DNA of 64,000 bases, taken from positions 1 through 64,000 of the forward strand of contig NZ_JACVOV010000002.1 of the NCBI RefSeq assembly GCF_018882245.1. The letters run 5' to 3'. The stretch comes from Polynucleobacter sp. AP-Capit-er-40B-B4 (lineage in GTDB: Bacteria; Pseudomonadota; Gammaproteobacteria; Burkholderiales; Burkholderiaceae). The notes beneath the pieces are model-generated. The model had not been told where the DNA came from and did not search any database. It worked only from the letters and a program-made list of their open reading frames with translations. Both the position numbers and the translations under genes were made by a program. Positions 1 to 64,000 of this stretch are shown piece after piece. Position 1 is the first letter of the stretch. Each line of letters begins with the position of its first letter.

Positions 1-112
1 CAAAAGCAATGGCTGCGCCAATCTTACTTAAGCTGCCGATCTCTTCAGTTGAGGCATTCGCAGTAATGCGATGACCAGTTAGAAATACTAGTTTTTGACG
101 GATTGTTGACAT
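1..112 (-). CDS. partial hypothetical gene (N-terminal 37 codons), probably SOS-regulated
   Basis: An open reading frame starts at an ATG at 112-110 and runs off the left edge. The visible protein begins MSTIRQKLVFLTGHRITANA and ends ...IGAAIAF; I do not recognise the family. Two other ATGs in the same short stretch lead to early stops, so this frame is the only long one. The ribosome-binding GGA (122-120) and the A of the ATG lie inside the right arm of a perfect 11-bp inverted repeat. A LexA-type box lies about 105 bp upstream. That it is real and damage-inducible is inference from these signals. Confidence 0.55.
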   Translation of the reverse strand, partial: MSTIRQKLVFLTGHRITANASTEEIGSLSKIGAAIAF

Positions 113-144
113 GCATTCATCCAATAGTTGTAAGGATGAATGCA
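112..144 (-). promoter_or_regulatory. inverted repeat covering the start region of the partial gene
   Basis: Perfect 11-bp arms (112-122 and 134-144, TGCATTCATCC / GGATGAATGCA) with an 11-nt loop. In the minus-strand transcript the second arm carries the GGA of a possible Shine-Dalgarno and the first base of the start codon. The hairpin could therefore hide the ribosome site, or the DNA could be a protein operator. Confidence 0.55.
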
Positions 145-158
145 GTATTGAGTCTTAA

Positions 159-177
159 AGGCTCATAGAATGAGCCT
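159..177. promoter_or_regulatory. second leader hairpin between the LexA box and the partial gene
   Basis: Perfect 8-bp arms AGGCTCAT / ATGAGCCT with a 3-nt loop. On the minus strand it is followed by TTT only, so it would be a weak terminator. It lies in the predicted leader of the partial gene at 1-112 and could attenuate or stabilise that transcript. Confidence 0.45.
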
Positions 178-217
178 CATAAATTTATGGCAAATATTGG
201 CCCATTTAATCAATTAG

Positions 218-237
218 TACTGTATGTATGTACAGTA
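218..237. promoter_or_regulatory. LexA (SOS) box
   Basis: The 20-bp palindrome fits CTGT-N8-ACAG with TA/TA flanks and differs from the E. coli ideal TACTGTATATATATACAGTA at only two inner positions. Betaproteobacterial LexA uses the same motif. The only gene reading away from it is the partial minus-strand gene starting at 112; the other neighbour (382-1557) ends towards it. No other such box was noticed in the window by eye. Confidence 0.75.
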
Positions 238-381
238 TCATAAACCAGTTACTTTCTCAAGTCACTATTCTAAGAATTTCTGTCGCACCCTTAATTCGAA
301 GCCCTCAACCGCCTGAATCAAGAAGTGCTTCATATCAACATAACAAATCCAAACCCATTAGCTTGAAACTCTCAGTTCGCT

Positions 382-1557
382 CTACTTCAAATTAAACCTT
401 TGAATCCACCGCCCTGTGCGCTTAATGGACATATTTCGTGGGTCAGTTGAGTTCACCTGATGAATGGCCCACGCACGCCATTTTTTGTAGCCAGGAATCT
501 CTTTGCTCGCAGCTTCAACCTTCTTATCTAGGGCATCAATTAATTCCTGAATTTTTTCAGCCCTTCTAATGTCCTTTAAGGCTTGACTCATTAATCTCAA
601 ACGATTTTCAATTATTCGATCAGTCTCCTGCTGACGGCGAAGTGTAGCTTTAGCCTTTCTTTCTGCAATATTCGCAATCGCTTCCTTTTTCTTATCAACT
701 TGACGTTGATATAACCATTCGATATTACTTCTCTTACGCTCCTCAATATCCATCAATAGCTCAATAGCGAGGTCTCTTAAGATTTCCGGAGTGATATCTA
801 CATATTCTCGATAGTCTTTGTTCTCCGACATTCGATTTTGGTCGCTTGTCCAACTAAAGCCATAAGCCTTTCCGGGGGAGCTCTTCCTGCGATAAAAGTG
901 ATTGCCATCATCAAAGCAAACGAATCTGAAGTAGTGGTAGCTACCATCCATGTCGACGCTCATAGATTGCGTTCTAGGTCCGTGCACTTTTACCCTGAAC
1001 CCCAACTTCTCGAAGTAAGTAAAGAAACTATTAAGTGCTGACAACAGTCTTAGTCCCGCAGGATGTTGATACCTAGGCTTATAAAAGCAGTATTTTTCTT
1101 TTGCGATATCAGCGTCGTAGCCCAGCAATCTCTCAGTAATTGGATGGGGCCTGCTAATGCTTTTGGGAATAGGGATTAAGGGAACGAGAGCCTCAATCTT
1201 CAACCTCACCTCATCAATCGTCTCATCGAATTTTGGAGGAGGTGGCAACTCCATTTGAGCCAACTCCTCATCCGTTTTCTCTGGTTCGTCGAAATAACCA
1301 TACCGACTGCGAGAACCCCCGCCGATATGGACAAATTGAGATTGGAATGGATACAGCGTTGGCAACTCAGTCTTAATGACTTTCTTGCCATTTGCCAACT
1401 TTGCCCAATATCCGAGGCCAGGCGTGGGCACTTTTGCTGCTTTACAGATCTTTCTTAAGCCAACATCAGACAATTCAAATTCTGCCGCAAGCTGCGTCAT
1501 TGGCTTTGACCATACTAGGTCATACATTTCCTGTCTGGTTAGCGTTCTGGGTGTCAT
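382..1557 (-). CDS. hypothetical protein, 391 aa, HTH-like N-terminus
   Basis: The N-terminus reads LTRQEMYDLVWSKPMTQLAA and continues with a stretch ending in PTPGLGYWAKLANGK. I recognise this as a recurrent signature of uncharacterised bacterial proteins: a helix-turn-helix-like segment followed by a GYWAKL motif. Residues about 270-350 are strongly charged and probably coiled coil. There is no signal peptide or membrane segment, so it should be cytosolic. GAAAGG precedes the ATG closely. It stands alone in the AT-rich region beyond the tRNA-Ser gene, which suggests acquired DNA. Function unknown; DNA binding is a guess from the N-terminal helices. Confidence 0.7.
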   Translation of the reverse strand: MTPRTLTRQEMYDLVWSKPMTQLAAEFELSDVGLRKICKAAKVPTPGLGYWAKLANGKKVIKTELPTLYPFQSQFVHIGGGSRSRYGYFDEPEKTDEELAQMELPPPPKFDETIDEVRLKIEALVPLIPIPKSISRPHPITERLLGYDADIAKEKYCFYKPRYQHPAGLRLLSALNSFFTYFEKLGFRVKVHGPRTQSMSVDMDGSYHYFRFVCFDDGNHFYRRKSSPGKAYGFSWTSDQNRMSENKDYREYVDITPEILRDLAIELLMDIEERKRSNIEWLYQRQVDKKKEAIANIAERKAKATLRRQQETDRIIENRLRLMSQALKDIRRAEKIQELIDALDKKVEAASKEIPGYKKWRAWAIHQVNSTDPRNMSIKRTGRWIQRFNLK

Positions 1558-1643
1558 ATTCGCCTTTCAATCTGAAATCAAAATAAAGAATTGATATTCA
1601 AATTGTAGGAATATGATGTCGTTACAACAACCCTAAAGCTAGA

Positions 1644-1883
1644 TCAATCTTCGTTAAAGCGCTCACGCGTCCAAAGTGCCCTGCCCTTGACCTTACCGGT
1701 GCAGATCTTTGTTTTTTGATGTGACTGCTCTGATTGGACCGCCTCTGCAAATGCTTTTTCTTGGGCCTCTTCCTCGGCCTTCATTTTTGCTAGTTCTGAG
1801 GCTGGCATTACCTCCTTACTCTCAATCATTTGCTTGAGAGTCTTCATGCCCATAATTTTCCCTACAAATTCAAGATCGTCCAT
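1644..1883 (-). CDS. small hypothetical protein, 79 aa
   Basis: A short acidic, glutamate- and lysine-rich protein starting MDDLEFVGKIMGMKTL, with a long predicted helix (about residues 17-52) and a basic C-terminus containing a single Cys. There is no signal peptide. It lies between the 391-aa gene and tRNA-Ser in the same orientation, about 86 bp upstream of the former. I do not recognise it. The helical composition and clean reading frame support a real gene only moderately. Confidence 0.5.
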   Translation of the reverse strand: MDDLEFVGKIMGMKTLKQMIESKEVMPASELAKMKAEEEAQEKAFAEAVQSEQSHQKTKICTGKVKGRALWTRERFNED

Positions 1884-1945
1884 AGCGATATCTTATCTAG
1901 AGACTAGGTTGTATTGATAGAAATTTAAAAGCAAGCAATGCTTTA

Positions 1946-1968
1946 CTGGTGGGTAGGCTGGTGGGTAG
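1946..1968. repeat. tandem 11-bp direct repeat near the tRNA-Ser 3' end
   Basis: CTGGTGGGTAG occurs twice (1946-1956 and 1958-1968) with one base between, about 50 bp from the 3' end of tRNA-Ser. It could be an integrase arm site or a remnant of an integration event. Nothing else in the sequence decides this. Confidence 0.4.
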
Positions 1969-2019
1969 AGAGCCATCAAATTAATAGAGCCATATAGATA
2001 AAGGCTTCCAGGTCAATAC

Positions 2020-2109
<90 letters not shown>

Positions 2110-2160
2110 GGTGTATCTAGGCTAAAACTGAAACATTGATTCTGCCTACTGCTTTTTGAT

Positions 2161-2568
2161 TTATTGGTCGCAAACGCCTGTCATTAGCAGTGCGCCAGAA
2201 AAGAATCCAAAAGGCTTCTTACCGTCTTTTGCAAATCCTTCAATACTCAGATAATCCACAAAGGCACCGTTCTTACCTGCAGACTTTTGCGTCCAAATAA
2301 CTTTGTAAGCATTACCGCTACTTCCAGATGCGATGACTTTGGGCTTTCCCAAAGAATCCATCACATCACCAACCACTTCCCCTGTTTTCTTGACCACTGC
2401 AAATTCTTGGCCAATTCTGGGGCTATCTTTAACGATATCTAGCTCTCCATTGCTTTTGATATAAGCGTCACTCAAAACCTCGCATCGATAGGTTTTTTCA
2501 GTCGCTAAAACCCCTGGAGCAATCAATGCCGCACAAATAAGGGTTAGAAATAATGAGAGCTTATTCAT
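2161..2568 (-). CDS. small secreted hypothetical protein, 135 aa
   Basis: The N-terminus MNKLSLFLTLICAALIAPGV followed by LA is a clear Sec signal peptide, with cleavage likely near residue 22. The mature part has two Cys (in TYRCEVL near the start and GVCDQ at the end) that may form a disulfide. It is otherwise a small beta-rich periplasmic domain that I cannot place. It begins 11 bp after serS, so it is probably co-transcribed with it, and tRNA-Ser follows. Function unknown. Confidence 0.7.
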   Translation of the reverse strand: MNKLSLFLTLICAALIAPGVLATEKTYRCEVLSDAYIKSNGELDIVKDSPRIGQEFAVVKKTGEVVGDVMDSLGKPKVIASGSSGNAYKVIWTQKSAGKNGAFVDYLSIEGFAKDGKKPFGFFSGALLMTGVCDQ

Positions 2569-2579
2569 TTGCTCAAACT

Positions 2580-4627
<2,048 letters not shown>

Positions 4628-4633
4628 GGATTC

Positions 4634-7942
<3,309 letters not shown>

Positions 7943-7963
7943 GTTTTCAGAGTTGCAATAATA

Positions 7964-7993
7964 AAAACGCCTAGCGATGCTAGGCTTTTTTAT
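7964..7993. terminator. terminator of trxB (copy 1 of a duplicated hairpin)
   Basis: GCCTAGC (7969-7975), loop GAT, GCTAGGC (7979-7985), then six T. A run of A precedes it, so it can also work on the minus strand for the XRE gene ending at 8004. The stem nearly repeats the terminator at 8651-8681. Confidence 0.9.
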
Positions 7994-8003
7994 TTGAGAT
8001 TTC

Positions 8004-8345
8004 TTATACGCTCAAGGCGAGTAAAGCCACCTCAGGCGCACGATCCAATATTTTTAGCAGCGCCTTTGCTGCGCCTGTTGGACTTCTTTTCCCTTGCTCC
8101 CAATTTCGGATAGTTTCCAAGGAGACTTCTATGCGATTTGAGAACTCTTGTTGAGACAAGCCAATCCGTTCACGAACTCGCTTTGCATACTTTGCAGCAT
8201 CTTGCATAGCTTCGTCATCGTCTTGCTGTTGGTGCAACTTTATGAGGCGCTCAGAGGTTGCATCCAATAGCTTCTTATTTACAACTCCCTTGGGGAAACT
8301 TTTTGGGTTATTTGGATCAACGCTAACTCGTACTATTTTTTTCAT
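8004..8345 (-). CDS. XRE-family antitoxin of the BrnT module
   Basis: A 113-aa protein with a C-terminal helix-turn-helix (GLSQQEFSNRIEVSLETIRN, then WEQGKRSP). The N-terminal part (residues 1-50) should bind the toxin. BrnT toxins usually pair with BrnA; here the partner is an XRE-type regulator, a known variant. I start at the ATG at 8345, 23 bp inside the end of brnT, giving a translation-coupled overlap. A longer in-frame reading to 8420 would run back through most of the toxin C-terminus without family support. It likely represses the promoter at 8609-8637 alone or with the toxin. Confidence 0.85.
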   Translation of the reverse strand: MKKIVRVSVDPNNPKSFPKGVVNKKLLDATSERLIKLHQQQDDDEAMQDAAKYAKRVRERIGLSQQEFSNRIEVSLETIRNWEQGKRSPTGAAKALLKILDRAPEVALLALSV

Positions 8346-8601
8346 ATCGCTTGACCTCCCTGTTGTTAGCTTTCCTTGCTGAAATAATTCTGATGGCCCT
8401 AACTCTTCTAGTGAACACAACTACGAAGACCCTTTTATCAATTGCTCCTATTGCGCGATACCGCTCTTCCCCGTAATCCCACCTTTGGTCATGCTCAATA
8501 AGTATCGTAGGATCTTTAAAAATTGATATCACATATGCGAAATCAAAATTTCGAGAGATCTGGCATGAGTTACTTTTAGCCAAATCCCATTCAAAATCCA
8601 T
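8323..8601 (-). CDS. brnT: BrnT-family toxin (DUF497 ribonuclease)
   Basis: A 92-aa RelE-fold mRNA interferase of the BrnT type. It begins MDFEWDLAKSN and has family features: FDFAYVISIFKDP, the EERYRAIGAI segment and the conserved RAIRIISARKANNREVKRYE C-terminus. Toxin precedes antitoxin, as is typical for brnT loci. The start is ATG 8601; the longer frame from 8637 would pass through the promoter/operator palindrome and is not credible. The core -10 ends only 8 bp before the ATG, so the message is probably leaderless. Confidence 0.88.
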   Translation of the reverse strand: MDFEWDLAKSNSCQISRNFDFAYVISIFKDPTILIEHDQRWDYGEERYRAIGAIDKRVFVVVFTRRVRAIRIISARKANNREVKRYEKNSTS

Positions 8602-8605
8602 TAAC

Positions 8606-8634
8606 ACTATGGTAGGCCAATGGCCTACCATAGT
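8606..8634. promoter_or_regulatory. operator palindrome of the brnT operon
   Basis: Perfect 14-bp arms, ACTATGGTAGGCCA / TGGCCTACCATAGT, around one central base. It spans nearly the whole promoter (-35 part to -10) and ends 5 bp before the brnT start. This is a textbook site for autorepression by the XRE antitoxin. Confidence 0.85.
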
Positions 8635-8637
8635 CAA
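8609..8637 (-). promoter_or_regulatory. brnT promoter
   Basis: On the minus strand TTGACT (8637-8632), a 17-bp spacer and TACCAT (8614-8609). The predicted transcription start falls at about 8602, one base from the ATG, so the mRNA would have essentially no leader. It overlaps the operator palindrome entirely. Confidence 0.65.
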
Positions 8638-8650
8638 GTGCTTTCAAAAT

Positions 8651-8681
8651 AAAAAACGCCTAGCATTGCTAGGCGTTTTTG
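8651..8681. terminator. bidirectional terminator of hppA (copy 2 of the duplicated hairpin)
   Basis: Stem CGCCTAGC (8657-8664) / GCTAGGCG (8668-8675), loop ATT, A-run before and T-run after. It lies 20 bp past the hppA stop on the minus strand. With 7964-7993 it shares about 28 of 33 bases, and the TA module lies between the two. Confidence 0.9.
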
Positions 8682-8700
8682 TTTATTGCGTTTGTATTAC

Positions 8701-10761
8701 TTAACGTGAGATCACTGGCAATAATGGCACGATGAGTAATGCCACAATGTTAATGATCTTAATCAGCGGATTAACAGCAGGACCCGCAGTATCTTTATAA
8801 GGGTCACCTACGGTGTCGCCAGTTACTGCAGCTTTATGCGCTTCAGAACCTTTGCCGCCGAAGTTACCTTCTTCGATGTATTTCTTCGCATTGTCCCAAG
8901 CGCCACCACCGGTACACATCGAGATCGCCACAAACAGGCCGGTCACGATCGTACCCATGAGTAAGCCTCCCAATGCAGCAGGTCCTAGTAAGAGACCCAC
9001 TACGATTGGGGCAACCACTGGCAAGAGTGAAGGAATGATCATCTCTTTAATCGCTGCTGAAGTCAGCATATCTACCGCTTTACCGTACTCAGGCTTAGCG
9101 GTGCCCTCCATGATTCCGGGGATGTCGCGGAACTGACGACGCACTTCCTCAACCACTGCTCCTGCGCAACGACCAACCGCCTCCATTGCCATCGCACCGA
9201 ACAAGTAAGGAATCATGCCGCCAATAAAGAGACCAATGATCACCATGTGGTTTGACAGATCAAATGACACTTGTTGACCAATGCCCTCTAAAGCATGGGT
9301 GTAGTCAGCAAACAGCACGAGCGATGCCAAGCCGGCAGATCCAATCGCATAACCTTTGGTAACTGCTTTAGTAGTGTTACCAACAGCATCCAATGGATCG
9401 GTAATGTCACGTACAGATTGTGGCAAACCTGCCATCTCTGCGATACCACCAGCGTTATCGGTAATTGGACCATAGGCATCAAGCGCAACCACAATCCCTG
9501 CCATCGACAGCATCGCAGTTGCTGCAATCGCAATGCCGTACAAACCAGCCAACCAATACGCTGCAAAAATCGCTGCGCATACAAATAGCACTGGATAAGC
9601 AGTCGACTTCATCGAAATACCCAAACCAGCAATGATGTTAGTACCGTGACCTTTGGTGGATGCTTCAGCAATATGTTGAACTGGCTTGAACTGTGTGCCG
9701 GTGTAGTACTCCGTAATCCATACCAAACCTGCTGTCAGTAACAAGCCCACTACGGTTGAACCAAACAAACGCCATTGGCTGCCTGGGATACCCAACGCAT
9801 CGTCCGGCATGATGAAGTTGGTTACAAAGTAGAAAGCAATCAGCGATAGACCGCCAGCAATGACCAAGCCTTTATACAAAGCAGGCATCACGTTTCTCAT
9901 GCCAGGCGTTGCTTTGACAAATGAGCAGCCAATGATGGAGGCGATGATTGAAACACCACCGAGTACTAATGGATAAATAATCGCAGCCACTGGTGCACCA
10001 GTCACCATGAGTGAACCTAACACCATGGTTGCAATCAAAGTCACTGCATACGTTTCAAATAAGTCCGCGGCCATACCTGCGCAGTCACCAACGTTATCGC
10101 CAACGTTATCAGCAATCACCGCAGGATTGCGCGGATCATCCTCCGGAATACCTGCTTCGACTTTACCCACCAAGTCCGCACCAACGTCCGCACCTTTAGT
10201 AAAGATGCCACCACCCAAACGAGCGAAGATCGAAATCAGTGAAGAGCCGAATGCCAAGCCAATCAGTGGATGCAATACAGAAGAGAGGTCCTGCCCTGCG
10301 CCAATCGATACGAGGAACATGAAGAACAAGCCAACACCCAAAAGACCGAGACCCACTACCAACATGCCGGTAATCGCGCCACCTTTAAATGCCACATTAA
10401 GGGCTTCGTTCATTCCTTTGGTAGCTGCTTCTGCAGTACGAACGTTTGCGCGTACTGAAACGTTCATACCAATGAATCCACAGGCGCCAGAAAGAACTGC
10501 GCCAATAACGAAGCCAATGGCAGTCGCAAAATCGAGGAAGAGTGCCATCAAAATAGTCAGGATTACCCCAACAACGGCGATCGTTTTATATTGGCGCGAC
10601 AAATAAGCCGCCGCACCCTGCTGAATTGCCTCCGCAATTTCTTGCATCTTGGCATTGCCCGTACTTTGCTTCAAGATCCAGCCGCGCATCACAAAACCGT
10701 AAATTACGGCTAGGACACCGCACGCCAAGGCAAAATACAAGCCTAAAGTGACATTACTCAT
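8701..10761 (-). CDS. hppA: membrane-bound proton-pumping pyrophosphatase (K+-independent type)
   Basis: Splits pyrophosphate and pumps H+ across the inner membrane. The 686-aa protein has about 16 membrane segments and the active-site motif [11 protein letters not shown] at 192-202, with Asp-rich motifs [11 protein letters not shown] and EYYTGT. At the position that sets potassium need the sequence is [10 protein letters not shown] (Lys465), the mark of the K+-independent class; K+-dependent enzymes have Ala there. It diverges from the soluble ppa across 183 bp, so the cell can either recover or simply discard the energy of PPi. Confidence 0.96.
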
Positions 10762-10944
10762 GCTTGAACTCCCTAAAATTAATCGTTTGTTAATCTTTAT
10801 TGTTTTGCATATCCTGCACTTAGGTAGACCGGGATCACGAAAGCTTTAAACTATGGTCTTTAAGCAGTTCCAGTATGTAACAGAATCACCCCTGCGCCCC
10901 CTCTATAGGATCAGGGTATTTACTAATCATTATTCGGAGTATTT

Positions 10945-11481
10945 ATGAGTCTCGACAAAGTCAAGCCAGGTAAAAAGATCCCTGAAAGCTTCAACGTCAT
11001 TATTGAAATCCCAATGAATGCGGATCCAATCAAATATGAGGTAGATAAAGAGAGTGGCGCAATTTTCGTTGACCGTTTTATGGGTACTGCAATGCACTAT
11101 CCATGTAACTATGGCTACATCAATAAAACGATTGCTGGTGATGGCGACCCTGTTGACGTTCTCGTGATTACTCCATTTCCATTGATCCCAGGTGTGGTTG
11201 TTAGCTGCCGCGCAATTGGTGTTTTGCAAATGGAAGATGAAGGCGGTCAAGACGCTAAGTTGTTAGCCGTCCCTGAAGACAAAATTTTACCTATCTACAC
11301 TCACTGGCAAAAACCAGAAGACATCAACCCATTACGCTTGAACCAAATTCAACACTTCTTCGAGCACTACAAAGATCTCGAGCCAGGTAAGTGGGTAAAA
11401 GTTAAAGGTTGGGGTGGCATTGCGGAAGCTCATCAAGAAATTCTTGAGGGCATCGATCGCTACAACAAAGAGAACAAGTAA
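10945..11481 (+). CDS. ppa: soluble inorganic pyrophosphatase, family I
   Basis: Cytosolic Mg-dependent enzyme that hydrolyses PPi from biosynthesis. The 178-aa protein has the family I signature DGDPVDVLV (metal-binding Asp residues). It also has the N-terminal segment [17 protein letters not shown] and the C-terminal KVKGWGG segment. CGGAG lies 7 bp before the ATG. It is divergent from hppA, and nadE follows 34 bp downstream on the same strand. Confidence 0.97.
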
Positions 11482-11515
11482 TTTTTTAAATTATTAAAAG
11501 GCTTTGTGAATCGGA

Positions 11516-13135
11516 GTGAGCTCACAGAAAATTGCTTTAGCCCAAATCAACCCATTACTGGGTGATTTGGCTGGCAACGCGCAACTGATTCACAAGGCCG
11601 CTCTAGACGCCCATTCTCAAGGTGCCAAACTCGTAGTAACCCCCGAGCTATCGCTCACCGGCTATCCCCCAGAAGATCTATTACTCCGCCCTGCTTTTAT
11701 TGAAGCAGCGCAGGAGCAGCTTGAACTCTTGATGAAAGAGCTCGCTCAGTACTCTGGTCTGACCGTTATCGTGGGACACCCCAAAAAGACATCGACTGGC
11801 TTGCAAAACTATGCGTCCGTTTTACAAAACGGCAACGTCATTGCAGGCTATGCAAAACAAGAATTACCCAACCATGAAGTATTTGATGAGGTGCGTTACT
11901 TCGTACCCGGCAATCAAACTTGTGTATTTGAATGCGACGGCATTCGTTACGGATTGATTCTGTGTGAGGATGCCTGGCATGCTGGCCCCGCTAAACAAGC
12001 GCATGCCGCTGGCGCACAAGTACTACTGGTACCCAATGCATCTCCATATCATTTGAAAAAAGAAGCGCTACGTATTGATGTATTGCGTGGCCATATTGCC
12101 CAAACTAAAATGCCGCTGGTCTATGTCAATGCTGTTGGCGGTCAAGATGAATTGGTTTTCGATGGTGGTTCATTTGCTTTGAATAGCAAAGGTGAAGTTG
12201 TGATGGCAATGCCCCAGTTTGAAACCGGCTTGGGTATGGTTACGACCTCTATATCCGGTGAACTGGAAAAGGGTTTGATTACCCCACCCCAGTCTGTTGA
12301 GGCGCAGGCCTACCAAGCACTGGTCTTGGGCGTACGTGACTATGTCACCAAAAATCGCTTTCCTGGCGTGATTATTGGCCTATCTGGCGGCGTAGATTCT
12401 GCTTTGGTACTGGCAATTGCCGTAGACGCCCTAGGCGCCGATAAAGTACGTACCGTGATGATGGCTTCACGCTATACAGCGGATATCTCTTGGATCGATG
12501 CGCGGGAGATGGCACAGAACCTAGGCGTGCAATACGATGAGATTCCGATTAGCGGACCAGTTGATGCTTTAGAGGCATCCTTAGCCGAGCAATTTAAAGG
12601 TTTAAATGTTGACGCTACTGAAGAGAACATTCAGGCACGTGTGCGCGGCACACTGCTCATGGCTCTGTCGAATAAAACTGGTCGACTCGTTTTAACCACT
12701 GGTAACAAAAGTGAAATGGCAGTTGGCTACTGCACTCTCTACGGAGATATGGCCGGTGGCTTTGCAGTCATTAAAGATATTGCCAAGACTTTGGTGTATC
12801 GCTTGTGCGCCTATCGCAATAGTATTAAGCCAATCATTCCGGAGCGTATTTTGACCCGCGCCCCTTCAGCAGAGTTGCGTCCTGACCAAAAAGATCAAGA
12901 TAGCCTGCCTTCCTATGAAGTATTGGACGGCATTGTTGAACGATACATGGAACAAAACCAATCCATCGCCCAAATTATTGCTGCAGGCTTTGAGGCGGAA
13001 AGTGTTGAAAAAGTCACGCGCCTCATTAAACTTAATGAATATAAGCGCCGCCAAGCACCCCCAGGGGTCCGTGTGACGACCCGTGCTTTTGGCCGGGATT
13101 GGCGCTACCCAATCACATCACAGTTTAGAGCCTAG
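11516..13135 (+). CDS. nadE: glutamine-dependent NAD+ synthetase
   Basis: Last step of NAD synthesis: it amidates deamido-NAD with ammonia from glutamine. In the 539-aa protein the N-terminal nitrilase-fold glutaminase domain (about 1-260) has Glu in VTPELSLTGYPPEDLLLR, Lys in GYAKQELPNHEVFDE and Cys in ILCEDAWHA. The C-terminal synthetase domain has the PP-loop GLSGGVDSALV and the TTGNKSEMAVGY segment. The start is GTG at 11516; GGAG directly abuts it, so the effective ribosome site may be AAAAGG at 11496-11501. Confidence 0.95.
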   Translation: MSSQKIALAQINPLLGDLAGNAQLIHKAALDAHSQGAKLVVTPELSLTGYPPEDLLLRPAFIEAAQEQLELLMKELAQYSGLTVIVGHPKKTSTGLQNYASVLQNGNVIAGYAKQELPNHEVFDEVRYFVPGNQTCVFECDGIRYGLILCEDAWHAGPAKQAHAAGAQVLLVPNASPYHLKKEALRIDVLRGHIAQTKMPLVYVNAVGGQDELVFDGGSFALNSKGEVVMAMPQFETGLGMVTTSISGELEKGLITPPQSVEAQAYQALVLGVRDYVTKNRFPGVIIGLSGGVDSALVLAIAVDALGADKVRTVMMASRYTADISWIDAREMAQNLGVQYDEIPISGPVDALEASLAEQFKGLNVDATEENIQARVRGTLLMALSNKTGRLVLTTGNKSEMAVGYCTLYGDMAGGFAVIKDIAKTLVYRLCAYRNSIKPIIPERILTRAPSAELRPDQKDQDSLPSYEVLDGIVERYMEQNQSIAQIIAAGFEAESVEKVTRLIKLNEYKRRQAPPGVRVTTRAFGRDWRYPITSQFRA

Positions 13136-13156
13136 ACAGCCTGAAAATAGCCATTT

Positions 13157-13186
13157 TTGGCAAGCTATTCAAGTTCTAGGTATGAT
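13157..13186 (+). promoter_or_regulatory. glnB promoter
   Basis: TTGGCA (13157-13162), an 18-bp spacer and TATGAT (13181-13186), followed about 20 bp later by the ATG with GGGGGAA as ribosome site. No sigma-54 motif (GG-N10-GC with proper spacing) was noticed here. Confidence 0.55.
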
Positions 13187-13206
13187 TAACGCATTAGGGG
13201 GAATAA

Positions 13207-13545
<339 letters not shown>

Positions 13546-13569
13546 CGATCGATTAAATGCATTACCCAA

Positions 13570-13599
13570 ACCAGCGGCTTAATTAGCCGCTGTTTTTAT
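13570..13599. terminator. terminator between glnB and the RodZ-like gene
   Basis: CAGCGGCT (13572-13579), loop TAATT, AGCCGCTG (13585-13592), then TTTTT. It serves glnB on the plus strand. Confidence 0.85.
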
Positions 13600-13604
13600 T
13601 TGGA

Positions 13605-14651
13605 TTAACGTAATTGAGAGTCTGTAGAGGTAGAGGGAGCTACAGACTGAACAATTTCAGCTGGCTCCAAAACAATTGTCTTGCTGCTCGTATTGCCAGT
13701 GCGCACCTTTGCGCCTTGGAAATACAAATCTACCTGATTTAATCCACCAGTTAACACCTTGAACGGTGGCTTGCCATATACACTCGCTCCAACGCCAGGC
13801 TCAAGCAATTTGTTTTGAGTCTTACCGGCAGCATCGACCACGCAAACAGTTTGCGCAGTTTTAGATTGCAAATACACCATGTCACCTGATTTTTTAGGCG
13901 CGTCTGGTTTGTAGATCAGGGCTGAAGCATCCGCAGGCGGACACTCAGTTGAGACCGCTGCTGTGACAGGCTGCGCAGCAGGCGCAGGGCCGACAGCAGG
14001 AGCATTAGCAGGCGGCTCAGCAGGCGCACTGACTGACGGGGTCTCTGGCGCAACTTCTTGAATGATGACTACTTCTTCTTTAACTGGCTCAGGAAAAAAT
14101 AGCGGGCGTAAGTTCACCACGGAAAAAATCACTGCTGCAGCAATTGCTAATAGCAGGATGATTTTCTTTTTAGGAGCTGCTGGAGCTTTTGACTTCACAC
14201 TGTAGTCAAGAATACTTTCAGATATTTTATTAGAGCTGCTTTTTTCAACTTTAGGCTCTGCAACTTTCGCTACTGGAGTAGCTTCTTTTTCTTCTGGTTT
14301 TTCTTTTACTTCTTTTACTTTTCCAGGCTTTGCTTTTTTCTCTGCTGCAGAGGCCGCTGTCTCCTCCTGCAATTTTTCTTCCACTTCAACTGCTTTTACA
14401 GGTTGCGTCATGCCAGAAAAATCAAATGCCTCTTCTGGAGTGAGCTTTAATAAACCAGCAACTTTTTTTGCCGCCGTGAATTTAACTTGAGCACCGTAGA
14501 AACTGCTGCTCTCACCATTCTCAATCTGCTCAATTTGACGAGTAGATAAGCAAGCCATGCCAGACAAATCTTTCGCACTTAAACCAAGACTTTCTCTAGC
14601 CTTAGTAAATGCTTCTTTACGAATCTCTGGAAGTTTGTCTGATTTATTCAC
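13605..14651 (-). CDS. RodZ-like HTH/transmembrane protein with C-terminal DUF4115 domain
   Basis: A 348-aa single-pass inner-membrane protein. Residues about 10-80 form an XRE-like HTH (GLSAKDLSGMACLSTRQIEQ). A Lys/Glu/Ala-rich linker (90-165) follows, then a membrane helix (about 166-188, IILLLAIAAAVIFSVVNLRP), a Pro/Ala periplasmic linker and a C-terminal beta domain (about 235-335, like DUF4115). RodZ ties MreB to the elongation machinery; here there is no ispG neighbour, so RodZ-like is safer. The GTG start overlaps the stop of a 5-codon ORF (14665-14648) as GTGA. Confidence 0.8.
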   Translation of the reverse strand: MNKSDKLPEIRKEAFTKARESLGLSAKDLSGMACLSTRQIEQIENGESSSFYGAQVKFTAAKKVAGLLKLTPEEAFDFSGMTQPVKAVEVEEKLQEETAASAAEKKAKPGKVKEVKEKPEEKEATPVAKVAEPKVEKSSSNKISESILDYSVKSKAPAAPKKKIILLLAIAAAVIFSVVNLRPLFFPEPVKEEVVIIQEVAPETPSVSAPAEPPANAPAVGPAPAAQPVTAAVSTECPPADASALIYKPDAPKKSGDMVYLQSKTAQTVCVVDAAGKTQNKLLEPGVGASVYGKPPFKVLTGGLNQVDLYFQGAKVRTGNTSSKTIVLEPAEIVQSVAPSTSTDSQLR

Positions 14652-14729
14652 TGCGCAGCGAGCATCTCAAGTGGAAGTAACAAGATTGATATTAATACCA
14701 AAATGGTACAAGGGTAATTAGCCACAAAG

Positions 14730-15359
14730 CTAATTATTTAAAGGATGATTCTCAAGGTTGGACTCAAGATACTTCTTCACTAAAACCTGAACTGAATCCG
14801 CATGCATTTTGTCCATCACTCGGGCTTTATGAACCTTAATCGTGGCATCGGTTGTTCCCAGTTTTACTGCAATATCCTTGTTTAAAAGGCCTTTAACGAG
14901 CCATCCGCATACTTCACGCTCTCTCGGGGTTAGGCTTTCGTAATCCTTCTTGGCCTCCACATCCAAAGAAACGCGCTTGAGTTGGCGACTATCAAAGTCA
15001 ATTGCATCTGCAACCGCTTTAAGGAGCTCTTCTAAGTTAAATGGCTTGAATAAGAAATCAACCGCACCCTTCTTCAGGCCCTGAACAATTTGATGGGGGT
15101 GACTTTGTCCGCTCACAAAGATGATGGGCGTCTTACGACCGAATTTGAGGAGCCTCTCCTGTAAGTCTAGGCCCGTCATATCCGGCATCTGCATATCCAA
15201 GAGAATGACTGCTGGGGATACCGGCACAGACTTCTCTAAGAACGAGGTTGCAGAGGCATAGTCTTCGACTAGATAGCCCAGTTCCCGCAGCATTCTTGAG
15301 AGAGAAATGCGCATGGATTCATCATCGTCAATTAGGTAGATATGGCCGACTTTAGTCAT
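14730..15359 (-). CDS. orphan FixJ/NarL-type response regulator
   Basis: A 209-aa two-component regulator. The receiver domain (1-120) has the acidic pocket DDDES at 11-15, phospho-Asp55 in LLDMQMPD, and a Lys in LFKPFN. The LuxR-type HTH (about 140-200, LTPREREVCGWLVKGLLNKD) binds DNA. It looks closest to FixJ/TodT-like regulators. No histidine kinase lies in the window, so its signal is unknown. I start at ATG 15359; the in-frame TTG at 15368 is less likely. It diverges from ilvD over about 230 bp. Confidence 0.88.
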   Translation of the reverse strand: MTKVGHIYLIDDDESMRISLSRMLRELGYLVEDYASATSFLEKSVPVSPAVILLDMQMPDMTGLDLQERLLKFGRKTPIIFVSGQSHPHQIVQGLKKGAVDFLFKPFNLEELLKAVADAIDFDSRQLKRVSLDVEAKKDYESLTPREREVCGWLVKGLLNKDIAVKLGTTDATIKVHKARVMDKMHADSVQVLVKKYLESNLENHPLNN

Positions 15360-15418
15360 TGAATTCAAAGGAAAAAGTAATAGATGAGCTAATGTACTGC
15401 AGTGCTTTTCAGGAAGCT

Positions 15419-15486
15419 ATTAGCTATCTAGCTAATATTTAGACCTAAATCAATGATTTCATTGGTATATTTGTATTGCATTGCAA
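15419..15486. promoter_or_regulatory. palindromes between the response regulator and ilvD
   Basis: Three perfect inverted repeats lie close together: ATTAGCTA-TC-TAGCTAAT (15419-15436), CAATGATTTCATTG (15451-15464) and TTGCATTGCAA (15476-15486). They sit in the shared control region of two divergent genes and may be operators. No clear promoter hexamer pair was found for ilvD. Confidence 0.4.
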
Positions 15487-15589
15487 CATTTTGGGTCGAT
15501 AGAGTTTAGCGCTCAATCTGGAGCACCCTCAAACCCATCTCACGGCACAATAGAGCCTTTCGACACCAACCTTTTCTGGAGTAATAAGC

Positions 15590-17281
15590 ATGAAACGCCT
15601 AAATGAACGCTCGCGCATGGTCACCGAAGGGGTCGCTCGCGCACCTAATCGTTCGATGTATTACGCAATGGGTTACGAAGAAAAGGATTTCGTAAAGCCA
15701 ATGGTTGGCGTTGCGAATGGTCACTCCACTATTACTCCTTGTAATAGTGGCTTGCAAAAATTAGCTGATGCTGCAGTTGAGGCTCTTGAGGCGGCGGGTG
15801 CAAAAGCACAAGTATTTGGTACGCCGACAGTTTCTGATGGTATCGGCATGGGCACTGAGGGTATGAAATATTCTCTCGTCTCACGCGAAGTCATTGCTGA
15901 CAGTATTGAAGTTTGCGTCAATGGTCTTTGGCAAGACGGTGTAGTTGTAATTGGTGGTTGCGATAAAAATATGCCGGGCGGCATGATGGCTTTAGCCCGT
16001 ACAAACGTTCCTGGCATTTATGTTTATGGCGGCACAATTAAGCCAGGCCATTACAAAGGCAAAGAACTCAATATTGTTTCTGCATTTGAAGCGGTTGGTG
16101 AATTTACTTCTGGCCGACTCAGCGAAGAAGATTTAAAAGGCGTTGAGCAGCACGCTTGTCCAGGTAGCGGCTCCTGCGGCGGCATGTATACAGCAAACAC
16201 CATGAGCTCCTCATTTGAAGCTTTGGGTATGAGCCTTCCCTACTCCTCCACAATGGCTAACGTTGATGCTGAGAAGGTTGCAAGCGCAGCTGAGTCTGCA
16301 CGTGTCTTGGTTGAAGCGGTTAAAAATAACCTGCGTCCACGCGACATCATTACTAAGAAGTCTATTGAGAACGCAGTGAGCGTCATCATGGCTGTTGGTG
16401 GCTCCACCAATGCGGTATTGCATTTCTTGGCTATTACTAGCGCAGCAGAAATCGACTGGACCATTGATGACTTCGAACGTATTCGTAAGCGTGTTCCAGT
16501 AATCGTGGATATGAAGCCATCTGGCACTTACTTGGCAACCGATTTACATCAGGCCGGCGGTATTCCACAAGTGATGAAGATTTTGCTCGACGGCGGATTG
16601 CTCCACGGTGATTGCATGACCATCACTGGTAAGACAATTGCTGAAGTACTGAAAGATGTGCCATCAGTGCCACGCGCTGATCAGAAAGTGATTCGTACTT
16701 TAGATAATCCTTTGTACAAGCAAGGTCACTTGGCCATCCTCAAAGGCAACATCTCTCCAGAGGGTTGTGTTGCCAAGATTACTGGCTTGAAGAACCCATC
16801 CATTACTGGCCCAGCCCGCGTCTTTGATTCTGAAGATGATGCGATGGCAGCTATCATGGCGCAGAAGATTAAAGATGGTGACGTTGTAGTGATTCGCTAT
16901 GAAGGCCCTAAGGGTGGTCCTGGTATGCGTGAGATGCTCGCCCCAACCTCTGCCCTCGTTGGCCAAGGTCTAGGTGAGTCCGTAGGCCTCATTACCGATG
17001 GTCGCTTCTCTGGCGGCACATGGGGTATGGTAGTTGGTCACGTTGCCCCTGAAGCGTATGTCGGCGGCACAATCGCCCTGATTAATGAAGGTGACTCAGT
17101 CACGATCGATGCTCATAAGTTACTCATTCAACTCAACGTTGATGAAGCAGAAATTGCGAAGCGTCGCGCAGCTTGGGTTCAACCTAAGCCTCGCTATACA
17201 CGCGGCCTGCTCGCTAAATATGCAAGCCTTGCAAGTAGCGCCAGCAAAGGTGCGGTAACGGATTTGGATTTAAAAATCTAA
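15590..17281 (+). CDS. ilvD: dihydroxy-acid dehydratase
   Basis: Third step of valine/isoleucine synthesis: it dehydrates 2,3-dihydroxy acids to 2-oxo acids using an Fe-S cluster. The 563-aa protein has the cluster and Mg segments [28 protein letters not shown] and [19 protein letters not shown]. The family start, [20 protein letters not shown], is present. A strong terminator follows. No other ilv genes are nearby. Confidence 0.97.
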
Positions 17282-17296
17282 GTTGTTCGGCCAAAG

Positions 17297-17330
17297 AAAA
17301 AGCCCCTAAGTAAAACTAGGGGCTTTTTTA
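17297..17330. terminator. terminator between ilvD and the PCu(A)C gene
   Basis: GCCCCTA (17302-17308), an 8-nt loop, TAGGGGC (17317-17323), A-run before and T6 after. It can serve both convergent genes. Confidence 0.9.
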
Positions 17331-17360
17331 TTACTTCAGCATTACTACTGAATACGAATC

Positions 17361-17855
17361 TTAGTGTTTCATTGCTCCGCCATGACCGGCGCCTGTGTTG
17401 CCCATGGCATTCACAGGCATTTTTACTTCAACTTCACCCGCTTTTGCGAATTTGAGTTTGACTGGAACAGTTTCACCAGCAGTCAATGGCGCCTTAATGT
17501 TCATAAACATCAGGTGCAAACCACCCGGCTTTAATTCCACAGCGCCACCTGCTGGCACGGCGATATCTTTTACTTGACGCATCTTCATCACATTGCCATC
17601 CATCGCCATTTCGTGCAACTGCACTTCACCAGCAACTGGCGAGCTTGCGGATACCAATTGATCGGCAACGCCCTTGTTTTCAATCTTCATAAAACCACCA
17701 GCCACTTGCTGTCCAGGAACAGTAGCACGGGTATAGGCGTTTTCGATCTTGATGTCATTAGTGGTGACACTCTTGGTGACGCCCTGCGCCCATGCACCTT
17801 CCAAAGAAGCTATGCCTAAAAAAACGCATAACGCTAGTAACTGTTTTGTCTTCAT
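17361..17855 (-). CDS. periplasmic copper chaperone, PCu(A)C family
   Basis: A 164-aa periplasmic Cu(I) carrier with a signal peptide (about 1-24, ending GAWAQ). The metal motif H(M)X10MX21HXM is visible in VQLHEMAMDGNVMKMRQV and PGGLHLMFM. The C-terminus is His/Met rich (GHGGAMKH). PCu(A)C proteins deliver copper to the CuA site of cytochrome oxidase with Sco or thioredoxin-like helpers. It is the last gene of the minus-strand cluster with a TlpA-like reductase, which fits that job. Confidence 0.92.
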   Translation of the reverse strand: MKTKQLLALCVFLGIASLEGAWAQGVTKSVTTNDIKIENAYTRATVPGQQVAGGFMKIENKGVADQLVSASSPVAGEVQLHEMAMDGNVMKMRQVKDIAVPAGGAVELKPGGLHLMFMNIKAPLTAGETVPVKLKFAKAGEVEVKMPVNAMGNTGAGHGGAMKH

Positions 17856-17887
17856 TTAAATTCTCCTCTTAATAAATAGGTAAAAAA

Positions 17888-18379
17888 CTAATTTTTAGCG
17901 AATGATGATTTCGCCATTAACATCTTTTGTAGCTGTTGAAAATCAATCAATCCTGTCTTGCGGGTAACCTTGCCACTCTTATCAATCATGATTGTTGTAG
18001 GAGTCTCACCATGCCATTTAGGATCAATCTCATAACGCAAGCGCTCATCAAATGGGGCGGCCACATAAAAGTTATTAGCTTTTTCTAACCCTGCTTTGTT
18101 CAACATCTTTTTAATTGAATCAACAGATACATCATCCACCTGAATAAAAATTACCTTAGCAGTAGGATTGCTTTTTACGAAGCTCCCCCATTGCGGCATC
18201 TCCTTTACACAGGCCGGGCAAGTCACACCCCAAAAATGAACTGCTACGGGGGCACCATTAGCAGTCTTTACTAGAGAACTCCAATCCCCCGCTTGATATG
18301 GCTTCAGAGTATTGGTATCAGCCATCCCAATATTGACCATAAATAAACTCAGGAACAAAGCAATCCAATACTTTTTCAT
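17888..18379 (-). CDS. TlpA-like periplasmic thioredoxin
   Basis: A 163-aa thioredoxin-fold protein with a signal peptide (about 1-20, ending GMA). The redox motif is GVTCPACVKE (Cys54/Cys57) and a cis-Pro lies in GETPTTIMIDK. TlpA-type proteins reduce disulfides in the periplasm and, in several bacteria, keep the CuA-site cysteines and Sco reduced for copper loading. Its ATG overlaps the stop of the propeller gene as ATGA, so the two are translationally coupled. Confidence 0.9.
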   Translation of the reverse strand: MKKYWIALFLSLFMVNIGMADTNTLKPYQAGDWSSLVKTANGAPVAVHFWGVTCPACVKEMPQWGSFVKSNPTAKVIFIQVDDVSVDSIKKMLNKAGLEKANNFYVAAPFDERLRYEIDPKWHGETPTTIMIDKSGKVTRKTGLIDFQQLQKMLMAKSSFAKN

Positions 18380-19638
18380 TTTTTATGCCCAACATTGATT
18401 AGCTGATAACCATCAGCACGCGTTAACCAAGACAGAAAGACTGCATCTCCATGAGACAGCAACAAGGGGTGATCGCTATACCCTTCAGTACTTGCTAATA
18501 CTCTCGGTGAATTCCAAGAATTTCCATCATCAGATGACTCTTTTAAATATATAGATGACTTCTTGCCATCGAACTCTTTCCATACCAGCCATACATGCTT
18601 TCCCATCGCAAATAGATAGGGTCTTGCAACATTAGACCCCTCCGCGCCAATACGACTTGGCTTGGAATAGCTTGCGCCTTGATTGATTGAGTTGGCATAA
18701 AACACTCCTGAGCGCTTACTGCCTTGGGTGTACCAAGCGACATGGAGTTTTCCAGACCCAGATACCGCTATCGATGGCCCATGATGTGGGCAGGCATCTG
18801 TTTTCCAATCATCATCCGCAACCCTACGAACGGGGCCTGCCCCCTTACCCGAAATCACCTGGGAGGCCTGATCCCTGATGCCGCCAGCAAAGATAGCTCG
18901 ATAAACGATGACCGGCCGACCTTGCGGATCAAGCGCAGCACCAATTCGGCAGCACTCACAACTACTTTCGTTTGCAAAACGCTCTGCCTCAAATGATTTA
19001 CCGCCATCCTGGGAAAATGAATAGGCAATAGAACCACCTAAGCGCTTTTCACCACCCTGCTTTGCTGCAGCCACAAGGCGCTTATCGATCCACGAGATAA
19101 AAATATTGCCGTTAGGATTCATCAGAACCGATGGAAAGCGTTGACTAGAGCTATCTTTTACTAAGGATACTGGCGTTATAAATGTATTGCCGCCATCCGT
19201 AGATCGAGTGGTATTGATTTGCGCATTCCAGTTAGCGTCCTTAAAAAACGAGTAAGCTAAAAAGATATTGCCATTTGCATCGGAAGCAATTTGCGGACGA
19301 GCATCACTGCCTACATCAAGCGACTTTCCATGCTCAGCAATTTTGACTGCAGGTGAAAAGGTTTTGCCTAAATCCATTGATTGAGCTACAGAAACCACGC
19401 CATTAGCCGTCCATGCCAATAATAATCTTCCATCCTGAGCAAAGAATGGGGTAGCAGCATTTGCGCACTGCAATCCATCGCCCTGACAAACATCATTAGA
19501 CTTAGTCTTCATGGCGCCTGCCATCCCTGAAGAATGGTCCATCTGCGCTTGCACTTGCCCAATAGCACCCAATGCACCTAAAAGAAGTGCGAAAAGCAAT
19601 GCTGAGGGTTTAAACAAGAGATTTATTTTCATCATCAT
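18376..19638 (-). CDS. secreted Asp-box beta-propeller protein (sialidase-like fold) of a copper cluster
   Basis: A 420-aa protein with a signal peptide (about 1-32). It carries five Asp boxes (SMDLGKTF, STDGGNTF, SQDGGKSF, SINQGASY, SSDDGNSW) that mark a BNR beta-propeller. Automated pipelines would call it exo-alpha-sialidase. However, a Cys cluster CECC (227-230), a CPHHG motif (283-287) and a Met/His-rich mature N-terminus (MDHSSGMAGAM) suggest metal binding rather than glycan cleavage. Its ATG overlaps the TonB receptor stop as TAATG and its stop overlaps the TlpA start. Function in copper uptake is inference. Confidence 0.8.
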   Translation of the reverse strand: MMMKINLLFKPSALLFALLLGALGAIGQVQAQMDHSSGMAGAMKTKSNDVCQGDGLQCANAATPFFAQDGRLLLAWTANGVVSVAQSMDLGKTFSPAVKIAEHGKSLDVGSDARPQIASDANGNIFLAYSFFKDANWNAQINTTRSTDGGNTFITPVSLVKDSSSQRFPSVLMNPNGNIFISWIDKRLVAAAKQGGEKRLGGSIAYSFSQDGGKSFEAERFANESSCECCRIGAALDPQGRPVIVYRAIFAGGIRDQASQVISGKGAGPVRRVADDDWKTDACPHHGPSIAVSGSGKLHVAWYTQGSKRSGVFYANSINQGASYSKPSRIGAEGSNVARPYLFAMGKHVWLVWKEFDGKKSSIYLKESSDDGNSWNSPRVLASTEGYSDHPLLLSHGDAVFLSWLTRADGYQLINVGHKK

Positions 19639-21827
19639 TAAAAGATAATACGCCCGCCGACTGAGATGGCTTGTGGCATACCTTGAGTATAGGAAGTTGA
19701 GCTACCTCCCGTACCAAAGGTAATGTACTGACGATTAAACAAGTTCACTGCGGAGGCATAAATCGTTGCATTTTTTGTGAGCTCATAGTTTGCGCGTAAA
19801 CCCACAACCGCATAAGAAGCCACCGGCAAAGTATTGGAAGTATTTAACCAAGAGCTTCCTACATAACGTACTGTGGCTGTTAGGCTAGCTTGAGGTACCG
19901 GGTAATAAGTTAAGCCACCGCCTAGAATGTTTTGCGGAACACCGCCAACCTGCTTATTAATCGGATCACTTGTAGCGCTCATTGTTAACTTAGTGCTGGT
20001 AAATGCATAGTTTGCGTCTGTAGCCCACTTCGAGTTGATATCATGATGAAACTGAAACTCGATACCCTGACTTAAGAGGTTTTGATTATTAGTGTAGTAA
20101 CTGATATTTTTTGAGTTACAAATTCCAACATTTCCAGTTCCAGCCAAAGGGTTGCCTGTAGCACCACACAGACTTCTAGCCAAGGCTACGTCGCTTGAAC
20201 TTTGACTTGAAAGGCTATAGGTTGCAACTGCATTCTGAATATAGTTATTAAATGCAGTTAATTGCGCAAAGCCACCCTTCCATCGATAGTCAGTGCCCAC
20301 CTCATAGCCTGTCATCGTTTCAGGCGTTAGATTTGGGTTGGCAAAACTGTAACCACTTGATGAGCCATAAGAACGTAAGGTGTTATTCATGCCTGGCGCA
20401 TGAAATGCTTGATAAGCGGCAGAACGTAAATCCCAATCCTTACTCATCTTATATAGCAATCCCAGGGTAGGACTTAATTGCGTCTTGCTCTGGTTGGGCA
20501 CATTTTGATATGAAGGGTTTGCGCCATTAGATCCTGCGTTGTAGTTGGTAGGAGTCTGACTATTCCATTGATCCACACGAGCAGCCAATGTTGTTTCTAG
20601 CGGGAAAGATTCGGCCTTAGACTTTAATTGCCCCATCAAACCATAAAATGTTTGTTGTCCTTGCGCATAATTCACGGCAGCTGAAGTGCCGTTGTTATTT
20701 AAATTATTTGTTAAATTTGATCCAGCAATATTGCGCGCATCAACACCTAAGACATACTGATTGATTAAACCTGTAACTTCTTGGGTGTACTGGGCTGACG
20801 CCCCCACTGTGCTGTACGGGTCCTTATAGGTTGCATTGATATATGGTGTATTGGCAGGAATATTATTTGACCTGCTAGTAGTAGTGGAGCCATTCTGCTT
20901 ATTAAAGCCCGTGTTTTCGTAAAAGAAATTGACGTCTACTTTTGACTTATCGTCTAGGCGCGTTGTTGTACCGCCCGCCAAATCTGTTTCTTGCGTAATA
21001 TTGGTTGCAAATGCATATCCCGAAGATAGATCAGACATCGTGTGATAACCCGCGCGGAAGAAGCCATTGGTATCTTGCGTCGCTTTAAAGTAACCCTGCA
21101 TTCTGACGTTAGAGTTATGTGAAGATGCTGGCCCTTGGCCATTCTTAATGTTAGCTGGTGAGGCCGGTGAGATTGTTGCAATATTTTGATAGCCATCGGT
21201 ATTGAAATAATCAGCTGAGAATCGCAGCTGAAGATTTTCAGAGGCGATCAAATCCTTTGAGGCAGCAACGTTACCAGCGCCAAACGCACCATAACTTGCA
21301 GAGACCTCCTGTTGGCTATTAACCGGGGTTTTGGTCTTAATATTAATTACGCCGCCCATGCCGTAGTTACCCCACAAGCTGGAAACACCACCGCGAATAA
21401 ACTCCACAGAGTCAATTGAGGACATGGGCACTAAATTCCACTGTACCGTTCCATAAAAGGCGTCGTTAGCTGGCAATCCATCTATCAACACCAAAGTACG
21501 CGCATTACCAAGGCCGCGCACGTTAATACTTTGACCCGTTGGATCCTTTTGGTAATACGGCTGGTCATTCAAAATAACGCCAGGTACATTTTTTAAAATT
21601 TGATCAATGGTTTGATCTGGGGCTACTTCTAGAGCCTCTTTAGTGAGAACCGTTGTATTGAGAGGAATCTCATCCAATGGGGTACCTGAGCGGGTGGCTG
21701 TTACGGTCACACTCTTTAACTTCTGGTCGTAGTCTGGCGGTGGCGCAATTTGCGCCTGTGCATTAATAAGTACCGATCCAAATAGCATGCCAATACATGC
21801 ACTGACTTTCTTTTGCTGAAACAACAT
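19638..21827 (-). CDS. TonB-dependent outer-membrane receptor, probably for copper
   Basis: A 729-aa receptor with a signal peptide (1-25). The TonB box region KSVTVTATRSGTPLDEIP is followed by a plug domain (about 40-165) with DQTIDQILKNVPGVILND and NVRGLGNARTLVLIDGLP. The 22-strand barrel ends in the aromatic terminal residue (VGGRIIF). The gene lies at the head of a translationally coupled run with the propeller, TlpA and PCu(A)C genes, so copper or a copper chelate is the likely substrate. The substrate cannot be read from sequence alone. Confidence 0.9.
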   Translation of the reverse strand: MLFQQKKVSACIGMLFGSVLINAQAQIAPPPDYDQKLKSVTVTATRSGTPLDEIPLNTTVLTKEALEVAPDQTIDQILKNVPGVILNDQPYYQKDPTGQSINVRGLGNARTLVLIDGLPANDAFYGTVQWNLVPMSSIDSVEFIRGGVSSLWGNYGMGGVINIKTKTPVNSQQEVSASYGAFGAGNVAASKDLIASENLQLRFSADYFNTDGYQNIATISPASPANIKNGQGPASSHNSNVRMQGYFKATQDTNGFFRAGYHTMSDLSSGYAFATNITQETDLAGGTTTRLDDKSKVDVNFFYENTGFNKQNGSTTTSRSNNIPANTPYINATYKDPYSTVGASAQYTQEVTGLINQYVLGVDARNIAGSNLTNNLNNNGTSAAVNYAQGQQTFYGLMGQLKSKAESFPLETTLAARVDQWNSQTPTNYNAGSNGANPSYQNVPNQSKTQLSPTLGLLYKMSKDWDLRSAAYQAFHAPGMNNTLRSYGSSSGYSFANPNLTPETMTGYEVGTDYRWKGGFAQLTAFNNYIQNAVATYSLSSQSSSDVALARSLCGATGNPLAGTGNVGICNSKNISYYTNNQNLLSQGIEFQFHHDINSKWATDANYAFTSTKLTMSATSDPINKQVGGVPQNILGGGLTYYPVPQASLTATVRYVGSSWLNTSNTLPVASYAVVGLRANYELTKNATIYASAVNLFNRQYITFGTGGSSTSYTQGMPQAISVGGRIIF

Positions 21828-21849
21828 TTACTGCTCCACTTGATAATGC

Positions 21850-21895
21850 GGCAACGTATTAAATGAATCGTTGCCAACTACATAGCTAGGCTATG
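21850..21895. promoter_or_regulatory. two hairpins between the DUF2946 gene and the TonB receptor gene
   Basis: GGCAACG (21850-21856) pairs with CGTTGCC (21869-21875), and CATAG (21881-21885) with CTATG (21891-21895). They lie in the 80-bp gap upstream of the receptor start. They may modulate receptor expression. The conserved core of a cobalamin riboswitch is not present. Confidence 0.35.
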
Positions 21896-21907
21896 CCCTA
21901 AATTTAA

Positions 21908-22279
21908 TTAGGCGTTTACTGGTGGAGCTGCTGAGGGAGGCGTTACCCAAACTGCAAGTGGCTTGGGTGATTGATAGAAAAGTTGTGGCAACAATGCTAA
22001 AGTTTGCGGCGCCTGGAATGTAAGGTTGGTATTAAAGGCTGGTGTGATGCTATTTTGCGCTACGCAATATGGGCATGGCTGAGCTTGTTCTGCTACCTCT
22101 TGCTCATCGCCTTGCACTTGAATCTGAAGCTTATTGCCATCAGCAGAGCAAATCTCCATCGCAAAACCTTGACCATGTTTCGCAAGCGAGACTGCTTGAG
22201 AAACAGCTGGCGCAAGCGCACTCATTGCGATTGCAAAAGCAGCAATCCAGTGAATGAGGCGATTTTTGTAGAGATTCAT
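21908..22279 (-). CDS. DUF2946-family protein, 123 aa
   Basis: A small exported protein starting MNLYKNRLIHWIAAFAIAMS, a signal anchor or signal peptide. A CPYC motif follows in QAQPCPYCVAQ, with one further Cys in MEICSADG. The C-terminus is Pro-rich with one more hydrophobic segment. DUF2946 genes often lie beside copper chaperone and TonB receptor genes, as here, so this is probably the first gene of the copper cluster. Molecular role unknown. Confidence 0.8.
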   Translation of the reverse strand: MNLYKNRLIHWIAAFAIAMSALAPAVSQAVSLAKHGQGFAMEICSADGNKLQIQVQGDEQEVAEQAQPCPYCVAQNSITPAFNTNLTFQAPQTLALLPQLFYQSPKPLAVWVTPPSAAPPVNA

Positions 22280-22328
22280 GATGTAGGAATTTTATCGGAA
22301 TTTTGTATTTCTTTCGTCTTTCCCATGA

Positions 22329-22352
22329 AAAAAGGGGCTGACGCCCCTTTTT
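22329..22352. terminator. terminator downstream of tctA
   Basis: AAAAAGGGGC (22329-22338), loop TGAC, GCCCCTTTTT (22343-22352). It lies about 30 bp past the tctA stop on the minus strand and separates the tct operon from the copper cluster. Confidence 0.85.
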
Positions 22353-22382
22353 CCTTTGAAATCGCTATTTCTAGCGAGTTAC

Positions 22383-23882
22383 TTATGCTGCTGCAGACTT
22401 TTTCTTGCCTACAAACTTGCCAATCAATGGCCAGAAGAGGAGCAATAAAGCCAAAGATGTAATGCCGCCTACCAATGGGTTAGAGAAGAAAATATCTAAG
22501 CTACCCTGTGAGAACAACATGGATTGACGGAATGAATCTTCTGCACGGTCACCCAATACCAAGGCCAAGACCATTGGAGCCATTGGGTAGTCCAGCTTCT
22601 TAAAGACATAACCGAGAATACCGAAGCCCATCATCAACCAAACGTCAAACATGGCGTTGTGAACGGTATATGCACCAACCGCACAAATCACAATAATGAC
22701 TGGAGCAATGATTGAGAACGGAATTCTCAAGATGGAGGCAAACAGTGGCACGCAAGTTAATACAACGAACAAGCCAGCCAAGTTACCCAAGTACATACTA
22801 GCGATCAAGCCCCAAACAAAGTCTGGCTTCTCTACGAAAAGCAAAGGACCAGGTTGTAAGCCCCAGATCAACAAGCCACCGAGCAATACCGCTGCTGTTG
22901 GTGAACCAGGAATACCGAGTGACAACATTGGGAGAAGTGCTGCAGTACCAGCTGCGTGAGCTGCAGTTTCTGGAGCAACGATACCTTCCATCTTGCCGGT
23001 ACCAAACTTGTCGCCATCTTTGGATACGCGCTTAGCAACGCCGTAAGCCATGAAAGAAGCAGGTGTTGCACCGCCTGGGGTAATACCCATCCAGCAACCA
23101 ATTAAGCAGCTGCGTAATGAAGTAGCCCAGTACTTAGGCAATTGCTTCCAAGTTTCCCAAACCACTTTGCCGCGAATCTTCGCTGCTGCACCTTGGAATG
23201 CCAAGCCTTCTTCCATAGACAGGAGAATCTCACCGATACCGAACAAGCCGATCACAGCGATCAAGAAGTCAAAGCCGCGCATCAATTCTGGGTTACCGAA
23301 TGTCAAGCGCAACTGGCCAGTAACAGTATCCATACCAACGGTTGCCAAAGCGAAGCCCAACATCATTGCTGAAATGGTCTTAAATGGCGATCCCTTATTC
23401 ATACCCACGAAACTACAGAAGGTCAGCAGGTAGACCGAGAAGAACTCCGGCGGACCGAATTGGAGTGCAAACTTCGCAACCAATGGTGCCAAGAAGGTAA
23501 TCATCACGATCGCAAAGAAAGCACCTACGAATGAAGATGTGAAGGCTGCAGTCAATGCTTCGCCAGCTTTACCATTACGGGCCATTGGATAACCGTCAAA
23601 GGTTGTCGCAACAGACCACGGCTCGCCAGGAATATTAAAGAGCACCGATGTAATCGCTCCGCCGAACAACGCACCCCAGTAAATACAGGAGAGCATGATG
23701 ATTGCGGAAGTTGGTGGCATTGTGAATGTCAACGGCAACAGAATCGCAATACCGTTTGCACCACCTAAGCCTGGCAACACACCGATGATCACACCGAGTG
23801 TTACACCAACCAACATTAACAGCAAGTTAAAGGGTGTCATTGCAACGGCAAAGCCGTTGAATAGAGCGCTAATTTCTTCCAA
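22383..23882 (-). CDS. tctA: tripartite tricarboxylate transporter, large permease TctA
   Basis: A 499-aa inner-membrane protein with about 11-12 membrane helices and the TctA signatures GVLPGLGGANGIAILLPLTF near the N-terminus and WMGITPGGATPASFMAYGVAK in the middle. It translocates a carboxylate delivered by TctC using a cation gradient. It is the last gene of tctC-tctB-tctA. The substrate (citrate, tartrate, other carboxylates) is not known; no tctDE two-component genes are adjacent. Confidence 0.95.
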   Translation of the reverse strand: MEEISALFNGFAVAMTPFNLLLMLVGVTLGVIIGVLPGLGGANGIAILLPLTFTMPPTSAIIMLSCIYWGALFGGAITSVLFNIPGEPWSVATTFDGYPMARNGKAGEALTAAFTSSFVGAFFAIVMITFLAPLVAKFALQFGPPEFFSVYLLTFCSFVGMNKGSPFKTISAMMLGFALATVGMDTVTGQLRLTFGNPELMRGFDFLIAVIGLFGIGEILLSMEEGLAFQGAAAKIRGKVVWETWKQLPKYWATSLRSCLIGCWMGITPGGATPASFMAYGVAKRVSKDGDKFGTGKMEGIVAPETAAHAAGTAALLPMLSLGIPGSPTAAVLLGGLLIWGLQPGPLLFVEKPDFVWGLIASMYLGNLAGLFVVLTCVPLFASILRIPFSIIAPVIIVICAVGAYTVHNAMFDVWLMMGFGILGYVFKKLDYPMAPMVLALVLGDRAEDSFRQSMLFSQGSLDIFFSNPLVGGITSLALLLLFWPLIGKFVGKKKSAAA

Positions 23883-23923
23883 CTTGAACTCCTTATTTAA
23901 TCTTTTTTAATAGTTATTCTTTT

Positions 23924-24451
23924 TTATTGCACACCCAAGAATTCGAGCGGGTTAAACCATGCACCGTGTGGCAATGGAACTTGGAACCAGTACTCGAACA
24001 TCAGGTAGAGGGCAGCGCTAACGCCTACAGACACAGCAACCGCCTTCCAAATTGGATACTTGCCTAACCACACCATAAAGATCGCGATGTAGAGGGCTGC
24101 AGAAACATAAATACCAATCAATTGCACGCCCAACACAAACACTGTTGCCGGCAAAAGTACAGCCATGACCTGCTTCAATGGCTCACGACCAACAAATGAC
24201 TCGGTTTCTTTTTTCTTATTAACGATAGCAGCCTGGTAAAGAGTGACTGTGCTTGAAAGCAAAATAATCAAGCTAATGTAGAAAGGGAAATATCCCGCTT
24301 CTGGACCGTCAACACCCCAACTAGCGCCTAATTTCAAGCTACCAACCATCACGGTTATGCCAATTGCTAGGAAAACGAGCGCAGTAATGATGTCCATTGC
24401 TCTTACGCTGATAGCTGATTCTTGATTTGAATTATTTGTATGTTCAGACAT
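23924..24451 (-). CDS. tctB: tripartite tricarboxylate transporter, small subunit TctB
   Basis: A 175-aa protein with four membrane helices (about 20-40, 55-75, 93-120 and 130-155), the usual TctB layout. It includes the conserved ...GPEAGYFPFYISLIILLSS segment. TctB is the small membrane partner of TctA. It lies between tctC and tctA, after a hairpin with a T-run that may lower its expression relative to tctC. Confidence 0.92.
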   Translation of the reverse strand: MSEHTNNSNQESAISVRAMDIITALVFLAIGITVMVGSLKLGASWGVDGPEAGYFPFYISLIILLSSTVTLYQAAIVNKKKETESFVGREPLKQVMAVLLPATVFVLGVQLIGIYVSAALYIAIFMVWLGKYPIWKAVAVSVGVSAALYLMFEYWFQVPLPHGAWFNPLEFLGVQ

Positions 24452-24489
24452 TTTTATATTTTTAATAAAGTTGATTAACGCACTTGCTT

Positions 24490-24520
24490 AAAAAATAGGA
24501 CCCCCTACTGGAGGTCCTAT
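24490..24520 (-). terminator. intra-operon attenuator between tctC and tctB
   Basis: On the minus strand ATAGGACC (24520-24513), a 10-nt loop, GGTCCTAT (24502-24495), then TTTTT. It lies just after the tctC stop. A partial terminator here would give much more binding protein than membrane protein. Confidence 0.7.
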
Positions 24521-24535
24521 CTTATTTTCACAAAA

Positions 24536-25537
24536 TTACTTAGCTAAGAATCCTGCCTCGCCCATCAGCTGCTTGTGCAAAGCTTCATTCAAAGTGAGCC
24601 AGTTTCTGAACTCTTTACCAGTCATGAATGTCTGATTGAATGCACCATCAGCCATGAACTTCTTCCACTCTGGAGTAGCGCGAACTTTCTTGAACAAATC
24701 GACATAGAAATCAACTTGCTCTTGAGTTACACCAGGAGCCATAAAGATGCCGCGCAACATGACATAGTCAGTTGGAACACCTGCTTCTTTACATGTTGGT
24801 ACGTCGTACCATGATTGAGTATCAGTAACCTTCTCTTTGTATGGCATACGTGTGTCATCAAATACGCACAATGCACGTAATTTATTTGCACGCCATTGAG
24901 CAACCGCTTCAATTGGGTTGTTCACAGAAGAATCGATGTGATTACCAACCAACTGAACCGCTACGTCGCCACCCCCTTTGAATGGGATGTAAGTGAACTT
25001 AGCACCAGTTGCTTTTTCAATCGCTACAGTAATGATCTGGTCTTCAGACTTGGAACCAGTACCGCCCATTTTGAATTTGCCGCCTGCTGCTTTAGCGGCA
25101 TCGATATATTCCTTGGCAGTCTTGTATGGCTTCTCAACGTTATCCCACAACACAAATTGGTCAAGCGCCAACATCGCTACTGGAGTAATGTCTTGCCAGC
25201 TAAATGGAATGCCAGTTGCTAAAGGGGTAGTAAACAAGTTGGAGAGCGTAATCACGATCTTATTTGGATCGCCCTTCGCTTCTTTCATTGCCAGGAAACC
25301 TTCTGCACCAGCACCTGCACCCTTATTCACAGGAATAACAGCTTGCTTCATCAAATTATTTTTAGTGATGATGCCTTGGATCATGCGTGCCATTTGGTCA
25401 GCACCGCCACCAGGGCCAGCAGGAATAATGAACTCAACTGGCTTGGTTGGCTCCCACGCTGCAAATGCAGGTGAAACGCCAGCAACACCAAGTGCCAAGG
25501 CAGTAGAAATCAAAGCACCTTTTAACTTCATCTTCAT
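24536..25537 (-). CDS. tctC: tripartite tricarboxylate transporter, binding protein TctC (Bug family)
   Basis: A 333-aa periplasmic solute-binding protein with a signal peptide (1-26, ending SPAFA). The Bug-family motif KPVEFIIPAGPGGGADQMAR follows, with a middle YIPFKGGGDVAVQLVGNHID segment. Bug proteins bind carboxylates and are greatly expanded in Burkholderiales. The ribosome site is GGAG, 9 bp before the ATG. First gene of tctCBA with a 297-bp upstream region. Confidence 0.95.
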   Translation of the reverse strand: MKMKLKGALISTALALGVAGVSPAFAAWEPTKPVEFIIPAGPGGGADQMARMIQGIITKNNLMKQAVIPVNKGAGAGAEGFLAMKEAKGDPNKIVITLSNLFTTPLATGIPFSWQDITPVAMLALDQFVLWDNVEKPYKTAKEYIDAAKAAGGKFKMGGTGSKSEDQIITVAIEKATGAKFTYIPFKGGGDVAVQLVGNHIDSSVNNPIEAVAQWRANKLRALCVFDDTRMPYKEKVTDTQSWYDVPTCKEAGVPTDYVMLRGIFMAPGVTQEQVDFYVDLFKKVRATPEWKKFMADGAFNQTFMTGKEFRNWLTLNEALHKQLMGEAGFLAK

Positions 25538-25834
25538 AAGTTATGTCTCCAAAATGGTTAACCAATTTAATTTGGCTTATTTGTTGTGTGAGTGATTTTT
25601 AAACAAGATGTGCCAGTAAAACTTGACTGCCATCAATAATTTCACAATCGAATCACACGGGCTTCTGAAATCTAGTAGAAACCCTGATAACTCAAGCCAA
25701 AGACCGTAGACAGTGTACTTACATCAGAGACAAAAAACTGCTTTTAATGCACGAAAAATGCACATTTTTGTAAGGTCTTTGCGGAAAATTAGAGTTAAGG
25801 GTTTTCCCTTAATTTGAAGGAAGATCAGCGTTGA
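25538..25834. promoter_or_regulatory. control region upstream of tctC with a terminator-like hairpin of the DUF1854 gene
   Basis: This 297-bp stretch has no gene. TTAAGGG-TTTT-CCCTTAA (25795-25812) is a perfect hairpin just after the DUF1854 stop; on the minus strand it is followed by a T-poor tail, so it is only a weak terminator candidate. Further towards tctC, AAAAATG-CA-CATTTTT (25755-25770) is an inverted repeat next to a second GCAC copy, and could be an operator. No clear promoter hexamers were assigned. Confidence 0.35.
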
Positions 25835-26314
25835 TTAACGGAAGCGATCTAGCAGTTTTTTACTGACTTTATCCAACTGTGTGGAGTCTTTAATTAAGAA
25901 CTGCAAGCCATTGGAGTCGGCAATCAGCAAGGTATTGCCCGCAATACGTCGAATGTCTTCTTCGCCTTTGAGGCGTATACGTGTTGGACCGCGATCTGTT
26001 TCGATATCCCAAATACTTGGAGTGGCAAAAGTTGAGACCTTGGTAATTTTTTCAATGACGGGCATGAACTCACGCTCGGCCAACTCTTCTTCAATCAATC
26101 CAAGCTCTGCTTCAGAAATCGCAGCCATGTTTGGAAACCAGCAAAGCTCTTTGCCAGATTGATTCATGATGCCGATGCCTGCGCCAGGAGCGGTAATTGG
26201 AAAAGCTCTTACGGGATGAACGCCTACATGTCGCTCACCCTTCTTATCAATAAAGACTAGGCGGCCTAGGGCATCACGCTCGAGCTGATGAGTGGATTGA
26301 TTGATTTGCGTCAT
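25835..26314 (-). CDS. DUF1854 protein linked to a cyanophycin-associated ABC exporter
   Basis: A 159-aa soluble protein without signal peptide or membrane segments. It has the DUF1854 pattern: ERHVGVHPVRAFPITAPGAG near the N-terminus, GKELCWFPNM, and a C-terminal ...GLQFLIKDSTQLDKVSKKLLDRF. Its ATG overlaps the stop of the ABC transporter gene as ATGA, so the two are translated together. Genes of this family are known beside cyanophycin genes in betaproteobacteria. Biochemical role unknown; a regulatory or adaptor subunit of the transporter is plausible. Confidence 0.85.
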   Translation of the reverse strand: MTQINQSTHQLERDALGRLVFIDKKGERHVGVHPVRAFPITAPGAGIGIMNQSGKELCWFPNMAAISEAELGLIEEELAEREFMPVIEKITKVSTFATPSIWDIETDRGPTRIRLKGEEDIRRIAGNTLLIADSNGLQFLIKDSTQLDKVSKKLLDRFR

Positions 26315-28656
26315 ACTCCACCCCCAATTTTTTTTTCAGCTTCTTCTAGCTTTTCTTCTTGCTGCTCCGCTTTCTCTTCTTCCAAGCTTTCGCCAATTGC
26401 ACCACCCTCAACGAGCTCTGCTGCATGACGTAGCTGAGCTTGGTACAAGGTGTAATAAGCGCCCTGAGCTTCCATTAACTGCTCGTGAGAACCAATTTCA
26501 ACAATCTCGCCTTTATCCAAGACGACTAAGCGATCCGCTTTTCTCAAAGTGGAGAGACGGTGAGCAATCGCAATCGTGGTGCGGCCTTTAACTAAGTTAT
26601 CTAATGCGCGCTGAATTTCTTTTTCAGTGGTCGTATCTACAGATGATGTCGCTTCATCCAAAATCAAAATGCTTGGATTAATCAACAAGGCACGTGCAAT
26701 TGAAATACGCTGACGTTCACCGCCCGATAAAGACTGTCCACGTTCACCCACTAAGGAGTCATAACCTAGAGGCAGGCGTAGAATAAATTCATGGGCATGC
26801 GCTGCGCGTGCCGCTTCAATAATTTCTTCACGAGTAGCGTCAGGCTTACCATAGGCGATGTTCTCAGCAATCGTGCCAAAGAATAAAAATGGCTCTTGCA
26901 GCACGAGACCAATGCGTTTGCGATAGTCGGCAATGGCAATGCTGCGAATATCGCGCCCATCTAAAGAAATGGAGCCCGAGCTCACATCGTAGAAGCGGCA
27001 AATCAAGTTCACCAAAGTACTTTTTCCTGAGCCACTATGCCCCACTAAGCCGATCATTTCACCAGGAGCAATATCTAAATCAATGCCTTTAGTGACAGCA
27101 CGATTACCGTAGCGGAAACCCACGCCACGCATAGAGATGCGGCCTTTGACTTCACCCAATGGCGCCGGATTAATAGGTTCTGGAACGCTAGAGACGTGAT
27201 CCAAGATATCAAAAATCCGTTTAGCGCCAGCTGCTGCTTTTTGCGTATGCGAAACAATGCGGCTCATCGAATCCAGGCGAATATAAAAACGTCCGATGTA
27301 TGCCAAGAATGCAATCAAGACACCCACTGTGACTTTTTGATGCGCCACTTGCCAAATACCAAAGCCCCACACTACCAACAAGCCTGTTTCTGTCAGCAAC
27401 GTCACCGTAGGAGAAAACAATCCCCAGACGCGATTCACGCGATCATTAATCTGTAGATTATGTTTATTGGAATCTACAAAGCGCTTGAGCTCACGATCTT
27501 CTTGTGCAAATGCTTTCACAACACGAATACCCGGAATCGTGTCAGCAAGAATATTGGTCACTTCAGACCAGATGCGATCAATCTTTTCAAAGCCAAAACG
27601 CAGGCGGTCACGCACTACGTGAATCATCCAGACAATGAATGGCAATGGCGCCAATGTAACCAAAGCTAGCAACGGATCGATAGATACCAAGATTGCTGCT
27701 GTCATGGTGATCATCAACACATCGGTTGCAAAATCGAGTGCGTACAAAGACAAGAAAACACAGATACGATCAGTCTCTGCACCGATACGCGCAATCAAGT
27801 CGCCTGTACGTTTGCCGCCAAAATATTCTAATGAGAGTTTGAGTAAATGCTCAAAGGTAGTGTTTCTTAAGTCAGCGCCAATACGCTCACTCACTAAAGC
27901 TAGTAAATACGTTTTCCACCAACCCAAACCCCATGCAACGATCGCAGCACCAAACAAAGCCAAGAGATACATGCTGGCCAAATGGAAATCGATCGGATTA
28001 CCCTTCTCATATGGGATCAACACGTGATCCATTAACGGCATTGTGAGATACGGTGGAATTAATGTAGCGCCAGTAGATAACAGAGTTAATACAAAACCGA
28101 GCAGTAATTGCTTCTTGTATGGACGGGCAAAACGCCACAACTTGAATAATGTCCAGGTCGATGGCGGTGCGTCATCTTCGGGATCGCAAGTTGGGCAGCT
28201 CTCAGAGTTTGCTGGTTTAGGACTCAAGCAAGCTGGGCATACCTGCTTGTCGTACTCACTAACCTCGCCACTACTAATCTCTTCACCACGATTAAGCTGC
28301 TTAAAGCTAGATTGCAATCGAAGCACCTGTGGATTCACAGCTAAAGTGAAATTCCAAGACTTGAGTAACTTATCGGCAGTCTCCAACCTTAAATGCCCCA
28401 CTCCTGCATGATCACCATGGACTAAATGGGCGCCTTGACCCAACTGCCAAGACTCAAATGCCTTGCCATCCGTCCAAAACAAGCCGTCTTCACTAAGCAA
28501 AAGCAGGCTTTTTTCAAAGTGTAAATCCGCATCCAGATCGAGCTCAACCCAAGCCAGCAGGGCATCGGGACTCTTTACTGGGGTGTTTTGATTCGCTAAA
28601 ACAGCCTCCCAAGAGCTTGGTAGCGCGGGGGCAAAAGGTAAGATTTGTGGCTTCAT
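26311..28656 (-). CDS. ABC exporter with N-terminal zinc ribbon, cyanophycin-associated
   Basis: A 781-aa fused half-transporter. Residues 1-165 form an unusual cytosolic domain ending in a CxxC-x10-CxxC zinc ribbon (Cys140, 143, 154, 157). The exporter membrane domain (about 180-480, six helices) follows. The ATPase (about 515-755) has Walker A GHSGSGKST, Q-loop VLQEPFLFFGTIAENI, signature LSGGERQRISIARALL and Walker B ILILDEATSSVD. The C-terminus is Glu-rich. It diverges from the cyanophycin synthetases across 200 bp, which suggests export or movement of a related peptide or amino acid. The substrate is not known. Confidence 0.85.
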   Translation of the reverse strand: MKPQILPFAPALPSSWEAVLANQNTPVKSPDALLAWVELDLDADLHFEKSLLLLSEDGLFWTDGKAFESWQLGQGAHLVHGDHAGVGHLRLETADKLLKSWNFTLAVNPQVLRLQSSFKQLNRGEEISSGEVSEYDKQVCPACLSPKPANSESCPTCDPEDDAPPSTWTLFKLWRFARPYKKQLLLGFVLTLLSTGATLIPPYLTMPLMDHVLIPYEKGNPIDFHLASMYLLALFGAAIVAWGLGWWKTYLLALVSERIGADLRNTTFEHLLKLSLEYFGGKRTGDLIARIGAETDRICVFLSLYALDFATDVLMITMTAAILVSIDPLLALVTLAPLPFIVWMIHVVRDRLRFGFEKIDRIWSEVTNILADTIPGIRVVKAFAQEDRELKRFVDSNKHNLQINDRVNRVWGLFSPTVTLLTETGLLVVWGFGIWQVAHQKVTVGVLIAFLAYIGRFYIRLDSMSRIVSHTQKAAAGAKRIFDILDHVSSVPEPINPAPLGEVKGRISMRGVGFRYGNRAVTKGIDLDIAPGEMIGLVGHSGSGKSTLVNLICRFYDVSSGSISLDGRDIRSIAIADYRKRIGLVLQEPFLFFGTIAENIAYGKPDATREEIIEAARAAHAHEFILRLPLGYDSLVGERGQSLSGGERQRISIARALLINPSILILDEATSSVDTTTEKEIQRALDNLVKGRTTIAIAHRLSTLRKADRLVVLDKGEIVEIGSHEQLMEAQGAYYTLYQAQLRHAAELVEGGAIGESLEEEKAEQQEEKLEEAEKKIGGGV

Positions 28657-28734
28657 TGACCTTAAAAGTATAGTGGAGCTGAATTATTTAGATTTATTGC
28701 TCCTGTCAACTTTAGGGGGTCAAAAGCCGTTAAA

Positions 28735-28763
28735 TTGTCTGTATAGGCCTTTTTATGTATTTT
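28735..28763 (+). promoter_or_regulatory. candidate promoter of the cyanophycin synthetase operon
   Basis: TTGTCT (28735-28740), a 17-bp spacer and TATTTT (28758-28763). The start would lie near 28770, giving a leader of about 90 nt. No good Shine-Dalgarno precedes the first ATG. Confidence 0.45.
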
Positions 28764-28860
28764 TGCTACTTTTGTGAGTTTTTCAATAACTACTAGAAAC
28801 AGAGAGACTGTCTGACGCGTCAACGCCAAATCCTTGGCTACGGCCATCGCAACACTGCAT

Positions 28861-31053
28861 ATGCCCCAATTACTAGATAAATCCATCGAGATTCTGAGCG
28901 TTAAGCATCTCCGTGGCCCCAATATGTGGACCTACCATCCCGTAATAGAGGTATGGGTCGATATTGGCGATTTAGAGGACTACCCCTCTAACCTCATTCC
29001 CGGCTTTTACGATCGTCTTGTCAAAGCCATGCCAAGCTTGGTTGAGCATCGTTGCAGCTATGGTGAAACTGGCGGTTTCTTAAAGCGCGTAGAGGAAGGT
29101 ACTTGGCCCGCTCACATCATGGAGCACCTTACGCTTGAGCTACAAAATTTAGCCGGCATTCCTGGTGGGTTTGGTAAAGCGCGTGACGGTGATCGTCGTG
29201 GTGTTTATAAAGTGATGGTTAGTGCAATCAATGAAGAGGTCACCTTGACCGCCCTTAAATATGCACGCGACCTTTACTTAGCTTTAGCGCAAGACAATAG
29301 CGATTGCGTTGCTCTTGTACAAACCATCATTGAGAATTTACGTGACCTTGGCGATGATCTTTTACTAGGCCCTAGCACTGCTTGTATTGTGAATGCTGCC
29401 GAAGAGCGCGGCATTCCTTCGATTCGTTTATCCGAAGGCAACTTAGTGCAATTGGGTTATGGCGCTAAGCAACGTCGCATCTGGACAGCCGAGACCGATC
29501 AAACAAGTGCGATTGCTGAAACGATTTCGAGAGATAAAGATTTAACCAAGAGCTTGCTGCGTAGCGCCGGCGTACCAACACCTGAGGGCAGAACCGTAAC
29601 CAGCCCAGATGATGCATGGGAAGCAGCACAAGATATTGGCCTGCCAGTGGTAGTGAAACCGATCGATGGCAACCATGGTCGCGGCGTATTTATTAATCTC
29701 TATACCCAACAAGAAATTGAAGCTGCCTATGCAGTTGCGATTGATGAAGGTAGCGAAGTCTTGGTTGAGCGTCACATTGTTGGTGATGAACATCGCTTGC
29801 TCGTAGTTGGCAATAAAGTTGTTGCTGCTGCAAAGGGTGAAACGGTTTGGGTTACTGGTGATGGTAAGCACACCGTTTATGAACTCATTCAAATTCAGAT
29901 TAACTCTGATCCACGTCGTGGCACTGCTGAAGAGCATCCTTTGAATCCTGTTCGAATTGACTCTGCAGTAGAGCTTGAACTAGCGCGTCAACAATTAACT
30001 GGCGAAAGCATTCCTGCTATTGATCAAAAAGTATTGATTCAAAGTAACGGTAATGTTGCATTTGATGTCACTGATTTAATTCACCCAGATGTAGCCAGTC
30101 AAGTGGCTTTAGCAGCTCGTGTTGTTGGCCTAGAAATTGCTGGTGTTGATTTAGTAGCACAAGATATTGGCAAGCCATTAGCAGACCAAAATGCCGCTAT
30201 TGTTGAAGTCAATGCTGGCCCTGGTTTACTGATGCACTTAAAACCCGCTAGCGGCAAACCCCAGCCCGTTGGTAAGGAGATTGCAAATCACCTCTTCCCT
30301 CCTGGCACTGATTTCCGGATCCCGGTAGTTGGTATTTGTGGCGAACGTGGCAAAACTCCTGTTGCAGAAATGATTGCGCACTTCCTGCGCCTAACCAACG
30401 TCTATGTTGGCATGTCTTGCAGCAAGGGCCTATTCTTTGGTAATCGCGCCATACCGAATTCCAATGCATCCAATTGGGAGAATGCCCGTCGCACCCTACT
30501 CAATCGCGCTGTAGAAGCGGTAGTCATTGAGAACAACCATTTATCGATGTTGATTGAAGGCTTAGCCTACGATCGTTGCCAGGTTGGTGTAGTACTTAAT
30601 GTCGATCCCAAAGCCAACTTCCCGCAGTATGCAATCTACGATGAAGATCAAGTCTTTAGCATTGTTCGTACGCAAGTGGATGTTGTACTGCCGACAGGCG
30701 TAGCCGTTCTCAACGCTGATGATGCAATGTGCGTTCAAATGGCGGAACTGTGCGATGGCGAAGTGATTTTCTTTAGTGAGAATCCAGAATCTGAAATCGT
30801 CCAGACACACCTATTGAATGGTGGTCGTGCAGTGACGATTGGTAAACAACAAATTACTCTGAAGTCCGGCAAATTGGATCAGAAATCCATTCCTGTGCCA
30901 CGCCACTCAGAGGCAAACAGCTCTACTCCTTGGAAGACTATGAATTTAGGTGCGGCTATTGCTGCAGCCTGGGCTTTAGACATTCCGTTTAATGTTATCG
31001 AAGCAGGTGCGGAAACTTTCGTACCTGACGCCACTACTGCTACAGGGGCTTAA
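28861..31053 (+). CDS. cyanophycin synthetase-like protein with degenerate, shortened Mur-ligase half
   Basis: A 730-aa relative of CphA. The N-domain and ATP-grasp domain (to about residue 470, with VVVKPIDGNHGRGVFINL and VEVNAGPGLLMHLKPASGKP) look intact. The Mur-ligase P-loop is altered to GERGKTPV (residues 494-501) where active enzymes have GTNGKTTT. The protein also stops about 130 residues early, lacking the C-terminal Mur lobe. It resembles CphA' / CphA2-type proteins, which cannot use free arginine in the normal way and in cyanobacteria polymerise beta-Asp-Arg dipeptides. I start at ATG 28861; an in-frame TTG lies at 28834. It abuts the full-length gene. Confidence 0.85.
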   Translation: MPQLLDKSIEILSVKHLRGPNMWTYHPVIEVWVDIGDLEDYPSNLIPGFYDRLVKAMPSLVEHRCSYGETGGFLKRVEEGTWPAHIMEHLTLELQNLAGIPGGFGKARDGDRRGVYKVMVSAINEEVTLTALKYARDLYLALAQDNSDCVALVQTIIENLRDLGDDLLLGPSTACIVNAAEERGIPSIRLSEGNLVQLGYGAKQRRIWTAETDQTSAIAETISRDKDLTKSLLRSAGVPTPEGRTVTSPDDAWEAAQDIGLPVVVKPIDGNHGRGVFINLYTQQEIEAAYAVAIDEGSEVLVERHIVGDEHRLLVVGNKVVAAAKGETVWVTGDGKHTVYELIQIQINSDPRRGTAEEHPLNPVRIDSAVELELARQQLTGESIPAIDQKVLIQSNGNVAFDVTDLIHPDVASQVALAARVVGLEIAGVDLVAQDIGKPLADQNAAIVEVNAGPGLLMHLKPASGKPQPVGKEIANHLFPPGTDFRIPVVGICGERGKTPVAEMIAHFLRLTNVYVGMSCSKGLFFGNRAIPNSNASNWENARRTLLNRAVEAVVIENNHLSMLIEGLAYDRCQVGVVLNVDPKANFPQYAIYDEDQVFSIVRTQVDVVLPTGVAVLNADDAMCVQMAELCDGEVIFFSENPESEIVQTHLLNGGRAVTIGKQQITLKSGKLDQKSIPVPRHSEANSSTPWKTMNLGAAIAAAWALDIPFNVIEAGAETFVPDATTATGA

Positions 31054-33624
31054 TTGGAAATTACCCGTATTCGCATGTTGCGCGGCCCAAATTTATGGAG
31101 CCGTCATACCGCTTTAGAGGCCATTGTTTCTTGTGACGCATCAGAGCGATCAATCGACTCCATTCCTCAGTTTGAAATCAAAATTCGTGAACGCTTTCCA
31201 CAGCTTGGCAGCATGCGCCGCGGCGGCCACAATGAAGTACTTTCACTTGCGCATGCTTTAGAGCATGCAGCCTTAGGTCTTCAAGCACAAGCAGGCTGCC
31301 CGGTCACCTTTAGTCGTACTGTTCAAACCGTAGACACCGGCGTCTATCAAGTCGTTGTTGAATACACCGAAGAAGTCGTTGGCAGGATGGCTTTTGACTT
31401 TGGTTTTGCATTAATTCAAGCAACTCTCAACGATGCACCATTTGATCTGGCTGCAGCACTCTCCGAACTAGAAGCGCTATATGAGGATGTCCGTTTAGGA
31501 CCTAGCACTGGATCTATCGTCGATGCAGCAGTACAACGCAATATCCCGTATCGCCGCATGACCGAGGGAAGCATGGTGCAATTTGGCTGGGGTAGCAAAC
31601 AAAAACGTATTCAAGCTGCAGAAACCAGTGATACCAGTGCCATTGCTGAAGCGATTGCACAAGATAAAGAGCTCACTAAAAACTTACTCGCTGCTGCTGG
31701 CGTATCCGTTCCAATTGGTGAAGTGGTAACGACTGCTGACGATGCTTGGCGCGCCGCGCAAAAAATTGGTGGCCCTATTGTGCTTAAGCCAAAAGATGGC
31801 AATCAAGGTAAAGGTGTTGTTGCGAACATTCAAACAGAAGAAGAGGTACGCGCTGGGTTTATCGTGACTCAAGCCTTTGGTCGTGAAACCATTGTTGAGC
31901 GCTATCTGCCAGGTGCTGACTACCGCTTACTTGTAGTGGGTAATCGTCTTTCTGCGGCTGCGCGTCGCGAGCCGGCCCAGGTGGTCGGTGATGGCACTCA
32001 TACCGTTGCCGAATTAGTGGAAATTGAAAACAAAAATCCATTGCGCGGCGATGGTCATGCCACCGCTCTGACAAAAATTCGTTTTGATGATATTGCACTG
32101 GCACATTTAGCAAGTTCTGGCCTTACTCCACAACACATTCCTAAAACTGGTGAACGCGTTCTACTGCGCAATAACGCCAACTTGAGTACCGGCGGCACTG
32201 CAACCGACGTTACCGATGATGTTCATCCAGATGTAGCAGCAAGTGCTGTAGCTGCCGCCCAAATGATTGGGCTTGATATTGCTGGTGTAGATATTCTTTG
32301 TGAATCCATCTATAAGCCACTTGAACAACAAGGCGGCGGCATTGTTGAAGTCAATGCAGCGCCTGGTTTGCGCATGCATCTGAAACCCTCCTATGGCAAG
32401 GGTCGTCCTGTTGGTGAGGACATCGTCAATATGATGTTCCCTCCAGGCGATGATGGACGCATCCCTGTCGTAGCGGTTACTGGTACCAATGGCAAAACCA
32501 CAACTGTTCGCCTGATCTCCCACTTGATTACTGAGACAGGTTTGCGTGTTGGCATGACTGGCACAGATGGCGTTTACATCAACCATCGCTTAATCGATAC
32601 TGGCGATTGCAGCGGCCCTAAGAGCGCGCGCAATGTATTGATGCACCCTGACGTAGATGCAGCAGTATTAGAGACCGCTCGAGGCGGCATGCTCCGCGAG
32701 GGCCTTGGCTTTGATCGTTGTGAAGTAGCGGTTGTGACCAATATTGGCGAAGGTGATCACCTAGGCCTCAATTACATTACCAGTGTTGAGGACTTGGCCA
32801 TTCTTAAGCGTGTGATCGTGCAAAACGTTGCAACTACTGGAGCAGCAGTGCTCAATGCAGCTGACCCAATGGTTGCGAAAATGGGTGATAAATGTTCTGG
32901 TCGAGTCATTTTCTTTGCTCAAAACCAGCACCATCCAGTAATTGCGGCACATCGCGCTAAAAACAAAAAGGTTATTTACTTTGACGGCACCTATATCGTT
33001 GCCTCCAAAGGTGCACGTGTGATGTTCCGCTTTCCCGTCAGTGAAATTCCATTGACTCAAAATGGTGTTCTTGGATTCCAGGTGGAAAATGCGATGGCCG
33101 CAATCGGCGCAGCCTGGGCTTTAGGCTTGGATGCAGAAAAGATTGCGCGTGGCTTACACAGCTTTGAGAGCAATGCAAACTCAGTACCGGGTCGCTTCAA
33201 TCAATTCCAGCACAATGGCGCAACTGTCATTGCCGACTATGGTCATAACCCAGATGCGATGCGCGCCTTGACCAGCGCCATCGAAGCAATGAAGCCGAAC
33301 AAGAGTCATGTGGTGATTAGTGGTGCAGGCGATCGTCGCGATGAAGATATTCGCGATCTCACCCGTATCTTAGGTAATGCTTTTGACAACGTCATCCTCT
33401 ATCAAGATGCCTGCCAGCGTGGACGCGAAGATGGCGAAGTATTAAAGCTACTTCAAGAAGGTCTTGTTGAAGCTACCAAGGCAAAACAAATTAAAGAGAT
33501 TCATGGCGAATTTAAAGCCATTGATACCGCTCTTGATGATCTCTCTGCTGGCGATATCTGCCTCATCCTCATTGATCAAGTAGAAGAATCACTTGCCTAC
33601 CTCAAAGAAAAGGTAAAACCTTAA
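31054..33624 (+). CDS. cphA: cyanophycin synthetase, full length
   Basis: A 856-aa enzyme that makes the Asp-backbone, Arg-side-chain polymer cyanophycin from Asp, Arg and ATP. The N-domain (1-160) is followed by an ATP-grasp domain (about 160-465) that adds Asp, with IVLKPKDGNQGKGVVANI and VEVNAAPGLRMHLKPSYGKG. The Mur-ligase domain (about 470-856) adds Arg, with intact P-loop GTNGKTTT (477-484) and a C-terminal lobe (NSVPGRFNQF, DYGHNPDAM). The TTG start directly follows the TAA of the previous gene, with AGGGG as ribosome site. A strong terminator follows. Confidence 0.95.
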   Translation: MEITRIRMLRGPNLWSRHTALEAIVSCDASERSIDSIPQFEIKIRERFPQLGSMRRGGHNEVLSLAHALEHAALGLQAQAGCPVTFSRTVQTVDTGVYQVVVEYTEEVVGRMAFDFGFALIQATLNDAPFDLAAALSELEALYEDVRLGPSTGSIVDAAVQRNIPYRRMTEGSMVQFGWGSKQKRIQAAETSDTSAIAEAIAQDKELTKNLLAAAGVSVPIGEVVTTADDAWRAAQKIGGPIVLKPKDGNQGKGVVANIQTEEEVRAGFIVTQAFGRETIVERYLPGADYRLLVVGNRLSAAARREPAQVVGDGTHTVAELVEIENKNPLRGDGHATALTKIRFDDIALAHLASSGLTPQHIPKTGERVLLRNNANLSTGGTATDVTDDVHPDVAASAVAAAQMIGLDIAGVDILCESIYKPLEQQGGGIVEVNAAPGLRMHLKPSYGKGRPVGEDIVNMMFPPGDDGRIPVVAVTGTNGKTTTVRLISHLITETGLRVGMTGTDGVYINHRLIDTGDCSGPKSARNVLMHPDVDAAVLETARGGMLREGLGFDRCEVAVVTNIGEGDHLGLNYITSVEDLAILKRVIVQNVATTGAAVLNAADPMVAKMGDKCSGRVIFFAQNQHHPVIAAHRAKNKKVIYFDGTYIVASKGARVMFRFPVSEIPLTQNGVLGFQVENAMAAIGAAWALGLDAEKIARGLHSFESNANSVPGRFNQFQHNGATVIADYGHNPDAMRALTSAIEAMKPNKSHVVISGAGDRRDEDIRDLTRILGNAFDNVILYQDACQRGREDGEVLKLLQEGLVEATKAKQIKEIHGEFKAIDTALDDLSAGDICLILIDQVEESLAYLKEKVKP

Positions 33625-33664
33625 GGGCAAAATAGATGGTCCTCTGAAATAACTGCAGAACAAT

Positions 33665-33694
33665 AAAAAACCCAATCAGCTGATTGGGTTTTTT
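33665..33694. terminator. terminator between cphA and fbp
   Basis: The 18-bp perfect palindrome CCCAATCAGCTGATTGGG (33671-33688) with A6 before and T6 after. It can serve both convergent genes. Confidence 0.9.
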
Positions 33695-33714
33695 ATTTGG
33701 ATAGGTTGATCAAC

Positions 33715-34713
33715 TTATGAGTGGTAGTGCTGAATACGATCAATCTCTTCTTTCGAACCCAACATCACAGAAACACGCTCATGCAAATCGGTTGGCTGTA
33801 AATCCATAATGAGATCTGTGCCATTGGTAGATGCACCACCTGCCTGCTCAACCAAAAAACTCATGGGGTTAGCTTCGTACATCAAGCGTAACTTACCAGG
33901 CTTATGTGGCTCACGCTGATCCCATGGGTACATAAACACACCACCTCGGGAGAGAACGCGATGAACATCTGCCACCATAGAGGCGATCCAACGCATATTG
34001 AAATCCTTATCACGCGCACCGCTCACGCCAGCAAGACACTCCTCAACATAACGACGTACTGGGTCAGCCCAGTGACGCATATTGGACATGTTGATTGCAA
34101 ACTCTTTAGTTGAGTGGGAAATGGTTACCGAATCCTTGATCAATAAAAACTCGCCCGTGACTTTATTGAGCGTAAACATCACTACTCCATCACCTAAGGT
34201 TAATGCCATCGTGGTTTGTGGACCGTACACGACATAACCAGCAGCAACTTGATGGCGACCTGATAACAAGAAATCAGAAGTCTGTAAAGGAGTGTTAGGG
34301 TCTTGCTTCTTTAGAACAGAAAAAATCGTTCCAATAGAAACGTTCACATCAATATTGGATGAGCCATCGAGTGGATCAAACAAGAGCAAGTAATCTCCCG
34401 TTCCTTGAACGGGAACTGGCAACTCCATCTCTTCGGAAGCCAAACCAGCTAGAGACTTGCAACCCTTGACACCTTCAATCAGCAAATCGTTTGCAATGAT
34501 GTCGAGCTTTTGCTGAACTTCACCTTGTACGTTGCCAGTGCCTGCTGAGCCGAGCAATCCAATCAACGCGCCCTGAGCCACTTCATGACTTAGTGTTGAG
34601 CAGGTATTGACTACAGCGGTCAGTAAATCTTGCAATCCAGCGGGAATGGCCGCACCCGCAGGTTTTGCAGATGTTAAATATTGCTTGAAATTAATATGGG
34701 TACTTGAGGACAA
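33715..34713 (-). CDS. fbp: fructose-1,6-bisphosphatase class 1
   Basis: Gluconeogenic and Calvin-type phosphatase that converts fructose-1,6-bisphosphate to fructose-6-phosphate. The 332-aa protein has the metal motif [20 protein letters not shown] and the substrate-binding [20 protein letters not shown] segment. The TTG start at 34713 is supported by GGAGAG at 6-7 bp distance. Monocistronic between the cyanophycin operon terminator and vapBC. Confidence 0.96.
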
Positions 34714-34831
34714 AGGTATCTCTCCAAAGCTCTATTGAAATTAGGATCTATTTTGCCCTGTTCTCAATGCCAATCTGAAAAACTGACTATTTCTTCAATA
34801 AACCACTCTCTTTACAACCAACCCCACTAAC

Positions 34832-34867
34832 TTTGATGTTATTTTTGATGTTATAATGCATCATTAT
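34832..34867 (+). promoter_or_regulatory. vapBC promoter and operator
   Basis: A perfect TATAAT (34852-34857) overlaps the inverted repeat ATAATG-CAT-CATTAT (34853-34867). Just upstream TTTGATGTTAT is repeated with 12-bp period (34832-34842 and 34844-34854). Such repeats over the -10 box are typical binding sites for VapBC autorepression. The -35 is weak. GAGGAG lies 5 bp before the vapB ATG. Confidence 0.65.
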
Positions 34868-34882
34868 TGATGAGGAGTAACC

Positions 34883-35086
34883 ATGAGAACTACTGTCACC
34901 ATTGATGACGACCTTTACCAGAGGGGATTGGATCTTGCTGATCCCGAAATGGATAAAGCAGACCTCTTCAGGGAGGCAATTAATGTCTTCATAAGAGTTC
35001 AAGTAGCCAAGAGATTAGCAGCGCTGGGTGGAAAAGCCCCGCAGATGAAGAGTATTCCTCGTCGCAAAATGAAGGATGGTCAGTGA
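34883..35086 (+). CDS. vapB: VapB-type antitoxin
   Basis: A 67-aa antitoxin with an N-terminal ribbon-helix-helix ([20 protein letters not shown]) for DNA binding. The basic C-terminal tail (about 48-67) should fill the VapC active site. It precedes vapC with an overlap at the stop codon, as is normal for type II pairs. Located alone with vapC between fbp and pepN. Confidence 0.92.
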
Positions 35087-35472
35087 TCATGACCATGGTT
35101 TTAGTTGATACATCTGTTTGGGTGGCCCACTTTAGAAAATCAAATGAATCGTTTGAATCCCTTTTGATAAACGACCAAATTCTTTGCCATCCCCTAGTTT
35201 TAATTGAATTAGCATGTGGTTCACCACCTGCCCCACGCTCTAATACCTTAAGTTATATTAAAAAATTGCAGCAAGCAACTGTGGCTACCCCTACTGAAAT
35301 ATTAGACTTTATTGAAAAGCATCAGCTTCAAGAATCTGGATGTGGCGCAATCGACGTTTCGCTTCTTGCATCAACCCTGCTCTCAAAAAACGCTCGGCTC
35401 TGGACTTTCGATAAGAGCCTAGAAAAGCTTGCGGTTCGCTTGGGTGTTTCGTACAGCAATAAGCTCCATTAG
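35083..35472 (+). CDS. vapC: VapC-type PIN-domain toxin
   Basis: A PIN-fold endoribonuclease of up to 129 aa. Acidic active-site residues are visible in [30 protein letters not shown] and [10 protein letters not shown]. VapC toxins cut tRNA or rRNA. The start is uncertain: GTG 35083 (overlapping the vapB stop), ATG 35089 or ATG 35095 all stay in frame; the last gives the usual VapC N-terminus MVLVDTSVW. The module ends 4 bp before the convergent pepN stop. Confidence 0.92.
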
Positions 35473-35475
35473 TCC

Positions 35476-38085
35476 TTAGTTACCCAGCGCCTTTCCTATC
35501 ACCTCTCTCACATCCGGAGAGAGTGTCTGGCATGCCGAAACCCGCTCCAGAGCGGCTTTCATGCGATCTTGATAGGGTTGAGCAAATAAGCGCCAGCGAT
35601 CCAGGGCTCTAGCAAGACGAGCGGCAACCTGAGGATTAATGGGATCAAGCGCCAAGACGCTATCGGCCCAGAACTCATAGCCACTGCCATCAGCCTGGTG
35701 AAAGCTTGCCGGGTTATTTGCGCAGAAGGCATGAATAACGCTGCGTACTCGGTTGGGATTATTCAACTTAAACGCAGGATGCTCGCGCAACTTCTTCACC
35801 TCTTCCAACGTAGAGTCAAGACCATCAACAGGCGGGCGACTTGATTGCAATCCAAACCACTTATCAATCACTAAAGCGTCATTGGCAAATCGGTTGTAGA
35901 AATCAATTAAACATTCTTTGGCTGGTTTTGCACCATGCACCACCAACGCAGCTAAAGCAGCGTAACGATCGGTCATATTGTCAGCAATTTGATACTGATT
36001 AGCAGCCATTGGCGCCCACACTCCCGGCGCCGCTTCAAGCAACATGCTTAATGCCAAGTTCTTAAGTGCGCGCTTTCCAGAATCCACTCCGTCTGACTTG
36101 AACGGTCCAGGTGTTTGCATCTGCTGATACAAAGCAGCCCACTCCAGTTGGAGTTGCTTAGCAATTTCTCTGCGGAAGGCGCGGCGTGCAGTAAATATCT
36201 TCTGCGGATCCACGCTCGTACATTGCTCATACAAATAAGACTCAGCAGGTAGCGTCAGGGCTAAATCTTTAAAGGCTGGATCCAAGCTAGGATCAAGCAG
36301 GATATTGCGATAGGCCTCAATGAGTTGGGCATCAGGCAAACGATTATTCAGAATCATTTGCATTGCTAACTTTTGGCCAGCCTCCCAGCGATTGAATGCA
36401 TCGTCATCACTGGAGAATTGCGTTAAGAGATCTGCTTCAGACTGCTCAAAATCCAAGTTAATCGGTGCCGAGAAATTGCGATTAATCGATAGCACTGGAC
36501 GCTCTTCAATACTGTCAAAGGTCCATGTCTGACTCTCTTGGGTCAGCTCTAGCAATTGCTCTTTTTGATCGTTCGCCTTGGTAATTAAGCGCATCTTCAA
36601 TGGAATATGAAAAGGCTTCTTCTCGGGTTGACCTGGACTAGGCGCACAACTTTGCGTCAGCGTGAGTTGGTACTGTTTTTTGGCGGCGTCGTAATGCTCT
36701 TGCACTTTCACCCGTGGAGTGCCTGCTTGGCTATACCAATTCTTAAACTGAGTCAGGTCTTTGCCATTAGCATCAGCCATCGCCATCAAGAAATCATCGC
36801 AGGTCACTGCTTGCCCGTCATGGCGCTTGAAATACAAATCCATCCCTTTGCGGAAACCATCCCTTCCAAGCAGGGTTTGGTACATCCGAACTACCTCAGA
36901 GCCCTTCTCATACACGGTCACGGTATAGAAGTTATTAATCTCTTGGTACTCATCAGGACGAATTGGATGCGCCATCGGACCTGCATCTTCTGGGAATTGG
37001 AGCTGACGCAACAAGCGGACGTCTTCAATTCTCTTTACCGCCCTACCTGATTCACTGCCCATTTGGTCAGCAGAAAACTCTTGATCTCTAAATACCGTCA
37101 AGCCTTCTTTCAGAGATAACTGAAACCAATCCTGACAAGTCACGCGATTACCGGTCCAGTTATGGAAGTATTCATGCGCTACAACGCTTTCAATATTGGC
37201 AAAGTCAGCGTCAGTAGCAGTTTCTGGTTGCGCAAGGACAAACTTGGTGTTGAAAATATTCAAGCCCTTGTTTTCCATCGCGCCCATATTAAAGTCACTA
37301 ACAGCCACAATCATGAAGCGCTCTAAATCCAATTCCAGACCAAAGCGTTTTTCATCCCAATGGATTGAAGCAATCAAAGAGTCCATGGCATGACGGGTCT
37401 TCTTCAGATCATGCGGCTCAACCCAAATCTGCAAGAGCTTCTTAGCGCCACTACTGGTAGTAATGGTCTCTTCAATACACTCCAACTTACCTGCCACCAA
37501 GGCAAACAAGTAAGAAGGCTTAGGAAATGGGTCTTCCCAGGTCGCACTGTGCCAACCATTTGGAAGTTTTTCCGTATTAATCAAGTTGCCGTTAGACAAC
37601 AAGACTGGGCACTCTGCTTCACGAGCGCGCAGTATTACTTTAAATCGCGCCATGACGTCTGGGCGATCCAAGAAATAAGTAATCTTTCTAAAACCCTCTG
37701 CCTCACACTGCGTAAAGAAGTTGCCATTAGAAACGTACAAACCCATTAGGCTTGTGTTTTTCTCTGGCACACAAACACAAATAATTTCAACAATGAATTT
37801 ATCTTTACCTTCATTTGGCAAAGAATGAATCGTGAGCGTTTCAGGGGTTAATTCAAAATGGCGGTGAGCTTCGCCGTTAATCCTCAAGCTGACGAACTCA
37901 AGTTCATGTCCGACCAATACCAAGGGAGCCCCTGGTTCAAAGCTTTTCCCTGGTAGAACTTCAATGCGACTTTTCACAATCGTTCTGGCTGGGTCTAGGG
38001 CAATATCAAGCTCGACCTGATCGAAAGTGTAGATAGGAGGATGGTATTCGAGCCGACGAAAGCTCTGCGGGAGATCAGTTTTCAT
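35476..38085 (-). CDS. pepN: aminopeptidase N (M1 family)
   Basis: Broad zinc aminopeptidase of the cytosol that finishes peptide degradation. The 869-aa protein has the substrate motif GAMENKG (268-274), the zinc motif HEYFHNW (304-310) with the distal Glu in SLKEGLTVFRDQEF, and a long C-terminal helical domain. Length and motifs match E. coli PepN (870 aa). No oddities. Confidence 0.96.
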   Translation of the reverse strand: MKTDLPQSFRRLEYHPPIYTFDQVELDIALDPARTIVKSRIEVLPGKSFEPGAPLVLVGHELEFVSLRINGEAHRHFELTPETLTIHSLPNEGKDKFIVEIICVCVPEKNTSLMGLYVSNGNFFTQCEAEGFRKITYFLDRPDVMARFKVILRAREAECPVLLSNGNLINTEKLPNGWHSATWEDPFPKPSYLFALVAGKLECIEETITTSSGAKKLLQIWVEPHDLKKTRHAMDSLIASIHWDEKRFGLELDLERFMIVAVSDFNMGAMENKGLNIFNTKFVLAQPETATDADFANIESVVAHEYFHNWTGNRVTCQDWFQLSLKEGLTVFRDQEFSADQMGSESGRAVKRIEDVRLLRQLQFPEDAGPMAHPIRPDEYQEINNFYTVTVYEKGSEVVRMYQTLLGRDGFRKGMDLYFKRHDGQAVTCDDFLMAMADANGKDLTQFKNWYSQAGTPRVKVQEHYDAAKKQYQLTLTQSCAPSPGQPEKKPFHIPLKMRLITKANDQKEQLLELTQESQTWTFDSIEERPVLSINRNFSAPINLDFEQSEADLLTQFSSDDDAFNRWEAGQKLAMQMILNNRLPDAQLIEAYRNILLDPSLDPAFKDLALTLPAESYLYEQCTSVDPQKIFTARRAFRREIAKQLQLEWAALYQQMQTPGPFKSDGVDSGKRALKNLALSMLLEAAPGVWAPMAANQYQIADNMTDRYAALAALVVHGAKPAKECLIDFYNRFANDALVIDKWFGLQSSRPPVDGLDSTLEEVKKLREHPAFKLNNPNRVRSVIHAFCANNPASFHQADGSGYEFWADSVLALDPINPQVAARLARALDRWRLFAQPYQDRMKAALERVSACQTLSPDVREVIGKALGN

Positions 38086-38130
38086 AAGCCTATTTTAAGT
38101 CTAGGCTGGCAGACGGGTATGCTGCCTATA

Positions 38131-38706
38131 TCAAGCCCAGATCAAGGTAGCAATGCCAATAGTAATAAAGGTAATGGCCGCTATGGCATGTACCCACTTG
38201 ATAGGCATACGCTTAGTGAACTTCTGACCAATCCAAACAGCCGGGGCATTGGCCAACATCATCCCCAATGTGGTGCCAACCGTTACCGAGACTACATCCT
38301 CATAACGAGCACCCAGCGCAATAGTGGCAATTTGTGTCTTATCGCCCATCTCGGCCAAAAAGAACAGGCCCGTTGTTAGCAGAAATACTTGTAGAGCTTT
38401 ATCTGCCACCTTGGATCCAGCGGCGTCATCAATATGATCAGGCACCAACAACCATAAACCAATACCCAAGAAACTCAATCCTAAAATCCAGCGCATGACA
38501 TCGGGAGATACCAAAGTCGTCAACCAATGACCCAGCAATGCAGCACATGCGTGGTTAGCAATCGTGGCAATAAAAATACCGGCAATGATTGACATTGCTT
38601 GCCTTGGATAGCGAGCCGCAAGCATCAAAGAAAGTAGTTGGGTTTTATCACCCATCTCCGCTAAGGCAACTACCCCAGCAGAGAGGGTTAATGCTGAAAA
38701 ATCCAT
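38131..38706 (-). CDS. TMEM165/GDT1-family (MneA-type) cation exporter
   Basis: A 191-aa inner-membrane protein with six helices in two inverted halves. Each half carries the family motif E-x-G-D-K-T: AEMGDKTQLLSLMLAARYP and AEMGDKTQIATIALGARYE. Family members export Mn2+ or exchange Ca2+/Mn2+ for H+; bacterial MneA protects from manganese. It is monocistronic. I looked for a yybP-ykoY manganese riboswitch upstream and did not see its conserved core. Confidence 0.9.
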   Translation of the reverse strand: MDFSALTLSAGVVALAEMGDKTQLLSLMLAARYPRQAMSIIAGIFIATIANHACAALLGHWLTTLVSPDVMRWILGLSFLGIGLWLLVPDHIDDAAGSKVADKALQVFLLTTGLFFLAEMGDKTQIATIALGARYEDVVSVTVGTTLGMMLANAPAVWIGQKFTKRMPIKWVHAIAAITFITIGIATLIWA

Positions 38707-38793
38707 GTCAGTTAGTCCAATCAGTTTCGCAATATTCTGCGTTTTAGGGATAGTTTAAATCCCGCACTCAATGGACCACCTTTTTAGACGTCC

Positions 38794-39912
38794 CTATGCC
38801 ACCAATAACTCCTCAGCCGATGCACAGTCCAGCCCTTGAGCTTGTGCAACCGGCTCTGAAGTTAAAACTCCTTTATGAACGCTAAGGCCATTACGCAAAT
38901 GGTGATCAATAGAAAGCGCCTTCATCAACCCACGATTAGCCAAAGCCTCGACAAAAGGATAGGTTGCATTGGTTAAGGCAAAAGTGGATGTTCTTGCAAC
39001 CGCGCCCGGCATATTGGCAACACAGTAATGAAGCACTCCATCCACCACAAATGTTGGGTCTGCGTGAGTTGTAGGTCTAGAGGTTTCAAAACAACCGCCT
39101 TGATCAATTGCCACGTCAACCACCACCGATCCGGGTTTCATCTTCTTGATCATTTCATGTGTAACCAATTTTGGTGCTGCAGCGCCTGGAAGTAAAACTG
39201 CCCCAACCACAACATCAGCTTCACAAACCTCTTGCTCAATCAGCAAACTATCGGAGTAAAAAGTTCTCACTCGATTGCCATAGAACATATCAATTTGACG
39301 CAAGCGATCAATATCACGATCAAAGATGCACACATCTGCACCCATACCGACTGCCATTTGTAAAGCATTGCGCCCCACTACACCTCCACCGAGAATCACA
39401 ATCTTTGCCGGGGAGACCCCAGGCACTCCCGCCATCAACACACCTAAGCCACCATGCGTTTTCTCAAGATGCGATGCAGCTGCCTGGATCGACATTCGCC
39501 CTGCTACCTCACTCATAGGCGCCAATAAGGGCAAGGCGCCATTCATAGCGGTGACAGTTTCGTAGGCAATACAAGTTGCACCAGATTGCAGCAAAGCTTT
39601 TGTTTGCTTTGGGTCGGGAGCCAAGTGTAAATACGTGAACAAAATTTGATCCTCGCGCAACATGGCGCACTCCTGTGCCTGAGGCTCTTTGACTTTCACA
39701 ATCATCTCTGCCTTGTGAAACACCTCTGCTGCACTATTAATTAAGCTAGCGCCAGCAAGTCGATATGCTTCATCGCTCAGACCAATCTGCATCCCAGCCC
39801 CTCGCTGAATAAGGACGGAATGTCCCTGCTTACATAGCCCACTCACATTGCCGGGTGTTAGACCGACCCGATACTCATTATTTTTTACCTCTTGAGGCAC
39901 GCCAATAATCAT
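38794..39912 (-). CDS. ald: alanine dehydrogenase
   Basis: NAD-dependent enzyme that interconverts L-alanine and pyruvate plus ammonia. The 372-aa protein begins MIIGVPQEVKNNEYRVGLTP. It has the catalytic Lys in MIVKVKEPQ, a His in FTYLHLAPDP and the NAD-binding loop ILGGGVVGRNALQMAVGMGA. It follows the amino acid permease gene by 12 bp, so the pair looks like an uptake-and-use unit for alanine. Confidence 0.95.
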   Translation of the reverse strand: MIIGVPQEVKNNEYRVGLTPGNVSGLCKQGHSVLIQRGAGMQIGLSDEAYRLAGASLINSAAEVFHKAEMIVKVKEPQAQECAMLREDQILFTYLHLAPDPKQTKALLQSGATCIAYETVTAMNGALPLLAPMSEVAGRMSIQAAASHLEKTHGGLGVLMAGVPGVSPAKIVILGGGVVGRNALQMAVGMGADVCIFDRDIDRLRQIDMFYGNRVRTFYSDSLLIEQEVCEADVVVGAVLLPGAAAPKLVTHEMIKKMKPGSVVVDVAIDQGGCFETSRPTTHADPTFVVDGVLHYCVANMPGAVARTSTFALTNATYPFVEALANRGLMKALSIDHHLRNGLSVHKGVLTSEPVAQAQGLDCASAEELLVA

Positions 39913-39924
39913 TGCTATCCCCTA

Positions 39925-41307
39925 TTATTTAAAGTCACACTTAGTTGCTGTTTTGCGATGTAAACCCACGATATAAAACATCACGAGATACACGCACAAT
40001 AAACACGGACCCACTATTAATGCGATCCGTGCATCCTCATGAAAGCCCATCAACACCACCACCAAAGCAATAAATGCCAAAGCAAACCACGAGGAATACG
40101 GCCACCAAGGAGCGCGATATGCCAACTGAGCTACTTGGGATTGAGATAGAGATCGACGGAATTTAATCTGCGTAATGAGAATGGCGATCCAGACCATCAA
40201 ACCAATGAATGTCACTGCCGCCATCATGTATTGAAAGGCTTTATCAGGCACGAAATAATTCAGCACAACGCCAGTCATACAGACTCCGACCGTAGACATC
40301 ACAGCACGATGCGGAACGCCATACTTGGAAAGCTTTGAAAATGATCTAGGGGCGTAACCATTCGACGATAAGGAATACAACAAACGTCCACCGCTAAAGA
40401 TGCCCGCATTACATGAGGAAAGCGCAGCGGTGATGACAACAAAGTTAATTAACCCAGCTGCTTCACGTAAGCCCAATCTTTCAAACATCACCACAAATGG
40501 ACTGCCTTGTTGACCCACCTGATTCCAAGGGAAGATTGCCAAAATCACAAGAATGGCACCCATGTAAAAAATCAAAATGCGCCATGCCAGGGAATCGATG
40601 GCCATGGGAATCGTTTTTTGTGGATTCTCAGCTTCGCCTGCAGACAAGCCAATCATCTCAATTCCAACATAAGCAAACAAAACCATTTGCAGTGACAGCA
40701 ACATACCGCTGATGCCATTTGGGAAGAAGCCGCCGTGTTGCCACAGATTGCTTAAGCCGATGGGGTGCCAATTATTTGTAAATCCAAACAAGATGACTGA
40801 GCCGCCAAGCGCAATCATGGCAACGATGGCCACTACTTTGATGAGCGCAAACCAAAACTCAAATTCACCAAATACTTTTACGGCAATGAGGTTAATTAAG
40901 CCCATCATCACAATTGAGGAAAGCGCCCAGATCCACTGCGGCGTCTCTGGAAACCATATCCCCATATAAATACCTACGGCCGTGACTTCAGCAATGCCGA
41001 CCACAATCCAATACGTCCAATAGCCCCACCCCACCATGTAACCGGCTAGCGGACCAACATAACTATTGGCATAGGCCGCAAAAGAACCTGCTACAGGTTC
41101 GTGTACCGCCATCTCACCGAGGGTACGCAAAACAATGAAGGCCACCAAGCCTGCGAGCAGATAACCCAAAAGAATAGATGGGCCAGCAATTTGTATAGCG
41201 CTAGCCGATCCAAGAAATAAGCCCACGCCGATCGTTGAGCCTAAGGCCATCAAACGAATGTGACGTACTTTAAGGTGGCGCTTTAAGCCATTGTGTTCAG
41301 TCTGCAA
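39925..41307 (-). CDS. amino acid permease (APC family, GabP/AnsP/CycA-like)
   Basis: A 460-aa inner-membrane transporter with 12 helices. The APC signature LKVRHIRLMALGSTIGVGLF opens TM1, and the family's AVGIYMGIWFPETPQWIW loop and central FAYVGIEMIGLSAGEAENP segment are present. I start at TTG 41307 because AAGGAGG stands 6 bp upstream of it; the longer frame from 41346 has no such site. Its partner ald suggests alanine or a similar small neutral amino acid as substrate. Confidence 0.85.
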   Translation of the reverse strand: MQTEHNGLKRHLKVRHIRLMALGSTIGVGLFLGSASAIQIAGPSILLGYLLAGLVAFIVLRTLGEMAVHEPVAGSFAAYANSYVGPLAGYMVGWGYWTYWIVVGIAEVTAVGIYMGIWFPETPQWIWALSSIVMMGLINLIAVKVFGEFEFWFALIKVVAIVAMIALGGSVILFGFTNNWHPIGLSNLWQHGGFFPNGISGMLLSLQMVLFAYVGIEMIGLSAGEAENPQKTIPMAIDSLAWRILIFYMGAILVILAIFPWNQVGQQGSPFVVMFERLGLREAAGLINFVVITAALSSCNAGIFSGGRLLYSLSSNGYAPRSFSKLSKYGVPHRAVMSTVGVCMTGVVLNYFVPDKAFQYMMAAVTFIGLMVWIAILITQIKFRRSLSQSQVAQLAYRAPWWPYSSWFALAFIALVVVLMGFHEDARIALIVGPCLLCVYLVMFYIVGLHRKTATKCDFK

Positions 41308-41313
41308 GAGAGA

Positions 41314-41348
41314 CCTCCTTTCGATTTGTCGTTGGCGACTTACCAACG
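41314..41348 (-). promoter_or_regulatory. ribosome site and upstream hairpin of the permease gene
   Basis: On the minus strand CGTTGG (41348-41343), 7-nt loop, CCAACG (41335-41330) precedes AAGGAGG (about 41320-41314) and the TTG at 41307. The ribosome site decides the start. The hairpin is a few bases upstream of it and may tune translation. The remaining upstream gap to 41551 holds no gene that I can see. Confidence 0.5.
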
Positions 41349-41551
41349 GAGCAAAGTCTAGGGAGGACTGATGATGAGCACTAGAGGCGAAAAATTACTA
41401 AAGTGACGAATTGAATAAATCTAAGCAGACATAAATAAAAATGTCTTTTAAATCAATGAGGGGTTTGCAATAAATAATTGGCGACTGCAAAAGAATCAGT
41501 AAATTCTTACAGGGAATCCCCTTAAGGATTTAATGTACTTTTTACAAAAAG

Positions 41552-42301
41552 CTACTGAGCAGCAATCAGATTGAGTATTTCCGCGGCAGCCGCTAAGCCA
41601 CAAGCGGCAGTAACCATCACTGTAGAGCCGTAGCCCGAGCAGGCTAAGCCTCCGCTAGAGGCGCCAGCACGTGGTTCATGAGAGTAGATAGCGCGAATGC
41701 CAATCTTTTTCTTGAGATTCCTGGAGAAGCCGTGATCTTGTCTTAGTCCTTGGCGCACCTTTGCTAGCAAAGCATCTTGTTCGGTACGCGAGAGATCATC
41801 ACAACGCACGGATGTGGGATCAGACTTTCCACCTGCAGCACCACACATCACTAAAGCACGCTGATTTTTAACAGCCCAAACAGATAAGGCAATTTTGGTT
41901 TGCACTGAATCGGTGGCATCCAATACCAATGCATTTTCTGGAATGAGTTGATCTAGATTTTCAGGCTCTAAAAATTCATCACAAGAAGTAAGTTTGATTT
42001 CTGGGTTGATTTGTAGAATGCGTTGTGTCATCGCCTCAACTTTTGCTTTACCGTACTGCCCTTCGAAAGCATGTAACTGTCGATTGGTATTGCTCTCGGC
42101 AATATGATCAAAATCGATTAAGACCAAATGCCCTATGCCAGTTCGCGCCAAAGCTTCAGCAGCCCAAGAGCCAACTCCTCCTAGACCTGCCACCACTACA
42201 GTCGCATTCAGAAAGCGCTCGCGCAGCTCCGGTCCATAGAGCCTGGAAACCCCGCCAAAACGACGATCTTCTAAACTGCCTTCTGCCTTGTCTTCTGCCA
42301 T
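41552..42301 (-). CDS. tcdA: tRNA threonylcarbamoyladenosine dehydratase (TcdA/CsdL)
   Basis: E1-like ATP-dependent enzyme that cyclises t6A37 to ct6A in ANN-decoding tRNAs. The 249-aa protein has the nucleotide loop VAGLGGVGSWAAEALARTGI, the conserved IDFDHIAESNTNRQ segment and the later EPRAGASSGGLACSGYGS segment. It is divergent from pdxH with 22 bp between starts. Family ThiF/MoeB; the TcdA identity rests on the RxFGGVxRLYG-type N-terminus (RRFGGVSRLYG). Confidence 0.92.
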   Translation of the reverse strand: MAEDKAEGSLEDRRFGGVSRLYGPELRERFLNATVVVAGLGGVGSWAAEALARTGIGHLVLIDFDHIAESNTNRQLHAFEGQYGKAKVEAMTQRILQINPEIKLTSCDEFLEPENLDQLIPENALVLDATDSVQTKIALSVWAVKNQRALVMCGAAGGKSDPTSVRCDDLSRTEQDALLAKVRQGLRQDHGFSRNLKKKIGIRAIYSHEPRAGASSGGLACSGYGSTVMVTAACGLAAAAEILNLIAAQ

Positions 42302-42323
42302 AGCTTCTCTTTATACTGAATAA

Positions 42324-42959
42324 ATGGACTCCATTGCTCAACTCCGCAAAAACTATACCTTTGGTCAGCTATCAGAGACCGAAGTTCCTCAGGACCCCTT
42401 TCAGCTTTTTCAACTCTGGTTTGAACAAGCAATGAAGGCGGAGTGCCCAGAACCCAACTCCATGACCCTGGCGACAGCAGATCAAGCTGGAAATCCATCA
42501 GCCCGTATTGTCTTACTAAAAGGCGCAGATCAAAACGGGTTTACCTTTTTTACCAACTATGAAAGCCAAAAAGGCCGTGATTTAGCAATCCGCCCACAGG
42601 CAGCCCTCCTCTTCCATTGGCATGAACTGGAGCGCCAGGTGCGTATTCAGGGCATCGTTGAAAAAGTGAGTGCCGCTGAGAGTGATGAATATTTTCATTC
42701 CCGCCCGCCTGCTTCCAGAATCGGCGCCTGGGCATCCCCGCAAAGCGCTGCTATCCCCAATCGAGAATTCTTAGAAGAAGCGGAAAAGCGCTTCAAAGCA
42801 GAATTTGGTGACAAGCCCCCTCGCCCAGAGCATTGGGGCGGTTACCGCCTACGCCCTACTGAAATTGAATTTTGGCAGGGTCGCCCTTCCAGACTGCATG
42901 ACCGCATGCACTACAAGTTAGAAGGAAACCAATGGCACGTAAATCGCTTAGCCCCTTAA
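42324..42959 (+). CDS. pdxH: pyridoxamine 5'-phosphate oxidase
   Basis: FMN enzyme for the last step of pyridoxal phosphate synthesis and salvage. The 211-aa protein has [20 protein letters not shown] near the N-terminus and ends with the family signature [15 protein letters not shown]. Length is normal (about 210-218). It is convergent with msrA, with 9 bp between the stop codons. Confidence 0.96.
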
Positions 42960-42968
42960 TAATTTTGT

Positions 42969-43541
42969 CTAAGAGTACTGAGGCGAGATCAGCGATTTAA
43001 ATTTCGCTCTAAATTTAGCAAGCTTAGGGGCAACTACGGCCATGCAATACCCTTGGTTAGGGTGTTGCTGAAAATAATTCTGGTGATAATCTTCCGCCGG
43101 ATAAATAGTTGGCGCAGCGTCAATCTGCGTGACCACTGGATTCGAATAAATTCTTGAATCCTCAAGCTCTTTGACTACCTCATGGGCGATCTGAGTTTGC
43201 ACTTCGCTATGCGTAAAAATCACAGAACGATATTGTGTTCCATGATCATTACCCTGATAGTTCAAGGTGGTTGGATCATGAATCACAAAGAAAATCTCCA
43301 GTAGATCTCGGAATGAAACTATCTGTGGATCAAACAAAATATCCACAATCTCAGCATGCCCTGAAACGCCAGTGCAGACTGCCTCATAAGTCGGGTTAGG
43401 CCTAGCGCCACCGGCGTAACCAGAAACTACTGATTTCACCCCAGTAATTTGCTGATAAACCGCCTCAAGACACCAAAAACAGCCTCCGCCGAGGGTTGCA
43501 CGCTCTAAAGGGGGTTCGTTTTTATCGATATTTGTTTCCAT
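42969..43541 (-). CDS. msrA: peptide methionine-(S)-S-oxide reductase MsrA
   Basis: Repairs methionine-S-sulfoxide in proteins with thioredoxin. The 190-aa protein has the active motif GGCFWC (Cys21), the VSGYAGG segment, and the conserved TQYRSVIF and AEDYHQNYF stretches. The resolving cysteine near the C-terminus is probably in GYCMAVV. No MsrB is fused or adjacent. Confidence 0.96.
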   Translation of the reverse strand: METNIDKNEPPLERATLGGGCFWCLEAVYQQITGVKSVVSGYAGGARPNPTYEAVCTGVSGHAEIVDILFDPQIVSFRDLLEIFFVIHDPTTLNYQGNDHGTQYRSVIFTHSEVQTQIAHEVVKELEDSRIYSNPVVTQIDAAPTIYPAEDYHQNYFQQHPNQGYCMAVVAPKLAKFRAKFKSLISPQYS

Positions 43542-43590
43542 GGCTTTATCCTAATGCCTTATTTCAATGTCTGCCAACTAATAATCCCCT

Positions 43591-44988
43591 ATGAATCGCT
43601 TCACAATCCAACTCGACGAAATTAAAGCCGCCTACGCCACAGAACCCAATCCATCACTTGAGGTGCGATTGGAGCGGATTAGTCGCATTGAAAAGATGAT
43701 CGAAGCAAATGAAGAAAAAATCTGTAAAGCCCTGGCTGCAGATTTTGGTGTGCGTCACCCCATTGAATCTCGTCTCGCTGAATTCCAGATGGTTTACCAA
43801 GCCTGCAAATATACGCGCAAGCATCTAAAGGAATGGATGAAGCCCGTGCAAATGGAAACACCTTCTTTTATGGGATCGTCACAGGCTTGGATTGAAAGTC
43901 AATCATTGGGCGTAATTGGCATTATGAGTCCATGGAATTACCCAGTTCAGCTAGCGCTAATTCCAGCGATTGCTGCGTTTGCTGCCGGTAATCGCGTCTG
44001 GCTAAAACCTTCTGAGCGTAGCTCCCGCACCTCAGGATTTTTAGCAAGCTTGATTCAGGAATACTTTCACCCAAGTGAATTTTGTGTGAGCACTGGAGGC
44101 GTTGATGTGGCCGAACAATTTGCCGCACTACCTTTTGCCCATCTCTTTTTCACAGGATCAGAAGCGGTCGGTAAAAAAGTAATGCGCGCTGCTGCAGAAA
44201 ATCTTACGCCCGTTACTTTGGAGTTGGGCGGTAAAACCCCAGCCATGATTGATGACTCAGCAAAACTTAAGGAAGCGGCCGCGGCCATTATTTACGGAAA
44301 ACTACTCAATAGCGGACAGACCTGCATTGCGCCTGACTACGTACTGATCAACCAAGCCAATCGCGATGAATTTATCCAAGAGCTACAAACTGCAGCGCAA
44401 GCCCAATTTAGTAATCCCGAAGAACTCACGGGACCGATTGATGATGAACAATTGCAATACTGGCAACATTTGCTGGCTGACGCAATCGATCGTGGTGCAA
44501 AAGCAGTTGCCTTGCTAAATAATCCCTCCGCAGGCGCTAGAAGATTTGAGCCGGTCGCTCTCGTCGATGTTCCGCCTGAGGCACGCGTATTGCATGAAGA
44601 AATTTTTGGGCCGATTTTGCCAATATTGACGGCCAACAACACAGCCGAAGCCATTGATTACATCAACAACAAAGCGAATCCTTTAGCCCTTTACTGGTTC
44701 GGTAAAGACAAAAAGAATATGCAGCGTGTTTTAGAAGAGACTCGTAGTGGCGGCGTCACTATTAATGACACACTCTTGCATGCCACGGTAGAGTCTCTCC
44801 CATTTGGTGGGGTTGGTGCTAGCGGCATGGGCTCTTATCACGGTAAATCAGGCTTTGATACCTTTAGCCATCAAAAACCTATTCTTGAGGTGCGCGGTCT
44901 TCTGGGCACCAACCTTCTCAAGGGCACTAAACCCGCTCGCCCACCTTACGGCAAGAGCGCCGAGAGACTACTCAAGCGTCTTAGATAA
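43591..44988 (+). CDS. aldehyde dehydrogenase, coniferyl-aldehyde/ALDH3-like
   Basis: A 465-aa NAD(P)-dependent dehydrogenase. It has the nucleotide-binding FFTGSEAVGKKVM, catalytic Glu211 in LELGGKTPA and the nucleophile Cys245 in NSGQTCIAPDY. The GQTCIAPDY motif and short length fit the coniferyl-aldehyde dehydrogenase and ALDH3 group that oxidises aromatic and fatty aldehydes. The exact substrate is open. It stands alone, convergent with the LysE-type exporter gene 5 bp away. Confidence 0.9.
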   Translation: MNRFTIQLDEIKAAYATEPNPSLEVRLERISRIEKMIEANEEKICKALAADFGVRHPIESRLAEFQMVYQACKYTRKHLKEWMKPVQMETPSFMGSSQAWIESQSLGVIGIMSPWNYPVQLALIPAIAAFAAGNRVWLKPSERSSRTSGFLASLIQEYFHPSEFCVSTGGVDVAEQFAALPFAHLFFTGSEAVGKKVMRAAAENLTPVTLELGGKTPAMIDDSAKLKEAAAAIIYGKLLNSGQTCIAPDYVLINQANRDEFIQELQTAAQAQFSNPEELTGPIDDEQLQYWQHLLADAIDRGAKAVALLNNPSAGARRFEPVALVDVPPEARVLHEEIFGPILPILTANNTAEAIDYINNKANPLALYWFGKDKKNMQRVLEETRSGGVTINDTLLHATVESLPFGGVGASGMGSYHGKSGFDTFSHQKPILEVRGLLGTNLLKGTKPARPPYGKSAERLLKRLR

Positions 44989-44993
44989 GAAAT

Positions 44994-45671
44994 TTAGATG
45001 TAAATCAGTCGTGCTGCGAATCCAATAAACAGGAAGCCGGCTGTAATCCATAGCACAGCGGCAGAACGAGGGTGACTCTCAAAATACTTTGAGAAAAATT
45101 GACCTGCACAAATCAGGCAACCTAAATATGTCATGCTCATAAGCTGCAAGACTATCGCCAGGTATAAAAATGTATAGGCCGGATTAGAAATATCTGGACG
45201 GATGAATTGAGAGAAGAAGGCAATAAAGAAAAATATTGCCTTCGGATTAGTTAACGATAAAGTCAATGCAGCCAACATAGGATGCATCTGCATGAGTCTC
45301 ACTTGAATTTCATAAGTCTTCGCGCGGTGACCAAGTGACCAGCGCTGCATACCACTTCGCAATAAACCACATCCCATCCAAGCCAAATAAAGCGCGCCTG
45401 CAATACGAACTAGAGCGAAGACAATCGGGGACGCCATCAAAATCGATGTGGCACCTAATGCAACACCAATCATCAACATTGAATCACCAATAAAAATTCC
45501 GAACGCGCCCCAAGTGCCGGCGCGCCAACCTTTTTGTGTGGCAATCGTCAAAACATAAAGTGAGTTTGGGCCCGGCAATAAAATAATCAGTAAAGTCCCG
45601 AGCAAGTAGCCTGAGAAATCGACAATGCCGGCATTCGCTGGCGATAAGAGACCGTAAGGGAGCCATTCCAT
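44994..45671 (-). CDS. LeuE-like amino acid exporter (LysE/RhtB family)
   Basis: A 225-aa membrane protein with six helices. The LysE/RhtB signature LLIILLPGPNSLYVLTIATQ lies in TM1, followed by KGWRAGTWGAFGIFIGDSML. The closest match by eye is the leucine exporter LeuE. I start at ATG 45671; a GTG one codon earlier is possible. LeuE-like members export leucine, methionine and analogues; the substrate here is not proven. Confidence 0.88.
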   Translation of the reverse strand: MEWLPYGLLSPANAGIVDFSGYLLGTLLIILLPGPNSLYVLTIATQKGWRAGTWGAFGIFIGDSMLMIGVALGATSILMASPIVFALVRIAGALYLAWMGCGLLRSGMQRWSLGHRAKTYEIQVRLMQMHPMLAALTLSLTNPKAIFFFIAFFSQFIRPDISNPAYTFLYLAIVLQLMSMTYLGCLICAGQFFSKYFESHPRSAAVLWITAGFLFIGFAARLIYI

Positions 45672-45703
45672 CACTCAATCATATAATTAATTCGGGAAAA
45701 CCC

Positions 45704-45732
45704 TTGTAATTGAGCGCTCAAACTGTCATAAT
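45704..45732 (+). promoter_or_regulatory. rhlE promoter with palindromic spacer
   Basis: TTGTAA (45704-45709), a 17-bp spacer and CATAAT (45727-45732). The spacer begins with the perfect 12-bp palindrome TTGAGCGCTCAA (45710-45721), a possible operator. The transcript would start near 45739, about 185 nt before the rhlE ATG. Confidence 0.6.
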
Positions 45733-45837
45733 GAGAGGCTTTTTTAAGCAATTTGATTCATCGCCCCCCAGCTCTATTTCAGCGTACCGTTTAGAAGTCA
45801 TAAACACAGAAGTCACAAAACGCGCTGCCGCTTGTCT

Positions 45838-45916
45838 GATGGTCGATGCCTTTGACCATCGCACCCTATAAAAAACCATGGGTGCAACATACGGAGACAT
45901 CCCTTAAAGGGGATGT
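45838..45916 (+). promoter_or_regulatory. structured leader of rhlE: three consecutive hairpins
   Basis: GATGGTC/GACCATC (45838-45844 and 45854-45860), GCACCC/GGGTGC (45861-45866 and 45880-45885) and ACATCCC/GGGATGT (45897-45903 and 45910-45916) follow each other closely. The last covers most of the AAAGGGG ribosome site and an early in-frame ATG at 45913. Cold-induced DEAD-box helicases often have long leaders that fold differently with temperature or with helicase level; the link here is inference. Confidence 0.6.
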
Positions 45917-45924
45917 GTAATAGC

Positions 45925-47445
45925 ATGACTTTTTCTAAAGAAACTAAACACGAGTCACACGACTCAAAGAGCGCTGGAAATGAATTCCAGAATTTTGCCC
46001 TAGCGGCATCACTCCTTAAAAACGTTGCTGAATTGGGCTATACCCAAGCCACTTCCGTGCAAGCTCAGGTTATTCCTGCAGCCCTAGCTGGTGGTGACTT
46101 ATTGGTCAGCAGCCAAACCGGTAGCGGTAAAACCGCAGCCTTCTTATTGCCTTTGATTAATCAACTCATCGAAGACAACCCGAATAACTCACCTGTACCA
46201 GGTCGCGCACAACCTAAAGTGTTAGTGCTCTGCCCTACTCGTGAATTAGCTCAACAGGTTGCCGCCGATGCAGTGAATTTAGTTCGCGGCATGAAAGGTA
46301 TCCGTATCGCAACTGTTATGGGTGGCATGCCTTACGGCAAGCAAATCCAGGCGTTAAAAGGTGCATTGTTAGTTGTTGCAACCCCAGGTCGTTTGCTCGA
46401 CTTGTGCGACAGCAAGGCAATTCGCTTAGACGACGTAAAACAACTCGTTATCGACGAAGCCGATCGCATGCTCGACATGGGATTTGCTGATGACCTCGAG
46501 GCTATTGATAAGCGTTGTGCAGGCCGTAACCAAACTTTGATGTTCTCTGCAACTTTTGCGCCGAAGATTATGTCTTTAGCAAACGAGTTGACTACAGATG
46601 CCAAGCGCATTGAACTTGCTCACGCAGGTGAAAAGCACGCCAACATTGAACAGAAGCTGCATTGGGCTGACAGCATGTCACACAAGCATAAGTTGCTTGA
46701 GCACATATTGGCTGATGCCGATTTGGATCAAGCGGTTGTGTTTGCCAGCACTCAAGTTGAGAGTGAAAAAATTGCTGATACTTTGCGCGCCAATGGCTAC
46801 GAAGCTACTGCCCTTCACGGTGCAATGCCTCAAGCTGTGCGTATGCGACGCCTTGAGTCTTTGCGTAAAGGTCATACCAAGATTTTGGTTGCGACTGACG
46901 TAGCGGCTCGCGGTATTGATGTACCACGTATTAGTCACGTGATTAACTTTGGCTTGCCAATGAAACCAGAAGACTATACGCATCGTATCGGTCGTACTGG
47001 TCGTGCAGGTCGCAATGGTGTTGCTATCACTTTGGTTGAACATCGTGATCGTGCGAAGATCCGCAATATCGAACGCTTTACACAGCAAGATATCGTTGCC
47101 TCAGTCATTGCTGGTCTTGAGCCACAAGCCAAGCCAAGCTTTGGTGGCGGCGGTGGTCGTCCTGGTGGCGGTCGCTCAGGCGGTGGTGGCGGTCGTTCCG
47201 GTGGTGGCTTTGGCGGTAATCGCTCTGGCGGTGGTGGCGGTCGTTATGGCTCAGGCGCTCGTTCAGAGTCTCGCTTTGGTGGCGGCGGCTCAGGCGATTC
47301 ACGTCCAGCTCGCTCTGCTGACTCACGTCCTGCGCGTTCTGCTGACTCACGTCCTGCGCGTTCTGCTGACTCACGTCCAGCAGGTGGTCCGCGTTTTGCG
47401 AAGCCAAAGGCTGGTGGTCAACGTCGCAACTTTAGCGGTAGCTAA
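45925..47445 (+). CDS. rhlE: DEAD-box RNA helicase, RhlE-like
   Basis: ATP-dependent RNA helicase of ribosome assembly or RNA decay. It has the Q-motif FALAASLLKNVAELGYTQAT, Walker A SSQTGSGKT, the DEAD box in VIDEADRMLDMGF, SAT in MFSATF, and a C-terminal RecA lobe with HRIGRTGRAG. The C-terminal tail (about 390-506) is Gly- and Arg-rich with RGG-like parts and an 8-residue repeat SADSRPAR. I use ATG 45925 (506 aa); an in-frame ATG at 45913 lies inside the third leader hairpin with no spacing to AAGGGG. ubiC follows after 2 bp. Confidence 0.92.
   Translation: MTFSKETKHESHDSKSAGNEFQNFALAASLLKNVAELGYTQATSVQAQVIPAALAGGDLLVSSQTGSGKTAAFLLPLINQLIEDNPNNSPVPGRAQPKVLVLCPTRELAQQVAADAVNLVRGMKGIRIATVMGGMPYGKQIQALKGALLVVATPGRLLDLCDSKAIRLDDVKQLVIDEADRMLDMGFADDLEAIDKRCAGRNQTLMFSATFAPKIMSLANELTTDAKRIELAHAGEKHANIEQKLHWADSMSHKHKLLEHILADADLDQAVVFASTQVESEKIADTLRANGYEATALHGAMPQAVRMRRLESLRKGHTKILVATDVAARGIDVPRISHVINFGLPMKPEDYTHRIGRTGRAGRNGVAITLVEHRDRAKIRNIERFTQQDIVASVIAGLEPQAKPSFGGGGGRPGGGRSGGGGGRSGGGFGGNRSGGGGGRYGSGARSESRFGGGGSGDSRPARSADSRPARSADSRPARSADSRPAGGPRFAKPKAGGQRRNFSGS
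47296..47382 (+). repeat. 24-bp tandem repeat in the rhlE tail
   Basis: About 3.6 copies of a 24-bp unit starting GACTCACGTCC..., encoding SADSRPAR-type repeats; the units at 47320-47343 and 47344-47367 are identical. Such identity points to recent slippage, so copy number may vary between strains. Confidence 0.85.
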
Positions 47446-47447
47446 AA

Positions 47448-48020
47448 ATGATTCACCGCAATCGTCTCCGTTCTGCATGGAATCGAGTCGGTTCCGGTGA
47501 AATCCATCGGGCGCCACGCGAGTGGCAACCATGGTTAAGCGATACCGGGTCTCTCACCCAAAAAATTGAGAAAGCAATTGGGCAAAAACTAGAAGTGCAG
47601 GTTTTGCGTGACTGCCCTCAATCACTTAATAGCGACGAAAGTCGCTATTTTCATTTCAAGATTAGGCGCTGTAGAGTGCGTGAAGTTCTTCTTTGCGCCA
47701 ACGGAACCCCTTTGGTAATGGCGCATAGCGTCATTCCCACCTTAAGCTCTAGCGGCAGCAATCATGGCGTCCTGCGTCTAGGCACAAAGCCTCTAGGAGC
47801 TGTGTTATTTGCCAAAACCCGTAAGCACTCAAAAGCAAAACCTCCGCGAGATATTGCTCGTTTAGATAAAAGTAGTGAATTATGGAAAAAGTCTTCTAAA
47901 CATTTTCCTGGTTTGAGTTCGCCTCTATGGGCACGACGCACCCTCTATCGATTAAAGGGTCACCCTATCTTGGTCAATGAAATTTTCTTACCTGCTTTAT
48001 TGAATGCTGTGAAGTTTTAG
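47448..48020 (+). CDS. ubiC: chorismate--pyruvate lyase
   Basis: First committed step of ubiquinone synthesis: chorismate to 4-hydroxybenzoate plus pyruvate. The 190-aa protein has family features WLSDTGSLTQKI, REVLLCANGTPLVMAHSVIP and the C-terminal LWARRTLY segment with its conserved Arg. It starts 2 bp after the rhlE stop, so it is likely co-transcribed with rhlE. It is convergent with hemD. Confidence 0.88.
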   Translation: MIHRNRLRSAWNRVGSGEIHRAPREWQPWLSDTGSLTQKIEKAIGQKLEVQVLRDCPQSLNSDESRYFHFKIRRCRVREVLLCANGTPLVMAHSVIPTLSSSGSNHGVLRLGTKPLGAVLFAKTRKHSKAKPPRDIARLDKSSELWKKSSKHFPGLSSPLWARRTLYRLKGHPILVNEIFLPALLNAVKF

Positions 48021-48036
48021 TTCTTCGCTTTTGCTT

Positions 48037-48861
48037 TTAGATTGTTAACCAAGCTAAAGTAGATTTAATCAAAGCTTCATCACCAGGCTCACTGGTAAAG
48101 ACTTCACCAAACCCAATTAACTCAGCTGCATCAGCAATATTGTGATGTGGGCATAGCGCGCTAGCACTATTTAAGTTTTGGATAAACTGGTCGTTCATCA
48201 CCTCACCTAAATAACGCACCGCTTCAGAAGAAGTCAGCAGCCAGAGAGATTTACTCAAATCCATTTCTCGCACGAGATGCCAAGCGGGATTATCTAAATC
48301 TAAAGGTACACGACTGTATGTTGAAATGGCCTCTACAGCAGAGCCAGCCTTTGTTAATACATCAGCCAGCCAATCACGGCCACCCTCACCTTTAAAGATC
48401 ACTACCTTCTTATTCTGCCAATTCCATTGAAGGGATCCAAGCTCCTGCCATAAACCCTCAGAGTCCCAATTTTCATTATCTTTAGGAATGATGATAGGCG
48501 TTGGGTTTTCTTCTAAACCAATACCGTGGTTTTTTAATGCTAGATGGCTACTGCCGCCCATCACACCAATCGGAATAATCTTTTTAGAAAAGTCTTGCCA
48601 GTCTCGCTCCAATAAACGCATCACGCTTTCAATGGCATTGGGACTAACAAAGATGGCCAGATCGGCATTACTCAATGTAGTTGCAATATGGTCAGCTAAA
48701 TGCTCGTCTGACTTTGGAACGATGGTTAGCAAAGGTAATGACAGTATCTCTGGGAGACTGCGCTTTCCCACTCCACTCGCTTCGATTGCGCGAGTGAGCA
48801 CCTCAATAAGCTGGCGCGCTTGGCCACTAGGTCTGGTAACGACGATCGTTTTAGTACTCAT
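48037..48861 (-). CDS. hemD: uroporphyrinogen-III synthase
   Basis: Closes and inverts the D ring of hydroxymethylbilane in tetrapyrrole synthesis. The 274-aa protein has the N-terminal VTRPSGQARQLIEVL, the FVSPNAIESVM segment and GEGGRDWLADVL. The family is poorly conserved; the call rests on these segments and the position 14 bp after hemC. No HemX or HemY domains are fused. Confidence 0.92.
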   Translation of the reverse strand: MSTKTIVVTRPSGQARQLIEVLTRAIEASGVGKRSLPEILSLPLLTIVPKSDEHLADHIATTLSNADLAIFVSPNAIESVMRLLERDWQDFSKKIIPIGVMGGSSHLALKNHGIGLEENPTPIIIPKDNENWDSEGLWQELGSLQWNWQNKKVVIFKGEGGRDWLADVLTKAGSAVEAISTYSRVPLDLDNPAWHLVREMDLSKSLWLLTSSEAVRYLGEVMNDQFIQNLNSASALCPHHNIADAAELIGFGEVFTSEPGDEALIKSTLAWLTI

Positions 48862-48875
48862 CGCTACTATTGGGT

Positions 48876-49841
48876 TTATTTAGAAATCTTTGGGATTAAG
48901 TCTGCAGCACCCTGCGATAGCAGATCTTTTGCAACTGCAAGACCTAGGGCTTCTGCATCCGCAACCGACTCTACTTGCGCACTGCCGCTAGCAAGGCAAA
49001 TAGCTTTGCCATCGGTGCTTGCGACAAATGAGCGAATCTGCATTTGATTTTGATCCCAGACAGCATGAGCTGCTAACGGCACCTCGCATGAGCCACCCAA
49101 CTGACGAGATACCATGCGCTCAGCAGAAACTGCAAACAAAGTGGGCAAGTCATTCAATGGAGCAAGCCACTGCTTGATATTGGGATGCTTACTGAGTGTT
49201 TCGATTCCTAATGCGCCCTGACCTGCGGCAGGTGTGTAAGGGTCGTAAGGTAGGAATGCGCGAATACGTGACTCCAATCCAAGGCGTTTTAAACCAGCAG
49301 CAGCCAAAATAATCGCTTGGTACTCGCCCTTATCCAATTTACCCATGCGGGTGTCTAAATTACCGCGTAAGGGTTGAATCTCGAGGTGAGGAAATTTCGC
49401 GCGCAAAACAGATTCGCGTCTTAAGCTGGATGTACCAACAATCGCTCCAGCAGGAAGATCTTCCAGGCTAGCGTAATCATTGGAAACAAAAGCGTCTCTT
49501 GCATCTTCCCTTGCCATGACACAAGAAAGATCAAACCCCTCTGGCATCACCATCGGGACATCCTTTAAGGAATGCACCGCCAAATCTGCACGACCATCCT
49601 CTAGGGCAGTTTCTAGCTCTTTTACAAAAAGACCTTTACCACCCACTTTAGAGAGGGCTCTATCCAAAATCTGGTCACCGCGGGTAGTCATCCCCAAAAT
49701 CTGGACATCGCAGTCCGGATAGAGCTTTTTAAGGCAATCTCGGACGTGCTCAGCCTGCCACATGGCTAGGCGACTTTCACGGGAGGCGATTACGAGGCGC
49801 TTTGGGGCTGCCGAGGGGGTGGAATTCAGGGTTTGGGACAT
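48876..49841 (-). CDS. hemC: hydroxymethylbilane synthase
   Basis: Polymerises four porphobilinogens into hydroxymethylbilane using a dipyrromethane cofactor bound to Cys. The 321-aa protein starts at ATG 49841; a longer frame to 49916 overlaps argH and has no family match. Motifs: [58 protein letters not shown], and the cofactor Cys in [15 protein letters not shown]. Divergent from argH with 43 bp between starts. Confidence 0.96.
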
Positions 49842-49884
49842 AACATTTAAAATAATCAAAGACCTACACCAATATACTGTGTTT

Positions 49885-51303
49885 ATGAGCTCATCAAATA
49901 ATTCCTTAGACAACAAAGCCCAAGCTTGGTCGGCCCGTTTTGCCGAACCCGTTGACGAACTAGTACAGCGTTATACAGCCTCTATCGGCTTTGATCAACG
50001 CTTTGCGATGGTAGATATCGCTGGATCCCTAGCCCATGCTGAGATGTTGGCGACCCAAAAAATCATTAGCGCCCAAGATTTGGCGGATATTCAAAAGGGA
50101 ATGGCACAAATTAAGAGCGAGATCGAGTCTGGTCAATTTAATTGGCAACTCGCCCTTGAGGATGTTCACCTCAATATTGAGGCTCGTCTTACCGCCTTAG
50201 TCGGCGATGCCGGCAAGCGCCTGCATACTGGTCGTTCACGTAATGACCAAGTAGCAACTGATCTACGTCTTTGGTTGCGTGGTAGCGTTGATGACATTGC
50301 CGTGACTCTCAAATCTTTACGTGTGGCACTGTTGGATTTGGCTGAGAAGCATGCATCCACCATCATGCCTGGTCACACCCATTTACAAGTTGCACAGCCG
50401 ATTACATTTGGTCACCACTTGATGGCCTACTATGAAATGTTTAGTCGTGATGCAAGTCGTTTGGCAGATTTGCGTGCTCGGTTTAATCGTTTGCCTTTAG
50501 GTGCTGCGGCTTTGGCGGGCACTACCTATCCAATCGATCGCGAGCAAGTAGCCAAGGCGCTTGGGTTTGATGGCATCTGCAATAACTCCTTGGACGCAGT
50601 ATCTGATCGTGACTTTGCGATTGAGTTTTGCGCTTTTGCATCGATTTTGATGATGCATGTATCGCGCCTTTCTGAAGAGCTTATCCTTTGGTTGAGCCCA
50701 CGCTTTGGCTTTATTGATCTACCTGACCGCTTTTGTACTGGCAGCTCAATCATGCCGCAGAAAAAAAATCCTGACGTTCCTGAATTAGCTCGTGGCAAGA
50801 CTGGTCGTGTTTATGGTGATTTGATTTCTTTGTTGACTTTGATGAAAGGCCAACCGCTTGCCTATAACAAAGATAACCAAGAAGATAAAGAGCCTTTATT
50901 TGATGCTGTAGATACCGTGCAAGATACCTTGCGTATCTTTGCTGACATGGTTCCACACATTGAAGTCAAAGCTGAAGTAATGAAGAAGGCTGCTGAAGAA
51001 GGTTTTGCAACAGCAACAGACTTAGCTGACTACTTGGTTAAAAAAGGCTTAGCCTTCCGTGATGCACACGAAGCTGTAGCACATGCTGTTAAGGCCTGTG
51101 TTGGCAGAAACTGCATGCTCACTGACTTGAGCCTCTCTGAGCTCCGCTTTGCTTGTGGCTTAGATAATCGTCCTGAGCTCATTAGTGACGATGTATTTGC
51201 GTTGCTTACAGTGGATGGCTCCGTCCAATCACGCCAACATGCTGGCGGCACTGCCCCCGCACAAGTTCTTGCAGCCATCAAACGGGGTCGCGCAGACCTC
51301 TAA
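49885..51303 (+). CDS. argH: argininosuccinate lyase
   Basis: Last step of arginine synthesis: argininosuccinate to arginine and fumarate. The 472-aa protein starts at ATG 49885, giving the usual N-terminus [20 protein letters not shown]. Motifs: [28 protein letters not shown] and the fumarase-superfamily signature [12 protein letters not shown]. The arginine it supplies is a substrate of the cyanophycin synthetase elsewhere in the window. The TRAP permease genes follow 5 bp downstream. Confidence 0.97.
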
Positions 51304-51308
51304 ACTGC

Positions 51309-51860
51309 ATGGGGTTTTGGTCCAAACTCTCTGCGGGTATTGATCGTGTAAACCAGCTTCTGGGTAAGGCAGCCAGCATTATGATTTTGCTGTCTTGCGT
51401 AGTGTCAGCAGCCAATGCACTTCTTCGCTATGGATTGGACGTCAGCAACAACTGGCCACTTGAGCTGCAGTGGTACCTCTTTGCTGCTGCAGTCATGCTT
51501 GGCGCATCTTACACACTGAGACGCAATGAGCATGTCCGGGTTGATTTAATTTATTCCCAACTTTCTGATCGTGGCCGCTTGTGGATTGACCTTTTTGGCT
51601 TAATCTTCTTTTTGATGCCAGCTTGTATTTTGTTTGCATGGCTATCATGGACCACTCTTTTTTATCCATCCTGGATAGTAATGGAGCATTCACTGAACTC
51701 TGGCGGATTAGCGCGCTATCCCATTAAGTTTGTGGTTCCATTTGGATTTTTCATGCTGAGCCTACAAGGCTTATCTGAAATCATTAAGCGTATCGGCGCA
51801 CTTAAAGGTGAAATTACCCTACCCGCCGAAGACCTTCGTTATGAAAAGCCGATGCAATGA
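51309..51860 (+). CDS. dctQ: TRAP transporter small permease (DctQ-like)
   Basis: A 183-aa membrane protein with four helices and the DctQ pattern: ELQWYLFAAAVMLGASYTLR, then RNEHVRVDLIYSQLS. It binds the large permease DctM. It starts 5 bp after argH and overlaps the next gene by 4 bp (ATGA). No DctP binding protein gene is present in the window, so the substrate cannot be inferred beyond a carboxylate-type compound. Confidence 0.9.
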   Translation: MGFWSKLSAGIDRVNQLLGKAASIMILLSCVVSAANALLRYGLDVSNNWPLELQWYLFAAAVMLGASYTLRRNEHVRVDLIYSQLSDRGRLWIDLFGLIFFLMPACILFAWLSWTTLFYPSWIVMEHSLNSGGLARYPIKFVVPFGFFMLSLQGLSEIIKRIGALKGEITLPAEDLRYEKPMQ

Positions 51861-53386
51861 TTCCATTAGAGTGGATGCCGCCCTTAATGTTTGCTGGGCT
51901 GATTGTCTTTATGTTAATCGGCTTCCCGGTTGCCTTCTCTTTAATGGCGGCAGGATTATTTTTCTCGCTGATTGCAATTGGTGAAGGCTTTTTTGGGATG
52001 GCGTTTCTACAGGCCATTCCTCAACGTATCTTTGGCAGCGTACTTGCCAACGATTTATTGCTAGCCATTCCCTTCTTTACTTTCATGGGCGCTATCCTGG
52101 AGCGCTGCGGACTTGCTGAAGAAATGCTGGACTCTATGGGGCAACTATTTGGGCGCGTACGTGGTGGCCTCGGATATTCAGTCATCATTGTTGGATTTAT
52201 TTTGGGCGCAATCACCGGTACTGTAGCCGCTCAGGTGATCGCTATGGCCATGATCTCATTGCCGGTGATGATGCGCTACGGCTACAACATGCGCTACGCT
52301 ACAGGCGTTTTGGCGGCTTCTGGAACCATTACACAACTAGTACCCCCATCTCTCGTTCTCATCGTGCTTGCTGATCAATTGAAAACCCAAAGTGGCAGCG
52401 CCGATGTGGGCAGCATGTATTTGGGCGCATGGGGTCCATCACTTCTACAGATCACCCTCTTTGCGCTCTACACCTTCTTCTTAAGTCGCATACACCCCGA
52501 CTATTTGCCACCAGTTCCAGAGAGCGAACTCACCCTGAGGGGCTGGGCCCTTTGGAAAAAATGTCTCATGGGAATCATCCCGTCTGCGGTGCTGATTTTT
52601 TTAGTACTGGGGACCATCATGACTGGCATTGCAACACCGACAGAATCTGGAGCGATGGGTGCAATGGGCGCACTATTACTAGCGTGGATTCGCAGGGCGA
52701 GTATTCCGAATCTTAAAGGACTAATACAAGAGGCTTATCAAAACACCATGCGCATTACTGCCATGGTGGTCTTTATATTGATTGGGTCGACTTGTTTCTC
52801 TGTCGTGTTTCAAGGAGTGGATGGTGGATTCTGGGTTGAAGAGCTTTTCTCCAATCTTCCTGGTGGCTGGGTTGGCTTTCTAGTCGTAGTGAATTTATTT
52901 GTTTTCTTCTTGGCTTTCTTCTTAGATTTTTTTGAGATCGCATTCATTGTTGTGCCAATGCTGGCACCAGTAGCCGTCAAATTATTAGCCCCAGTGCTTT
53001 TGGCCTCCATGAATGGCAATCCACAAGCTGCAGCCAGCGCCGCTCTAGTTTGGTTTGGGGTCATGCTTTGCGTGAATATGCAAACCTCTTTTATGCACCC
53101 CCCATTTGGCTTTGCTCTTTTCTATCTCAGAGGCGTAGCGCCCAAAGAAGTCAAGAGTAGTGACATCTACTGGGGCGCCCTGCCTTGGGTAGCGCTGCAA
53201 TTAGTGATGGTTGCGGTGGTGATTGCTTTCCCAGCCTTGGTGACAACCTTTTTGGATAAGCCTGCTGCAGCCATAGAAAGCCAGGACTTCAACTTCACGA
53301 GCGAAGACAATAAACCAGACACACCCTCAGCCAAAGTGGATGAAGATGCCCCGGTAACTTTTCAATTGGACAAGCCAGTCAAATAA
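51857..53386 (+). CDS. dctM: TRAP transporter large permease (DctM-like)
   Basis: A 509-aa inner-membrane protein with about 12 helices, of the DctM group. It shows IPFFTFMGAILERCGLAEEML, GAITGTVAAQVIAMAMISLP, and ATPTESGAMGAMGALLLAW. The C-terminus carries an extra acidic cytosolic tail of about 45 residues after the last helix (DKPAAAIESQDFNFTSEDNK...). It forms a Na+-driven symporter with DctQ and an unlinked DctP. Confidence 0.92.
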   Translation: MIPLEWMPPLMFAGLIVFMLIGFPVAFSLMAAGLFFSLIAIGEGFFGMAFLQAIPQRIFGSVLANDLLLAIPFFTFMGAILERCGLAEEMLDSMGQLFGRVRGGLGYSVIIVGFILGAITGTVAAQVIAMAMISLPVMMRYGYNMRYATGVLAASGTITQLVPPSLVLIVLADQLKTQSGSADVGSMYLGAWGPSLLQITLFALYTFFLSRIHPDYLPPVPESELTLRGWALWKKCLMGIIPSAVLIFLVLGTIMTGIATPTESGAMGAMGALLLAWIRRASIPNLKGLIQEAYQNTMRITAMVVFILIGSTCFSVVFQGVDGGFWVEELFSNLPGGWVGFLVVVNLFVFFLAFFLDFFEIAFIVVPMLAPVAVKLLAPVLLASMNGNPQAAASAALVWFGVMLCVNMQTSFMHPPFGFALFYLRGVAPKEVKSSDIYWGALPWVALQLVMVAVVIAFPALVTTFLDKPAAAIESQDFNFTSEDNKPDTPSAKVDEDAPVTFQLDKPVK

Positions 53387-53412
53387 AAATGCCCCACATT
53401 TGCGGGGCATCG
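53384..53412 (-). terminator. terminator of the decarboxylase gene
   Basis: ATGCCCC (53391-53397) pairs with GGGGCAT (53406-53412), loop of 8 nt. On the minus strand a TTTTTATTTG tract follows, so it ends the decarboxylase operon; on the plus strand no T-run follows. Confidence 0.8.
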
Positions 53413-53433
53413 TATTGCGAGATACAACCTGAA

Positions 53434-55701
53434 TTAAAGAGTAATGTCGCGCTCTTGTCTGACACAATCGACGTAGTATTCGCTTTTTCCATCAACACTA
53501 GTTTTCACTAAACCGTGTATGTCCGTTTCAAATCCAGGGAACCGCTCGTTAAAGTCTCTAGCAAAGTAGAGATAGTCAACAATGCGCTTATTGAAACGCT
53601 CACCCGGGATAAGCAATGGAATGCCTGGCGGATACGGCGTTACCAACATTGCCGTTACGCGCCCTTCAAGTTGGTCTAACGGAACACGGTCGACTTGTTT
53701 GTGCGCCATCTTTGCCCATGCCTCTGAAGGCATCATCGCAGGAACCATGTCTGAGGTGTACATCTCTGTTGTCATACGTGCTACATCACGGCTCTTATAG
53801 AACTCATGTATCTGCTGGCAAATATCTTTTAAGCCAACGCGCTCATAGCGTGGGTGTTTGGCTACGAACTCAGGCAATACCTTCCACAAAGGCGCATTTT
53901 TATCAAAGTGGTCTTTGAACTGCTGCAACTCGGTTACAAGAGTATTCCAGCGACCCTTGGTAATGCCGATTGTGAACATGATGAAGAACGAATACAACCC
54001 ACACTTCTCTACGATCACACCGTGTTCTGCAAGGTACTTGGTAACAATGCTGGCTGGGATACCCATAGAACCAAAGTTGCCCTCAATATCTAAGCCTGGC
54101 GTCACTACTGTTGCCTTAATAGGATCGAGCATATTGAAGTCTTTGGCTAACTTACCAAAGTCATGCCAAGCGGCAGAAGGCTCCAACACCCAATCTGAGC
54201 GCTCACCAATTCCTTCTTCTGCTAAATGATCTGGACCCCAAACCTTAAACCACCAGTCAGCCCCAAACTTATCATCCACTTCACGCATCGCGCGACGGAA
54301 GTCCATTGCTTCCGCAATGGATTCCTCAACCAGAGTTGTACCTCCAGGAGACTCCATCATGGCAGCAGAGACGTCGCATGAGGCAATAATCGCGTATTGA
54401 GGGCTGGTAGAGGTGTGCATCAAATAAGCCTCGTTGAAGCAATCACGATCTAGCTTCGCATCTTCTGCATCCTGCACCAATACCTGAGATGCCTGTGATA
54501 AACCGGCCAACAACTTATGAGTTGACTGGGTAGCAAACATCAAACTCTTTTTGGTGCGCTTGCGATCTGAACCAATAGCGTGCATATCCTTATAAAAAGG
54601 ATGGAAGGCAGCATGCGGCAGCCAAGCTTCATCGAAATGCAAAGAGTCAACCTTGCCATCCAACATCTCTTTAATCATCTCAACGTTGTATACGATACCG
54701 TCGTATGTGCTTTGTGTGAGCGTCATGACGCGGGGCACCACATTTTTATCTTTGATAAACGGATTAGCATCAATTTTCTTCTTGATGTTTTTCCATTCAA
54801 ACTCTTCTTTCGGAATCGGACCAATAATGCCCAGGTGATTACGGGTAGGCATCAAGAAGATAGGAATAGCGCCCATCATGGTGATGGAATGAATGACTGA
54901 TTTATGGCAATTGCGATCTACCAGTACAACGTCGCCTGGCGCTACAGTGGAGTGCCAAACAATCTTGTTTGATGTTGAGGTTCCGTTGGTTACAAAGAAC
55001 AAATGGTCGGCATTAAAAATACGGGCAGCATTACGCTCACTCTGCAACACCGGTCCTGTATGGTCCAAGAGTTGGCCCAATTCTTCCACGGCATTACAAA
55101 CGTCAGCACGAAGCATATTTTCACCAAAGAACTGGTGGAACATTCGCCCCACTGGACTCTTTAGGAATGCAACGCCACCTGAATGGCCTGGACAATGCCA
55201 AGAATATGAACCTTCAGAAGCGTAGTTAGTTAACGCACGGAAGAATGGTGGCGCTAGAGAATCTAAATACACCTTTGCTTCACGAATAATGTGACGCGCA
55301 ACAAACTCAGGCGTATCTTCATTCATATGAATGAAGCCATGCAACTCACGCAAGATGTCGTTCGGCATATGACGCGAAGTACGAGTCTCGCCATACAAGA
55401 AGATTGGAATATCTTCATTACGCTTACGAACTTCAGTAATAAATGCACGTAGGTTATTTAAGGCAGGTAGATCATGGTCTTCAGAATCGGAATCGAACTC
55501 TTCATCATCAATTGAAACAATGAAAGTGGATGCGCGAGAAGCCTGTTGAGCGAAAGAAGTAAGGTCGCCATAGCTAGTTAAGCCAATAACCTCCATACCC
55601 TCATTCTCAATCGCCTCAGCGAGGTCACGGATTCCCGAGCCCGAAATATTTTCGGAGCGGAAGTCCTCATCAATGATGATGATTGGGAAACGAAATTTCA
55701 T
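53434..55701 (-). CDS. biodegradative-type ornithine/lysine/arginine decarboxylase
   Basis: A PLP enzyme of the large fold-type I group (AdiA/LdcI/SpeF). In the 755-aa protein an N-terminal receiver-like wing domain (1-130) starts MKFRFPIIIIDEDF. The PLP core has SLHFDEAWLPHAAFHP and the Schiff-base Lys in ATQSTHKLLAGLSQAS, and a C-terminal domain contains TPYPPGIPLLIPGE. I start at ATG 55701; the frame extends to 55743 but overlaps the channel gene. Substrate specificity is not readable. Its ATG overlaps the Kir channel stop (ATGA). The product would be putrescine, cadaverine or agmatine. Confidence 0.92.
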   Translation of the reverse strand: MKFRFPIIIIDEDFRSENISGSGIRDLAEAIENEGMEVIGLTSYGDLTSFAQQASRASTFIVSIDDEEFDSDSEDHDLPALNNLRAFITEVRKRNEDIPIFLYGETRTSRHMPNDILRELHGFIHMNEDTPEFVARHIIREAKVYLDSLAPPFFRALTNYASEGSYSWHCPGHSGGVAFLKSPVGRMFHQFFGENMLRADVCNAVEELGQLLDHTGPVLQSERNAARIFNADHLFFVTNGTSTSNKIVWHSTVAPGDVVLVDRNCHKSVIHSITMMGAIPIFLMPTRNHLGIIGPIPKEEFEWKNIKKKIDANPFIKDKNVVPRVMTLTQSTYDGIVYNVEMIKEMLDGKVDSLHFDEAWLPHAAFHPFYKDMHAIGSDRKRTKKSLMFATQSTHKLLAGLSQASQVLVQDAEDAKLDRDCFNEAYLMHTSTSPQYAIIASCDVSAAMMESPGGTTLVEESIAEAMDFRRAMREVDDKFGADWWFKVWGPDHLAEEGIGERSDWVLEPSAAWHDFGKLAKDFNMLDPIKATVVTPGLDIEGNFGSMGIPASIVTKYLAEHGVIVEKCGLYSFFIMFTIGITKGRWNTLVTELQQFKDHFDKNAPLWKVLPEFVAKHPRYERVGLKDICQQIHEFYKSRDVARMTTEMYTSDMVPAMMPSEAWAKMAHKQVDRVPLDQLEGRVTAMLVTPYPPGIPLLIPGERFNKRIVDYLYFARDFNERFPGFETDIHGLVKTSVDGKSEYYVDCVRQERDITL

Positions 55702-56615
55702 AAATACTCCCCTACTAACTTGTCCGATATATTCGGAACCCACTTATCAAAATTGGTTAGATCAATTACTCGATCGCCGTCTGGTAATGCTGTGACTATA
55801 TCGATGAATGTCGCATTTTGCTGCACATCTTTAGGCAAGTAAACATGGCGAGCATAGACCTGATTGGCCAAGCTCTCGTGATAACCCGTAAAGGTAATCA
55901 GTAAATGCCATTGACGCTCAATCGCCTCTTTGCCCAAGTAGTCCTTTAGGGCGCTTGTCTCATCAACACTATGCATTGCAGTCCAGGTTAATGAGAACAC
56001 TGGGCTCTCAGAGCGGTGTAACTGCAATTCTACTGAGCGGCGATAACGCTCACCTTCGGCCGTCATGCTTTCAGCGATCAACCAAAGTCGCAACTGCGCT
56101 TCAACAATGTGTGAGCTGCGATCATTTGCCACTCGAAACTTAAATGTTTGTATGCCATCATGGCTGCCAACGACCGCCACTTTAGAGAAACGCACACCAG
56201 CAGTGGGTCTCGTAAAGCGCGCAAAAGCCAAGCCGGTGGTTAATGCAGAATACACAATCCCAAAGAAGGCTTCAAAAGTTACGATTGCATTGGGCCAGCT
56301 ACCTATCGGCGTCATACGACCGTATCCAATCGTTGCCATGGTTTGCACGCTAAAGAAAAAGACATCTAGCAAAGAGCCGGGCTGAGCATGGGTAATTGCT
56401 CCATCCCCACAAGCCAAATAGGCAAAGGCGAATAGGAGATTGGCTCCAAGATAAACCAAGACAACCAGCAGCATGAAGCTGCCCCAGCTAGTGCCTAGTA
56501 GCCAGTGATAAAAATTGTTCTCTGGACGAGCAATTTCAGTACGCGAGAGTGTTGCGCGATATTCATCTAAGTTAATTCTCGCGGGACGGCGATTAAACGG
56601 AAATAATTTACGCAC
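55698..56615 (-). CDS. inward-rectifier potassium channel (KirBac family)
   Basis: A 305-aa K+ channel. A slide helix (about 33-46) is followed by TM1 (47-70), the pore helix and selectivity filter TIGYG (95-99) and TM2 (about 108-132, ending GLAFARFTRP as in KirBac1.1). The cytosolic immunoglobulin-like C-terminal domain occupies 140-300. The position equal to the rectification-controller Asp of Kir2.1 is Ser123, so strong polyamine rectification is not expected from that residue. It starts with GTG 12 bp after dcd and overlaps the decarboxylase start by 4 bp. Confidence 0.9.
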   Translation of the reverse strand: MRKLFPFNRRPARINLDEYRATLSRTEIARPENNFYHWLLGTSWGSFMLLVVLVYLGANLLFAFAYLACGDGAITHAQPGSLLDVFFFSVQTMATIGYGRMTPIGSWPNAIVTFEAFFGIVYSALTTGLAFARFTRPTAGVRFSKVAVVGSHDGIQTFKFRVANDRSSHIVEAQLRLWLIAESMTAEGERYRRSVELQLHRSESPVFSLTWTAMHSVDETSALKDYLGKEAIERQWHLLITFTGYHESLANQVYARHVYLPKDVQQNATFIDIVTALPDGDRVIDLTNFDKWVPNISDKLVGEYL

Positions 56616-56627
56616 TGCCGTAATGGC

Positions 56628-57194
56628 TTAGGTCTTAGGCAGGGTAACGCCCCGCTGACCTTGATACTTACCACCGCGATCTTTATACGATGTACCACAC
56701 ACTTCATCACTCTCAAAGAAGAGTACTTGTGCGCAACCCTCGCCTGCATAAATCTTGGCAGGTAACGGAGTTGTGTTTGAGAACTCTAGAGTGACATAAC
56801 CTTCCCACTCGGGCTCGAATGGCGTGACGTTCACAATAATGCCGCAACGCGCATAGGTACTCTTGCCAACGCAAACAGTAAGGACGCTTCGTGGAATCTT
56901 GAAATACTCCACCGTTCTTGCTAGTGCAAATGAATTCGGAGGAATGATGCAAACGTCACCCTTGAAATCAACAAAAGATTGTTCATCGAAATTTTTCGGA
57001 TCAACAATGGTGCTATTGATATTGGTGAAGATTTTGAATTCGTCTGCACAACGAATGTCATAGCCATAGCTTGAAGTGCCATAACTTACGATTTTGTTGC
57101 CTGAGGCGTCTTGGCGAACTTGCCCAGGTTCAAATGGGCTGATCATGCCTTGCTCGCCCATGCGGCGGATCCAGTGGTCAGATTTAATAGTCAT
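56628..57194 (-). CDS. dcd: dCTP deaminase
   Basis: Makes dUTP from dCTP for thymidylate synthesis. The 188-aa trimer-forming protein has [14 protein letters not shown] near the N-terminus and the substrate segments [13 protein letters not shown] [29 protein letters not shown] and [20 protein letters not shown] with catalytic Glu. It lies between fdhD and the Kir gene on the same strand. Monofunctional dcd type. Confidence 0.96.
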
Positions 57195-57234
57195 GGGCGA
57201 ATTGTAAAACCTTCGCCCTTACCTGCCCACGAAT

Positions 57235-58077
57235 TTATTGGGGTTTTTGGCTAAAAACGACCCTCTCCGGTGCGTTATAGATCTCGAAGTGTTTGCCCGA
57301 GCAGCGGGAGAGGATGGTGAGATTGGTTTTACGAGCCAGCTCCAACCCCATCAAGGTGACCCCTGAGCGGGTTAACAGGAAGGGAATGCCCATCTGAGCG
57401 CCCTTGATGACCATCTCCGAGGTCAGGCGGCCAGTGGTAAAGAAAATGAGATCCCTGCCCGGTTTATTGGCTAGCCACATTAAGCCCGAAATCGAGTCAA
57501 CTGCGTTATGGCGACCAACGTCCTCAATGAAATGCAAAAGACGGACGCCCTCATTGCCATCGCGCTCAAAAACAGCACAAGCATGGACAGAGCCAGACTT
57601 CTTATAAATGGTGTCATGGATGCGGATAGAATCAATCAAGGCAACAATTGCCTCTTGGGATAATGAAGGCCCTTCGGGAAGCTGAATCTCGGACATCTCT
57701 TCAATTAAGCCGCCAAACATCGTCCCCTGACCGCAGCCAGTAGTCACTACCCGCTTGCTAGTTAAAGCGTCAATATCAACCGTGCTTCGGCGGGTTTTAA
57801 CCGCAGCCGAGTCAGTTTCCCAGTCAACCTGAATACTTTCAATATCGTCTGGAGACTCAACTAGTCGCTGATTGCGTAAATAACCCAAGACCAAAGCCTC
57901 AGGAGCGCTACCCAAAGTCATAAGAGTCACCACTTCACGCTTATCTAAGTAAATAGTTAAAGGGCGCTCGCCAGGGATATGGGTCTTTTTAAGGCGCCCC
58001 ATCTCATCCATGACCTCGACCTCATGCACCACGGGCACTGAGGCACAGGACATCTGAATGGTGGGTTTTGCTGCCAT
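57235..58077 (-). CDS. fdhD: formate dehydrogenase accessory sulfurtransferase FdhD
   Basis: Carries sulfur from IscS to the molybdenum cofactor of formate dehydrogenase. The 280-aa protein has TIYLDKREVVTLMTLGSAPE near the N-terminus, the Cys-loop TTGCGQGTMFGG with single Cys115, and the DVGRHNAVD and FFTTGRLTSEMV segments. E. coli FdhD has CxxC here; many homologues keep only the first, essential Cys. No formate dehydrogenase genes are in the window. Confidence 0.94.
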   Translation of the reverse strand: MAAKPTIQMSCASVPVVHEVEVMDEMGRLKKTHIPGERPLTIYLDKREVVTLMTLGSAPEALVLGYLRNQRLVESPDDIESIQVDWETDSAAVKTRRSTVDIDALTSKRVVTTGCGQGTMFGGLIEEMSEIQLPEGPSLSQEAIVALIDSIRIHDTIYKKSGSVHACAVFERDGNEGVRLLHFIEDVGRHNAVDSISGLMWLANKPGRDLIFFTTGRLTSEMVIKGAQMGIPFLLTRSGVTLMGLELARKTNLTILSRCSGKHFEIYNAPERVVFSQKPQ

Positions 58078-58239
58078 AAAATACTCTCTAAGGTCGGGCT
58101 AAATGAAAGTTTATCGGGATTTATCAGGACTTCACGGAGCTTTACTTTAACCGCAGACTAAAATCATTGCATAAGCCAGCATAATTGAGAGCTACACCCC
58201 AGTTAACCTTACCAACCTTCTTATTTAAGTTCGCATTAC

Positions 58240-59910
58240 ATGAGCAGTTCCCAACGCCGCCTTCTTGTTACCTCCGCCCTACCGTATGCCAATGGTCAGA
58301 TCCATATCGGCCATCTGGTGGAGTATGTACAGACCGATATTTGGGTTCGCTTCCAAAGAATGCGTGGTCATGAAGTGCATTACGTTGGCGCTGACGACAC
58401 TCACGGCACCCCCATCATGTTGCGCGCCGAAAAAGAAGGTCTTACACCAAAAGAATTGATCGCCAATGTTTGGAAAGAACATAAGCGTGACTTTGACAGC
58501 TTCCTGATTTCATTTGATAACTACTACACCACTGATAGTCCAGAGAATGAAAAACTCGCGCAAAGTATTTATATCAAGCTGCGTGATGCAGGCTTGATTG
58601 AAAAGCGAGCCATTGAGCAAGCCTACGATCCTGTTAAAGAAATGTTTTTACCGGATCGCTTCATCAAAGGTGAATGCCCTAAGTGTGGCGCCAAAGATCA
58701 ATATGGCGACAACTGTGAAAAGTGTGGTGCGACATACTCACCTACCGATCTGAAAAATCCGTTCTCAGTCGTTAGCGGCGCAACACCAATTAAAAAGATT
58801 TCTGATCACTACTTCTTTAAGTTATCTGATCCGCGTTGCGAAGAGTTCTTGCGCGACTGGACCCAAGTCAAAACACCATTGCAGCCTGAGGCTCGCAACA
58901 AGATGAAAGAATGGGTTGGTCAACCCGGCGAAAGCAAGTTGGGCGACTGGGATATCTCCCGCGATGCCCCGTATTTCGGGTTTGAGATCCCCGATGCACC
59001 AGGCAAGTACTTCTATGTCTGGCTTGATGCCCCTATTGGTTACTACGCTAGTTTCCTCAATTATTGCCAGGCTAAAGGCCTGAATTTTGATGAATGGGTT
59101 AAGCCAGATACAACTACTGAGCAATACCATTTCATCGGTAAAGATATTTTGTATTTCCATACTTTATTTTGGCCGGCCACTTTGCAATTTGCGGGTTACC
59201 GTACGCCAACCAATGTATTTGCACACGGCTTCTTGACGGTTGACGGCGAGAAGATGAGTAAGTCACGCGGCACACTGATCTCTGCTAACAGCGTGATTGA
59301 GTGTGGCTTTAATCCAGAGTGGTTCCGCTATTACTTTGCAACCAAACTGAATGACAGCATGGAAGATTTAGATTTAAATCTTCAAGACTTTGTTGCGCGT
59401 GTTAACAGCGACTTATTAGGTAAGTACATCAATATTGCAAGCCGCAGTGCTGGCTTCTTGGTGAAGCGTTTTGGAGGCGTTGTTTCTGATGAAGCAATGG
59501 GTAATCCCCTCCTAAAAGAAATTGCATCCGCTAGCGAAAAAATTGCTGAACTCTACGAGGGGCGTGAGTACGCTAAAGCACTGCGCACTGTGATGGAACT
59601 TGCAGACAAGGTGAATGGTTTTGTTGATGAGAACAAGCCATGGGAAATTGCTAAAGATCCACAACGTGAAGCAGATCTGCAGCGCGTTTGCAGCATAACC
59701 CTGGAAGCATTCCGCATGCTCAGCCTTTACCTGAAGCCGGTTATTCCCCAAGTTGCTGCTGGAGTCGAGGAATTCCTCTCCTTGCCACCACTGTCCTGGG
59801 AGGACATCAATACCCCCCTTTCCAGCCAGAACCCTATCAAGCCATACAAGCACCTTATGACACGGGTTGAGGCCCCACAAATTGAGGCTTTGCTGGCTGC
59901 AAACTTGTAA
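58240..59910 (+). CDS. metG: methionyl-tRNA synthetase (short form)
   Basis: Class I synthetase for methionine. The 556-aa protein has the HIGH motif in [11 protein letters not shown] (22-25), a zinc knuckle CxxC-x9-CxxC (Cys146, 149, 159, 162), and KMSKS (338-342), then the alpha-helical anticodon domain. It ends at IEALLAANL without the C-terminal EMAP-II-like tRNA-binding domain that makes E. coli MetG (677 aa) dimeric, so it is probably monomeric. No separate Trbp111-like gene was seen. Confidence 0.96.
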
Positions 59911-59930
59911 AAAGCCCCCTAAAAAGCACC

Positions 59931-59936
59931 TATAAT
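59931..59936 (+). promoter_or_regulatory. -10 element upstream of the DUF3460-scpA-panC genes
   Basis: A perfect TATAAT in the 103-bp gap after metG. The -35 region is poor (TAAAAA at the right distance). It would give a leader of about 70 nt before the ATG at 60014. Confidence 0.45.
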
Positions 59937-60013
59937 GGCGGTTGTAGTCCCTAGATAACTTTTCGAATTAATTTCATAAGTTATTGAATTTATTGAGTAT
60001 TTTAGGAAATGCA

Positions 60014-60194
60014 ATGGCAAGATATCAATCTGAATTCACCCAGTTCTTAAATGAACTCAAATCCGAGCACCCAAACCTCGAGGCTGAACAGCAAGCTGGT
60101 CGCGCCCTCTTGTGGGATAAAGAGCCTTTGAGCGTTGAAGATCAGCGTCGCGCCAAAGCAGCGAAATTGAAGCAGCGCGCTTACGTGTATTCGA

Positions 60195-60202
<8 letters not shown>
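60014..60202 (+). CDS. DUF3460 family protein, 62 aa
   Basis: A small soluble protein starting MARYQSEFTQFLNELKSEHP with a basic, Ala/Lys-rich C-terminal helix. DUF3460 is a small family of Burkholderiales, commonly beside scpA and panC. AGGAAA lies 4-5 bp before the ATG; the longer frame from 59984 lacks support. It overlaps scpA by 8 bp. Role unknown. Confidence 0.85.
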
Positions 60203-61918
<1,716 letters not shown>

Positions 61919-61960
61919 GCTTCAATCAAAAGGCTATTTGAGGCCTTGATTCACGGTATA

Positions 61961-61988
61961 TTGACCTAGCAAAAATAAGTGGTATCTA
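61961..61988 (+). promoter_or_regulatory. candidate promoter of the 233-aa secreted protein gene
   Basis: TTGACC (61961-61966), a 16-bp spacer and TATCTA (61983-61988). The message would start near 61995, leaving a leader of about 130 nt. Within it ACTGTTA/TAACAGT (62033-62039 and 62066-62072) and CTCTA/TAGAG (62079-62083 and 62090-62094) are weak hairpins. Confidence 0.45.
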
Positions 61989-62125
61989 CCTCCCCACTTA
62001 AAGAGTAAGCTGTACCAAGATTAAGGCGGGCAACTGTTACTGCACTTAATTTTATTTACTCCATATAACAGTCGTCCTCTCTAGCGAATTAGAGCAGGTC
62101 TCACCCTCCATAGAAAATTTTAGTT

Positions 62126-62827
62126 ATGTATATAAAACTTGCATTAGCAAGTTTGATGATCTTTGTATTCAACAAACCATATGCCCAAGTTACGATTGAC
62201 ACGACTGGCGGAACTACAGGCGGCGCCATAACAAGCACCCCTATTAGCAATTCTGTATCAACTACTGGCGCATCTACATCTCAAGGGGGTGCCGGTGGTC
62301 TTGGCGGCAGTGGCGGTCTTGGCGGCACATCAAACGCCGCAACAGGAGCGTCAACATCTGCTGGTAACACCTCAGGAAATACAACTGTTACATCAAATTA
62401 CGCTTCACCCAAAATTCCAGTAGCGACTGCATTTGCTCCTTCAAACTTTCCAACAGCACCCTGCATGGGATCTACATCCATTGGTGGTTCAGCAGTTTTA
62501 TTTGGATTTAGCGCTGGATCTTCTTGGGAAGCAACGGAGTGTATGACTTTTGAAGCAGCAAGATCATTTGATCAAGCAGGGATGCATGAAGATGCCCTGG
62601 CTATTAAATGCACAAGCAAATACTCAGCCGCCGCACCGAGCTGCATAAAACTTCGCCAACAAGAGGAGCAGCGAAGTCAATCAGAACGCCAAACCCCTTA
62701 TGACCAAAAAATGATTTTGAACACAAGTTTAGCTAGGGGGATTTATAGCGAAACTATTGATCCAGTAAGCGGATTCAAAACCATCATTGATACACGCGAC
62801 ACAATCAGGCGTGCTGTCATACCCTAG
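62126..62827 (+). CDS. secreted Gly/Ser/Thr-rich protein of unknown function, 233 aa
   Basis: A signal peptide (about 1-20, MYIKLALASLMIFVFNKPYA) leads to a low-complexity Gly/Ser/Thr stretch (about 25-90, with GGLGGSGGLGGTS). A small domain with four Cys follows (PCMGST, TECMTF, IKCTSK, SCIKLR; about 113-174) that could form two disulfides. The C-terminus is charged. Not recognised. It stands alone between panC and the convergent formyltransferase-like gene, with its own promoter candidate. It could be a surface or appendage protein. Confidence 0.65.
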   Translation: MYIKLALASLMIFVFNKPYAQVTIDTTGGTTGGAITSTPISNSVSTTGASTSQGGAGGLGGSGGLGGTSNAATGASTSAGNTSGNTTVTSNYASPKIPVATAFAPSNFPTAPCMGSTSIGGSAVLFGFSAGSSWEATECMTFEAARSFDQAGMHEDALAIKCTSKYSAAAPSCIKLRQQEEQRSQSERQTPYDQKMILNTSLARGIYSETIDPVSGFKTIIDTRDTIRRAVIP

Positions 62828-62828
62828 G

Positions 62829-63761
62829 CTACAGCGCGAAGAACTGCCCTACTTCTAAATTCAGCTCTTTAGCTAACTCCGCACCAGTGACTTTACCGGC
62901 GGCGCCCTTGGCCTTGAGGACTTCAATCTGTCCGCCGTGGCAGGTGATGAAGAATGAATCTAAGGTTATCTGCGTGACTTCGCCTGGTTTGCCTTTAACG
63001 GCACCAAATGTAGCCGATACATGCTTGTGGCAATCGTAAATCTGAACCTTTTGCTCACCGAATTTAGTCCAAGCACCTGGCGCTGGATTACATGCGCGAA
63101 TCAGGTTATAGATTTGACTGATGTGTGTCGCCCAATGAATCTGTGCAGCGTTCGCATCAAACCAACCTTCGTAGTTAGCTTGTGATTCATCTTGAACGAT
63201 TTCTTGATGCTTGCCGGCGACCACGAGGTCAGCAGCTTCTAGTAATGCTTTAACGCCGATTGGGAAAAGATGATCAAAGTAGATCTTGCCTAATGTGTCA
63301 TTCGGCCCAATGGCGACTTCTTTTTGCAAAATCACTTCGCCTTCATCTAAGCCATCGGATGGACGGAAGATCGTTAAACCAGTTTTCTCTTCACCTAGTG
63401 CGATTGCCCAGTTGATAGCGCTTGGACCGCGATACTTAGGTAACAAAGATGGGTGATATTGAATAGTGCCGTGCTTAGGAATCTTGCAGAGCTCTTGCGG
63501 TACAAATTGAATGACATAAGCCATCACACAGATGTCGGCATTGCTATCAATCATGGCTTGAGCAGCTTCAGGACCCTTCAGAGAGACGAACTGCAAGGGG
63601 GTCAAGCCCCTTGCTAACGCTGCTTCTTTCAAAACTTCCGGCTTGCTTGATTTGGGATTGTCAGGTGGACAGAAAACGGCAACCACTTCATCGCCGCGAT
63701 CTAAAAAAGCCTCTAATGCCGCTTTACCAAAATCCGCACTCCCAATCAAAGCAACCCGCAT
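62829..63761 (-). CDS. 10-formyl-THF hydrolase/formyltransferase-like protein
   Basis: A 310-aa protein of the Fmt/FDH fold. It matches the N-terminal hydrolase domain of 10-formyltetrahydrofolate dehydrogenase better than Fmt: GTIQYHPSLLPKYRGPSAIN with His103 and EGEVILQ preceded by DGLD with Asp139. The His-Asp spacing of 36 equals that of H106/D142 of mammalian FDH. The later NYEGWFDANAAQIHW and PGAWTKFGEQKV segments also match. It probably releases formate from 10-formyl-THF or moves formyl groups. It starts 1 bp after a formyl-CoA transferase gene. Confidence 0.8.
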   Translation of the reverse strand: MRVALIGSADFGKAALEAFLDRGDEVVAVFCPPDNPKSSKPEVLKEAALARGLTPLQFVSLKGPEAAQAMIDSNADICVMAYVIQFVPQELCKIPKHGTIQYHPSLLPKYRGPSAINWAIALGEEKTGLTIFRPSDGLDEGEVILQKEVAIGPNDTLGKIYFDHLFPIGVKALLEAADLVVAGKHQEIVQDESQANYEGWFDANAAQIHWATHISQIYNLIRACNPAPGAWTKFGEQKVQIYDCHKHVSATFGAVKGKPGEVTQITLDSFFITCHGGQIEVLKAKGAAGKVTGAELAKELNLEVGQFFAL

Positions 63762-63762
63762 C

Positions 63763-64000
63763 TTAAATCACCTTATCGTGACGGAGAGAAATCAAATCAT
63801 CAGTGGTGTAACCCAACTCATGAAGAATCTCATCAGTATGCTCACCAAGCAATGGTGAACGAGTGACTTCAGTTGGGCTATCAGACATCTTGATTGGGTT
63901 ACCAACAGTGAGGTACTTGCCACGAATTGGATGATCTACTTCAACCACGGTACCAGTGGCACGCAATGCAGGCTCTTCAGCAATTTCTTTCATAGAAAGA
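63763..64000 (-). CDS. frc: formyl-CoA:oxalate CoA-transferase, C-terminal part
   Basis: The window holds the last 78 codons of a class III (CAIB/BAIF) CoA-transferase. The C-terminus has [37 protein letters not shown] and a terminal basic KVI, the pattern of Frc. Frc swaps CoA between formyl-CoA and oxalate in oxalate breakdown. The rest lies beyond the right edge, so the active Asp is not seen. One base separates it from the downstream formyltransferase-like gene; translation is probably coupled. Confidence 0.8.

Follow-up and report, generated by a model that had tools for sequence, protein, structure and literature searches.

How is a gene expressed when its leader carries a LexA (SOS) box and, further downstream, a hairpin over its own ribosome-binding site? 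The question arises at the left edge of the window, the 64-kb stretch of a Polynucleobacter genome analyzed here, where a minus-strand gene runs off the end of the contig. A first-pass annotation, made from the letters alone, had read in this leader an SOS promoter followed by two RNA hairpins. The features on which our own reading draws are as follows, with P1 and P2 denoting the outer and inner promoters proposed below.

2-112, minus strand: DUF4407 membrane-protein gene, first 37 codons, from translation and relatives; truncated by the contig end
112-144, minus strand: lock hairpin, 5' arm 144-134 and 3' arm 122-112, from folding and covariation; covers the Shine-Dalgarno (SD) sequence and the A of the ATG
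120-122, minus strand: SD core GGA, 7 nt upstream of the start codon
137, plus or minus a base or two, minus strand: predicted P2 transcript start, placed from the -10
144-149, minus strand: candidate -10 of P2, AATACT, invariant in 14 of 14 leaders
161-175, no strand assigned: palindrome GCTCA-N5-TGAGC, probable P2 operator, from spacing and recurrence; core of the 159-177 repeat
204-209, minus strand: candidate -10 of P1, TTAAAT, a conserved block just 3' of the LexA box; uncertain
218-237, minus strand: LexA (SOS) box of P1, core CTG-N10-CAG at 220-235, from a pattern search and a 14-leader alignment

The DUF4407 gene and its surroundings

Position 1 of the window is a contig end in this 2.04-Mb genome, and the gene, whose start codon ATG lies at 112-110 on the minus strand, is cut off there; a search of the genome's own assembly for the remainder of the gene and its operon found neither. 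The 37 residues that can be read are identical to the N terminus of two 489-aa database proteins, and in a profile search the homologue from genome G059 matches the Pfam entry DUF4407 (PF14362) with 62.4 bits and E 5.8e-17, against a curated cut-off of 31.3 bits. The gene thus belongs to a catalogued family, although the first-pass annotation had found its visible N terminus unlike any it knew. Pfam assigns DUF4407 no function, and a full-text search turned up just three papers that mention the family, once or twice each. Within the genus the gene was matched in 15 of 186 genomes, this one included, of which one has the gene as a contig-end fragment (G066) and another as a divergent 449-aa copy (G068); the close full-length homologues number 13 and span 486-493 aa, and these relatives speak against a reading frame that ends just beyond the window. 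Sampling beyond the genus, with this genome counted each time, gave 3 of 398 genomes in the family and 3 of 399 in the order. Beyond the 3' end of one distant DUF4407 gene, from another family of the order (L092 in G767), comes an open frame whose product resembles, by inspection, a von Willebrand A domain protein.

A structure model of the protein has long helices surrounding a coiled coil, and two cysteines (C193 and C225 in P0008 numbering), invariant across 42 aligned sequences, would suit a periplasmic disulfide on the inferred topology. In all 15 fetched stretches two more open frames lie 3' of the DUF4407 gene or its fragment, and by inspection both have lipoprotein-like N termini. We take the three genes to form an accessory, island-borne envelope operon in Polynucleobacter. 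The TisB-type toxin is a small hydrophobic peptide, and a toxin model of this kind is not supported for a gene whose relatives encode a membrane protein of ~489 aa (homologues 486-493 aa) in a three-gene cluster.

Several observations concern the neighborhood of the operon. Two copies of it are present in G059 (L045 and L047), and each has the LexA box, the palindrome, and the lock. In the fetched islands, an HD-domain gene (HD_4, PF13328; L045:6577-7137 and its counterparts) is often found 3' of both lipoprotein genes. Four genomes (G083, G108, G031, and G110; loci L111 and L112) match just the last 29-37 residues of the second lipoprotein, as if these were the scar of a lost operon. In the window itself, a 391-aa open frame (382-1557, minus strand) lies directly upstream of the LexA box and has no Pfam match above cut-off; searches of NCBIfam, PADLOC, and PHROGs found nothing at E <= 0.1. 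A tRNA gene called by Rfam (2023-2109, minus strand) stands about 1.8 kb from the contig end, and we would guess that the small accessory genes between the two belong to an island on the 3' side of the tRNA.

The LexA box and the Shine-Dalgarno hairpin

The LexA box, with arms at 218-224 and 231-237, reads TACTGTATGTATGTACAGTA and is the sole match in the 64 kb at three or fewer mismatches to the LexA pattern searched, where 100 shuffles give an expectation of 0.00. CTGT-N8-ACAG is present in 13 of the 14 aligned leaders and degenerate in that of G061; no LexA box was seen in the 90 bp that precede the palindrome of G068. Elsewhere in this genome, whose LexA was confirmed by PF01726, similar boxes precede genes that we read from their sequences as umuD, recA, and lexA, and the window box is closer to those of umuD and recA and less so to that of lexA. 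Among the printed contexts, sequence likeness begins at the box and extends downstream, not upstream. An alternative -10 for P1 overlaps the box, and a consensus scan placed the promoter at 265-237. The box reported by the first-pass annotation is upheld, and being of the genome's own type it would, by sequence, place the gene in the LexA/SOS regulon. With this box, P1 would be expected to fire in the SOS response.

Both inverted repeats that had been noted between box and gene are perfect, with stems of 8 bp (159-177) and 11 bp (112-144), and the coordinates bear out that the latter includes both the GGA of the SD sequence and the first base of the ATG. The 11-bp stem has 112-122 paired with 134-144 around an 11-nt loop; the window contains five perfect stems of this length (loops of 3-15), whereas 12 shuffles give a mean of 0.08. 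The other four lie at 8606-8634, 8652-8680, 17297-17328, and 33662-33697. The SD hairpin is predicted in 14 of 14 aligned leaders, with a stability in isolation of -10.1 to -16.7 kcal/mol, and within the long RNA the predicted probability that the SD arm is unpaired is 0.006-0.138.

The alignment supports the fold. In the SD hairpin taken alone, 93.5% of the cells are paired and 3 of the 11 pairs are altered on both sides, with G-U changes also present; the paired percentage and the covariation score were each matched by 0 of 500 shuffles, and the number of pair types was equalled by 455 of 500, in controls that still include the kinship among leaders. With the same kinship retained, the matching of arms within species was equalled in 0 of 20000 permutations of the 14 leaders and in 2 of 20000 when only the 12 distinct arm pairs were used, and hairpins built from swapped arms were weaker in 134 of 182 cases and stronger in 30. 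When the two repeats were counted jointly, the paired percentage was reached by 35 of 500 shuffles and the double-sided pair changes by 97 of 500, a weak control because the 159-177 repeat does not covary. Since compensatory changes fall in both noncoding arms, an RNA fold is the best reading of 112-144, and on these alignments we regard the hairpin over the SD sequence as real. Comparison across genomes, which the first-pass annotation had proposed for both hairpins, thus supports this one, with compensatory changes and presence in 14 of 14 leaders, and finds no covariation at 159-177. A scan of the leader against Rfam at gathering thresholds matched no family.

The palindrome and its candidate promoters

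The repeat at 159-177 (159-166 paired with 170-177, loop of 3 nt) is unremarkable as a mere hairpin, since perfect 8-bp stems with loops of 3-6 are common in the window (16, against 4.4 in shuffles). Its core, GCTCA/TGAGC, is invariant across the 14 leaders, with zero pairs changed on both sides, and extra pairing in the flanks averages 1.8-2.0, against 1.5 for other palindromes. With an invariant core, no covariation, and flank pairing near background, its reading as an RNA hairpin was rejected. Two further candidates were set aside. Pairing of the 5' arm of this repeat with the SD sequence is lost, by eye, in leaders with an ATCTA center. Thirteen of the 14 leaders show, by eye, a minimal upstream reading frame (a start, in one case GTG, then AGC and a stop after 0-1 more codons); it was dropped since ATGAGC belongs to the palindrome itself and an SD sequence is not conserved.

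What does recur is a spacing. A covariance model of the leader, run against the 186 genomes of the genus, gave 14 strong matches (73-93 bits), all of them DUF4407 leaders, together with weaker matches elsewhere, 38 of the 186 genomes having a match at E <= 0.1. Among 19 of the weaker places examined, 16 contain GCTCA-N5-TGAGC, and in 9 of those 16 ATACT follows 10-12 bp on. A pattern search that left the spacing between palindrome and ATACT free returned 66 matches in 51 of the 186 genomes, against 15 for a reversed control. Every one of the 15 DUF4407 matches has a gap of 12, as do 21 of the 51 remaining matches; these 21 are 20 distinct strings and include several orthologous copies. The binomial probability relative to a uniform distribution is 3e-14. 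A second preferred gap of 6 is seen in 8 of the 51 (for example in G018, G108, and G028), some of them alike in sequence. The 14 DUF4407-bearing stretches hold 32 palindromes of this type.

To ask which genes the palindrome accompanies, we used the 15 stretches fetched solely for carrying DUF4407 as an unselected set and looked within 130 nt upstream of each gene. WYL genes have the palindrome in 5 of 5 cases and MRDYTY genes in 8 of 10, with one more at one mismatch; neither of two MTAQ genes has a perfect copy, and both have one when a mismatch is allowed. No palindrome was found within that distance of the VVP genes (0 of 2) or the KLNC genes (0 of 10), and its presence at 14 of 14 DUF4407 genes is expected from how those sites were found. 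The distance from palindrome to start codon is 61-77 nt for DUF4407, 61-69 nt for MRDYTY, and 62-88 nt for WYL. Thirteen WYL and MRDYTY promoters, partly orthologous, have the palindrome without mismatch. At offset 11 all 13 show A2 and T6 in the hexamer, which on average matches TATAAT at 4.38 of 6 positions; at no other offset from 0 to 35 do more than 4 of 13 show both bases, and the mean there is at most 3.15. Matches to a -35 element are poor in these promoters (mean 0.8-2.3 of 6), and the DUF4407 leaders share their palindrome/-10 spacing. Across loci that were partly obtained by palindrome searches, 89 distinct palindromes were counted, 59 upstream of genes of seven reference families and 30 without an assigned family. 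As a further observation, genes for conserved peptides of ~32 aa (FLIWLVFAE...GEWQRSEWIC type), possibly small membrane-active peptides, stand behind the palindrome promoter at L128, L130, L131, L141, L142, L143, L174, L175, and L182.

The 159-177 repeat, which the first-pass annotation had taken for a second leader hairpin, thus behaves as a DNA palindrome with a fixed -10-like spacing that is common to unrelated genes, and it is probably better read as an operator. Lying upstream of a -10-like box, it would be absent from the mRNA of that promoter. P2 is probably switched by the WYL-domain regulator that the islands encode. WYL genes occur in 5 of the 15 fetched stretches, one per stretch and each behind its own palindrome; in this genome, a look through the window and 13 fetched stretches found none. 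WYL and WCX domains are present in the protein, and of two copies scanned one has a DeoR-type helix-turn-helix that scores above the Pfam cut-off. Compared by sequence with solved structures, it is nearest to PafBC (2.8e-17), followed by other WYL chains; the values are 2.1e-6 for DriD (8tp8) and a weak 5.3e-3 for BrxR.

Known WYL regulators offer a precedent for such promoters. At promoters of DriD, the Caulobacter WYL activator of the DNA damage response, the preprint PMC12340889 describes a site over the -35 region, a fixed distance to the -10, and a poor -35; P2-type promoters have, by sequence, a geometry of this kind. The site itself differs, being ATACGAC-N7-GTCGTAT for DriD and GCTCA-N5-TGAGC here, and the island protein is closer to PafBC. 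In the promoters of PafBC, the mycobacterial WYL damage regulator, a -26 motif replaces the -35 (PMC11804915); PafBC is likewise a WYL regulator and the best solved sequence relative of the island protein, but it is a heterodimer with a motif of its own, whereas here there is one WYL gene per island stretch and a palindromic site. BrxR, a WYL protein of defense islands, is also island borne with inverted repeats upstream of its own gene, as the island WYL gene has its palindrome; unlike that gene's product, which matches PafBC and DriD better, BrxR is reported to be a repressor and to use 11-bp repeats (PMC9122601).

These results bear on readings that make do with one promoter. The first holds that a single SOS promoter yields an mRNA with two leader hairpins, the one over the SD sequence being opened by RNA processing or circumvented by ribosome standby of the tisB kind. 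LexA box and SD hairpin are both conserved, as it would require, and there is a precedent in the TisB/IstR-1 system of Escherichia coli, which like the window leader joins LexA control to a sequestered ribosome site and whose SOS mRNA can be translated through standby (PMC7708055). TisB, however, is a pore-forming member of a type I toxin-antitoxin system, and DUF4407 is a much larger protein. The invariant core of 159-177, with its missing covariation and background flank pairing, argues against a second RNA hairpin, and the palindrome precedes unrelated genes at a fixed distance to a -10-like hexamer. We consider this explanation unlikely.

In a second alternative there is only one mRNA, the long one, P2 is inactive, and the SD hairpin is a conditional switch that temperature, a small RNA, or a protein would open. 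The conservation of the hairpin through G-U and compensatory changes and its predicted stability are what such a switch would display. It leaves unaccounted for an AATACT that is invariant in 14 of 14 leaders at the palindrome distance of the WYL and MRDYTY promoters, and the leader has no Rfam match at gathering thresholds; we judge it distinctly unlikely.

Two proposed nested promoters

Our preferred reading, held with confidence just below even, is that two nested promoters serve the operon, an outer LexA promoter whose mRNA is locked and an inner one of WYL type with its start within the 5' arm of the lock. The P1 mRNA would carry the full 11-bp hairpin and be poorly translated because the SD sequence and the A of the ATG are buried in it. 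At P2 the palindrome would occupy approximately -38 to -24, with the -10 hexamer beginning 11 bp further and no good -35. In the DUF4407 leaders the last base of this hexamer, AATACT (149-144), is also the first of the 5' arm. A start 7 nt past it (~137) would leave about 4 of the 11 pairs, and translation would be largely freed. The residual fold of a P2 transcript is predicted to be weak in most leaders, at -1 to -7.9 kcal/mol. Against full release, the mean predicted probability that the SD sequence is unpaired rises only from 0.14 to 0.28-0.38 with a P2 start (14 leaders). In 3 of the 14 (G112, G045, and G010) the SD sequence is still mostly paired, with probabilities of being unpaired of 0.12-0.21.

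The placement of the lock across the inner start is not a general property of palindrome promoters. We scored it by pairing of the 14 nt after the hexamer with the SD region, relative to shuffles and at p <= 0.05. A lock across the predicted start was found in 14 of 15 DUF4407 leaders, the exception being G068, and in 10 of 13 genes for the ~32-aa peptides, 1 of 2 MTAQ genes, and 1 of 5 VVP genes, the peptide and MTAQ shares being biased upward because these genes were partly found with a model that rewards hairpins. None of 13 MRDYTY genes and none of 10 WYL genes has it.

Such an arrangement has a counterpart in phage T4. Long early transcripts of gene e, which encodes lysozyme, fold over the ribosome site and are locked ~100-fold, and transcripts from late promoters in or beside the 5' strand of the fold lack that part and escape, so that a working example of the architecture exists (PMC3014915). 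In the DUF4407 leaders, too, the long transcript is predicted to fold over the SD sequence, in 14 of 14 and with covariation. T4 uses early and late phage promoters; here a LexA box marks the outer promoter and a WYL-type palindrome the inner, whose start is predicted.

If the lock nearly silences P1 and read-through mRNA and P2 mRNA is the one decoded, full expression would need the inner, WYL-type signal, and SOS may add to, prime, or damp expression of the operon. The inner element is the more constant of the two: all 15 pattern matches have it, the LexA box is found in 13 of 14 aligned leaders and not near the palindrome of G068, and P2 is therefore probably the main promoter. A damage-responsive envelope assembly, harmful if mistimed, would explain the lock, as an inference only. 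Why SOS should drive a locked message is something that the two nested promoters give no reason for.

Alternatively, SOS may lower expression, P1 yielding locked mRNA and transcribing over P2 so as to interfere with it. This would follow from the nested layout, and the inner element is kept in 15 of 15 DUF4407 matches, with the LexA box degenerate in G061 and not found in G068; set against it is the general association of LexA boxes with induction, and we hold it to be quite improbable. We give a slim chance to reading 159-177 as an intrinsic terminator or as a repeat element dispersed between genes. Some palindrome copies lie directly behind an upstream frame and those of L129 and L134 have long stems, but no terminator-like site was called at 159-177 in the window, and the palindrome stands 61-88 nt before DUF4407, MRDYTY, and WYL starts and not within 130 nt of any of 10 KLNC genes.

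Returning to the nested promoters, we suggest more tentatively that two independent DNA damage circuits converge on one operon, LexA on the outer promoter and a DriD/PafBC-like WYL activator, answering to a damage or single-stranded-DNA signal, on the inner. SOS alone would then give a silent or low-yield message, or a turn-down, and protein would be made only on a second, SOS-independent damage signal. The palindrome would mark an undescribed WYL regulon of Polynucleobacter islands, in which the lock would be added only at the DUF4407 operon and the ~32-aa peptide genes.

If this is true, an operon wired to both SOS and a WYL regulator, with an RNA lock to select the message that is translated, would reveal how a cell sets priorities between two damage signals. 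The palindrome with its -10 geometry would define a candidate regulon for an uncharacterized WYL regulator in a freshwater genus, and the operon leader offers a handle on DUF4407.
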